Source of the DNA: an uncultured Pelagibacteraceae bacterium
Lineage (GTDB): Bacteria; Pseudomonadota; Alphaproteobacteria; Pelagibacterales; Pelagibacteraceae
Direction of reading: 5' to 3'
Length of the DNA: 35,199 nucleotides
NCBI GenBank assembly: GCA_902516345.1
Contig: CABXYJ010000008.1
Location: forward strand, 1-35,199
Under the pieces are notes generated by a model. It was not told the DNA's origin. It was given only the letters and a program-made list of their open reading frames with translations, and made no database searches. The number at the start of each line of letters is the position of its first letter. Within the stretch, counting starts at the first letter, position 1. Below, piece by piece: positions 1 to 35,199 of this stretch. The translations under genes and the position numbers were made by a program.

Positions 1-1440
1 TTTGCTAGGTTTAAAAGAATTGATGGATTTAATGTTAATTTCCTAACCGGAACTGATGAACACGGTTTAAAGATTCAAAGAGCAGCAGAAGAGGCTGGTG
101 TAGAGACATTGAAATTTTGCGATCAGATAAGTCAAACATTTAGAGATTTATCAAAAACACTTAATTTAACAAATACAGATTTTATTAGAACTACAGAAAA
201 ACGTCATAAAGAATCCGTTCAATATTTATGGAAAGAACTTGAAAAAAATGATGAAATTTATCTTTCTAAATATTCCGGGTGGTATTCCGTATCTGATGAA
301 GCTTTCTATAATGATAATGAAATTGAAACTGTTGATGGAAGAAAACAAGCGATTTCCTCAAAATCAAATGTTGAATGGGTCAATGAAGAATCATATTTTT
401 TTCGTCTGTCAAAATGGGAAAAACCTTTACTGAAGTATTATGAGGATAATCCAAATTTTATTCTACCAATGTCAAAAAAAAATGAAGTAATAAGTTTTGT
501 CAAAAATGGTCTCAAAGATTTATCTATAAGTAGAAAAAGTTTTTCTTGGGGTGTTAAAGTTCCTGATAATAATGATCATGTCATTTATGTATGGCTTGAT
601 GCTTTAACTAATTATCTTAGTGCATTAAATTATCCAAATAGTTCAGATGAATTATATAAAAATTTTTGGCCAGCTGATATCCATCTTATTGGAAAAGATA
701 TCTTAAGATTTCATGCTGTCTATTGGCCTGCTTTTTTAATGGCATCAAAAATTCCCTTACCTAAAAAAATTTATGGACACGGATGGATTCTATCTGGTGA
801 TGAAAAAATGTCAAAATCTAAAGGAAATATTTTGGATCCTTTAGAAATAATCAAAAAATATGGTTTAGATCCTTTAAGATATTACTTAATTAAAGAAGTT
901 TCTTTTGGAAATGATGGAAATATATCTCAAGAAAGACTTGAAGACTGTCTCAATAGTGATTTAGCTAATAATTTTGGAAATCTTTGTCAAAGAGTTACTA
1001 TTTTTACAAAAAAAAACTGTGATGGCAAGATACCAAAAAATATCAAATTTAAAGAAAATGACTTAAAAATTCTAGATAATTTTAATGCAAACTTGAAAAT
1101 ATTAAGAGACAAAATAGATAATCAAGATTTAAATTTTTATATTTCTTTTATTGTAAAAAGTATGTTCGAAACTAATAAATATTTTAATGATCAAGAACCC
1201 TGGAATAAAAAAGACGATTTAACAAGGTTAAATACAATAGTTTACACAACATTAGAAATAATAAGGAAGCTAAGCTTTCTACTCTATCCTATTATACCAA
1301 ATACAGCATTAAAAGTACTTAACATTTTTGATATTAAAGAAAACGAGATAAAACTTTCAACACTTACAAATCATCTTTTCCTAAAAGAGAATTCAGATAT
1401 AAATATAATAGATATACTTTTTAAAAAGGTTGAAAAATGA
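1..1440 (+). CDS. metG: methionyl-tRNA synthetase, 5' end missing
   Basis: Charges tRNA-Met with methionine in the cytoplasm. The reading frame is already open at base 1, so the N-terminus with the HIGH-type signature lies outside the window. The first visible residues include TGTDEHG, typical of class I MetRS. The KMSKS loop (DEKMSKSKGNILDP) is at bases 799-840, followed by the alpha-helical anticodon-binding domain. There is no C-terminal tRNA-binding extension. The TTG at 109 is an internal codon, not a start. The stop overlaps the tatD start (ATGA), so the two are probably co-translated. Confidence 0.95.
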   Translation, partial: FARFKRIDGFNVNFLTGTDEHGLKIQRAAEEAGVETLKFCDQISQTFRDLSKTLNLTNTDFIRTTEKRHKESVQYLWKELEKNDEIYLSKYSGWYSVSDEAFYNDNEIETVDGRKQAISSKSNVEWVNEESYFFRLSKWEKPLLKYYEDNPNFILPMSKKNEVISFVKNGLKDLSISRKSFSWGVKVPDNNDHVIYVWLDALTNYLSALNYPNSSDELYKNFWPADIHLIGKDILRFHAVYWPAFLMASKIPLPKKIYGHGWILSGDEKMSKSKGNILDPLEIIKKYGLDPLRYYLIKEVSFGNDGNISQERLEDCLNSDLANNFGNLCQRVTIFTKKNCDGKIPKNIKFKENDLKILDNFNANLKILRDKIDNQDLNFYISFIVKSMFETNKYFNDQEPWNKKDDLTRLNTIVYTTLEIIRKLSFLLYPIIPNTALKVLNIFDIKENEIKLSTLTNHLFLKENSDINIIDILFKKVEK

Positions 1441-2198
1441 TTGACTCACACTGTCATTTAGATCAAGAGCCTCTTTTTAGTAATTTAGAGAATGTTTTAA
1501 ATAGATCAAAATCAGCTGGGATAACAAAAATATTAACAATTTGTACAACATTTAATAGTTATTTAAATATAAAAAAGATTATCAATTCGCATGATATGGT
1601 TTATGGAACATACGGTATTCATCCCCATGAATCAAAAACTAATAAAGTTAATATTGATCAAATTATTAAAGAAATTAAAAACGAGAAAAAAATTATTGGT
1701 ATAGGAGAAACTGGTTTAGATTTTTTTTATAATCATAGTGATAAAGATGAACAAATTAATAGTTTTGAAAAACATATTGCAGCTTCTATTAAAATGAATA
1801 TTCCTCTAATTATTCATTCTAGAAATGCAGAGAAACAAATGTTTGAAATTTTAGATAACTATAAAAATTTTAATCTTAAAATATTAATGCATTGTTTTAC
1901 AGGATCGAATGAATTTGTTAAAAAACTTTTAAAATTTAACACTTTTTTTTCTGCAAGTGGTATAATAACATTTAAAAAATCATTTGAATTACAAGATACA
2001 TTCAGATCTATTCCGTTAGATAATTTATTAATAGAAACCGACAGTCCTTATCTCGCACCAGAACCTAATAGAGGAAAAAAAAACGAACCATCCTTTATTC
2101 AATACACTTCTAAAAAATTAGCAGAAATTAAATCAATTTCAAATGAAGAGCTTGTAAGTATAACAACATCAAACTTTAATAAATTATTTAATTTTTAA
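1437..2198 (+). CDS. tatD: TatD family metal-dependent hydrolase/DNase
   Basis: A 253-residue TIM-barrel metallohydrolase of the TatD/YcfH family; members are reported as Mg2+-dependent DNases or quality-control nucleases. Visible metal-site motifs are H5-C-H7 at the N-terminus, the GETGLDFFY segment, IHSR, HCFTG and the C-terminal ETDSPYLAP. Length is normal for the family. It overlaps metG by 4 bases, and the metG-tatD-MBL hydrolase order is common in Alphaproteobacteria. The physiological substrate cannot be told from sequence. Confidence 0.93.
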   Translation: MIDSHCHLDQEPLFSNLENVLNRSKSAGITKILTICTTFNSYLNIKKIINSHDMVYGTYGIHPHESKTNKVNIDQIIKEIKNEKKIIGIGETGLDFFYNHSDKDEQINSFEKHIAASIKMNIPLIIHSRNAEKQMFEILDNYKNFNLKILMHCFTGSNEFVKKLLKFNTFFSASGIITFKKSFELQDTFRSIPLDNLLIETDSPYLAPEPNRGKKNEPSFIQYTSKKLAEIKSISNEELVSITTSNFNKLFNF

Positions 2199-2204
2199 GT
2201 ATCT

Positions 2205-2975
2205 ATGAAATTTATAATTTTAGGTTGTGGTAGTTCAATGGGTGTTCCAAGACCTGATGGTTTTTTTGGGCAATGTAATCCTAAGAATATAAAAAATTAT
2301 CGATCAAGATGTTCAGCTTTGATTAAAACTAGAAGTGAGATAGCACTTTTTGATACCTCACCTGATTTAAGACATCAATTAGTTGTAAATAAGATTAAAG
2401 ATGTTGATAAAGTTTTTTATTCTCACATGCATGCCGATCAAACTCATGGTATTAATGATTTAAGAATTTTTTATATAAAGAATAAAAAGACGATACCAGT
2501 TTATGCTGACTCAAAAACTCGAAAATATTTAAAAAATACATTTGATTATTGTTTTAGAAATAAAAGTAAAGAATATCCAGCAATATTACAGATGAATTCA
2601 ATTAAAAATAATCTTTTTATAAAAGATGGAAATAGAAAAATTAAAGTACAACCCATAAAAGTTCAGCATGGAAATGTGAATAGTATTTGTTACATAATTG
2701 ATAAGAAAATTGCCTATATAAGTGATGTTAGTCACATAAATAAAAAAGATTTTAAATATTTTAAAAATTTGAAATATTTAATTATTGACTGTTTACAAAT
2801 TAGACCTCATCCATCACATCTAAACTTAGAAAATAGTCTTAATTTTATAAAATTATTTAAACCACAAAAAGCGATCTTAACTAATCTACATAACGAATTA
2901 GATTATGATAAATTGAGAAAAAAATTACCAAAAATGGTAATGCCAGCCTATGATGGATTAACTATAAATTTATAG
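2205..2975 (+). CDS. MBL-fold metallohydrolase (PhnP-like)
   Basis: A 256-residue metallo-beta-lactamase-fold protein. The metal-binding signature HMHADQTH (His74, His76, Asp78, His81) is intact. The N-terminal GCGSSMGVPRP and the C-terminal SHLNLE and NLHNELDY segments match the PhnP/phosphodiesterase-like branch. It likely hydrolyses a phosphodiester, but the substrate is not known; the genomic partner tatD suggests nucleic acid or nucleotide turnover (inference). It starts 6 bases after tatD and its stop overlaps the convergent peroxidase gene by 6 bp. Confidence 0.85.
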   Translation: MKFIILGCGSSMGVPRPDGFFGQCNPKNIKNYRSRCSALIKTRSEIALFDTSPDLRHQLVVNKIKDVDKVFYSHMHADQTHGINDLRIFYIKNKKTIPVYADSKTRKYLKNTFDYCFRNKSKEYPAILQMNSIKNNLFIKDGNRKIKVQPIKVQHGNVNSICYIIDKKIAYISDVSHINKKDFKYFKNLKYLIIDCLQIRPHPSHLNLENSLNFIKLFKPQKAILTNLHNELDYDKLRKKLPKMVMPAYDGLTINL

Positions 2976-3515
2976 CAAATTTTCAATTTTTGAAATTATC
3001 TTAGATGAATATGGGTTTGTAAACGAAGAAAATGTATCTTTAATTTTACCATCTTTACCTATTAAGATTTTATGGAAATTCCATTTAGGGACAGCTGAAT
3101 TTCCATGATTTTTTTTTGCCCATTTAAAAATTTCATGTGCATTTGTTCCTTTGACATCAATGATAGTAGTCAAAGGAAAGTCAATTTCAAAATTTACCTC
3201 ACAAAATTTTTTTACTTCTTTGTTATCTTTTTTTTCTTGATTAAATGAATTCGATGGTACGCCTAATACAACTAATCCTTTTGATTTATATTCACTCCAC
3301 AAATTTTGTAGATCAGAGTATTGTTTTGTAAAACCACAATAACTAGCTGTATTAACTAATAATATAACTTTATTATTAAAATCTTTTAAATCAATTTCCT
3401 TGCCAGAAATACTTTTTATTTTATGATCAAAAAAAACTTTTTCATATTCAGCTCTTGAATTGTTATTAAAAAAAAACATAAAAAATATAAAACTAATAAA
3501 TAATATTTTTTTCAT
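2970..3515 (-). CDS. glutathione peroxidase family protein, exported
   Basis: A 181-residue thiol peroxidase of the glutathione peroxidase family that would reduce peroxides. A hydrophobic N-terminus (about residues 1-22) looks like a signal peptide, so it probably acts in the periplasm. The catalytic tetrad can be followed: Cys60 in ASYCGFTKQY (cysteine, not selenocysteine), Gln93 in SFNQEKKDN, Trp145 and Asn146 in KWNFHKIL. The usual CN before the Gln loop is SN here. It follows nhaA by 7 bases in the same direction. The true reductant (glutathione or thioredoxin) cannot be decided. Confidence 0.88.
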   Translation of the reverse strand: MKKILFISFIFFMFFFNNNSRAEYEKVFFDHKIKSISGKEIDLKDFNNKVILLVNTASYCGFTKQYSDLQNLWSEYKSKGLVVLGVPSNSFNQEKKDNKEVKKFCEVNFEIDFPLTTIIDVKGTNAHEIFKWAKKNHGNSAVPKWNFHKILIGKDGKIKDTFSSFTNPYSSKIISKIENLL

Positions 3516-3522
3516 CTTTAAA

Positions 3523-4695
3523 TTATTTATTTGGAGTGAGTAGTATCAAAAAATAACCAGCTAAAGTTGACAATAATGACCCAGTTAAAACACCAATTTT
3601 CACTCCGTCCATATATTGCATATTGTCTACAAAGGCCAAATTTCCAACAAACAAGCTCATTGTAAATCCAATTCCTGTGAGAATTCCTACACCGTAGAAA
3701 TTAAACCAGTTTGCATTATTTGGCATTTTAGCAATTTTAAATTTAATTGATAAATATGAAAAAACAAAAACACCTAATTGTTTACCTACAAATAACCCCA
3801 AGACTATTCCAAGAGGGACCTTGTTTAATAATGACGAAAAAGTTAAACCATCTAATGATACTCCTGCATTAGCAAAAGCAAATAAAGGCATAATCCCAAA
3901 TGCAACATAGGGACTGACAGCATGTTCAACTTTTAATAAAAGTGAAAAATCATTTTCTTTTTTTCTATGTGGAATTGTCATGGCCATCAAAACTCCAGCT
4001 ATGGTGGCATGTATTCCAGAATTATGTGTAAAGTCCCATAAAAAAATTCCTACTACAAGATACGGCAAAAATTTTTTTATATTAAATTTGTTTATTAGTA
4101 ATAAGATAATAAAAGCTAATAACATTAAGGATAAATATTTAATACTTAAGTCACCTGAATAAAATATTGCTATAATCAGTATCGCTCCTAAATCATCAAT
4201 TATGGCCAAAGCTGTTAAAAATACTTTGAGAGACAAGGGGACTCTTCTTCCTAAAAGTGACAAAACACCTAATGAAAATGCTATATCTGTTGCAGATGGG
4301 ATTGCCCACCCATTTAATGTTTCAGAGTCTCCTATATTAATAAATATATAGAATAAAGCAGGAACGACCATCCCCCCAACAGCTGCTATTATTGGAAGCA
4401 ATGCTTGTTTCATGTCTGAAAGTTCACCTTGTAAAAATTCTCTTTTAATTTCTAAAGTAACAAAGAAGAAAAATATTGCCATCAACGCATCATTAATCCA
4501 ATGAAGAACAGATAATTTTAATCCAATATTATTTATTCCAATAAAAATATATTTTTCCAAAGAAGAAAAATATAAATCAGATAAATTTGAATTGCTGATT
4601 ATTAAGGCAATAATTGCCGCAAATAACAAAACGAGACCGCTCGCTGCCTCTAACTTAAAAAACCACTTAAAAGGTTTAGAAATATAATTAATCAT
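3523..4695 (-). CDS. nhaA: Na+/H+ antiporter NhaA
   Basis: A 390-residue inner-membrane Na+/H+ antiporter, full length for NhaA, with about 12 hydrophobic segments. The functional acidic residues are visible: Asp137 in SATDIAFSLG and the Asp167-Asp168 pair in AIIDDLGAIL, equivalent to the Asp133 and Asp163/164 transport sites of E. coli NhaA. It should extrude sodium at the expense of the proton gradient, which fits a marine cell. It begins one base after the zinc-ribbon gene stop, so the two are very likely in one transcript. Confidence 0.96.
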   Translation of the reverse strand: MINYISKPFKWFFKLEAASGLVLLFAAIIALIISNSNLSDLYFSSLEKYIFIGINNIGLKLSVLHWINDALMAIFFFFVTLEIKREFLQGELSDMKQALLPIIAAVGGMVVPALFYIFINIGDSETLNGWAIPSATDIAFSLGVLSLLGRRVPLSLKVFLTALAIIDDLGAILIIAIFYSGDLSIKYLSLMLLAFIILLLINKFNIKKFLPYLVVGIFLWDFTHNSGIHATIAGVLMAMTIPHRKKENDFSLLLKVEHAVSPYVAFGIMPLFAFANAGVSLDGLTFSSLLNKVPLGIVLGLFVGKQLGVFVFSYLSIKFKIAKMPNNANWFNFYGVGILTGIGFTMSLFVGNLAFVDNMQYMDGVKIGVLTGSLLSTLAGYFLILLTPNK

Positions 4696-4696
4696 T

Positions 4697-5146
4697 TTAG
4701 AATAAGTCTTTAATAAAAAGTTCTATATCTTTCAATGTTTCATATAGACTATACAAATAAAATTCTAAATTAGGGTAAAGATTAAAAAAATAAATCTTGA
4801 AAGTGTCTAAAATAATTATTAAACCAATGAAACTTATAATAGAAACGATAACATACGAAATAAATTTTGATAGAGAAAAACTGAATTTTGGTTGATATTT
4901 AACAATTTCGGATCCTATATTACTTGGAGCATTTGTTACTGTTTTATAAATAAATTGATCTTTTTTTTGAGGCGCTTCTTTAAATTCTTTATTTTTTTCA
5001 ATTGGATCTAGTGGTCTATCTGAAGAGTTTTTATTAAAAAACCAAGTCTGATCACATGATCCACACTTCAGTAATCTACCATTTTGTGGAATAAGACTTT
5101 CATCAACTTCAAACTTTTTTTCACAATAAGGACAATTTATTATCAT
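4697..5146 (-). CDS. MJ0042-type zinc-ribbon membrane protein
   Basis: A 149-residue protein with an N-terminal zinc ribbon: Cys5-x2-Cys8 and Cys28-x2-Cys31, with KCGSCDQTW typical of the MJ0042/zinc_ribbon_4 family. A charged linker follows, then one transmembrane helix at about residues 92-113 and a short tail. In Alphaproteobacteria such proteins are usually uncharacterised. It is the first gene of the minus-strand zinc ribbon-nhaA-peroxidase run and lies back to back with the tRNA-Pro gene. Function unknown. Confidence 0.8.
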   Translation of the reverse strand: MIINCPYCEKKFEVDESLIPQNGRLLKCGSCDQTWFFNKNSSDRPLDPIEKNKEFKEAPQKKDQFIYKTVTNAPSNIGSEIVKYQPKFSFSLSKFISYVIVSIISFIGLIIILDTFKIYFFNLYPNLEFYLYSLYETLKDIELFIKDLF

Positions 5147-5202
5147 AAGCTTTATATAACAGATTCTAATTAAAAATCCTTTGTTTTACGCATCTTTATA
5201 CA

Positions 5203-5230
5203 TTGAAAAAATAAATAAGTACTGTATTAG
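5203..5230 (+). promoter_or_regulatory. sigma70-like promoter for tRNA-Pro
   Basis: TTGAAA (5203-5208), a 16-bp spacer, then TATTAG (5225-5230), placed about 10 bases before the mature tRNA. The match is good but not perfect. It probably also serves the downstream NDUFS4-like gene, which begins 5 bases after the tRNA. Confidence 0.5.
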
Positions 5231-5239
5231 TACAACTCT

Positions 5240-5316
<77 letters not shown>

Positions 5317-5321
5317 AAATT

Positions 5322-5603
5322 ATGAAAAAAGCAAAAATCTATATACCAAATAAGAGTCCAATGCAGTCAGGTCTTGGAAAAATTGATAAATGGATTTTAG
5401 AGTTCGAAACAAAAGATAACTCGGTCAATCCATTAATGGGGTGGGAAAGTTCCTCTGATACATTAAATGAGTTAAGGTTAGAGTTTTCTACAAAAGAACT
5501 TGCTTTAAATTATGCAAAAAAAATGAAAATTGATTATGAGATTATTGAACCAAAGAAGAGAAAAACTGTAAAAAAATCTTATGCAGATAACTTTTTGAAT
5601 TAA
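5322..5603 (+). CDS. NDUFS4-like NADH dehydrogenase accessory subunit
   Basis: A 93-residue protein matching the ETC complex I subunit conserved region (NDUFS4/18-kDa subunit), an accessory subunit of respiratory complex I in mitochondria and Alphaproteobacteria. Recognisable parts are the N-terminal AKIYIPNKSPMQSG, the W-x-L-EFE segment, the NPLMGWESS core and the ELRLEFSTKELALNYAKK stretch. Size is normal for the bacterial form. It lies between tRNA-Pro and the transporter gene, 3 bases before the latter. Confidence 0.88.
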   Translation: MKKAKIYIPNKSPMQSGLGKIDKWILEFETKDNSVNPLMGWESSSDTLNELRLEFSTKELALNYAKKMKIDYEIIEPKKRKTVKKSYADNFLN

Positions 5604-5606
5604 TAA

Positions 5607-6602
5607 ATGTTTAAATTTTTTTCTCATAAAAAGTGGTTTCCTTGGAGTATAGGTGGTACGATTTTGATTTTATGTGCTACTTGGTATCAAGTTCAGTTAG
5701 ATGTAAGAATCAATGAATGGTTCGGAGAATTTTATGATACTTTACAAAAAGCTTTGACTGAACCAAATTCAGTTTCTGAAAAAGAATTTATAGCTTATTT
5801 ATTCACGTTTGCAAAAATTGCTGCTGTTTACATACTTGTAGTTATAATGAGTGACTATTTTACTAGCCATTGGACCTTTCGATGGAGAACAGCAATGGCT
5901 GATTTCTATCATGATAAATGGAATGATGCTTCTGGAATCGAAGGAGCCTCTCAAAGAGTTCAAGAAGATACTTTAAAATTTGCAAGAATAATGGAAGGTC
6001 TCGGTGTGGAACTTTTAAGGAGCGTGATGACATTAATTGCTTTTACACCAATACTTTGGGGTTTATCCAAAAGTATTACTGTTCTTCCTTGGATTGGAGA
6101 AGTTGAACATGCTTTAGTTTGGGTTGCTCTTTTGTCTGCACTTGGAGGAACAGTAATTTTAGCTGCTGTTGGTATTAAGCTACCTGGTATAGAATATGAT
6201 ATTCAAAAAGAAGAGGCGGCATATAGAAAAGAATTAGTTCTAGGAGAAGATTTTAAAGACAGCGCAAAACCAGAAAAAATTACTGATTTATATGGAGGTG
6301 TCAGAAGAATTCATTATAAAATGTATTTTCACTATCTTTATTTTAACGCAGTAAAATGGAGTTATCTTCAAGGAATGGTGATAGTTCCATATCTGGCTCT
6401 AGCTCCTACTATTGTAACAGGTGCAATTACCTTGGGTTTTGTTCAACAAATAATTAGAGCATTTGGTAGAGTAGAAACTTCACTTCAATATTTAGTGCGA
6501 AGCTGGCCAATAATTGTTGAGCTAATATCAGTGTGGAAAAGATTAAGAGAATTTGAAAGCAATCTTAATAAATCAGAAAAGTTTAGTCCAAATATTACAT
6601 GA
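5607..6602 (+). CDS. SbmA/BacA-like transporter, N-terminally short
   Basis: A 331-residue inner-membrane protein of the SbmA/BacA family, proton-driven importers of peptides and peptide-like compounds that resemble ABC permeases without an ATPase. Family signatures are present: FRWRTAM, EGASQRVQEDTLKFA, GIKLPGIE, EAAYRKELVLGED, YFHYLYFNAVKW and the C-terminal SWPIIVELISVWKRL. E. coli SbmA is about 406 residues; from memory this protein begins at the point equivalent to roughly residue 85, so the first one or two membrane helices are missing. It overlaps glpX by 4 bases. Confidence 0.85.
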   Translation: MFKFFSHKKWFPWSIGGTILILCATWYQVQLDVRINEWFGEFYDTLQKALTEPNSVSEKEFIAYLFTFAKIAAVYILVVIMSDYFTSHWTFRWRTAMADFYHDKWNDASGIEGASQRVQEDTLKFARIMEGLGVELLRSVMTLIAFTPILWGLSKSITVLPWIGEVEHALVWVALLSALGGTVILAAVGIKLPGIEYDIQKEEAAYRKELVLGEDFKDSAKPEKITDLYGGVRRIHYKMYFHYLYFNAVKWSYLQGMVIVPYLALAPTIVTGAITLGFVQQIIRAFGRVETSLQYLVRSWPIIVELISVWKRLREFESNLNKSEKFSPNIT

Positions 6603-7540
6603 CTATTGATGCGAAATATCTTGAAAAATTTGTAAATGTTACATCTAAAGCAGCAATAGCGTCATATTTTTTAGTTGGAAAAAAAGATAAATTAGCAGCG
6701 GATAAGGCAGCAGTGGATGCAATGAGAACTGAACTTAATGAGTTAGACATGCAAGGTAAAGTTGTGATAGGTGAAGGTTCTTTAGATAAAGCACCAATGT
6801 TATATACAGGTGAAATTCTTGGGAATAAAAAAGGACCAAAATTTGATATAGCTGTTGATCCATTAGAGGGAACTAATTTTGCTGCAAATAATTTACCTGG
6901 TGCATTAACGGTAATTGCAGTTGCAAATGAATCAAATTTATTTAGTGCTCCAGAAACTTATATGAATAAAATATCAGCTAATTTAAATGAAAGAGGGGTA
7001 GTAGACCTAGATTTTTCAATTAAGAAAAATATTTATAATTTATCTGAATATAAAAATAAGAGACCCTCAATGCTTACTGTATGCCTTTTAGATAGACCAA
7101 GACATAAAAAGATTATTGATAAATTAAATGCTCTTGGAGTTAAACTTAAATTAATAACTGATGGTGATGTATCTGGAGCTCTTTTAGTTACTGATGAAAA
7201 GTATAATGTAGATCTTTTTTTAGGCATAGGAGGTGGCCCTGAAGGAGTATTGGCCGCATCTGCTTTAGATACATTTAATTGTTTTTTTCAGGGAAAATTT
7301 TTATTTGATTCAATAGAGGAAAAAGAAATGGCAAGGAATTTGGGTATAAAAGATTTTAACAAAAAATATGAGTTAAACGAAATTGTGTCTGGCGACTCAA
7401 TATTTTGTGCGACAGGTGTTACCTCTGGCGATATTGTTGATGGAATTAAAAAAAACACCAATGAATTTGAATTGGAAACATTCGTTACTCATAAGTCCAT
7501 GGGTGTAAGAAAAATAATAAAAACAAAATATAAAATTTAA
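6599..7540 (+). CDS. glpX: class II fructose-1,6-bisphosphatase GlpX
   Basis: A 313-residue class II fructose-1,6-bisphosphatase, the gluconeogenic enzyme that converts fructose-1,6-bisphosphate to fructose-6-phosphate. Diagnostic motifs are VVIGEGSLDKAPML, the metal/phosphate site FDIAVDPLEGTNFAA, LITDGDVSGA and FLGIGGGPEGVLAASAL. Length is as expected. Its start overlaps the transporter stop (ATGA). It is noticeably less AT-rich than the glycan genes that follow, as expected for a conserved core gene. Confidence 0.96.
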   Translation: MTIDAKYLEKFVNVTSKAAIASYFLVGKKDKLAADKAAVDAMRTELNELDMQGKVVIGEGSLDKAPMLYTGEILGNKKGPKFDIAVDPLEGTNFAANNLPGALTVIAVANESNLFSAPETYMNKISANLNERGVVDLDFSIKKNIYNLSEYKNKRPSMLTVCLLDRPRHKKIIDKLNALGVKLKLITDGDVSGALLVTDEKYNVDLFLGIGGGPEGVLAASALDTFNCFFQGKFLFDSIEEKEMARNLGIKDFNKKYELNEIVSGDSIFCATGVTSGDIVDGIKKNTNEFELETFVTHKSMGVRKIIKTKYKI

Positions 7541-7546
7541 TAAGGC

Positions 7547-7575
7547 TTGATTAATAATATTTTTTGCAATAAAAA
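7547..7575 (+). promoter_or_regulatory. possible promoter for tRNA-Glu
   Basis: TTGATT (7547-7552), 17-bp spacer, TAAAAA (7570-7575), about 10 bases before the mature tRNA. The -10 element is weak, so this is tentative; the tRNA could also be read through from glpX. Confidence 0.3.
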
Positions 7576-7585
7576 ACAACTTTTT

Positions 7586-7660
7586 GGTCCCTTCGTCTAT
7601 CGGTTAGGACACGTGGTTTTCATCCTCGAAAGAGGGGTTCGATTCCCCTAGGGACCGCCA
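7586..7660 (+). tRNA. tRNA-Glu (anticodon TTC)
   Basis: A 75-nt cloverleaf. The acceptor GGTCCCT pairs with AGGGACC, the discriminator is G and CCA is encoded. The D-arm (CGTCTATCGGTTAGGAC) and T-arm (AGGGG-TTCGATT-CCCCT) are typical of bacterial tRNA-Glu. The anticodon loop TTTTCAT contains TTC. The anticodon stem CGTGG/CCTCG has a central T-T mismatch (position 29-41). This tRNA marks the left edge of the glycan gene block. Confidence 0.95.
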
Positions 7661-7666
7661 TCAAAT

Positions 7667-7918
7667 ATGACATATTTTGTTTATATTCTAAAGTGTGTCT
7701 CTTCAGTCAAAAAAAGAACATATGTTGGTTATACTAATGACCTTAAAAATCGTTTAAATAAACATAATTCTAATAAAGGTGCGAAATATACTAAGGGAAA
7801 TAAATGGATAATCATTTACAAAAAAAAATTTTTATCAAAATACAAGGCAATGTCTTATGAATATAAATTGAAACATGATAGAAAGAAAAGACTTGAAATT
7901 TATAATAATTCTAAATGA
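7667..7918 (+). CDS. GIY-YIG nuclease-domain protein (UPF0213-like)
   Basis: An 83-residue protein consisting of a single GIY-YIG domain, similar in size and motif order to the YhbQ/UPF0213 group. The YFVYILKC and TYVGYTNDLKNRLNKH segments supply the YIL/YVG core with the following Arg, and the Glu in SYEYKLKHD is the likely metal ligand. Such proteins may nick or process DNA but their role is poorly known. The gene lies 6 bases after tRNA-Glu, and its stop overlaps the glycosyltransferase start (ATGA). Confidence 0.85.
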   Translation: MTYFVYILKCVSSVKKRTYVGYTNDLKNRLNKHNSNKGAKYTKGNKWIIIYKKKFLSKYKAMSYEYKLKHDRKKRLEIYNNSK

Positions 7919-10020
7919 ATATATCTATATTACTTCCATTTAAAGAAAATTACTCAATAGAAATTGCTGGTGCTGTATCTTTATTTGTCAAAGATACTAT
8001 TAAAGTAAGTTCTTATAAAAATTCAACGACAGTGTTTGGATCAACATCAAGTAACAAGATCCTTGATAAGAATTATATAAACTTAAAACCAAAAAAAAAA
8101 TTTTTACAAAGTTCAAATAAAGAATATGTTAAATCTTTTCTGAACCATCCTATAATTGAAAGTACAGAAATATTAGAGATACATAATAGACCAAATTATA
8201 TTAAACAAATTAAAGAAAACTATAATAATAAAATATTTCTATATTTTCATAATGATCCATTATCTATGAATGGATCTAGAACTCAAGATGAAAGAAGTTA
8301 TCTAATAAAAAATGTTGATAAATTAATATTTAATAGCAAATGGTCAAGAGATAGATTTTTTTTAAGATCTAGTTTTAAGGATTTAATGATTAATAAATCA
8401 GTAATTTGTTATCAATCTTCAAGCAAAGTTGATGTCAATTTAAAATCAAAAAAAAAAATCATTACTTTTGTTGGAAAGTTAAATTCAGCTAAAGGGTTTG
8501 ATATTTTTGGTAAAACAATAGTAAAAATTTTAGATAAATATAAAGATTGGAAGGCATATGTAATAGGTGATGAACCTAGAGAAAAAATGTACTTTGAACA
8601 TAATAATTTAATTAATCTAGGTTTTAAAAATAATGATTTTATTTTAAATTTTTTAAAAAAAGTGAGTATATCTGTTGTTTGTTCCAGGTGGGATGAGCCT
8701 TTTGGAAGAACAAGTCTTGAGGCTGCAAGTAGGGGATCAGCGGTAATAATTAGTGATCGTGGAGGTTTACCTGAAACGTCAAAATCTGCAATAATATTAA
8801 AAAAATTAGATGAAGATACTCTCTTTAAACAAATATCAAAACTAATTAACAATAAAAAATATTTAATAAAAAAACAAAAAGAGAATTATAAAAATTTTTT
8901 TTTAACACATAAATATGTATCAAGTTTATTAGATAATATTCGTGATAAATTTGTATTAAAAAAAATTAACATTAAACAAAAAAAGATTTTAAAAATCATG
9001 CATATTACGAATTTTAATTATCGTTTTGATGGTAGATTACACTATAACACTGGTAGAAGATTAAATAATGGTTTTGTTAGATTAGGTCATAATGTACTTA
9101 CAGTAAGTGATAGAGATATATTACATAATAAAAAAAGCTTAAATGATTTTGCTGGTTCTAAATCTTTACAAAATTCTATTATTAATAATTATAGTAATTT
9201 TAAGCCTGATTTAATAATACTTGGACACGCAGATAATGTTTCAAAAGAAACATTAAATACATTTAAAAAAGATAAAGTTTTAATAGCTCAATGGTTTTTA
9301 GATCCAGTTAGCAAATTTGGTCCTGACTATCTAAATAATAAAAGAAGAGTTTTAGACAAAAACGATTTATTAGATGCTACTTTTTTAACAACAGATCCTG
9401 GTGCATTAGATTTCAAGATTAAGAATAGCTTTTATATGCCCAACCCGTGTGATGAATCATTTGAAACTTTGAGTAACTATAATGAATATTGTGATAATGA
9501 TTTATTTTTTGCGATGAGTCATGGTGTGCACAGAGGAGCTCTTAAAAAAGGAAAAATTGATGATAGAGAAGTTTTTATTAATAAATTAATTAAAAAAAAT
9601 AAATCAATTACTTTTGATATTTATGGAATGTTCAATTCGCAACCAATATGGGCAGAAAATTTTTTAAAAAAAGTTGCCAATTCATCAATGGGTTTAAATC
9701 TTAGTCGTGGAAAGCCCATAAAATATTATAGTAGTGATAGACTAGCTCAATTAATGGGCAATGGTCTTTTAACTTTTATAAATGAAAAAACATATTTAAA
9801 TGATTTTTTTACCGACAAAGAGGCTATATTTTACAAAAATATTGATGATTTAAGTTATAAGTTAAATAAATATAAGAAAGACAAAAATCAAAGAAAGCTA
9901 ATTGCTAAGAATGGTAAAACCAAATATTTCAAATATTTTAATTCGAATATAATTGCTGATTATATAATTAATCAAACATTAAATATTAAAAAAACAAAAA
10001 AACCAATATGGGAAAAATAG
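7915..10020 (+). CDS. double-domain glycosyltransferase (GT4-like + CgeB-like)
   Basis: A 701-residue protein with two GT-B-like halves. Residues about 1-350 look like a GT4 transferase: VGKLNSAKGFDIF, then SRWDEPFGRTSLEAASRG and the nucleotide-sugar site GGLPETS. Residues about 360-700 start afresh with KIMHITNFNYRFDGRLHYNT and carry SRGKPIKYYSSDRLAQLMGNG, resembling CgeB/Glyco_trans_1_2 transferases. It probably adds two successive sugars to a cell-surface glycan; donors and acceptors are unknown. Very AT-rich. It overlaps the GIY-YIG gene (4 bases) and the dehydratase gene (13 bases). Confidence 0.85.
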   Translation: MNISILLPFKENYSIEIAGAVSLFVKDTIKVSSYKNSTTVFGSTSSNKILDKNYINLKPKKKFLQSSNKEYVKSFLNHPIIESTEILEIHNRPNYIKQIKENYNNKIFLYFHNDPLSMNGSRTQDERSYLIKNVDKLIFNSKWSRDRFFLRSSFKDLMINKSVICYQSSSKVDVNLKSKKKIITFVGKLNSAKGFDIFGKTIVKILDKYKDWKAYVIGDEPREKMYFEHNNLINLGFKNNDFILNFLKKVSISVVCSRWDEPFGRTSLEAASRGSAVIISDRGGLPETSKSAIILKKLDEDTLFKQISKLINNKKYLIKKQKENYKNFFLTHKYVSSLLDNIRDKFVLKKINIKQKKILKIMHITNFNYRFDGRLHYNTGRRLNNGFVRLGHNVLTVSDRDILHNKKSLNDFAGSKSLQNSIINNYSNFKPDLIILGHADNVSKETLNTFKKDKVLIAQWFLDPVSKFGPDYLNNKRRVLDKNDLLDATFLTTDPGALDFKIKNSFYMPNPCDESFETLSNYNEYCDNDLFFAMSHGVHRGALKKGKIDDREVFINKLIKKNKSITFDIYGMFNSQPIWAENFLKKVANSSMGLNLSRGKPIKYYSSDRLAQLMGNGLLTFINEKTYLNDFFTDKEAIFYKNIDDLSYKLNKYKKDKNQRKLIAKNGKTKYFKYFNSNIIADYIINQTLNIKKTKKPIWEK

Positions 10021-10961
10021 CAATTATTACCGGTATTAGTGGACAGGATGGATCTTATTTAGCTGAACTATTAGTCAAAAAAAAATATAAAGTTTATGGT
10101 ATTTCCAACCCTCAAAAAAAAAATAATTTTAAAAACCTAAAATCAATTAATAGAAAATTATTTTTTAAGAAAATAGATATAAATAATTATTCAAAAATAA
10201 AGAATTTAATTAAGAAAATTAAACCGACTGAATTTTACCATTTAGCTGCACAAAGTTTTATTAATTATAAATTTGAGGACGAATTTTTTAAATTAAATCC
10301 AAACATTAACGGGACGCATTATATCTTATCTGCAATTAAAGAATTTTCACCAAAAACGAAATTTTATTTTGCTGCCTCATCTGAATTATTTGGAAATGTT
10401 GAAAAATCTCCTCAAAATGAAAAAACAAAATTTAATCCACGTTCAGCATATGGGGTTTCAAAAGTTGCAGGATTTTATCTAACAAAAAATTACAGAGAGG
10501 CTTATAATATACATGCTTGTTCAGGAATCTTATTTAATCATGAGTCACCCAGAAGAAGTGTCAATTTTGTATCCAGAAAGATTACAAAAAATCTATCCCT
10601 TATACTTAAAGGTAAATTAAAAAAGATAACTTTAGGTAATATAAATTCAAAAAGAGATTGGGGTCATGCTAAAGACTATGTTTATGCTATGTGGAGAATG
10701 TTACAAATTAATAAGCCAGATGATTTTGTTATAGGCACTGGAAAAACTCACTCTGTTAAAGATTTTATTAAAATAGCATTTAAACGTGTCAACCTTGATT
10801 ATAAAAAATTTATTAAAATAGATAAAAAATTGTTTCGACCCAACGACAAAGTGATATTAAAAGCAGATTTCAGACAGGCAAAATTCAAACTTAAATGGAA
10901 ACCAAAAATAACTTTTGAGTCTTTGGTTAATGAAATGGTTGACTACGATATAAACAATTAA
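10008..10961 (+). CDS. GDP-mannose (or GDP-heptose) 4,6-dehydratase-like SDR
   Basis: A 317-residue extended short-chain dehydrogenase of the GDP-mannose 4,6-dehydratase type. It shows the NAD(P) loop TGISGQDGSYLAE, the catalytic ASSELFG (residues 123-129), Tyr148-x3-Lys152 in SAYGVSKVAG, HESPRRSVNFVSRKIT, RDWGHAKDYVYAMW and GTGKTHSVKDF. By family it would make GDP-4-keto-6-deoxy-mannose. Because the cluster makes GDP-D-manno-heptose, the substrate may instead be GDP-heptose, as for Campylobacter DmhA or Burkholderia WcbK (inference). No 3,5-epimerase or 4-reductase is seen nearby. Confidence 0.85.
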   Translation: MGKIAIITGISGQDGSYLAELLVKKKYKVYGISNPQKKNNFKNLKSINRKLFFKKIDINNYSKIKNLIKKIKPTEFYHLAAQSFINYKFEDEFFKLNPNINGTHYILSAIKEFSPKTKFYFAASSELFGNVEKSPQNEKTKFNPRSAYGVSKVAGFYLTKNYREAYNIHACSGILFNHESPRRSVNFVSRKITKNLSLILKGKLKKITLGNINSKRDWGHAKDYVYAMWRMLQINKPDDFVIGTGKTHSVKDFIKIAFKRVNLDYKKFIKIDKKLFRPNDKVILKADFRQAKFKLKWKPKITFESLVNEMVDYDINN

Positions 10962-10965
10962 CCTT

Positions 10966-11973
10966 ATGGGCAAAAAAAAGGTTCTTATATTAAAAAATGA
11001 TAGAACAGGCGATTTATTTGTTTCTTTAAATGCTATTAATAAAATAATAAATAAACATTATAATGAAGATATGGATATTTTTTTATCCGATGTTAATTAT
11101 AAATTTAGTTTTCTATTTCCAATAATAAATAAAAAAAAAATTTCAATGAATCTCTCAATATTTGAAAAAATTAAGATCTTTTTATATTTGTTATTTAATA
11201 ATGTAAGAACTGTTTATATTTTAACACCTAAAAATTTTTATTACTATTTACCCTTTTTTTTTAGAAAAATTAAATTTTATGGAATAACAATCAAATCCGA
11301 TAAAAGTAGGCCAAGTCTTTTTTTAAAGAAATATCTTTATAAAAGTGCTGAATTAGATCGAATAAATATTAAAAAAAGAAAATCATCATACGAAATTCAA
11401 AGTAGTTTAATTGATACAAACTTAGATAGAAATTATCTAAGTAATGAAATTTTAGTAAATCACACTTTTCTTTATCCAAAAAATTTTATCTATTTTCATT
11501 ATAAACGTAGTTTATTTGAGAACTTGCTTAAATGGGATCTTGATACTATTTGTGAATTTTTAGAAATACTTAGTAAAAAATATGAAAATATTTTGTTTTC
11601 TTCTGAATTAAATGATCGAAATAAAAACAATTTTTTTTCTAATAGATTTAATACATTTGATTTTATTAATAATAAAAAGATAGATTTAAATAAAAAAAAT
11701 ATCTTCTTTTTAAAAGATATAGATGGGTCTAATTTATTTGATGCGGTAAAAAAATCTTCTAAAATTATAAGTCCAGAGGGTATTATAACACATATGGGTT
11801 ATTATCTTAATAAACCGATATTAGCTTTAATGCACTTCAACCTCAAGAAAAGACAAGATTTTATAAGTCAGATTATTTCATGCAAAGAGTGGTTTCCACC
11901 ATCTAATTATAAGTTTATCGTTTTAAAAAAAAGTTTTGATAAATCTATTCAAAAGATATCAAAGAGAATTTGA
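10966..11973 (+). CDS. glycosyltransferase family 9 (heptosyltransferase-like)
   Basis: A 335-residue protein with the N-terminal pattern of GT9 heptosyltransferases (KVLILKNDRTGDLFVSLNAI) and a C-terminal donor-site region SSKIISPEGIITHMGYYLNKP, corresponding to the conserved gDSGp.HlA region of the family. It likely transfers a heptose or similar sugar in LPS-like or other surface glycan assembly; a GDP- or ADP-heptose donor fits the adjacent heptose genes. Very AT-rich and divergent, so the exact specificity is open. Confidence 0.75.
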   Translation: MGKKKVLILKNDRTGDLFVSLNAINKIINKHYNEDMDIFLSDVNYKFSFLFPIINKKKISMNLSIFEKIKIFLYLLFNNVRTVYILTPKNFYYYLPFFFRKIKFYGITIKSDKSRPSLFLKKYLYKSAELDRINIKKRKSSYEIQSSLIDTNLDRNYLSNEILVNHTFLYPKNFIYFHYKRSLFENLLKWDLDTICEFLEILSKKYENILFSSELNDRNKNNFFSNRFNTFDFINNKKIDLNKKNIFFLKDIDGSNLFDAVKKSSKIISPEGIITHMGYYLNKPILALMHFNLKKRQDFISQIISCKEWFPPSNYKFIVLKKSFDKSIQKISKRI

Positions 11974-11978
11974 TTATT

Positions 11979-12986
11979 ATGAAAAGTAAAATTAAAATTT
12001 ATTTTCTTGAAAATTCTTTTGACTATAATGGAAATGATCTAAATAGTAATGTTATTGGAGGCTCTGAAAAAACTTTAATTAACATCTCAAGTGAACTTGC
12101 AAAAGATGATAAATTCAAGATTAAAGTTTTTAATAATACCTCAAATTCATCAATTATTAATAATGTATCTTGGATGAATATTAATGAAATAAATCAATCT
12201 GAACAGGCCAACTATGTTATAGCAATGTCTGATGCTAATCTTTTTAAAAATATACACTGTAAAAATAATTTTTTATGGTCTCATAGTGTGCAGTCATTTG
12301 AAAAATTTATTAGAAAAAAACAATTAATTTCTTTTTTCAAATATAAACCTGTAATGATTTTGGAAGGGGATTATCATTTTAAAACCAGAGGTTTTTTAAC
12401 GTCTTTTTATGGAAAAAAAATATTAAAAATTGCTCCTGACAATGATTTTATAAATACAAATATTGATTTAAATAAATTACCTCCTGCAAATGCTATATTC
12501 ACTACAAAATCTGATAGAAACTTAGATTTTTTGTTGGATGCATGGCATCAAATTAAAAGAAATAGCATTCAATCTAAACTTTTTATAAATCCCCCTTATA
12601 AATTAACAAATATAAATATCAAAGATGGAGTTATTTTAAGAAAAAAAGGTGAAAAAAAAATATTAATAGAAGATCTTGTTAATTCTAGAGTTTTCATTAC
12701 TCCAGGACACAAAACTGAAGTTTTTTGTTTGGCAGCTGAAGAGGCAAGAGAACTTTGTATTCCTATAGTGACGATGGGTTTTGGATCATTATATGAAAGA
12801 GTTGAACATGGGATTACAGGATTTGTTGCACAAAATAAGAAAGAATTCATTGATTTCACAAATCTTATTTTAAATGATAGTAAAACCTATTTTAAGTTAA
12901 AAGATAACCTAATAAAAAGAAAAAATTCAAGAAATTACTCACATGTAAAAAATGATTTAATCAAAATTTTAAAAATTAATGACTGA
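11979..12986 (+). CDS. glycosyltransferase, GT4-like
   Basis: About 335 residues with a GT-B glycosyltransferase pattern: N-terminal IYFLENSFDYNGNDLNS and the glycine pair NVIGGSEKTL, then a C-terminal GT4-like donor site TPGHKTEVFCLAAEEARE followed by GFGSLYERVEHGITGFVA. I place the start at the ATG at 11979, 5 bases after the previous stop, rather than at the TTG at 11970. The 3' end overlaps the fusion gene by 8 bases. Likely acts in the same glycan pathway; donor and acceptor unknown. Confidence 0.75.
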   Translation: MKSKIKIYFLENSFDYNGNDLNSNVIGGSEKTLINISSELAKDDKFKIKVFNNTSNSSIINNVSWMNINEINQSEQANYVIAMSDANLFKNIHCKNNFLWSHSVQSFEKFIRKKQLISFFKYKPVMILEGDYHFKTRGFLTSFYGKKILKIAPDNDFINTNIDLNKLPPANAIFTTKSDRNLDFLLDAWHQIKRNSIQSKLFINPPYKLTNINIKDGVILRKKGEKKILIEDLVNSRVFITPGHKTEVFCLAAEEARELCIPIVTMGFGSLYERVEHGITGFVAQNKKEFIDFTNLILNDSKTYFKLKDNLIKRKNSRNYSHVKNDLIKILKIND

Positions 12987-14172
12987 TCTGGTAATATTGG
13001 TAGGTGGTAAAGGTAAGAGACTAGGAAAATTAACTAAAAAAATACCAAAACCATTAATCAGAATAAACAAAAAACCATTTTTAGATATCTTGTTAAGTAA
13101 ATTAATTTCTTATGAATTTAATACGATTTATCTGCTTTGTTCTTATAAGAAAAAATCTTTTTTTGATAAATATCATCGAACTAAACTACATAAATCTCGA
13201 ATCATTTGTATTGATGAAGGTAAACCAAAAGGCACAGGTGGGGCTCTTTATAAGATAAGAAATAAAATTAAAGATAATTTTTTTTTAATTAATGGCGACT
13301 CTTTTTTAGATATTGATTTTGATTTGATATCAAAAATTTCTCTCAAAAATGCAGTTGGTATAATTGTTACTACTAATAACAAAAATTATAAAAATAATAA
13401 TAAAATGAATAATCTCGAGATAGATAATCGGGGTTTTATCGAACATTCAAAAAATAAAACTGAATTAATGAATGGAGGTATTTATTTTTTTAAAAAAAAA
13501 ATTTTTGAATATATTTTTAATAAAAAAACGTCTTTAGAAAATGATATTTTAGATGAATTAATTAAAAAAAAAAAAATTAAAGGCATTTATTCAAACAATA
13601 GATTTATAGATATTGGGTCAATAAAAAATCTAAATTTATTAAAAAAAAATCCCAATTTTATTAGTCAAAGAGCAGTTTTTTTAGATAGAGATGGCGTAAT
13701 TAATAAACTAAATTCGGATGGTTATATTTTGGATTTTAATCAGTTTAAAATACTTCCAGGTGTAGGTAATGCTATAAATTTTCTAAATAAAAACGATTAT
13801 CTAGTTATAGTTGTAACAAATCAAGCATGTGTCGGAAAATCAATAATTACAGAAAAAAAATTACATAAAATACATGAAAAAATGAAAAAAAAAATTTTTG
13901 AAAATAATCGAGGGTTGATTAATGATATCTATTATTCCCCTTACTATAAATATTCAAAAAATAAGAAATATAGAATTAATTCAATAGACAGAAAGCCTAA
14001 TCCAGGAATGTTATTAAAAGCTATTAAAAAATGGAATTTAAGGATAAATGATAGTTTTTTTATTGGTGATAGTATATCAGACTATAATGCAGCAAAAAAA
14101 ATCGGTCTAAGGTTTTATTATAAAGATAATGGGCTTTTTGATAAACAAATTAAAAAAATTGTTGGTAAATGA
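12979..14172 (+). CDS. HddC-GmhB fusion: heptose-1-P guanylyltransferase + heptose bisphosphate phosphatase
   Basis: A 397-residue bifunctional protein. Residues 1-225 are a sugar-phosphate nucleotidyltransferase (VGGKGKRLGKLTKKIPKPL at 8-26, metal site INGDSFLDIDFD near Asp107), matching HddC. Residues 231-397 are a HAD histidinol-phosphatase/GmhB-like phosphatase: FLDRDGVIN at 234-242, VVTNQ at 278-282, RKPNPGM, GDSISDYN at 363-370. Together they would remove the 7-phosphate and transfer GMP to heptose-1-phosphate. The zinc loop usual in GmhB (Cys/His between about 317 and 338) has no cysteine here. The stop overlaps gmhA by 4 bases. Confidence 0.87.
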   Translation: MTDLVILVGGKGKRLGKLTKKIPKPLIRINKKPFLDILLSKLISYEFNTIYLLCSYKKKSFFDKYHRTKLHKSRIICIDEGKPKGTGGALYKIRNKIKDNFFLINGDSFLDIDFDLISKISLKNAVGIIVTTNNKNYKNNNKMNNLEIDNRGFIEHSKNKTELMNGGIYFFKKKIFEYIFNKKTSLENDILDELIKKKKIKGIYSNNRFIDIGSIKNLNLLKKNPNFISQRAVFLDRDGVINKLNSDGYILDFNQFKILPGVGNAINFLNKNDYLVIVVTNQACVGKSIITEKKLHKIHEKMKKKIFENNRGLINDIYYSPYYKYSKNKKYRINSIDRKPNPGMLLKAIKKWNLRINDSFFIGDSISDYNAAKKIGLRFYYKDNGLFDKQIKKIVGK

Positions 14173-14747
14173 AAAATATTATTAAAAAACATTTTATTGA
14201 AATACAAAAAATTTTACAGAATCCAGATGATTTGATCAATAAAACATACAAAATATCATTATCTTTAAAAAAAAAAATTAAATCTAAAAATAAAATTTAT
14301 GTATATGGAAATGGTGGTTCATTTGCAGACGCATCTCATTTCGTTGGTGAATTAACTGCATCATACTCATCAAAAAAAAGAAGGCCACTACCATTTGTTT
14401 TATTAAGTTCAAATACAGCAGCATTAACTGGATGGTCGAACGATTTTAATTTTGATGGTTATGTTTCTAGGGAGCTCTCAACTTTTGCAAAAAAAGGGGA
14501 TGTACTTTTCATTTTTTCTACTTCTGGGGGAAATTCAAAAACTAAAAGATCATTAAATCTAATTAAATTAGCAAAAATAGCAAAATCTAAAAAAATAGAA
14601 ATTATTGCTTTATTAGGTAAGGGTGGAGGAGAGCTCAAAAAAATTGCAAACCAATCAATTATAATTAATTCAAATAAAACTGGATCTATTCAAGAAACAC
14701 ATAAGATTATTTTCCATTCGATTTGTGAAACCTTTGAAAATATCTAA
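14169..14747 (+). CDS. gmhA: sedoheptulose-7-phosphate isomerase GmhA
   Basis: A 192-residue SIS-domain isomerase that converts sedoheptulose-7-phosphate to D-glycero-D-manno-heptose-7-phosphate, the first step of heptose synthesis. Motifs are YGNGGSFADASHFVGEL, the phosphate-binding STSGGNSKTKR and the C-terminal QETHKIIFHSICE. Length is standard. It is translationally coupled (ATGA) to the HddC-GmhB fusion and 2 bases upstream of hddA, so the three heptose genes form a tight unit. Confidence 0.93.
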   Translation: MKNIIKKHFIEIQKILQNPDDLINKTYKISLSLKKKIKSKNKIYVYGNGGSFADASHFVGELTASYSSKKRRPLPFVLLSSNTAALTGWSNDFNFDGYVSRELSTFAKKGDVLFIFSTSGGNSKTKRSLNLIKLAKIAKSKKIEIIALLGKGGGELKKIANQSIIINSNKTGSIQETHKIIFHSICETFENI

Positions 14748-14749
14748 TT

Positions 14750-15727
14750 ATGATTATTTCTAAGACACCTTTTAGAATATCGCTTATTGGAGGTGGTACC
14801 GACTTTCCTTCATATTACAAAAAATCTCCTGGTTTAGTTATTGGTGGAACTATAGATAAATATTGTTACGTTTCTGCAAGGTTTTTGCCAAATGTTTTCA
14901 AATATAAACATCGTATAGTTTGGTCTAAAAATGAAGTGGTCAAAAATAATAATCAAATAATTCATCCAACCGTAAAGGCTGTATTTAATTATCTTAAAAT
15001 TAATCAAGGCTTAGAAATTCATTACCAAGGTGATTTACAAAAAAATTCTGGCTTAGGTACAAGCTCCGCCTTCTGTGTTGGTTTAATTAAATCTCTTAAA
15101 GGATTGCATAAAAAAGGAATAAACAAAGAAATTTTAGCTAAAACTGCAATAAATATAGAACATAATTTAATGAAAGAGAAATGTGGTTCTCAAGATCAAA
15201 TTTGGGCTGCTTACGGGGGTTTTAATGCAATCGAATTTAAAGGAAAATCATTTAAAGTTAAAAAATTAGGAATAAATAAATCTAAATTATCAAATCTGAG
15301 TAAAAACCTATTTTTAATATATACAGGTATTAATAAATTTTCACATTTTGTTGAAAAGGATAAAATTTCAAAGCTAAATAAAAATTTAAATCATCTAAAT
15401 AAAATTTATAATTTAGCTAAATCATTTAGATACGAAATACAAAATAATCATAGTAATGATTTTATCGGTACTATTCTTAATGAATATTGGTCAATAAAAA
15501 AGTCATTATCAAATAAAGTTTCAAATAATAAGATTGATGAAATTTATAATGAAGCTTTAAAATCAGGTGCGATTGGTGGCAAAATAATAGGATCAGGTGG
15601 AGGTGGTTTTTTATTAATGTATTGTAAACAGAAGAATCATTTATCCTTGACGAAAAAACTTAACAAATTGCCGATAATTAAATTTAACTTTGTTGAAAAG
15701 GGGAGTGAAATTATATTTAAATCTTAA
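14750..15727 (+). CDS. hddA: D-glycero-alpha-D-manno-heptose-7-phosphate kinase HddA
   Basis: A 325-residue GHMP-family sugar kinase. It begins ISKTPFRISLIGGGTDFPSY, has the ATP loop NSGLGTSSAFCVG, and the C-terminal KIIGSGGGGFLLMY motif. HddA phosphorylates heptose-7-phosphate at C1, giving the 1,7-bisphosphate used by the phosphatase/guanylyltransferase fusion. Neighbouring gmhA and hddC domains support HddA over other GHMP kinases. Its last 11 bases overlap the 3' end of the convergent glycosyltransferase gene. Confidence 0.9.
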   Translation: MIISKTPFRISLIGGGTDFPSYYKKSPGLVIGGTIDKYCYVSARFLPNVFKYKHRIVWSKNEVVKNNNQIIHPTVKAVFNYLKINQGLEIHYQGDLQKNSGLGTSSAFCVGLIKSLKGLHKKGINKEILAKTAINIEHNLMKEKCGSQDQIWAAYGGFNAIEFKGKSFKVKKLGINKSKLSNLSKNLFLIYTGINKFSHFVEKDKISKLNKNLNHLNKIYNLAKSFRYEIQNNHSNDFIGTILNEYWSIKKSLSNKVSNNKIDEIYNEALKSGAIGGKIIGSGGGGFLLMYCKQKNHLSLTKKLNKLPIIKFNFVEKGSEIIFKS

Positions 15728-16451
15728 AAAAAGTTTTAATCATATATTTTATATATTCTATTTTTTGAATTTTTCTTCTATTTAAAAAAAAACCATCTTT
15801 ATGTGCCGTTAAATATAATCCGTCTATTTTGCTATTTACACTTTGTTCATAAACAATTTCTTTATTAACTTGACCTCTAAATATGTTAATTAAATTTTTT
15901 ATAGATGATTTTTTTTCTTTTTGAAGATAAATAGCCAACCATAAATCATCATCTAAAAACATATTACTGTTGTTTTTCACGTATTTTTCAAAAAAAATTT
16001 CAATACTATCAAGTAATTTAGTATTCATTAAAAAACCATCTGCACATTGGCCCATTTTAATACTAAAGATTTTATTTAAGTAAAAACTATAATTAATTGG
16101 TTCTTTTTTGAATGCTTCTAGAAATATTTTACATATATTTTTATCATAAATATGATCATCATCTAACAATATAACACAGTCATAATCTCGTACTTTATCA
16201 ACTGAGCCCATAATCTTAGTTCCTGGTCCATAGTCATTACATCTTATTATTTCAACATTTTCTTTTCTGATTTCATCTAAATCTTTCTCTGAAATAATTT
16301 CATTTCTAAATCTATTATATTTTAAAGGTACATTTAAAAATATTTTATTCGGTTTCAAAGTTTGGTTATTAATATTTTCTAAAATAGCGTTAATATTTTT
16401 TACCCTTGATGGGATAGTCGACATGGAAACACAAAATGAAAAATCTTTCAC
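15717..16451 (-). CDS. GT-A type glycosyltransferase
   Basis: A 244-residue protein with a GT-A fold pattern: N-terminal FCVSMSTIPSRVKNINAILE, then a DxD-type metal motif VILLDDDHIYD (about residue 95) and a second acidic FLDDDLWLAIYL that may hold the catalytic base. Such proteins transfer a sugar from a nucleotide donor. It is the first glycan gene on the minus strand, tail to tail with hddA, and lies 6 bases downstream of the transaldolase. Substrate unknown. Confidence 0.65.
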   Translation of the reverse strand: MKDFSFCVSMSTIPSRVKNINAILENINNQTLKPNKIFLNVPLKYNRFRNEIISEKDLDEIRKENVEIIRCNDYGPGTKIMGSVDKVRDYDCVILLDDDHIYDKNICKIFLEAFKKEPINYSFYLNKIFSIKMGQCADGFLMNTKLLDSIEIFFEKYVKNNSNMFLDDDLWLAIYLQKEKKSSIKNLINIFRGQVNKEIVYEQSVNSKIDGLYLTAHKDGFFLNRRKIQKIEYIKYMIKTFFKI

Positions 16452-16457
16452 TTAAAA

Positions 16458-17150
16458 TTAAACCTTAAATCTACTTTTTTTTGCGTCTTTATAAAATCCT
16501 TTTACTGTATCTAGAGTTAATTGATTGTATGATTTATTAGATTTTTTTATTTGATCAATAATCTTTGGTGGCATTGTAATAATTTGACAACCTAATTCTT
16601 TTGCTTCTAAATAGTTATAAGTCTCTCTTGTGCTTGCCCATAAAATTTCAATATATTTATATTTTCTCGTAAATTTAATAGATCTATCAAAAATTGGAAT
16701 AGGGTTTTTAAGTTGATCTCCCATTCGTCCAGCAAAAATTGAAATTATTGCTCTTGTTTTTTTATTAAGTTGTTTAGTAATTTTCTTAACTTGTTCAAAA
16801 GTATAGACTGCAGTAATATTTAATTTAACTTTTTCATTACTTAATTTTTTAATTATTTTTCCAGTAAATTTACCCTTTGTATTTACTACGGGTATTTTAA
16901 CATAAACATTTTTTGCCCAATTATTTATAATTTTTCCTTGTTTATACATTTCGTCAATATTGTCTGAAAAAACTTCCAATGAAACTGGTTTGTTATTACT
17001 ATTTTTTAATAACTTAATTGAATATGATTTGTAACTTTTAGCTCCTGATTGTCTCATCAAACTTGGGTTTGTGGTAAAACCTTTGACAAATTTATCTTTT
17101 TTATATTTTAAAAAATTTTTATAATCAGCACTATCACAAAATATTTTCAT
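16458..17150 (-). CDS. transaldolase-like (TalC/FSA family)
   Basis: A 230-residue small transaldolase/fructose-6-phosphate aldolase family protein. The Schiff-base lysine is Lys85 in NVYVKIPVVN; other family segments are KGFTTNPSLM, LNITAVYTFEQV, SIFAGRMGD and EILWASTRET. A transaldolase equilibrates sedoheptulose-7-phosphate with fructose-6-phosphate and erythrose-4-phosphate, which links it to the GmhA substrate in the neighbouring heptose cluster (inference). It could be the cell's main transaldolase or a cluster-specific one; the sequence cannot separate these. Confidence 0.8.
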   Translation of the reverse strand: MKIFCDSADYKNFLKYKKDKFVKGFTTNPSLMRQSGAKSYKSYSIKLLKNSNNKPVSLEVFSDNIDEMYKQGKIINNWAKNVYVKIPVVNTKGKFTGKIIKKLSNEKVKLNITAVYTFEQVKKITKQLNKKTRAIISIFAGRMGDQLKNPIPIFDRSIKFTRKYKYIEILWASTRETYNYLEAKELGCQIITMPPKIIDQIKKSNKSYNQLTLDTVKGFYKDAKKSRFKV

Positions 17151-17162
17151 AATTTAAGATTA

Positions 17163-18068
17163 TCATATTTTTATCTTATTTAATGCGTTATTTTTAAATA
17201 GATTTGCCTCTTGAATATATCTTCTAACCATTTGTGTAGTTTTATGTCCTGTCATTGCCATTATATTTCTCTCTTCAACTCCAAATTCAGCAGCTGTTGT
17301 AGCAAAACCAGATCTTAAACTGTGTCCAGCGTATTTTGATGAATCTAACCCGGCTTTCTGTGCATATTTTTTAATTATAAGAGCTACAGATTTATCTGAA
17401 ATTTCAAAAATTTTATCTTGGTTTTTTTTAGATATCTTTTTATTAATATAATCTCTAAGTGTTAATACTGGACAAAATTCTTTGTTATCAAAATAGGGGA
17501 TAGCTTTAATTATTCCTTCTCCAGATTGATCTGTTTTTGATCTTTTAATTAAAATTTTTATTCCCTCAGGGACAAATTCAATATCCTCATGAAGTATATT
17601 GACCAATTCAGACCTTCTAAAACCACCTGCGAAACCTAATAATATTAATGATTTATCTCTAATTTTTTTTTTATCTATTGCTTTAATTATCAATTTTAAA
17701 TCATTGATTAATAATGGTTTTTTGGCTTTTTGTCTTGACCCCAAAGTTCTTTTGATACCGTGTAAGTTCTCCATAATTATTGGATGTTTTGTGTCAAGAT
17801 AATGCCCTTTTAATTTATGAATAACACTTATAGAGGCTATTCTGCGTTTTAAAGTGCTAAATTTAGATGATTTTGAGAGATGAGTAATATAGAGAGCTAT
17901 GATTTTTGGCTGTGTTGGAATTGAAGATAATCCATTTTTAGAGCAGAAACCTGAGAAGTCTCTAAAATCTGATTGATAAGCTCTTAAAGTATTATTAGCT
18001 TTTGAATTTTTTAAATTCTTTAAAGTCTCAATTTCTAAGTTTTTAACATCAGTTATTAGTTCATTCAT
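17163..18068 (-). CDS. tyrosine recombinase / integrase
   Basis: A 301-residue tyrosine recombinase. An N-terminal SAM-like core-binding domain (about 1-100; NTLRAYQSDFRDFSGFC) precedes the catalytic domain with all six residues: Arg151 in GGFRRSEL, Lys178 in SKTDQ, His249-x2-Arg252 in GHSLR, His275 in TGHKTTQ and the nucleophile Tyr284 in VRRYIQ. It should cut and join DNA at short inverted arm sites. It lies at the right edge of the glycan block. A perfect inverted repeat and a consensus promoter lie directly upstream. It may be an island integrase or a Xer-like housekeeping recombinase. Confidence 0.92.
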   Translation of the reverse strand: MNELITDVKNLEIETLKNLKNSKANNTLRAYQSDFRDFSGFCSKNGLSSIPTQPKIIALYITHLSKSSKFSTLKRRIASISVIHKLKGHYLDTKHPIIMENLHGIKRTLGSRQKAKKPLLINDLKLIIKAIDKKKIRDKSLILLGFAGGFRRSELVNILHEDIEFVPEGIKILIKRSKTDQSGEGIIKAIPYFDNKEFCPVLTLRDYINKKISKKNQDKIFEISDKSVALIIKKYAQKAGLDSSKYAGHSLRSGFATTAAEFGVEERNIMAMTGHKTTQMVRRYIQEANLFKNNALNKIKI

Positions 18069-18073
18069 AAGTT

Positions 18074-18100
18074 TTTCCGATAACCATTAATTATCGGAAA
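18074..18100. repeat. perfect 10-bp inverted repeat upstream of recombinase
   Basis: TTTCCGATAA (18074-18083), a 7-base spacer CCATTAA, then TTATCGGAAA (18091-18100). The arms are perfectly complementary. Arm length and spacing fit a tyrosine-recombinase core site or a dimer operator. The repeat begins 5 bases before the recombinase start codon and touches the -10 box of its promoter. Confidence 0.75.
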
Positions 18101-18128
18101 TTATATAATAGGTGATTTTTAATGTCAA
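18100..18128 (-). promoter_or_regulatory. consensus promoter of the recombinase gene
   Basis: On the minus strand: TTGACA (18123-18128), exactly 17 bp, TATAAT (18100-18105). Both hexamers match the sigma70 consensus perfectly. The expected start site, near 18093, falls inside the right arm of the inverted repeat. The -10 region ATTATATAAT (18100-18109) is itself palindromic and also presents TATAAT on the plus strand, towards the small membrane gene, though without a good -35. Confidence 0.75.
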
Positions 18129-18147
18129 TAGTTTAAATTTAAAAATT

Positions 18148-18324
18148 ATGAGTTCAGTTGATGGAGAAATACCTGCAGTTTGGTTTTTAATTACCTCATT
18201 TGGCTTTATAATTTTAAGTTATATTCAATATAAAAATCATGGAAAAAGTATTGAAACAATTTTTTTATCAACTCTAGCAACTGTTTTTTTTATTAGTTAT
18301 TTTATACTTGTATTTAAAGCTTAA
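18148..18324 (+). CDS. small membrane protein, unknown
   Basis: A 58-residue protein starting MSSVDGEIPAVWFLI, with two predicted membrane helices (about residues 9-27 and 37-56). The frame is open back to a GTG at 18112, but that lies in the promoter region of the divergent recombinase, so I chose the ATG at 18148. No recognised family. It is divergent from the recombinase gene. Coding status is likely but not certain for so short a gene. Confidence 0.5.
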   Translation: MSSVDGEIPAVWFLITSFGFIILSYIQYKNHGKSIETIFLSTLATVFFISYFILVFKA

Positions 18325-18418
18325 TTTATCCCCATAATTCACAGCAATTTGCATTTTTTTTAAAATCAATTAAAAAGTGATATTAATATAAATATACATT
18401 TGTTAATATATAAATGAA

Positions 18419-18600
18419 TTAAGAGGCAACTCTTAACTGGCCGATTGGAGAAAAACCGAGAGGTACAATTCCAAGGGGCAGAAAGCTCTGCAAAGCATCG
18501 CTGAACATGCAGAGCGGGAGGCATGGCGGTAGCGCATCAACGACGTGCCAAAACAACTGTTCTTTGCGCCTTAAAAAGTGCAAGGAAACAGGGGTTTTTT
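18419..18600 (+). ncRNA. candidate structured RNA (sRNA or cis-regulatory leader)
   Basis: Bases 18421-18550 have about 54% GC by my count, against roughly 30% around them, and fold into consecutive hairpins. They are TTAAGAG-GCAA-CTCTTAA (18419-18436, GNRA loop); TTGGAG/TTCCAA (18445-18450/18469-18474) enclosing ACC-GAGA-GGT (18455-18464, GNRA loop); GCTCTGCA/TGCAGAGC (18485-18492/18508-18515); GGCATG/CGTGCC (18520-18525/18544-18549, one G-U); and a terminator hairpin at 18557-18591. It ends 5 bases before the alkyltransferase start. I do not recognise a known RNA class; tmRNA, SRP RNA, RNase P RNA and common riboswitch signatures were not found. Confidence 0.6.
18557..18600 (+). terminator. 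intrinsic terminator at the end of the RNA candidate
   Basis: CTGTTCTTTGC (18557-18567) pairs with GCAAGG-A-AACAG (18580-18591, one bulged A, one G-U), giving an 11-bp helix followed by GGG and TTTTTT (18595-18600). It could end an independent small RNA, or act as an attenuator controlling the alkyltransferase gene. Confidence 0.6.
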
Positions 18601-18605
18601 CAACA

Positions 18606-18890
18606 ATGATACTAAAAGGTTCTAAATTTCAACTAAAAGTTTGGAAATATCTTAAAACTATTCAAAAAGGCAAAGTAAAAACTTACAAACAGGTGGCTAT
18701 TGGCATAAAAAGCCCTAAATCAGCTCGTGCCGTAGCTAATGCTTGTGCTAAAAACCCATATGCCCCAAAAATACCTTGTCACAGAGTAATTAGGTCTGAT
18801 GGGACCCTTGGAGGCTACTCTGGGAGAGGTGGAATTAAGCAAAAGCTCAAATTACTTAAATCTGAAAACGTAGCATTTAGCCCTATTTGA
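18606..18890 (+). CDS. ogt: methylated-DNA--cysteine alkyltransferase, single domain
   Basis: A 94-residue protein equal to the C-terminal DNA-binding/active-site domain of O6-alkylguanine-DNA alkyltransferases. It has FQLKVWKYLKTIQKGKVKTY, the helix-turn-helix RAVANACAKNP, the active-site PCHRVIRSDGTLGGYSGR and a closing KLKLLKSE. The acceptor cysteine is present (PCHRV), so it is not an inactive alkyltransferase-like protein with Trp there. The usual N-terminal domain is absent. The frame is open upstream to 18423, but that part lies in the RNA candidate, so I start at the ATG at 18606 with a weak AGGGG 11 bases before it. Confidence 0.85.
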   Translation: MILKGSKFQLKVWKYLKTIQKGKVKTYKQVAIGIKSPKSARAVANACAKNPYAPKIPCHRVIRSDGTLGGYSGRGGIKQKLKLLKSENVAFSPI

Positions 18891-18904
18891 GGCTTTTTTA
18901 AGTT

Positions 18905-18933
18905 AAAAAAGTTAGTAAAATCAACACTTTTTT
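18905..18933. terminator. AT-rich hairpin terminator after ogt
   Basis: AAAAAAGT (18905-18912) pairs perfectly with ACTTTTTT (18926-18933) around a 13-base loop, leaving a T-run on the plus strand. It lies 15 bases after the alkyltransferase stop and may work from both sides. Confidence 0.45.
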
Positions 18934-18943
18934 ACCTTTTTAT

Positions 18944-19096
18944 CTATTTTTTTCCTAAATCATTTAATTCACGCTTCAGTTGTAGCATATATGAGACTAT
19001 ACCTAAAATAGACCCCTCTATGGGCGTTTAAACGGTATATTCGATTAGCGCATCACTCTACTATTCAATTATATCAACACTTTTGGCTTCCCCCAT
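18944..19096 (-). pseudogene. decayed small ORF with three in-frame stops
   Basis: Part of the 437-base stretch between ogt and the EamA gene. On the minus strand a frame starting ATG at 19096 reads MGEAKSVDIIE, two TAG stops, SDALIEYTV, a TAA stop, then TPIEGSILGIVSYMLQLKRE and NDLGKK before TAG at 18944. The segments look protein-like, and all three stops are one C-to-T change from Gln codons. The same frame extends upstream (LWLRIWLK) to a TAA at 19124-19126. I do not recognise the family. The rest of the gap (19127-19327) is AT-rich and shows nothing else. Confidence 0.4.
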
Positions 19097-19327
19097 TTTA
19101 AGCCAAATTCTTAGCCACAATTGTTAAAAACACCCATATTTATATAGATTATTTTAAGTTTTTCATTATATGTAAAATTTTAGACTTTAACTGATTATAT
19201 CAAGTCGATTTAATGTTTTAAAATTAAAAAATATCATAAGATTAAATTATTAATAAAATTCAATAAATACAATACTTTATCTATATAACTTAATGTAAAA
19301 CTTTAATAAATAGTAAATAGATAATAC

Positions 19328-20182
19328 CTAATAATTAACTTTTTTTACTAAGTTCTCTCTTCTTGAGATGTAGATACCACTTAATACAATAATAAATAAG
19401 CCTAAAAAAGTCCAATTATCTGGGAAGTCACTAAAGAAATAATAACCTATAATAATGTTTGTAATGATCTCAAAGTAACTAAATGGAGCTAACTTGGACG
19501 CATCTGCATATTTAAGAGACAATATTAAAAATAAATGCCCAATACAGGCAAATATACCTATCGCAGCCATCATAGACCACTGATTTAAGCTTGGTTTAAC
19601 CCACACAAATGGCATTACAGTAGATATAATTATGGCCCCTACTACACCGGTTAACAATAAAGTTAATAAAGGATTGTCTGAAGTGCTAAGTTTTCGAGTA
19701 ATAATTAAATAAAACCCGTACATTACACCTGTTCCAAGAGCAGATATACTTGCTAAATTAATTTCAACAAAACCAGGTCTTATAACAATTAAAGAACCTA
19801 TAAACCCTATAATTACCGCTGACCATCTTCTAAATCCCACCCTCTCTCCTAAAAAAATTGGGGAAAAAGCTGTTACAATTAAAGGAGCAACAAAAGCTAA
19901 TGTTAACGCTTTTGCGAGAGAGATAACTGAAATTGCATAAAAAAAACAAATATTAGCTGTTAAAAGAATTAAGCCTCTAATGAATTGTAATTTTGGTTTA
20001 TCAGTCCATACAAGATTTTTCCGAAAAAAGAAAAACATGACTGGAAAAGTGAAAGCGACAGTAAAAAAATATCTAGCCCATGTAATCTGTAATACTGGAA
20101 GATCTGTACTTAAGTATTTAGCAAATCCATCCATAATTGGAAGCATTATCCATGCTAAAAGATTAAAAGTTATTGCCTTCAT
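19328..20182 (-). CDS. EamA/DMT-family transporter
   Basis: A 284-residue integral membrane protein with about ten helices arranged as two EamA repeats (roughly 1-135 and 145-280). It shows typical features such as the N-terminal LLAWIMLPIMDGFAKYLS, the WARYFFTV helix, the PIFLGERVGFRRW end of the first repeat and the SYFEIITNIIIGYYFF of the second. Drug/metabolite family members export or import amino acids and other small metabolites; the substrate cannot be read from sequence. It is the last gene of a long minus-strand run, 18 bases after its neighbour. Confidence 0.88.
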   Translation of the reverse strand: MKAITFNLLAWIMLPIMDGFAKYLSTDLPVLQITWARYFFTVAFTFPVMFFFFRKNLVWTDKPKLQFIRGLILLTANICFFYAISVISLAKALTLAFVAPLIVTAFSPIFLGERVGFRRWSAVIIGFIGSLIVIRPGFVEINLASISALGTGVMYGFYLIITRKLSTSDNPLLTLLLTGVVGAIIISTVMPFVWVKPSLNQWSMMAAIGIFACIGHLFLILSLKYADASKLAPFSYFEIITNIIIGYYFFSDFPDNWTFLGLFIIVLSGIYISRRENLVKKVNY

Positions 20183-20200
20183 TAAATAAATAAACTTAGA

Positions 20201-20842
20201 TTATATTTTTTTCCAACAAAAAAAAGTAATTAAAAAATTAATTTTAATTAAAAAAAAATAATTCCATGAAACTATATTTTTGAAATTCGGATAATCAACT
20301 ACTTTATAAATAACAAGAGGTAATAGAATTAAACCTAAAGAGGATAAAATTATATTAAAATAAAATTTAAAATTAACAATCGAAATATATGAAAACAAGT
20401 TGAATTTAGTCCTAAAAGAGATTGAAAGTAATAGTTCAGATATAACAGTAAAAAAAATATATATAAAAATGCCTATACGTCTAAAAAACCTATAATAATC
20501 CCCTTCTCCAAGAAAAATAATATATAAAGAAAAAAAAAGTATAGAAAACATTCCTAAAATATATGATAGTTTATACAATAATGAATTTTTATTTTCCGAT
20601 ATTAAAAGATAATTATACCTCCAATATAAAAAGATAAAAAAAATAGAAATAAACATAAATGTTTTAAAAAAAAAATTTACAGGTGGATATCTTCCTACTT
20701 GAGATATAGATGTACAACCATCAATATTTGGTATACAAAAATTTACATAATTAAGTTTTATAGAAAAATAATAAGATAATAGAACAGTAAAAATTGGTAA
20801 TAAAAAACATAAAATAGATATAAACCTTATTTTCTTTATCAT
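20201..20842 (-). CDS. Frag1/DRAM/Sfk1-like membrane protein
   Basis: A 213-residue protein with about six predicted membrane helices. After the first helix it carries an external loop CIPNIDGCTSISQVGRYPP, which resembles the conserved loop of the Frag1/DRAM/Sfk1 family. The assignment is by pattern and moderate. Function is unknown in bacteria. Its start codon shares a base with the AEC transporter stop, so the two are probably co-translated. Confidence 0.6.
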   Translation of the reverse strand: MIKKIRFISILCFLLPIFTVLLSYYFSIKLNYVNFCIPNIDGCTSISQVGRYPPVNFFFKTFMFISIFFIFLYWRYNYLLISENKNSLLYKLSYILGMFSILFFSLYIIFLGEGDYYRFFRRIGIFIYIFFTVISELLLSISFRTKFNLFSYISIVNFKFYFNIILSSLGLILLPLVIYKVVDYPNFKNIVSWNYFFLIKINFLITFFCWKKI

Positions 20843-21738
20843 TAAGAAAAATATTTTAATGCCAAGAACACAACTAAAGGTATTGTAACAAATGACATTA
20901 AAGTAGAAACAACTATTGTGCTTGCAATACTATCCACAACTTTTTTTGGTGAATACATGCTTCCAACTAGATAATTTAATATAGCACTAGGCATTGCACT
21001 TTGTATAAGCAATACTCCAGCCGCAAGTCCCGATAAGTTAAAATTGTAAATAATAATGTACGCTATAACTGGTCCTATTAAAACTCGACAAAGAGACATT
21101 ATAATTGAGTTTTTTAATGAAAATTTAAATCGTGTTAGAGCAATACCTAGTGACATTAAAACTAAAAAAATAGTTGCATAAGTTAATAAAAATGTAGTGT
21201 TTTCTAAAAAAATTGGGGTTTTAATTTCAAAATATAAGAAAAGAACAGATATAATAATTGCATACACTGGTGGACTTTTGACAAGAATATCAAAAGAAAA
21301 TTTTCTTCTTGCCAAAAAAACACCTAAAGTAAAGTGAAATAAAATGATGACAGAAGCTACTGCTGAAGCAACTCCCAATCCCTGCGTTCCATAGGCAAAA
21401 AGGCAAATAGGAACACCCATATTACCGGTGTTAGGGAGTATTAATGGTGGTAACTCCATACTTAAATCTTTTTTAAGTAAAAAAAGTAATATTAATCCAA
21501 TAAATGCAAAACCAGCTATCATGATTATAGCGTAAATAAAATAATGTAGAAAGATGCTTAGGGTGATTCCCGTTGTCGTTACTGTATAAAATATCATTGC
21601 GGGCGTACCTATATTACCTGCAAAATTAGTAATAAAATTAGTATCAAACTTTGGATTTTTTTTTCCGAGATAATAACCAATACCAATTACAAAAAATACC
21701 GGAAAAATAACTTCAAAAATTTTAATATAAATTTCCAT
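20842..21738 (-). CDS. AEC-family (auxin efflux carrier-like) transporter
   Basis: A 298-residue membrane protein with about ten helices and the AEC pattern: N-terminal FEVIFPVFFVIGIGYYLGKK, the mid-protein motif PPLILPNTGNMGVPICLFAY with its conserved Asn-Thr-Gly-Asn-Met-Gly, and the second crossover around QSAMPSAILNYLVG. Bacterial members move organic acids or amino acids. It starts 2 bases after hom, which suggests a link to the amino-acid pathway, though that is only inference. Confidence 0.88.
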   Translation of the reverse strand: MEIYIKIFEVIFPVFFVIGIGYYLGKKNPKFDTNFITNFAGNIGTPAMIFYTVTTTGITLSIFLHYFIYAIIMIAGFAFIGLILLFLLKKDLSMELPPLILPNTGNMGVPICLFAYGTQGLGVASAVASVIILFHFTLGVFLARRKFSFDILVKSPPVYAIIISVLFLYFEIKTPIFLENTTFLLTYATIFLVLMSLGIALTRFKFSLKNSIIMSLCRVLIGPVIAYIIIYNFNLSGLAAGVLLIQSAMPSAILNYLVGSMYSPKKVVDSIASTIVVSTLMSFVTIPLVVFLALKYFS

Positions 21739-21740
21739 TA

Positions 21741-23033
21741 TTAATTATAGAGTCTAATTAAAATTGGATACTTAGTTATATTTTTATTTTTTTTTAATAA
21801 ATTAAGACAATTTTTAGAATTTAATTCAGATGTTTTGTGAGTAATAATAACAATTGTGGCCCTTTTATTTTTTTTATCTGGAGTTTGAATAATTCTTTGA
21901 ATAGAAATTTTGTGTTTGGCTAGATTATTAGTAATAGATGACAAAACACCTGGTTTATCTTTTACTTCAAATCTTAAATATAGAGAGTTTGTATAGTTAT
22001 TATTATTAAAATTTTCGATTTTTTTTCTTTTTGAAGAACTTACACCAAAAGGTTTTTTTATATTTCCTCTTAATATAGATAATAAATCCGACAATAATGA
22101 AGAAGATGTGGGGCCTGGACCAGCTCCCTCCCCCTGTAAAACACTCTCGCCTATTGGTTTTCCCTCCAAAATCACAGCATTCATAACACCATTTACATTT
22201 CCAATGTAAGAGTTCTTACTTACCAAGCATGGATGAACAGTTTCAAATAACTTATTGTCTTTAATTTCACATATACCCAATAATTTAATACGCAAACCTA
22301 ACTGTCCAGCGATATTAATATCTTTTAAATCAATATTTTCTATTCCTTCCATAATACATTTATTTTTTGAAATTTTATTATTAAATGATAAAGCTGATAA
22401 TATTCGTACTTTAGCAAAAGCATCAAAACCATTTAAATCTAATTTTGGATCAATTGGTTCAGCATAACCAAGAGATTGTGCTTTTCTTAAAACTTTATTA
22501 AATGATTGATTTGAATTTTCCATTTCTGACAAGATGTAATTTGTAGTTCCATTAAGAATTCCGTAAACTTTATTGATTTTATTTGTTGCTAAACCTTCCT
22601 TTATAGTCCTTAAAATTGGTATACCTCCGGCAACAGATGCCTCAAACTCAAAATTAACTTTATTTTTTTCAGCTAAATTTGCAAGGTAATCACCGTATTT
22701 TGCAACAAGAGCTTTGTTAGGTGTAATTACATGTATCTTTTTTTTAAGTGCCCCTTCAACAATTCTTTTAGAGACTCCATCAGATAACCCAACAACTTCA
22801 AACAAAATATCAATTTTTTTTTCATCTAAAATCTTGAGTGGATTTGAATAAAAAATTTTTTTGTCTATTTTAAAGCTTCTTTTCTTATTTTTGTTTTTAG
22901 CAGAAATTGCTACTATCTTAATCTTTCTACCAGTTTTATTTTCAATATCTTTTTTTTTTAATTTAAGCTCATTATACAAATAAATACCAACCTGACCTAA
23001 TCCAATTATAGCGATATTTAATGTTTTGTTCAT
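21741..23033 (-). CDS. hom: homoserine dehydrogenase
   Basis: About 430 residues. Reduces aspartate-4-semialdehyde to homoserine, the branch point to threonine and methionine. It has an NAD(P) loop IIGLGQVGIYL, the catalytic segment GILNGTTNYILSEM, EGAGPGPTSSSLLSDLL and a C-terminal ACT domain (about 350-425; RFEVKDKPGVLSSI) for feedback regulation. The frame extends to an ATG at 23045, but the ATG at 23033 (MNKTLNIAIIG) sits one base after the stop of the small lipoprotein gene and is the better start. The methionine gene metY lies divergently, about 2 kb away. Confidence 0.95.
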   Translation of the reverse strand: MNKTLNIAIIGLGQVGIYLYNELKLKKKDIENKTGRKIKIVAISAKNKNKKRSFKIDKKIFYSNPLKILDEKKIDILFEVVGLSDGVSKRIVEGALKKKIHVITPNKALVAKYGDYLANLAEKNKVNFEFEASVAGGIPILRTIKEGLATNKINKVYGILNGTTNYILSEMENSNQSFNKVLRKAQSLGYAEPIDPKLDLNGFDAFAKVRILSALSFNNKISKNKCIMEGIENIDLKDINIAGQLGLRIKLLGICEIKDNKLFETVHPCLVSKNSYIGNVNGVMNAVILEGKPIGESVLQGEGAGPGPTSSSLLSDLLSILRGNIKKPFGVSSSKRKKIENFNNNNYTNSLYLRFEVKDKPGVLSSITNNLAKHKISIQRIIQTPDKKNKRATIVIITHKTSELNSKNCLNLLKKNKNITKYPILIRLYN

Positions 23034-23034
23034 T

Positions 23035-23208
23035 TTAACCATCAATATTAGGATAAGGATTTTTTATGGCATATTCATCAAGTTTTATTTTAAATTCCTC
23101 AAAACTCAAATTGTCGTTGAATTGAAAATCATTTTGTAAATTTAATTTTTCTGAATTACCTGAGCAACCATTAAGGAATAAAATTAAGAATAAAAGTCTT
23201 TTAATCAT
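23035..23208 (-). CDS. small lipoprotein, 57 residues
   Basis: A 57-residue frame with a clear lipoprotein signal: MIKRLLFLILFLNGCSG, lipobox LNGC with Cys15 as the lipidated residue, then a short acidic/polar tail ending KNPYPNIDG. Its ATG overlaps the argC stop (ATGA) and its stop is one base before the hom start, so it fits exactly between two core genes and is probably co-translated. Many Proteobacteria carry a short lipoprotein (LptM/YifL-like) of this type next to amino-acid genes; similarity beyond size and lipobox is not established. Confidence 0.75.
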   Translation of the reverse strand: MIKRLLFLILFLNGCSGNSEKLNLQNDFQFNDNLSFEEFKIKLDEYAIKNPYPNIDG

Positions 23209-24227
23209 TTCAAACCTTCATCATTCTTAAAATTGAACTTCATATTCATATTTTGTACAGCTTGACCAGCTCCACCTTTAATCAAATTATCTATAGCAGA
23301 AATAATAACAAATTGATTTTTATTTTGTGTTTTGCAAATTGAAATAAAACAAAAATTTGTATTTATAACATCATTAGTACTTATCATAGTATTATTTCTT
23401 AAAATCTTTACAAATTTTTCATTTTTATAAAATTTTTTAAGTAAAGAGTACAATTTGTTTTCATTAATACCAGATTTTAAGTTTAGATAAATTGTACTTA
23501 GAATTCCTCTAAACATAGGTAAAATATGTGGAGTAAATGATATATGAATTTTAGATTTTGTATAATTTTTTAGTTCTTGTAGAATTTCAGGATTATGTCG
23601 ATGAGAACTTATTCCATAAGCACTTATCGACTCATAAAGGTTTCTGTGTTTAAACTTCTTATGAACTCCTCTCCCCGCTCCTGAATATCCAGATTTTGAG
23701 TCGATTATTATATTATTATTAGAAAGCAATTTTTTTTTAAAAATAGGAATTAACGGAAGTAGAATTGATGTAGGGTAACATCCAGGACAACTAATTATTT
23801 TAAATTTTTTAACATTGTTTCCAGCTAACTCAGGTAAAGCGTAAATACTAGTTTTAATATTTTTTGGTGCTTTATGTTTTTGTTTATACCATTTAGAATA
23901 TTCTGAAGATTTCCGAAGTCTGAAATCAGCAGCCAAATCAATCAAAGTATTCTGTTTTAAAAGAAATTTTGAAATACTTTGAGCTTGCCCATTTGGCAAC
24001 GCTGTAAATATGATATCAATATTTTTTAAAAATTCTTTTTTAAACTTCACGATATTCGGCAACTTCTTTTTTTTTAGAGAATTATCGTAATAATATATTC
24101 TTTTTCCGACAGAAGAGTTTCCACATAAATATCTTATTTCAATATTTTTATGTTTTACTAATAATTTTATTAGTTGGACGCCTATATATCCAGTTGAACC
24201 AGCAATTAAAACTTTGAGCTTACGCAT
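23205..24227 (-). CDS. argC: N-acetyl-gamma-glutamyl-phosphate reductase
   Basis: A 340-residue enzyme of arginine synthesis that reduces N-acetylglutamyl phosphate to the semialdehyde. It has an NADP loop LIAGSTGYIGVQLIKLL, the catalytic cysteine in ISCPGCYPTSILLPL, the SYGISSHRHNPEI segment and the C-terminal NLIKGGAGQAVQNMNM. Length fits the long ArgC type. It lies 33 bases after rpsI in the same direction; the rplM-rpsI-argC order is a known alphaproteobacterial arrangement. The stop overlaps the lipoprotein start. Confidence 0.95.
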   Translation of the reverse strand: MRKLKVLIAGSTGYIGVQLIKLLVKHKNIEIRYLCGNSSVGKRIYYYDNSLKKKKLPNIVKFKKEFLKNIDIIFTALPNGQAQSISKFLLKQNTLIDLAADFRLRKSSEYSKWYKQKHKAPKNIKTSIYALPELAGNNVKKFKIISCPGCYPTSILLPLIPIFKKKLLSNNNIIIDSKSGYSGAGRGVHKKFKHRNLYESISAYGISSHRHNPEILQELKNYTKSKIHISFTPHILPMFRGILSTIYLNLKSGINENKLYSLLKKFYKNEKFVKILRNNTMISTNDVINTNFCFISICKTQNKNQFVIISAIDNLIKGGAGQAVQNMNMKFNFKNDEGLK

Positions 24228-24260
24228 TTTATATTATAGCAGTTTGATATTAAAAAAGTA

Positions 24261-24698
24261 TTATCTTTTAGAAAATTGAAAGCTTCTTCTAGCTTTTTTT
24301 CTACCAGGTTTTTTTCTTTCAACAGCCCTGGAGTCTCGAGTGGTTAGTTTTTCTGTTTTTAAGGTTGATTTAAAACTTTCATCAAACATTACTAAAGCTT
24401 TTGAAATTCCGTGAACCATTGCTCCCGCTTGTCCTGTGTGACCACCACCTTTAACACTACATCTTACGTCATATTGAGTAGCTTGATTAATAACCTCAAA
24501 GGGTCTCACAATTTGCATTTTATGATTTTCATTAGAAAAATAATCACTAAATAATTTTCCATTAACATAAATTTGTCCAGAACCTTTTTTAAGCCAAACT
24601 TTAGCAATAGACTTTTTTCTTCGTCCAGTTGCGTATTTACTCTCTTTAAAATCTAACTTAATTTTTTGTTTTTTTGTGTTAGTTTGTATATTTTCCAT
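24261..24698 (-). CDS. rpsI: 30S ribosomal protein S9
   Basis: A 145-residue ribosomal protein of the small subunit. The body begins YATGRRKKSIAKVWLKKGSG, with the GGGHTGQAGAMVHGISKAL core and the basic C-terminus ARRSFQFSKR that reaches the P-site tRNA. An N-terminal lysine-rich extension of about 20 residues precedes the conserved part. It begins one base after the rplM stop and is surely co-transcribed with it. Confidence 0.97.
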   Translation of the reverse strand: MENIQTNTKKQKIKLDFKESKYATGRRKKSIAKVWLKKGSGQIYVNGKLFSDYFSNENHKMQIVRPFEVINQATQYDVRCSVKGGGHTGQAGAMVHGISKALVMFDESFKSTLKTEKLTTRDSRAVERKKPGRKKARRSFQFSKR

Positions 24699-24699
24699 A

Positions 24700-25158
24700 T
24701 TAATTTCTTAATATATTTTTTTTATTCAATTTTTGTAATTCAATTACTGTAGGATTTTGAGCGGTATGCGGATGTTCGTTACCTGAATAAATTTTTAATT
24801 TAGTTAACTGATTTCTGCCTAAAACTCCACCAGGTAACATTCTCTTAACTGCTAATTTTAAAACTTCGCCAGGTTTTTTTACATGAAGGGATTCTGGAGA
24901 AGACTCTTTTATTCCACCCGGGTGTCCAGTATGTCTAAAATATCTCTTATTTTTAAATTTCTTTCCAGTAAATTTTATCAGTTCAATATTTTTTACAACA
25001 ACAAAATCTCCATCATCCATATGAGGTGTGTAAGATGTTTTGTTTTTTCCTCTTAAAATAATCGAAATAAGAGAGGCTAATCTTCCTACTATCGCATTTT
25101 TAGCATCTATCTCATACCACTTACTATTTATCTCTGCTTTTTTAACAAATTTTGTCAT
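24700..25158 (-). CDS. rplM: 50S ribosomal protein L13
   Basis: A 152-residue large-subunit protein starting MTKFVKKAEINSKWYEIDAK. Family segments are VGRLASLISIILRGKNK, YTPHMDDGDFVVV, the RHTGHPGGIKE loop and AVKRMLPGGVLGRNQL. The frame stays open to an ATG at 25212, but that codon lies upstream of the -35 element of the only good promoter (25169-25197), so I use 25158. With that promoter the mRNA leader would be only a few bases long, i.e. nearly leaderless. First gene of the rplM-rpsI-argC-hom run. Confidence 0.95.
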   Translation of the reverse strand: MTKFVKKAEINSKWYEIDAKNAIVGRLASLISIILRGKNKTSYTPHMDDGDFVVVKNIELIKFTGKKFKNKRYFRHTGHPGGIKESSPESLHVKKPGEVLKLAVKRMLPGGVLGRNQLTKLKIYSGNEHPHTAQNPTVIELQKLNKKNILRN

Positions 25159-25168
25159 GAATGCCGGA

Positions 25169-25197
25169 TTAATACTTACAAATATCCTCAATGTCAA
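25169..25197 (-). promoter_or_regulatory. promoter of rplM operon
   Basis: Minus strand: TTGACA (25192-25197), 17-bp spacer, TATTAA (25169-25174). The predicted start near 25162 is only about 4 bases before the rplM ATG. The -35 is part of an inverted repeat shared with the metY promoter. Confidence 0.6.
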
Positions 25198-25235
25198 TTT
25201 ATTAGATGTCAAAAAATACTATAATAATTGACATT
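25190..25235. repeat. inverted repeat carrying both divergent -35 boxes
   Basis: AATGTCAATT (25190-25199) and AATTGACATT (25226-25235) are perfect reverse complements, 26 bases apart. Each arm contains TTGACA on the outward-reading strand, giving symmetric -35 elements for rplM (minus) and metY (plus). Confidence 0.6.
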
Positions 25236-25256
25236 TTATGTTAATTTCATTTTAAT
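25228..25256 (+). promoter_or_regulatory. promoter of metY, with overlapping palindrome
   Basis: TTGACA (25228-25233), 17 bp, TTTAAT (25251-25256). The palindrome GTTAATT-N7-AATTAAC (25240-25260) covers the -10 and is a possible operator. The predicted leader is about 29 bases, too short for a SAM-II or SAM-V riboswitch of the kind known in SAR11. Confidence 0.55.
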
Positions 25257-25280
25257 TAACAAAATTTATCAAAGTCAAAT

Positions 25281-25286
25281 AAGGAG
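25281..25286 (+). promoter_or_regulatory. strong Shine-Dalgarno of metY
   Basis: AAGGAG five bases before the metY ATG. Most genes in this window have no recognisable ribosome binding site, so this one stands out and fixes the start at 25292. Confidence 0.75.
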
Positions 25287-25291
25287 ATTAA

Positions 25292-26623
25292 ATGACGGAC
25301 AAAAAAAAAGAAACTAGTTCAAAAACATATAAGTTTGACACTTTAAGTTTACATGCTGGATACCAACCACATAAAAATGCAGGCTCGAGACAAGTACCAA
25401 TTTATCAAACAACTTCTTATTTATTTGATGATGTAGACCATGCTGCAGCTCTTTTTAATTTAGAAAGAGGTGGTCATATTTATAGCAGAATATCCAATCC
25501 TACAGTTGCTGTTCTGGAAGAAAGAGTTGCCTCTTTAGAAGGTGGTACAGCAGCTCTGGCAACCTCTTCAGGAATGAGTGCAATCTTTTTAGCTGTGATG
25601 ACTTTATGTGAGGCTGGTGACCATTTAGTTGTCTCATCCCAGCTTTACGGCGGTACTGTAAATTTGTTTAGACTCACATTGCCAAAATTTGGTATTAAAA
25701 CAACGTTTGTTAAACCTAGAGACACAGAAGGTTTTAAAAAAGCAATTCAAAGTAATACTAAAGGAATTTTTGGTGAGCTTGTAGGAAATCCTGGAAATGA
25801 AATTATGAATATGCCTGAAATTGCTAAAATTGCTCATGAAGCTGGCATACCTTTAATGGTTGATGCTACTTATCAAACACCTTATTTATGTAAACCAATT
25901 GAACACGGTGCAGACATTGTTATTCACTCTTTAACGAAATGGATGGCTGGACATGGTTCATCGATGGCTGGAATAATTGTTGAAGGTGGAAAATTTGATT
26001 GGATGCAGAATGATAAATTTCCGACAATGACTAAACCTTATGAAGGTTATCATGGTTTATCTTTTGCTGAAGAATTTGGACCAACAGCATTCACAATGAA
26101 ATCAAGGGCAGAAGGTATGAGAGACTTTGGACCTTGCTTAAGTCCTCAAAATGCTTGGAATGTTTTACAAGGTATAGAAACGTTATCTGTTAGAATGCAA
26201 AAACATTGTTCTAATGCAGAAAAAATGGTCAAATATCTACTAGAGCATGATAGTGTTGCATGGGTTTCTCACCCGAGTGTTCCGGATCACCCTGATCATG
26301 ATTTAGCAAACAAATTATTACCTAACGGTAAAGGATCTATGATCGCATTTGGTATCAAAGGTGGAAAAGAAGCCGGCGAAGCATTTATCAATAATGTTAA
26401 GTTAGCATCTCATTTGGCAAATGTAGGCGATACTCGAACATTGGTAATTCATCCAGCATCAGCAACTCATTCACAAATGGATGAAGCGACTCTAAAATTT
26501 GCTGGTTTATCCCATGATATGATCAGATTGTCTGTAGGTATTGAAGATATAGATGATATAAAGAATGATTTTGAGAATGGATTTAGAGCTGCTAGGAAAC
26601 CTAGACTCGTATCCAATCAATGA
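25292..26623 (+). CDS. metY: O-acetylhomoserine sulfhydrylase (PLP enzyme)
   Basis: A 443-residue Cys/Met-metabolism PLP enzyme of the long MetY type. It would make homocysteine from O-acetylhomoserine and sulfide (or a thiol such as methanethiol), the direct sulfhydrylation route to methionine. Motifs are FDTLSLHAGYQPH, YSRISNPTVAVLEERVASLE, the cofactor lysine Lys216 in IHSLTKWMAGHGSSMAG and the C-terminal VIHPASATHSQ. The MetY-type length (about 430) separates it from the shorter MetB/MetC group. The stop overlaps the alpha/beta hydrolase start (ATGA). Confidence 0.93.
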   Translation: MTDKKKETSSKTYKFDTLSLHAGYQPHKNAGSRQVPIYQTTSYLFDDVDHAAALFNLERGGHIYSRISNPTVAVLEERVASLEGGTAALATSSGMSAIFLAVMTLCEAGDHLVVSSQLYGGTVNLFRLTLPKFGIKTTFVKPRDTEGFKKAIQSNTKGIFGELVGNPGNEIMNMPEIAKIAHEAGIPLMVDATYQTPYLCKPIEHGADIVIHSLTKWMAGHGSSMAGIIVEGGKFDWMQNDKFPTMTKPYEGYHGLSFAEEFGPTAFTMKSRAEGMRDFGPCLSPQNAWNVLQGIETLSVRMQKHCSNAEKMVKYLLEHDSVAWVSHPSVPDHPDHDLANKLLPNGKGSMIAFGIKGGKEAGEAFINNVKLASHLANVGDTRTLVIHPASATHSQMDEATLKFAGLSHDMIRLSVGIEDIDDIKNDFENGFRAARKPRLVSNQ

Positions 26624-27435
26624 AATTTCAAGTAAATAATAACGAAGTTTATGCTTCTACTGGTGGCAGACCATTCGATAAAAACAAACCTTTAATAATT
26701 TTTGTCCACGGCAGTGGATTGACACACATGACATGGGTTTTACAAACAAGATACTTTGCTTTCCATGGCTATAGTGTGCTTGCGTTAGATATGCCAGGTC
26801 ATGGTTTATCTGGTGGAGAAAGTTTAAAATCGATCGAAGATATGGCTGATTGGGTAAGCGATGTAATCGAATCTGTTGGATATAAAGAGGCCTCATTGGT
26901 TGGTCACTCTCAAGGTTGTCTCGTTACTATAGAATGCTCATCTAGAAATCCAGAGAAAATTAAAACGTTAAGTCTAATGGGTGGCGCTGGCGCCATACCA
27001 ATGAATCCAGAATTGCTGGCACTAGCCGAGGACAACAATCCAAAAGCAGTTGAATTAATGATGGATTGGGCACATGGGCCAGCAGGACATTTTGGAGGTC
27101 ATCCTGTTCCAGGCTTGTATCATATAAATACTGGTTCTATGTTAGCAAAAACAAGAACAATAAAAAATACCTTGGGAGTAGATTTTAGAGCTTGTGATAA
27201 CTATAAAAATGGTTTCGAAGCAGCAAAAAATATAAAAATACCCACTCTTTCAATACTAGCCACCGACGATAAAATGTGCCCTGTTAAAGAAGGAAAAAAA
27301 CTGGCAAATTTAATTGATGGCAGTCAGATAGATATAATTGATAATTGTGGGCATATGATGCTGTTAGAGGAAGCTGATAGAGTTTTAAAAGTTTTGAAAA
27401 AATTTATAACTACGCACTATCCAGCAAATAAATAA
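26620..27435 (+). CDS. alpha/beta hydrolase
   Basis: A 271-residue alpha/beta-hydrolase fold protein, cytoplasmic. The nucleophile Ser97 is in LVGHSQGC, the oxyanion-hole region is FVHGSGLTHMTW, the acid is likely in ILATDDKMCPV, and the base His in NCGHMMLLEEAD. It is translationally coupled to metY, so it may act on a metY-related ester or thioester (inference); it lacks the features needed to call it a homoserine acetyltransferase. Substrate unknown. Confidence 0.82.
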   Translation: MKFQVNNNEVYASTGGRPFDKNKPLIIFVHGSGLTHMTWVLQTRYFAFHGYSVLALDMPGHGLSGGESLKSIEDMADWVSDVIESVGYKEASLVGHSQGCLVTIECSSRNPEKIKTLSLMGGAGAIPMNPELLALAEDNNPKAVELMMDWAHGPAGHFGGHPVPGLYHINTGSMLAKTRTIKNTLGVDFRACDNYKNGFEAAKNIKIPTLSILATDDKMCPVKEGKKLANLIDGSQIDIIDNCGHMMLLEEADRVLKVLKKFITTHYPANK

Positions 27436-27450
27436 AGATTATTATTATCT

Positions 27451-28560
27451 ATGAAAAAGAATTTTAGATTTTTTGATAATAGACAAAAATATCTTTTATT
27501 TGTTACTACTACAAATGAAAAAAATAGAATTGCAGACGTTTTAAAACCAATTGTACAAAAATTAAAACCAAAATATCCTGCATTAAAAATTTTTGATGCA
27601 GGTATGGGTGATGGATCTTTGTTAATGAACATTATGAGACAATGTCACCAAAAAATGCCTAATATTCCTTTATTAATTTCAACAAAAGAAATAAGTATGG
27701 AAGATGTAAGACTCGGTCTTGAGAAATTACCTGATAGATTTGTCGAACATAAAAATACTGTTTTTGTAATTTCAAATTTAAATTATGTTGAGTCAACATC
27801 CCTCAGATCTAATAATACTACTAAACAAAAAAAAATGAATTGGAAAATTGTTAAATTAAAAGGAAATTCATCTTTAGATTTTGCTAACCAATTAAGAAAA
27901 TTAAATCGAGGATTTTTAAGTAAAAAATGGCAAATAGAAAGAAACTCAAAAACAGGCAATCCAACTTATAAAGAACCTTCAGTAATAATTATTTATAGAA
28001 AAGATCAAGAATTTACCTTAAAAAATATTATTCCGAAAAAAAATAATGGAAAAAATTATTATGATTTAATTATTGCATCACAACCCTACAGATCAAGAAT
28101 AACTGCTGAAAAAAAGGTAAAATTTGTAATAAAACCAATGATTAATTCTTTGGCAAAAAAAGGAAAATTAATTATTGTTCATGCGTGTGGAAAAGACCCA
28201 GCAAATAAGATAATTAAGAAAATTTGGCCTAAAGAAAACTCATTTCCAACTTTATATAAATCAATATTAAGCTATATAAAAAAGAATACAGAAAAAGAAA
28301 CACTAAATAAATTAAGATTTAAAAAGAAAATAACATTCAGGTATTTGTTAAGAGCTTTGCCAAATGAAGTTTCAGGTGGAATTGCAACTTCTCTCATATT
28401 TTCAGCTTGGAATGCATCTGTTTATGTTAATCAAATATCTGATGAACAAATTATGAAAGCTGAAAAAATTAAAAATTACCAAAAAATAGTCAAAGAAATT
28501 GTAAATAAGAATAAAGGCTTATACTTCAATAACGAAATGTTCATTATTGAAAAAAAATAA
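27451..28560 (+). CDS. SAM-dependent methyltransferase-like protein
   Basis: A 369-residue protein. Near the N-terminus a Rossmann-type motif I, IFDAGMGDGSLLMN (residues 47-60), follows a helix, as in class I methyltransferases, and YYDLIIASQPYRS (about 205) resembles the downstream motif IV region. Between them is a lysine-rich insert. No specific family is recognised. It is 15 bases after the hydrolase gene, so metY, hydrolase and this gene probably form one operon. Target unknown; a role in methionine/SAM-linked metabolism is only inference. Confidence 0.6.
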   Translation: MKKNFRFFDNRQKYLLFVTTTNEKNRIADVLKPIVQKLKPKYPALKIFDAGMGDGSLLMNIMRQCHQKMPNIPLLISTKEISMEDVRLGLEKLPDRFVEHKNTVFVISNLNYVESTSLRSNNTTKQKKMNWKIVKLKGNSSLDFANQLRKLNRGFLSKKWQIERNSKTGNPTYKEPSVIIIYRKDQEFTLKNIIPKKNNGKNYYDLIIASQPYRSRITAEKKVKFVIKPMINSLAKKGKLIIVHACGKDPANKIIKKIWPKENSFPTLYKSILSYIKKNTEKETLNKLRFKKKITFRYLLRALPNEVSGGIATSLIFSAWNASVYVNQISDEQIMKAEKIKNYQKIVKEIVNKNKGLYFNNEMFIIEKK

Positions 28561-29580
28561 TTAGTTAAATCTATTTCTAAACAAAAAATATATTGTAGAT
28601 GTAATGAGAAATATTGAGCTTAACTGGTGCAAGGATGCAACTAATATATTAGCACCACCTATAATTGTTAAAATTCCTAATATAATTTGCAAGATAATAA
28701 TGATTCCAAGAATATTTATTGCTTTAAAAAGTTTTTGAATCTTGTTTTTATAAATATGAATATACAAAATACCATAAACAAATAATATTAAATAAGCCAA
28801 ATTTCTGTGTATAAATTGAACTAGTGATGGATCACTTAGAGCAGTTAACTTAAAGAGATTTAAAAATTGATTATCGTCAGGAAAATAAGAATTTCCCATA
28901 AGAGGCCATGAATTATAAATTTTACCTGCATCCATTCCAGCAACAAAAGCACCAATAATGATTTGAAAAAAAATTAAAAATAAAAACGTCTCAGGCAAAA
29001 AATTTTTTAATTTTTTTTCAAATTTTATATTTTTATGTAAATTTAAGTAACTCCAATAAATTAATGATAGAATTATAAAAGCAAATAACAAGTGTATTGA
29101 TAGTCTAAAATGGCTTACATCTAGATTATTTATTAAACCACTTTGAACCATATACCATCCCAAAAAACCTTGAAAACAAATTAATAAAAAAATTAAATGG
29201 TATTTGTAAGTATTCCTAAAACCCATTTTTATACTGAAATAAATTAATGGGATTAAAAATAATAAACCAATAATCCTTCCAAGGAATCTGTGTCCCCACT
29301 CCCACCAAAAAATAACTTTGAACTCACTTAAAGTCATAGAAAAATTTTGCAGTTTAAACTCAGTAGTTTTTTGATATGAGTAGAAATAATCTTCCCATTC
29401 ATTATTAGTTAAGGGTGGAAAAAAAAACCTTTTAAAAATTCCCATTCAGTTATTGATAAACCAGAATCAGTTAATCTAGTTAGCCCTCCAACAACTATCA
29501 TGCTGGAAACAAGAAAAAAACATTAATAATAACCAATAAGATAGATAATCTCTATATTTATGATTTAATTCATTATACAT
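28561..29580 (-). CDS. ctaA: heme A synthase (CtaA/COX15), interrupted by two frameshifts
   Basis: COX15-type heme A synthase, which oxidises heme O to heme A for cytochrome oxidase in the inner membrane. The intact frame 28561-29445 starts in the middle of the homology ([11 protein letters not shown]) and carries the heme histidines in [24 protein letters not shown] and LHQLSS. The missing N-terminus is just upstream but out of frame: [17 protein letters not shown] from an ATG at 29580, then [18 protein letters not shown] in another frame. Frames switch at a run of seven (29514-29520) and of nine (29419-29427) identical bases. Corrected length is about 339 residues, normal for the family. 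Either assembly errors or a broken gene. Confidence 0.85.
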
Positions 29581-29622
29581 ATTTGTTAGATATATTATTT
29601 ATGAAATATACCAAGAGCGTAA

Positions 29623-29913
29623 ATGTCGCCTGATAATAAAAAAAAACTTAAAAAATTAAGAAAAAAATTAGATATATTAGATAATGATCTACTAAGATTA
29701 ATCAAAAAAAGAACAAATTTAGTAGAAGATGTTTTAAAATTAAAAATTTATAAAAAAGAAATTATCGATAGAAAAAGAATAAAAAAAATTCTTCTAAATA
29801 TAAAAAAAAAATCTTTAAAACTCAACATAGATCCAATAATTACAAAAAGGATTTGGAAAAATATGATATGGTCTTATATTAACTTTGAAAAGAAAAACTT
29901 TAAAAAAAAATAA
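29623..29913 (+). CDS. chorismate mutase, AroQ type
   Basis: A 96-residue all-helical protein of the AroQ chorismate mutase type, which turns chorismate into prephenate for phenylalanine and tyrosine. The N-terminal helix LRKKLDILDNDLLRLIKKRT with its Arg/Lys residues and the following VEDVLKLK match the family; ITKRIWKNMIWSYINFE closes the active site. It is divergent from ctaA and its stop abuts the convergent rpmG stop with no gap. Very lysine-rich. Confidence 0.82.
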   Translation: MSPDNKKKLKKLRKKLDILDNDLLRLIKKRTNLVEDVLKLKIYKKEIIDRKRIKKILLNIKKKSLKLNIDPIITKRIWKNMIWSYINFEKKNFKKK

Positions 29914-30105
29914 CTATTTACTGTGGGGAGGAAGTTTTTTTTCAACAAACATTTCATGTTTACGTGTAGCCGGATTATATTTTTTAACTTTTAGTTTTAT
30001 TTTTGCTTTCTCTCCTCCAGAGGGTTTTTTTACGTAATAAAAGAATGAGCTATCAGGTTTTGATTCTGGAACCAATCTTACTTTAATATGAGTTTTTTTT
30101 GCCAT
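29914..30105 (-). CDS. rpmG: 50S ribosomal protein L33
   Basis: A 63-residue large-subunit protein: MAKKTHIKVRLVPESKPDSS, FFYYVKKP, then KLKVKKYNPATRKHEMFVEK. No cysteines, so it is the zinc-free form. It is 1 base after merR and ends the minus-strand run chaperone-rpmF-plsX-ihfA-merR-rpmG. Confidence 0.92.
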   Translation of the reverse strand: MAKKTHIKVRLVPESKPDSSFFYYVKKPSGGEKAKIKLKVKKYNPATRKHEMFVEKKLPPHSK

Positions 30106-30106
30106 T

Positions 30107-30472
30107 TTATTTTTTTAAATTATTTATTAATTTTGAAATATTTTCTATTTTTAGCTTTAATTCTTGAGCTTTTATAGAGTGATTTAATGTTTCGTCAAGT
30201 TTTAAAAATTCCTTTTTATCTAAAATTTTTTTAACACCATTTAACGTCATACCTTGTTCTTTTAATAGAAAATGTATTTTTTTTAATAACTCGATATTTT
30301 TTTTATCATAATATCTTCTATTCCCATTAAATATTTTTGGTCTAATTTGCTTAAATTCTTTTTCCCAAAAACGGATTGTATGAGTTGGAGACGATTTACC
30401 TTTTTTTGCTTTAAGATCTAGTATTTTTACGACCTCACCTATAGTTTTATAAGCATTATCAAACTTGTTCAT
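30107..30472 (-). CDS. MerR-family transcriptional regulator
   Basis: A 121-residue regulator with an N-terminal winged helix: KTIGEVVKILDLK, HTIRFWEKEFKQIRPK, NGNRRYYDKKNIELL, then MTLNGVKKILDK and a C-terminal coiled-coil segment. This matches the uncharacterised MerR gene found beside ihfA in many Alphaproteobacteria. It has no ligand-binding domain or conserved cysteines, so metal sensing is unlikely. It starts 2 bases after ihfA. Confidence 0.9.
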   Translation of the reverse strand: MNKFDNAYKTIGEVVKILDLKAKKGKSSPTHTIRFWEKEFKQIRPKIFNGNRRYYDKKNIELLKKIHFLLKEQGMTLNGVKKILDKKEFLKLDETLNHSIKAQELKLKIENISKLINNLKK

Positions 30473-30474
30473 TA

Positions 30475-30765
30475 CTATAATACACTGATAATTTCTTTAA
30501 ATTCTTTAGACGGTTTGAACAAAACTACATTTCTTTCGGTAATTTTTTTTTCTTCTTTTGTCTTTGGATTTCGTCCAATACGAGATTTTTTAGATCTTAT
30601 TTTAAAAGTACCAAATGAGGATATTTTTATTTTTCCTGATTTTTGTAAGCTATCAACAATCAAATTAAAGAAATCTTCAATTAAACTTTCGGTTATCTGT
30701 TTGGAATAACCAATCTGCATATAAACTTGATTTATTAAATCTTTTTTAGTTAAATTATGTCTCAT
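30475..30765 (-). CDS. ihfA: integration host factor alpha subunit
   Basis: A 96-residue DNA-bending protein of the HU/IHF family: LTKKDLINQVYMQIGYSK, the KISSFGTFKIRSKKSRIGRN beta-arm entry and NPKTKEEKKI, ending VLFKPSKEFKEII. The position between plsX and merR is the alphaproteobacterial ihfA location. It acts in nucleoid structure and transcription, as a dimer with IhfB, which is not in this window. Confidence 0.92.
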   Translation of the reverse strand: MRHNLTKKDLINQVYMQIGYSKQITESLIEDFFNLIVDSLQKSGKIKISSFGTFKIRSKKSRIGRNPKTKEEKKITERNVVLFKPSKEFKEIISVL

Positions 30766-30768
30766 AAA

Positions 30769-31770
30769 TTAAATATTATTCTTTATTTTATCAATTAAAT
30801 TTCCTTGAATAATCTTACTACAAACTTCTAATGAATTGGAAAATCCAATATAATCTGTTCCACCATGACTCTTCACAACTGGAGCATCTAGTCCAATGAA
30901 TATAGCTCCATTATACAATCTAGGATCAAGTCTTTTTTTAAATTTTTTTAAATTGGAGAAGTTTATTAATGAAGAAATTTTTCCAATAATTGACCCCTTG
31001 AGAGCAAATTTCAACTCATCCATTATAAAGTTTGCAGTGCCCTCTGCAGTTTTAAGAGCTATGTTTCCTGAGAAACCATCTGAAACTATCACGTTTACTT
31101 CACCATCCATGATTTGGTTGCCTTCTATATATCCTGCGAAATTAAAATTTTTATTTTTATTTTCGTTAAGTTTTTGAAAGGTTTCTTTAATTGTTTCGTT
31201 GCCCTTGAGCTCTTCTGTTCCAATATTGAGTAATGCAACATTCGGATTTTTCATTGGATACAAAGATTTGTATAATGATGCTCCCATTATAGAAAAATCA
31301 ACCAAATTTTTGGAGCTACATTCAATGTTAGCACCTAAATCTAAGACTACACTCATACCATTTTTATTCGGCCATAATGCTGACAGAGCAGGTTTATCAA
31401 TATTTTCAATCATTTTTAGATTTAATTTAGAAATTACAAGAAGTGCACCTGTGTTACCTGCAGAAATAACTATATCAGAGTCTTTCTTTTTTACACTTTC
31501 AATTGCTAACCACATACTAGTACCTTTTCCTCTTTTTGCTGCCTCCAAAGGACTATCTGTGCTTTTAACATTTTCATTTGTATCAAAAATTTCATAAAAA
31601 TTTTTATTAATCTTATTATCAATATACTTTGTTATTTCTGATTTATTTCCAAAAATCTGATAAAAATTATTCTTATTTGTGTTATGATTATGAATTATTC
31701 CGTCAACAACTTTTTTTGGAGAACCATCTCCGCCCATTGCATCAATTGCAATCTTAACTGAATCGCTCAT
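30769..31770 (-). CDS. plsX: phosphate acyltransferase PlsX
   Basis: A 333-residue soluble enzyme that makes acyl-phosphate from acyl-ACP for phospholipid synthesis. Family segments are VKIAIDAMGGDGSPKKVVDG, STDSPLEAAKRGKGTSMW, VISAGNTGALLV, NVIVSDGFSGNIALKTAEG and HGGTDYIGFSNS. Length is normal. It is between rpmF and ihfA with 3-18 base gaps. In many Alphaproteobacteria fabH follows plsX at this point; here ihfA follows directly. Confidence 0.95.
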   Translation of the reverse strand: MSDSVKIAIDAMGGDGSPKKVVDGIIHNHNTNKNNFYQIFGNKSEITKYIDNKINKNFYEIFDTNENVKSTDSPLEAAKRGKGTSMWLAIESVKKKDSDIVISAGNTGALLVISKLNLKMIENIDKPALSALWPNKNGMSVVLDLGANIECSSKNLVDFSIMGASLYKSLYPMKNPNVALLNIGTEELKGNETIKETFQKLNENKNKNFNFAGYIEGNQIMDGEVNVIVSDGFSGNIALKTAEGTANFIMDELKFALKGSIIGKISSLINFSNLKKFKKRLDPRLYNGAIFIGLDAPVVKSHGGTDYIGFSNSLEVCSKIIQGNLIDKIKNNI

Positions 31771-31788
31771 CTAATTATTTTAAAGTAT

Positions 31789-31971
31789 TTATTCTTTTGG
31801 GTCTATAACTTGACGACCTTTGTACATGCCGGTTTTTAAATCTAAATGATGAGATAATCTATATTCTCCAGATTTTTTGTCTTCTATTACATTTTTTGAA
31901 GAATACTTCATATTCTGAGCTCTTCTCATCCCTGTTCTTGATGGTGTTTGTTTGCGTTTTGGAACTGCCAT
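31789..31971 (-). CDS. rpmF: 50S ribosomal protein L32
   Basis: A 60-residue large-subunit protein: [20 protein letters not shown], then [20 protein letters not shown] and VIDPKE. It has no zinc-binding cysteines, as usual in Alphaproteobacteria. It is directly upstream of plsX and 2 bases after the chaperone gene, the standard bacterial rpmF-plsX arrangement. Confidence 0.95.
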
Positions 31972-31973
31972 AA

Positions 31974-32441
31974 TTAATCGTTACTTACACTTTTTATGAA
32001 TGAATTAAAAGTTTTTTTTGAAAGATTGTCATCAAAATCATTAAAATATTCAACAATTTTTGTAATATCACCAAAATTTTTTAAGAACTTTGATAGCTTC
32101 TTTTCTTTTTCAATTTGATTGTCAGTTTTCCAAAAATGGATGTCAGAAACTATTGAATGAAATAAATTAATATAGTCTTTCATTTTTTTGTTTATAGATT
32201 GATCTCCATACCCAATTTCTCTAATACTTAATTCAATTTGTCTAAAATTAAAATCGTATAATTCCTGGAGAGTTTTTTTTTCTTCCTTATCTTTAAAATT
32301 TTTAAGTAAAAATGCAAAATGTAATAGAAATAATGAGAGTCTATCTGAAAAAGTATCTTGATTGACCAAATTTGAATATAATTTTTTATTTGTGGTTAAA
32401 TTAATCAAATTATTGTAAATTTTTAAATAATTTTTATTCAT
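31974..32441 (-). CDS. ubiquinol-cytochrome c chaperone-like protein
   Basis: About 155 residues, all helical, resembling the ubiquinol-cytochrome c chaperone (CBP3/UQCC1) family that assists cytochrome bc1 assembly. Supporting segments are [40 protein letters not shown] and [18 protein letters not shown]. The location next to bamE and rpmF is the usual alphaproteobacterial one. The frame is open to 32492, but I choose the ATG at 32441 ([11 protein letters not shown]) because it meets the conserved N-terminus; its start codon overlaps that of the divergent bamE within CATG. Confidence 0.8.
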
Positions 32442-32904
32442 GAAATATTTTGTACACATAATAATAGTATTTTTTTTTATAACAAGTTGCACTTTAGATA
32501 GGGTTGTTAAAAAACATGGTGTAAGAAACCTTGAAAAAAAACAAGAGAAACTATTGATTTTTGAAACAAATAAAAATGATATTCAGGAAATATTGGGACC
32601 ACCCTCTAGTAGAAGTGTTTTCGATAATGATTTGTGGATATACATTGAGAGAGAAATTACTAATGATAAATTATTAAAACTCGGTGGTGAAAAGCTAATT
32701 GTAAATAATGTCCTTTTTCTAGAAATTGATGACAAAGGATTACTAATTAAAAAGAATTTTTATGATATCAATGAGATGAATGAGGCAAAACTTAGCAAAC
32801 TTAGTACAGAAGCAAAATATAGTAAAAGATCCTTTATTTATGATTTTTTATCTAGTATGAGACAAAAAATAAATGATCCTTTGGGCAAAAGAAAAAAGCC
32901 ATAA
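32440..32904 (+). CDS. bamE: outer-membrane assembly lipoprotein BamE (SmpA/OmlA)
   Basis: A 154-residue lipoprotein. A signal peptide ends in the lipobox ITSC with Cys17. The mature part holds the SmpA/OmlA fold: ETNKNDIQEILGPPSSRSVF, then DLWIYIEREI and VLFLEIDDKGLL. BamE helps the Bam complex insert beta-barrel proteins into the outer membrane. The signal sequence fixes the start at 32440, so the start codon interlocks with that of the divergent chaperone gene. No Shine-Dalgarno is visible. Confidence 0.88.
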   Translation: MKYFVHIIIVFFFITSCTLDRVVKKHGVRNLEKKQEKLLIFETNKNDIQEILGPPSSRSVFDNDLWIYIEREITNDKLLKLGGEKLIVNNVLFLEIDDKGLLIKKNFYDINEMNEAKLSKLSTEAKYSKRSFIYDFLSSMRQKINDPLGKRKKP

Positions 32905-32915
32905 ATAAAATTAGT

Positions 32916-35021
32916 TTAACCTGCAATTACAGCTAAAAGTAAAAGTGCAACTATATTTGTAATTTTTATCATCGGGTTAACAGCTGGTCCAGCAGTATCT
33001 TTATAAGGATCACCAACAGTATCACCAGTAACTGCTGCCTTATGAGCTTCTGATCCCTTGCCACCATGATTCCCATCTTCAATGAATTTCTTTGCATTAT
33101 CCCAAGCTCCGCCACCTGCTGTCATTGAAACTGCAACGAATAGGCCTGTGATTATTACCCCTAACAACATAGCTCCTACAGAAGCTAAAGCTGCTACCTG
33201 ACCACCAATTGCAAAAATTATAAAATATAAAACGATGGGTGATAAAACTGGAAGTAGTGAGGGAATAATCATTTCTTTGATTGCTGCTACAGTTAATAAG
33301 TCAACTAATTTAGCATAGTCTGGTTTTTGTTTTCTCTTCATTATACCTGGGTATTTTTTAAATTGTCTTCTAACCTCAATTACAACGGCACCACCTGCCC
33401 TACCAACCGCTTGCATCCCCATAGATCCGAATAAATAAGGCAACATTCCACCAATTAAAAGACCTACAACTACATAAGGATTAGATAAATCAAAAGTTAC
33501 AACAATACCTTCTAATTTTGAACCAGCGATTTTAGAAAAATGTTTTATATCCTCAGTATATGCTGCAAACAAAACAAGGGCACCAAGGCCAGCTGAACCA
33601 ATAGCATAACCCTTGGTAACAGCTTTTGTAGTATTTCCCACTGCATCTAATGCATCAGTAGTTTTTCTAACATTGTTTGGTAATTTTGACATTTCAGCTA
33701 TACCACCTGCATTATCAGTTACTGGTCCATAGGCATCTAAAGCAACAACCATTCCTGCTAATGCCAACATTGTGGTTACAGCAATTGCAATCCCATAAAG
33801 CCCTGCAATATGATTAGTTAATAAAATTCCTGCAACAATAATTAATGCAGGTATCGCGGTAGCCTCTAAAGAAATTGCTAAACCTTGGATTACATTTGTA
33901 CCGTGTCCTGTAATAGATGAGCTGGCCACACTTCTTACTGGTCTATAATTGGTTCCAGTATAATATTCTGTCACCCATATTAATAGTCCTGTAATAATTA
34001 ATCCAATGATTCCACAGTAATATAAACTCAAACCTGAAAATGATTTATCATCTAGCTGATATTGATTTTCTAAACCTAAAACAAAATCAGTCACAGGATA
34101 AAGAATTACTAAAGATGAAATCGCAGAAACAACAAAACCTTTATATAAAGCATTCATTACATTTTTACTTTTTCCAAGTTTAACAAAAAATGTTCCTAAT
34201 ATTGAGGTCAAAATACATGCTCCACCGATTGTTAATGGATAGATCATCATAGTCATATCGCCTGGGAAAAAAATTGAGGATAAGACCATTGTGGCTACAA
34301 TCGTTACTGCATAAGTTTCAAACAAATCAGCGGCCATACCAGCACAATCTCCAACATTGTCCCCTACGTTATCAGCTATAACTGCTGGATTCCTTGGATC
34401 ATCTTCTGGAATACCTGCCTCAACTTTACCTACTAGATCTGCACCAACGTCAGCACCCTTAGTGAAAATTCCACCACCTAATCTAGCAAAAATTGATATT
34501 AATGATGCTCCAAAACCTAATGCAACTAAAGCATTAACAATTTCTCTTTCATCAATATTAAATTTCAATAATAAATAATAATATACAGCTATAGATAACA
34601 AAGCTAATCCTGCCACCAACATGCCAGTTACTGCCCCGGATTTAAAAGCTACTGATAAACCACTTGCCAAACCTTTTCTTGATGCCTCTGCAGTTCGAAC
34701 ATTAGCTTCAACCGAAACTAACATTCCAACATATCCAGCAATTCCTGATAAAGTAGCTCCAATTAAATAACCTAAACCGACAAGAGGACTAAAAGCAATA
34801 CTAACGATTACCAAAACTACAATACCAACAATTGCTATTGTTTTATATTGTCTAGCTAAATAAGCTTTGGCACCAATCTGTATTGCTGAAGCTATATCTT
34901 GCATTTTAGAATTTCCTGCACTTGAATTAAGAATATTTTTTCCAGTAAAATATCCATAAACAATTGATAAAAGTCCTGCTCCGATAGTATATAAAAGTAT
35001 TGTTTCTATTGATGAATTCAT
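32916..35021 (-). CDS. hppA: membrane-bound proton-translocating pyrophosphatase
   Basis: A 701-residue integral membrane enzyme with about 16 helices that pumps protons using pyrophosphate. The substrate site is intact ([56 protein letters not shown]). The [10 protein letters not shown] segment has Lys where potassium-dependent enzymes have Ala, so this is the potassium-independent H+-pumping type. It would conserve energy from biosynthetic pyrophosphate. The gene follows thiL after 73 bases and converges on bamE with an 11-base gap. Confidence 0.97.
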
Positions 35022-35094
35022 ATGTAAGTTAAATTAAGTAATTATTATTTAATTAAAAAACGGACAATACAAAAAAAGATATAAAAGGCAATAA

Positions 35095-35199
35095 TTAACT
35101 TTGAAATTTATGGGTATAACCTTTATCTTTGAGAACAATTTTTCTGCCTTTTTGATCAATTATGTGAGGTTTTTGTGTCTGCGAACAAATTTTACCTAT
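35095..35199 (-). CDS. thiL: thiamine-monophosphate kinase ThiL, C-terminal end only
   Basis: The last 34 codons of a gene that continues beyond the window, ending at TAA (35095-35097). The visible protein starts IGKICSQTQKPHIID and closes KIVLKDKGYTHKF, which matches the ThiL C-terminus (IG.. followed by a hydrophobic strand and a final GYxHF-like motif). ThiL phosphorylates thiamine monophosphate to the diphosphate. In Alphaproteobacteria thiL often lies just before hppA, in line with this order. Identification rests on a short stretch plus context. Confidence 0.65.
   Translation of the reverse strand: MGKICSQTQKPHIIDQKGRKIVLKDKGYTHKFQS

Follow-up and report, generated by a model that had tools for sequence, protein, structure and literature searches.

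The locus examined here raises the question of what is encoded by a GC-rich stretch that ends immediately before an ogt-type gene in the window, i.e., the whole 35,199-nucleotide stretch of DNA that was analysed, from an uncultured Pelagibacteraceae bacterium (contig CABXYJ010000008.1). A preliminary description had placed a GC island of about 54% at positions 18419 to 18600; scanned in 10-base steps, no other 182 bases of the window are indeed as rich in GC, but the GC content of this stretch is 48.9% rather than 54%, compared to 27.2% for the whole window. The same description recognised no known RNA class and proposed an Rfam search, which we ran with cmscan. Positions 18412 to 18551 matched RF02035 (IMES-2) with 149.5 bits against a gathering cut-off of 54.7, that is, 2.7 times the curated cut-off. 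The match covers model positions 1 to 141 of 141, with four positions marked as lacking a standard pair, and IMES-2 is the sole Rfam family reported at the locus up to an E value of 5. The GC-rich stretch is a structured RNA of the already known class IMES-2 and not a new class, an outcome that the description itself had named as grounds for setting its proposal aside; its structure had been correctly sensed and its novelty wrongly assumed. The four hairpins do begin at 18419, as first described, but the RNA core starts slightly earlier, near 18412.

18412 to 18551, forward strand: IMES-2 RNA core with four hairpins (cmscan, RF02035 at full length)

IMES-2 was reportedly catalogued in 2009 from marine sequence without a function, and is said in that original description to be highly abundant in marine RNA; we know of no established function for the class. 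In those parts of the literature on IMES RNAs that our search reached, the word IMES-2 was met only in a squid genome paper. A marine bacterial source is indirectly indicated here as well: the best 80 ogt loci all come from Pelagibacteraceae/Pelagibacterales records (SAR11, which we take to be marine), and the RNA lies just upstream of the gene in 52 of these 80.

The predicted fold of positions 18410 to 18610 reached -70.7 kcal/mol compared to -47.6 (SD 4.0) in 200 dinucleotide shuffles, none of which folded as well (z = -5.8). Four consecutive hairpins with GCAA and GAGA loops had been read from the sequence, and the Rfam structure line bears them out at 18419 to 18549, as follows.

18419 to 18436, forward strand: hairpin P1 with GCAA tetraloop
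18437 to 18481, forward strand: hairpin P2/P2b with internal loop and GAGA tetraloop
18485 to 18515, forward strand: hairpin P3
18520 to 18549, forward strand: hairpin P4

Covariation, which had been set beforehand as a check, was counted in 67 aligned representatives of the 131 copies fetched from the 140 genomes of the order with IMES-2, taking the Rfam helices plus one P3-P4 loop-loop helix. In P1, all cells (100%) were paired, with double changes in 4 of 7 pairs; double changes were also seen in 9 of 15 pairs of P2/P2b, in all 8 pairs of P3, and in 5 of 9 pairs of P4, in which one position lacks a standard pair in 67 of 67 sequences. Over all helices, 93.7% of 2947 cells were paired and 29 of 44 pairs showed double changes, a number that 0 of 500 shuffles equalled, with the reservation that kinship among the rows inflates the apparent strength. 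Sliding the helix partners lowered pairing to 32 to 42%.

The loop-loop helix joins the loops of P3 and P4, as given below.

18498 to 18502, forward strand: UCGCU, the P3-loop side of the kissing helix (of its five pairs, the window copy makes four)
18531 to 18535, forward strand: AGCGC, the P4-loop side of the kissing helix (from covariation with a single-helix control)

These loops are complementary, most commonly as GCGCU/AGCGC, and variants were found as GCACU/AGUGC (L044 in genus g6, L032 and L033 in g2), GUACU/AGUAC (L040 in g5, L046 in g6), and UCGCU/AGCGA (L047 in g1). Judged from their sequences, the variants in the four genera look independent, and since some of them are not self-complementary, pairing between identical loops of two molecules is disfavoured. 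Tested alone, the kissing helix gave 8 double-change cells against 0.7 in shuffles (0 of 500 as high), but in further pair types it did no better than shuffles (273 of 500). Sliding it by one position gave 10 double-change cells against 8, but only 41.8% of cells were then paired, against 82.1%. The fifth pair fails in 10 of the 67 representatives, including the window copy, and an optional sixth in 62. Overall, the aligned sequences indicate that the P3-P4 kissing helix covaries, with some controls weaker. The printed cmscan structure line does not carry this pair; such lines hold nested pairs only, and the kiss may already be known.

Beyond the Rfam model, the RNA is followed by a terminator and then by the repair gene.

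18552 to 18600, forward strand: intrinsic terminator, hairpin plus six T, outside the Rfam model (shuffle-tested fold)
18606 to 18890, forward strand: ogt-type gene with an O6-methylguanine-DNA methyltransferase DNA-binding domain (PF01035), a neighbour and not part of the RNA

The terminator-type hairpin with GGGG-TTTTTT up to 18600 was confirmed (z = -4.3 for the terminator alone), as was its spacing: the T-run stops five bases short of the ogt start codon (ATG at 18606). Among the 131 loci, a script found a hairpin followed by at least four T behind the core in 104 and not in 27, of which 19 lie outside the window's genus; the 12 failures that were inspected, ten of them from g5, have a hairpin with a broken T-run.

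As the preliminary description had noted, the window has an open frame that begins at 18423 and continues in phase into ogt, so that the region might instead encode a longer Ogt N-terminus, a coding alternative that it asked to be excluded. This reading was rejected: an in-frame stop is present in 97 of 98 relatives, the window alone being open, and the base pairs covary. We regard it as already refuted, with a negligible residual probability.

A cis-acting leader of ogt, either riboswitch or attenuator, would have its terminator open on a signal and let transcription enter the repair gene. All 99 loci fetched from the window's genus have the gene behind the RNA (a script found it in 98, and in L084 it was read by eye), and in 73 of the 81 scorable loci among those 98 the T-run ends 0 to 9 nt before the ogt start, leaving no room for a separate promoter. 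The terminator directly before the gene (18552 to 18600, ATG at 18606) is what an attenuator would be expected to have, and the frequency of the RNA among the best 80 ogt loci also speaks for a leader. However, no ogt occurs in the fetched stretch in any of the 32 loci from three other genera (two of these stretches reach only 390 and 492 nt downstream), and in 31 of the 32 a convergent frame of at least 60 codons ends within 150 nt of the RNA core. The constant association with ogt expected of a riboswitch is thus lacking, with 0 of 32 loci in other genera. Moreover, no such leader was seen at the ogt loci without IMES-2 that were read (12 of 28 in one set), and at the same-genus loci without the RNA that were read, ogt abuts or overlaps the upstream gene. 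A general role as ogt leader was rejected based on the 32 loci outside the genus, and we consider a cis-acting leader quite unlikely as the explanation of this RNA. Given the distance of 0 to 9 nt between the T-run and the ogt start, ogt may nonetheless depend on read-through in the window's genus.

The neighbourhoods outside the genus differ among themselves. In the one locus read gene by gene from each of g5 and g6, mnmA lies upstream (in g6 identified by eye) and a convergent membrane-protein gene follows, while the one g2 locus so read has an SNase-like gene upstream and a convergent SRAP gene next. In G001, G007, G094, and G265, ogt is located elsewhere. The changing gene contexts suggest that promoter, RNA, and terminator come and go as a unit. 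A tree of the 80 short Ogt proteins, poorly resolved with 1 starred branch among 74 inner ones, needs 5 changes (gains or losses) to explain where IMES-2 accompanies ogt, and the RNA labels were clustered on it (0 of 500 shuffles as low).

Some further genes of these neighbourhoods were recorded. With the SRAP (SOS-response-associated) gene facing IMES-2 in g2 (L032, 3194 to 3826, reverse strand) and ogt in g1, the RNA has a DNA-damage gene next to it in two genera, which may be coincidence. A membrane protein without Pfam match, encoded 1.6 kb from IMES-2 in the window (20201 to 20842, reverse strand), is related to the g5 protein facing IMES-2 (L034, 3176 to 3877, reverse strand; 28% identity, E = 1e-17), possibly a trace of an older shared neighbourhood.

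Upstream of the RNA, three elements were delineated in the window.

18326 to 18343, forward strand: tandem DnaA-box-like 9-mers TTATCCCCA / TAATTCACA (exact match to the consensus pattern)
18367 to 18382, forward strand: conserved promoter box CAATTAAAAAGTGATA, ending in a -35-like GTGATA (pattern match)
18400 to 18407, forward strand: putative -10 region TTGTTAAT, read by eye from the upstreams

In relatives, the -10 equivalents read TATGAT, TGATAT, or TTGTTA. The 131 loci provide 123 distinct upstreams, and an AGTGAT-type box was present 41 to 44 nt before P1 in all 123 (variants being allowed after inspection). The tandem TTATCCACA/NNATTCACA repeat, located farther upstream, scored 11 to 16 of 16 in these upstreams, compared to mostly 8 to 11 in 2460 shuffles, 33 of which reached 12 or more. 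These figures are flattering, since both motifs were first read by eye from the same upstreams; what counts is that, as far as the sequences tell, the promoter block is retained where the neighbouring genes differ.

The DnaA box is TTATNCACA, and DnaA might bind the tandem repeat. Genome-wide, the tandem pattern was found at 9 places in 12 genomes, against 4 for the reversed control; three of the 9 are at IMES-2 and two lie before hemE, a gene that marks the replication origin in Caulobacter. Among 10 genomes scored, 5, each belonging to g1, have a like repeat at a constant position before hemE, with a chance expectation of 0.6 to 8% each. It was not seen upstream of hemE in G028 (the sixth g1 genome), g2, or g6, where the IMES-2 promoters do have it. 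Control of IMES-2 by DnaA is a lead that we consider possible, although short of probable. Genome-wide, the CAAC-AAGTGATA pattern is no commoner than expected by chance: it occurs at 21 places in 12 genomes, and its reversed control at 23. Five of the 21 are IMES-2 promoters, and no comparable RNA was found at six of the other places, which were read (L155, L156, L158, L161, L162, and L163). A loose box count gave 19 of 28 in ogt loci without IMES-2 but is uninformative, because by eye this pattern also hits sequence adjoining the dif-like site described below. A location of IMES-2 at the replication origin is not supported if hemE marks the origin; in G015 the two lie 645 kb apart on a 1379-kb contig taken as a circle.

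A dif-like palindrome with the core GATAACCATTAATTATC is present at 18079 to 18095 of the window, where it adjoins a tyrosine recombinase gene (PF00589; 17163 to 18068, reverse strand). Allowing one mismatch, the core was found in 16 of 16 genomes, against 1 for the reversed control. A single exact copy is present in 14 of the 16, five of which have one further one-mismatch place; in G007 and G164 every copy found carries a mismatch. In 98 of 99 same-genus loci, the site is located no more than 900 nt upstream of IMES-2. Relative to hemE, it is on about the opposite side of the genome in G015, G003, and G013, but just 55 to 59 kb away in G001 and G007. Between this site and IMES-2, the window has a small membrane-type ORF without Pfam match (18148 to 18324, forward strand); by eye, several same-genus loci have similar ORFs ahead of ogt, whether or not the RNA is there. 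According to a 2009 survey, Pelagibacter ubique has no dif/Xer system (PMC2731167); the dif-like site and its recombinase may therefore be an overlooked single-recombinase system.

With stricter filters, IMES-2 was found in 140 of 297 genomes of the order, in 4 of 11 genera and always as a single copy, and in a sample of the class 2 of 289 genomes matched, both inside the order. No RF02035 match was obtained in the other 157 of the 297. A model built here and run on 20 genomes without Rfam match gave ten weak places in nine genomes, the best with 22.1 bits (E = 3.8e-4). Eight were read and rejected as divergent IMES-2, being coding by eye (rpoA/rplQ-like and gcvT-like); the two remaining reached 17.6 and 11.5 bits. 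Since 157 of 297 genomes have no match and the eight weak places look coding, the RNA is dispensable or replaceable. IMES-1 (RF02034) shares the naming series of IMES-2, taken from marine sequences; a search for it as a possible replacement gave no match in 30 genomes, with the controls silent too.

No 6S RNA (RF00013) was found in any of the 297 genomes of the order under the stricter filters, which very divergent forms could escape. IMES-2 might therefore be a 6S-like RNA that binds RNA polymerase and stands in for the missing 6S RNA, for which its similar length of about 190 nt would also be suitable. However, the 6S fold is a single long hairpin with interruptions and a bubble that is open at its centre, whereas IMES-2 has four hairpins with a kissing pair, and genomes without IMES-2 also have no detectable 6S RNA, so that there is no complementary pattern. 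We consider a 6S-like role very unlikely.

Similarly, Hfq (PF17209) was detected in 0 of 20 genomes, including G000 (assembly 77% complete), and in 5 of 14 controls, by a profile search that could miss very divergent forms. This result bears on the possibility that IMES-2 regulates by base pairing, with the P3 and P4 loops (exposed when the kiss is open) or the P3-P4 joiner pairing with mRNAs. The RNA does resemble a free small RNA that ends in a terminator and has conserved unpaired stretches, but the loops would be occupied by the covarying kissing helix, Hfq is not detected, and conservation of the whole fold seems to exceed what antisense action would need. A base-pairing regulator is rather unlikely in our view. 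Because the whole fold is conserved and no Hfq was detected, an RNA-protein complex is likelier than an antisense RNA.

The explanation that we favour, and consider probable, is that positions 18412 to 18600 are a stand-alone gene for a trans-acting IMES-2 RNA of about 190 nt, which probably acts with a protein and is possibly under DnaA. It builds on class membership, the covarying fold, the kissing helix, the terminator, the changing gene context, and the conserved promoter block, all established at the level of sequence. The preliminary description had offered a free small RNA or a riboswitch of ogt; promoter block, terminator, and differing neighbourhoods favour the free RNA, and the riboswitch lacks support as the main role. 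In the favoured mechanism, the gene would be transcribed from its own promoter block at about 18326 to 18411 and the transcript released at its own terminator, giving the RNA of about 190 nt. The four hairpins would take a compact shape as the P3 and P4 loops kiss via 4 to 6 base pairs, and the RNA would then act in trans as a component of a ribonucleoprotein complex. DnaA may read the promoter and so tie the level of IMES-2 to the replication cycle, and in this genus ogt is perhaps expressed by read-through, as a local side effect. A bolder version, which we consider improbable, would make IMES-2 a global regulator in SAR11 that is coupled to replication. It would be an RNA-protein complex with kissing loops, controlled by DnaA, in bacteria with no detectable Hfq or 6S RNA, and in this genus its gene would lie beside a candidate site for resolving chromosome dimers at the replication terminus.

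SAR11 bacteria rank with the most numerous in the ocean, and their regulators are few; for these reasons a conserved structured RNA in them deserves work. IMES-2 becomes testable once it is placed in a defined set of SAR11 genomes, where its gene has one copy, is apparently independent, and combines a core of kissing loops with a promoter block that is conserved. The gains of this analysis are the host range, the separation of the RNA from ogt, and three parts of the gene itself, namely promoter block, kissing helix, and terminator.

Compared with known systems, the tandem repeat before IMES-2 resembles TTATNCACA, the box of DnaA. With 6S RNA, IMES-2 shares a length of about 190 nt and the form of a free RNA, but its fold differs and RF00013 has no match at the locus. 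With IMES-2 as held in Rfam (RF02035), the RNA described here shares the four hairpins in the same order, the conserved loops, and a full-length match; to that model the present analysis adds the terminator hairpin beyond its end, the P3-P4 kissing helix, and the promoter block, together with the gene contexts and the host group.
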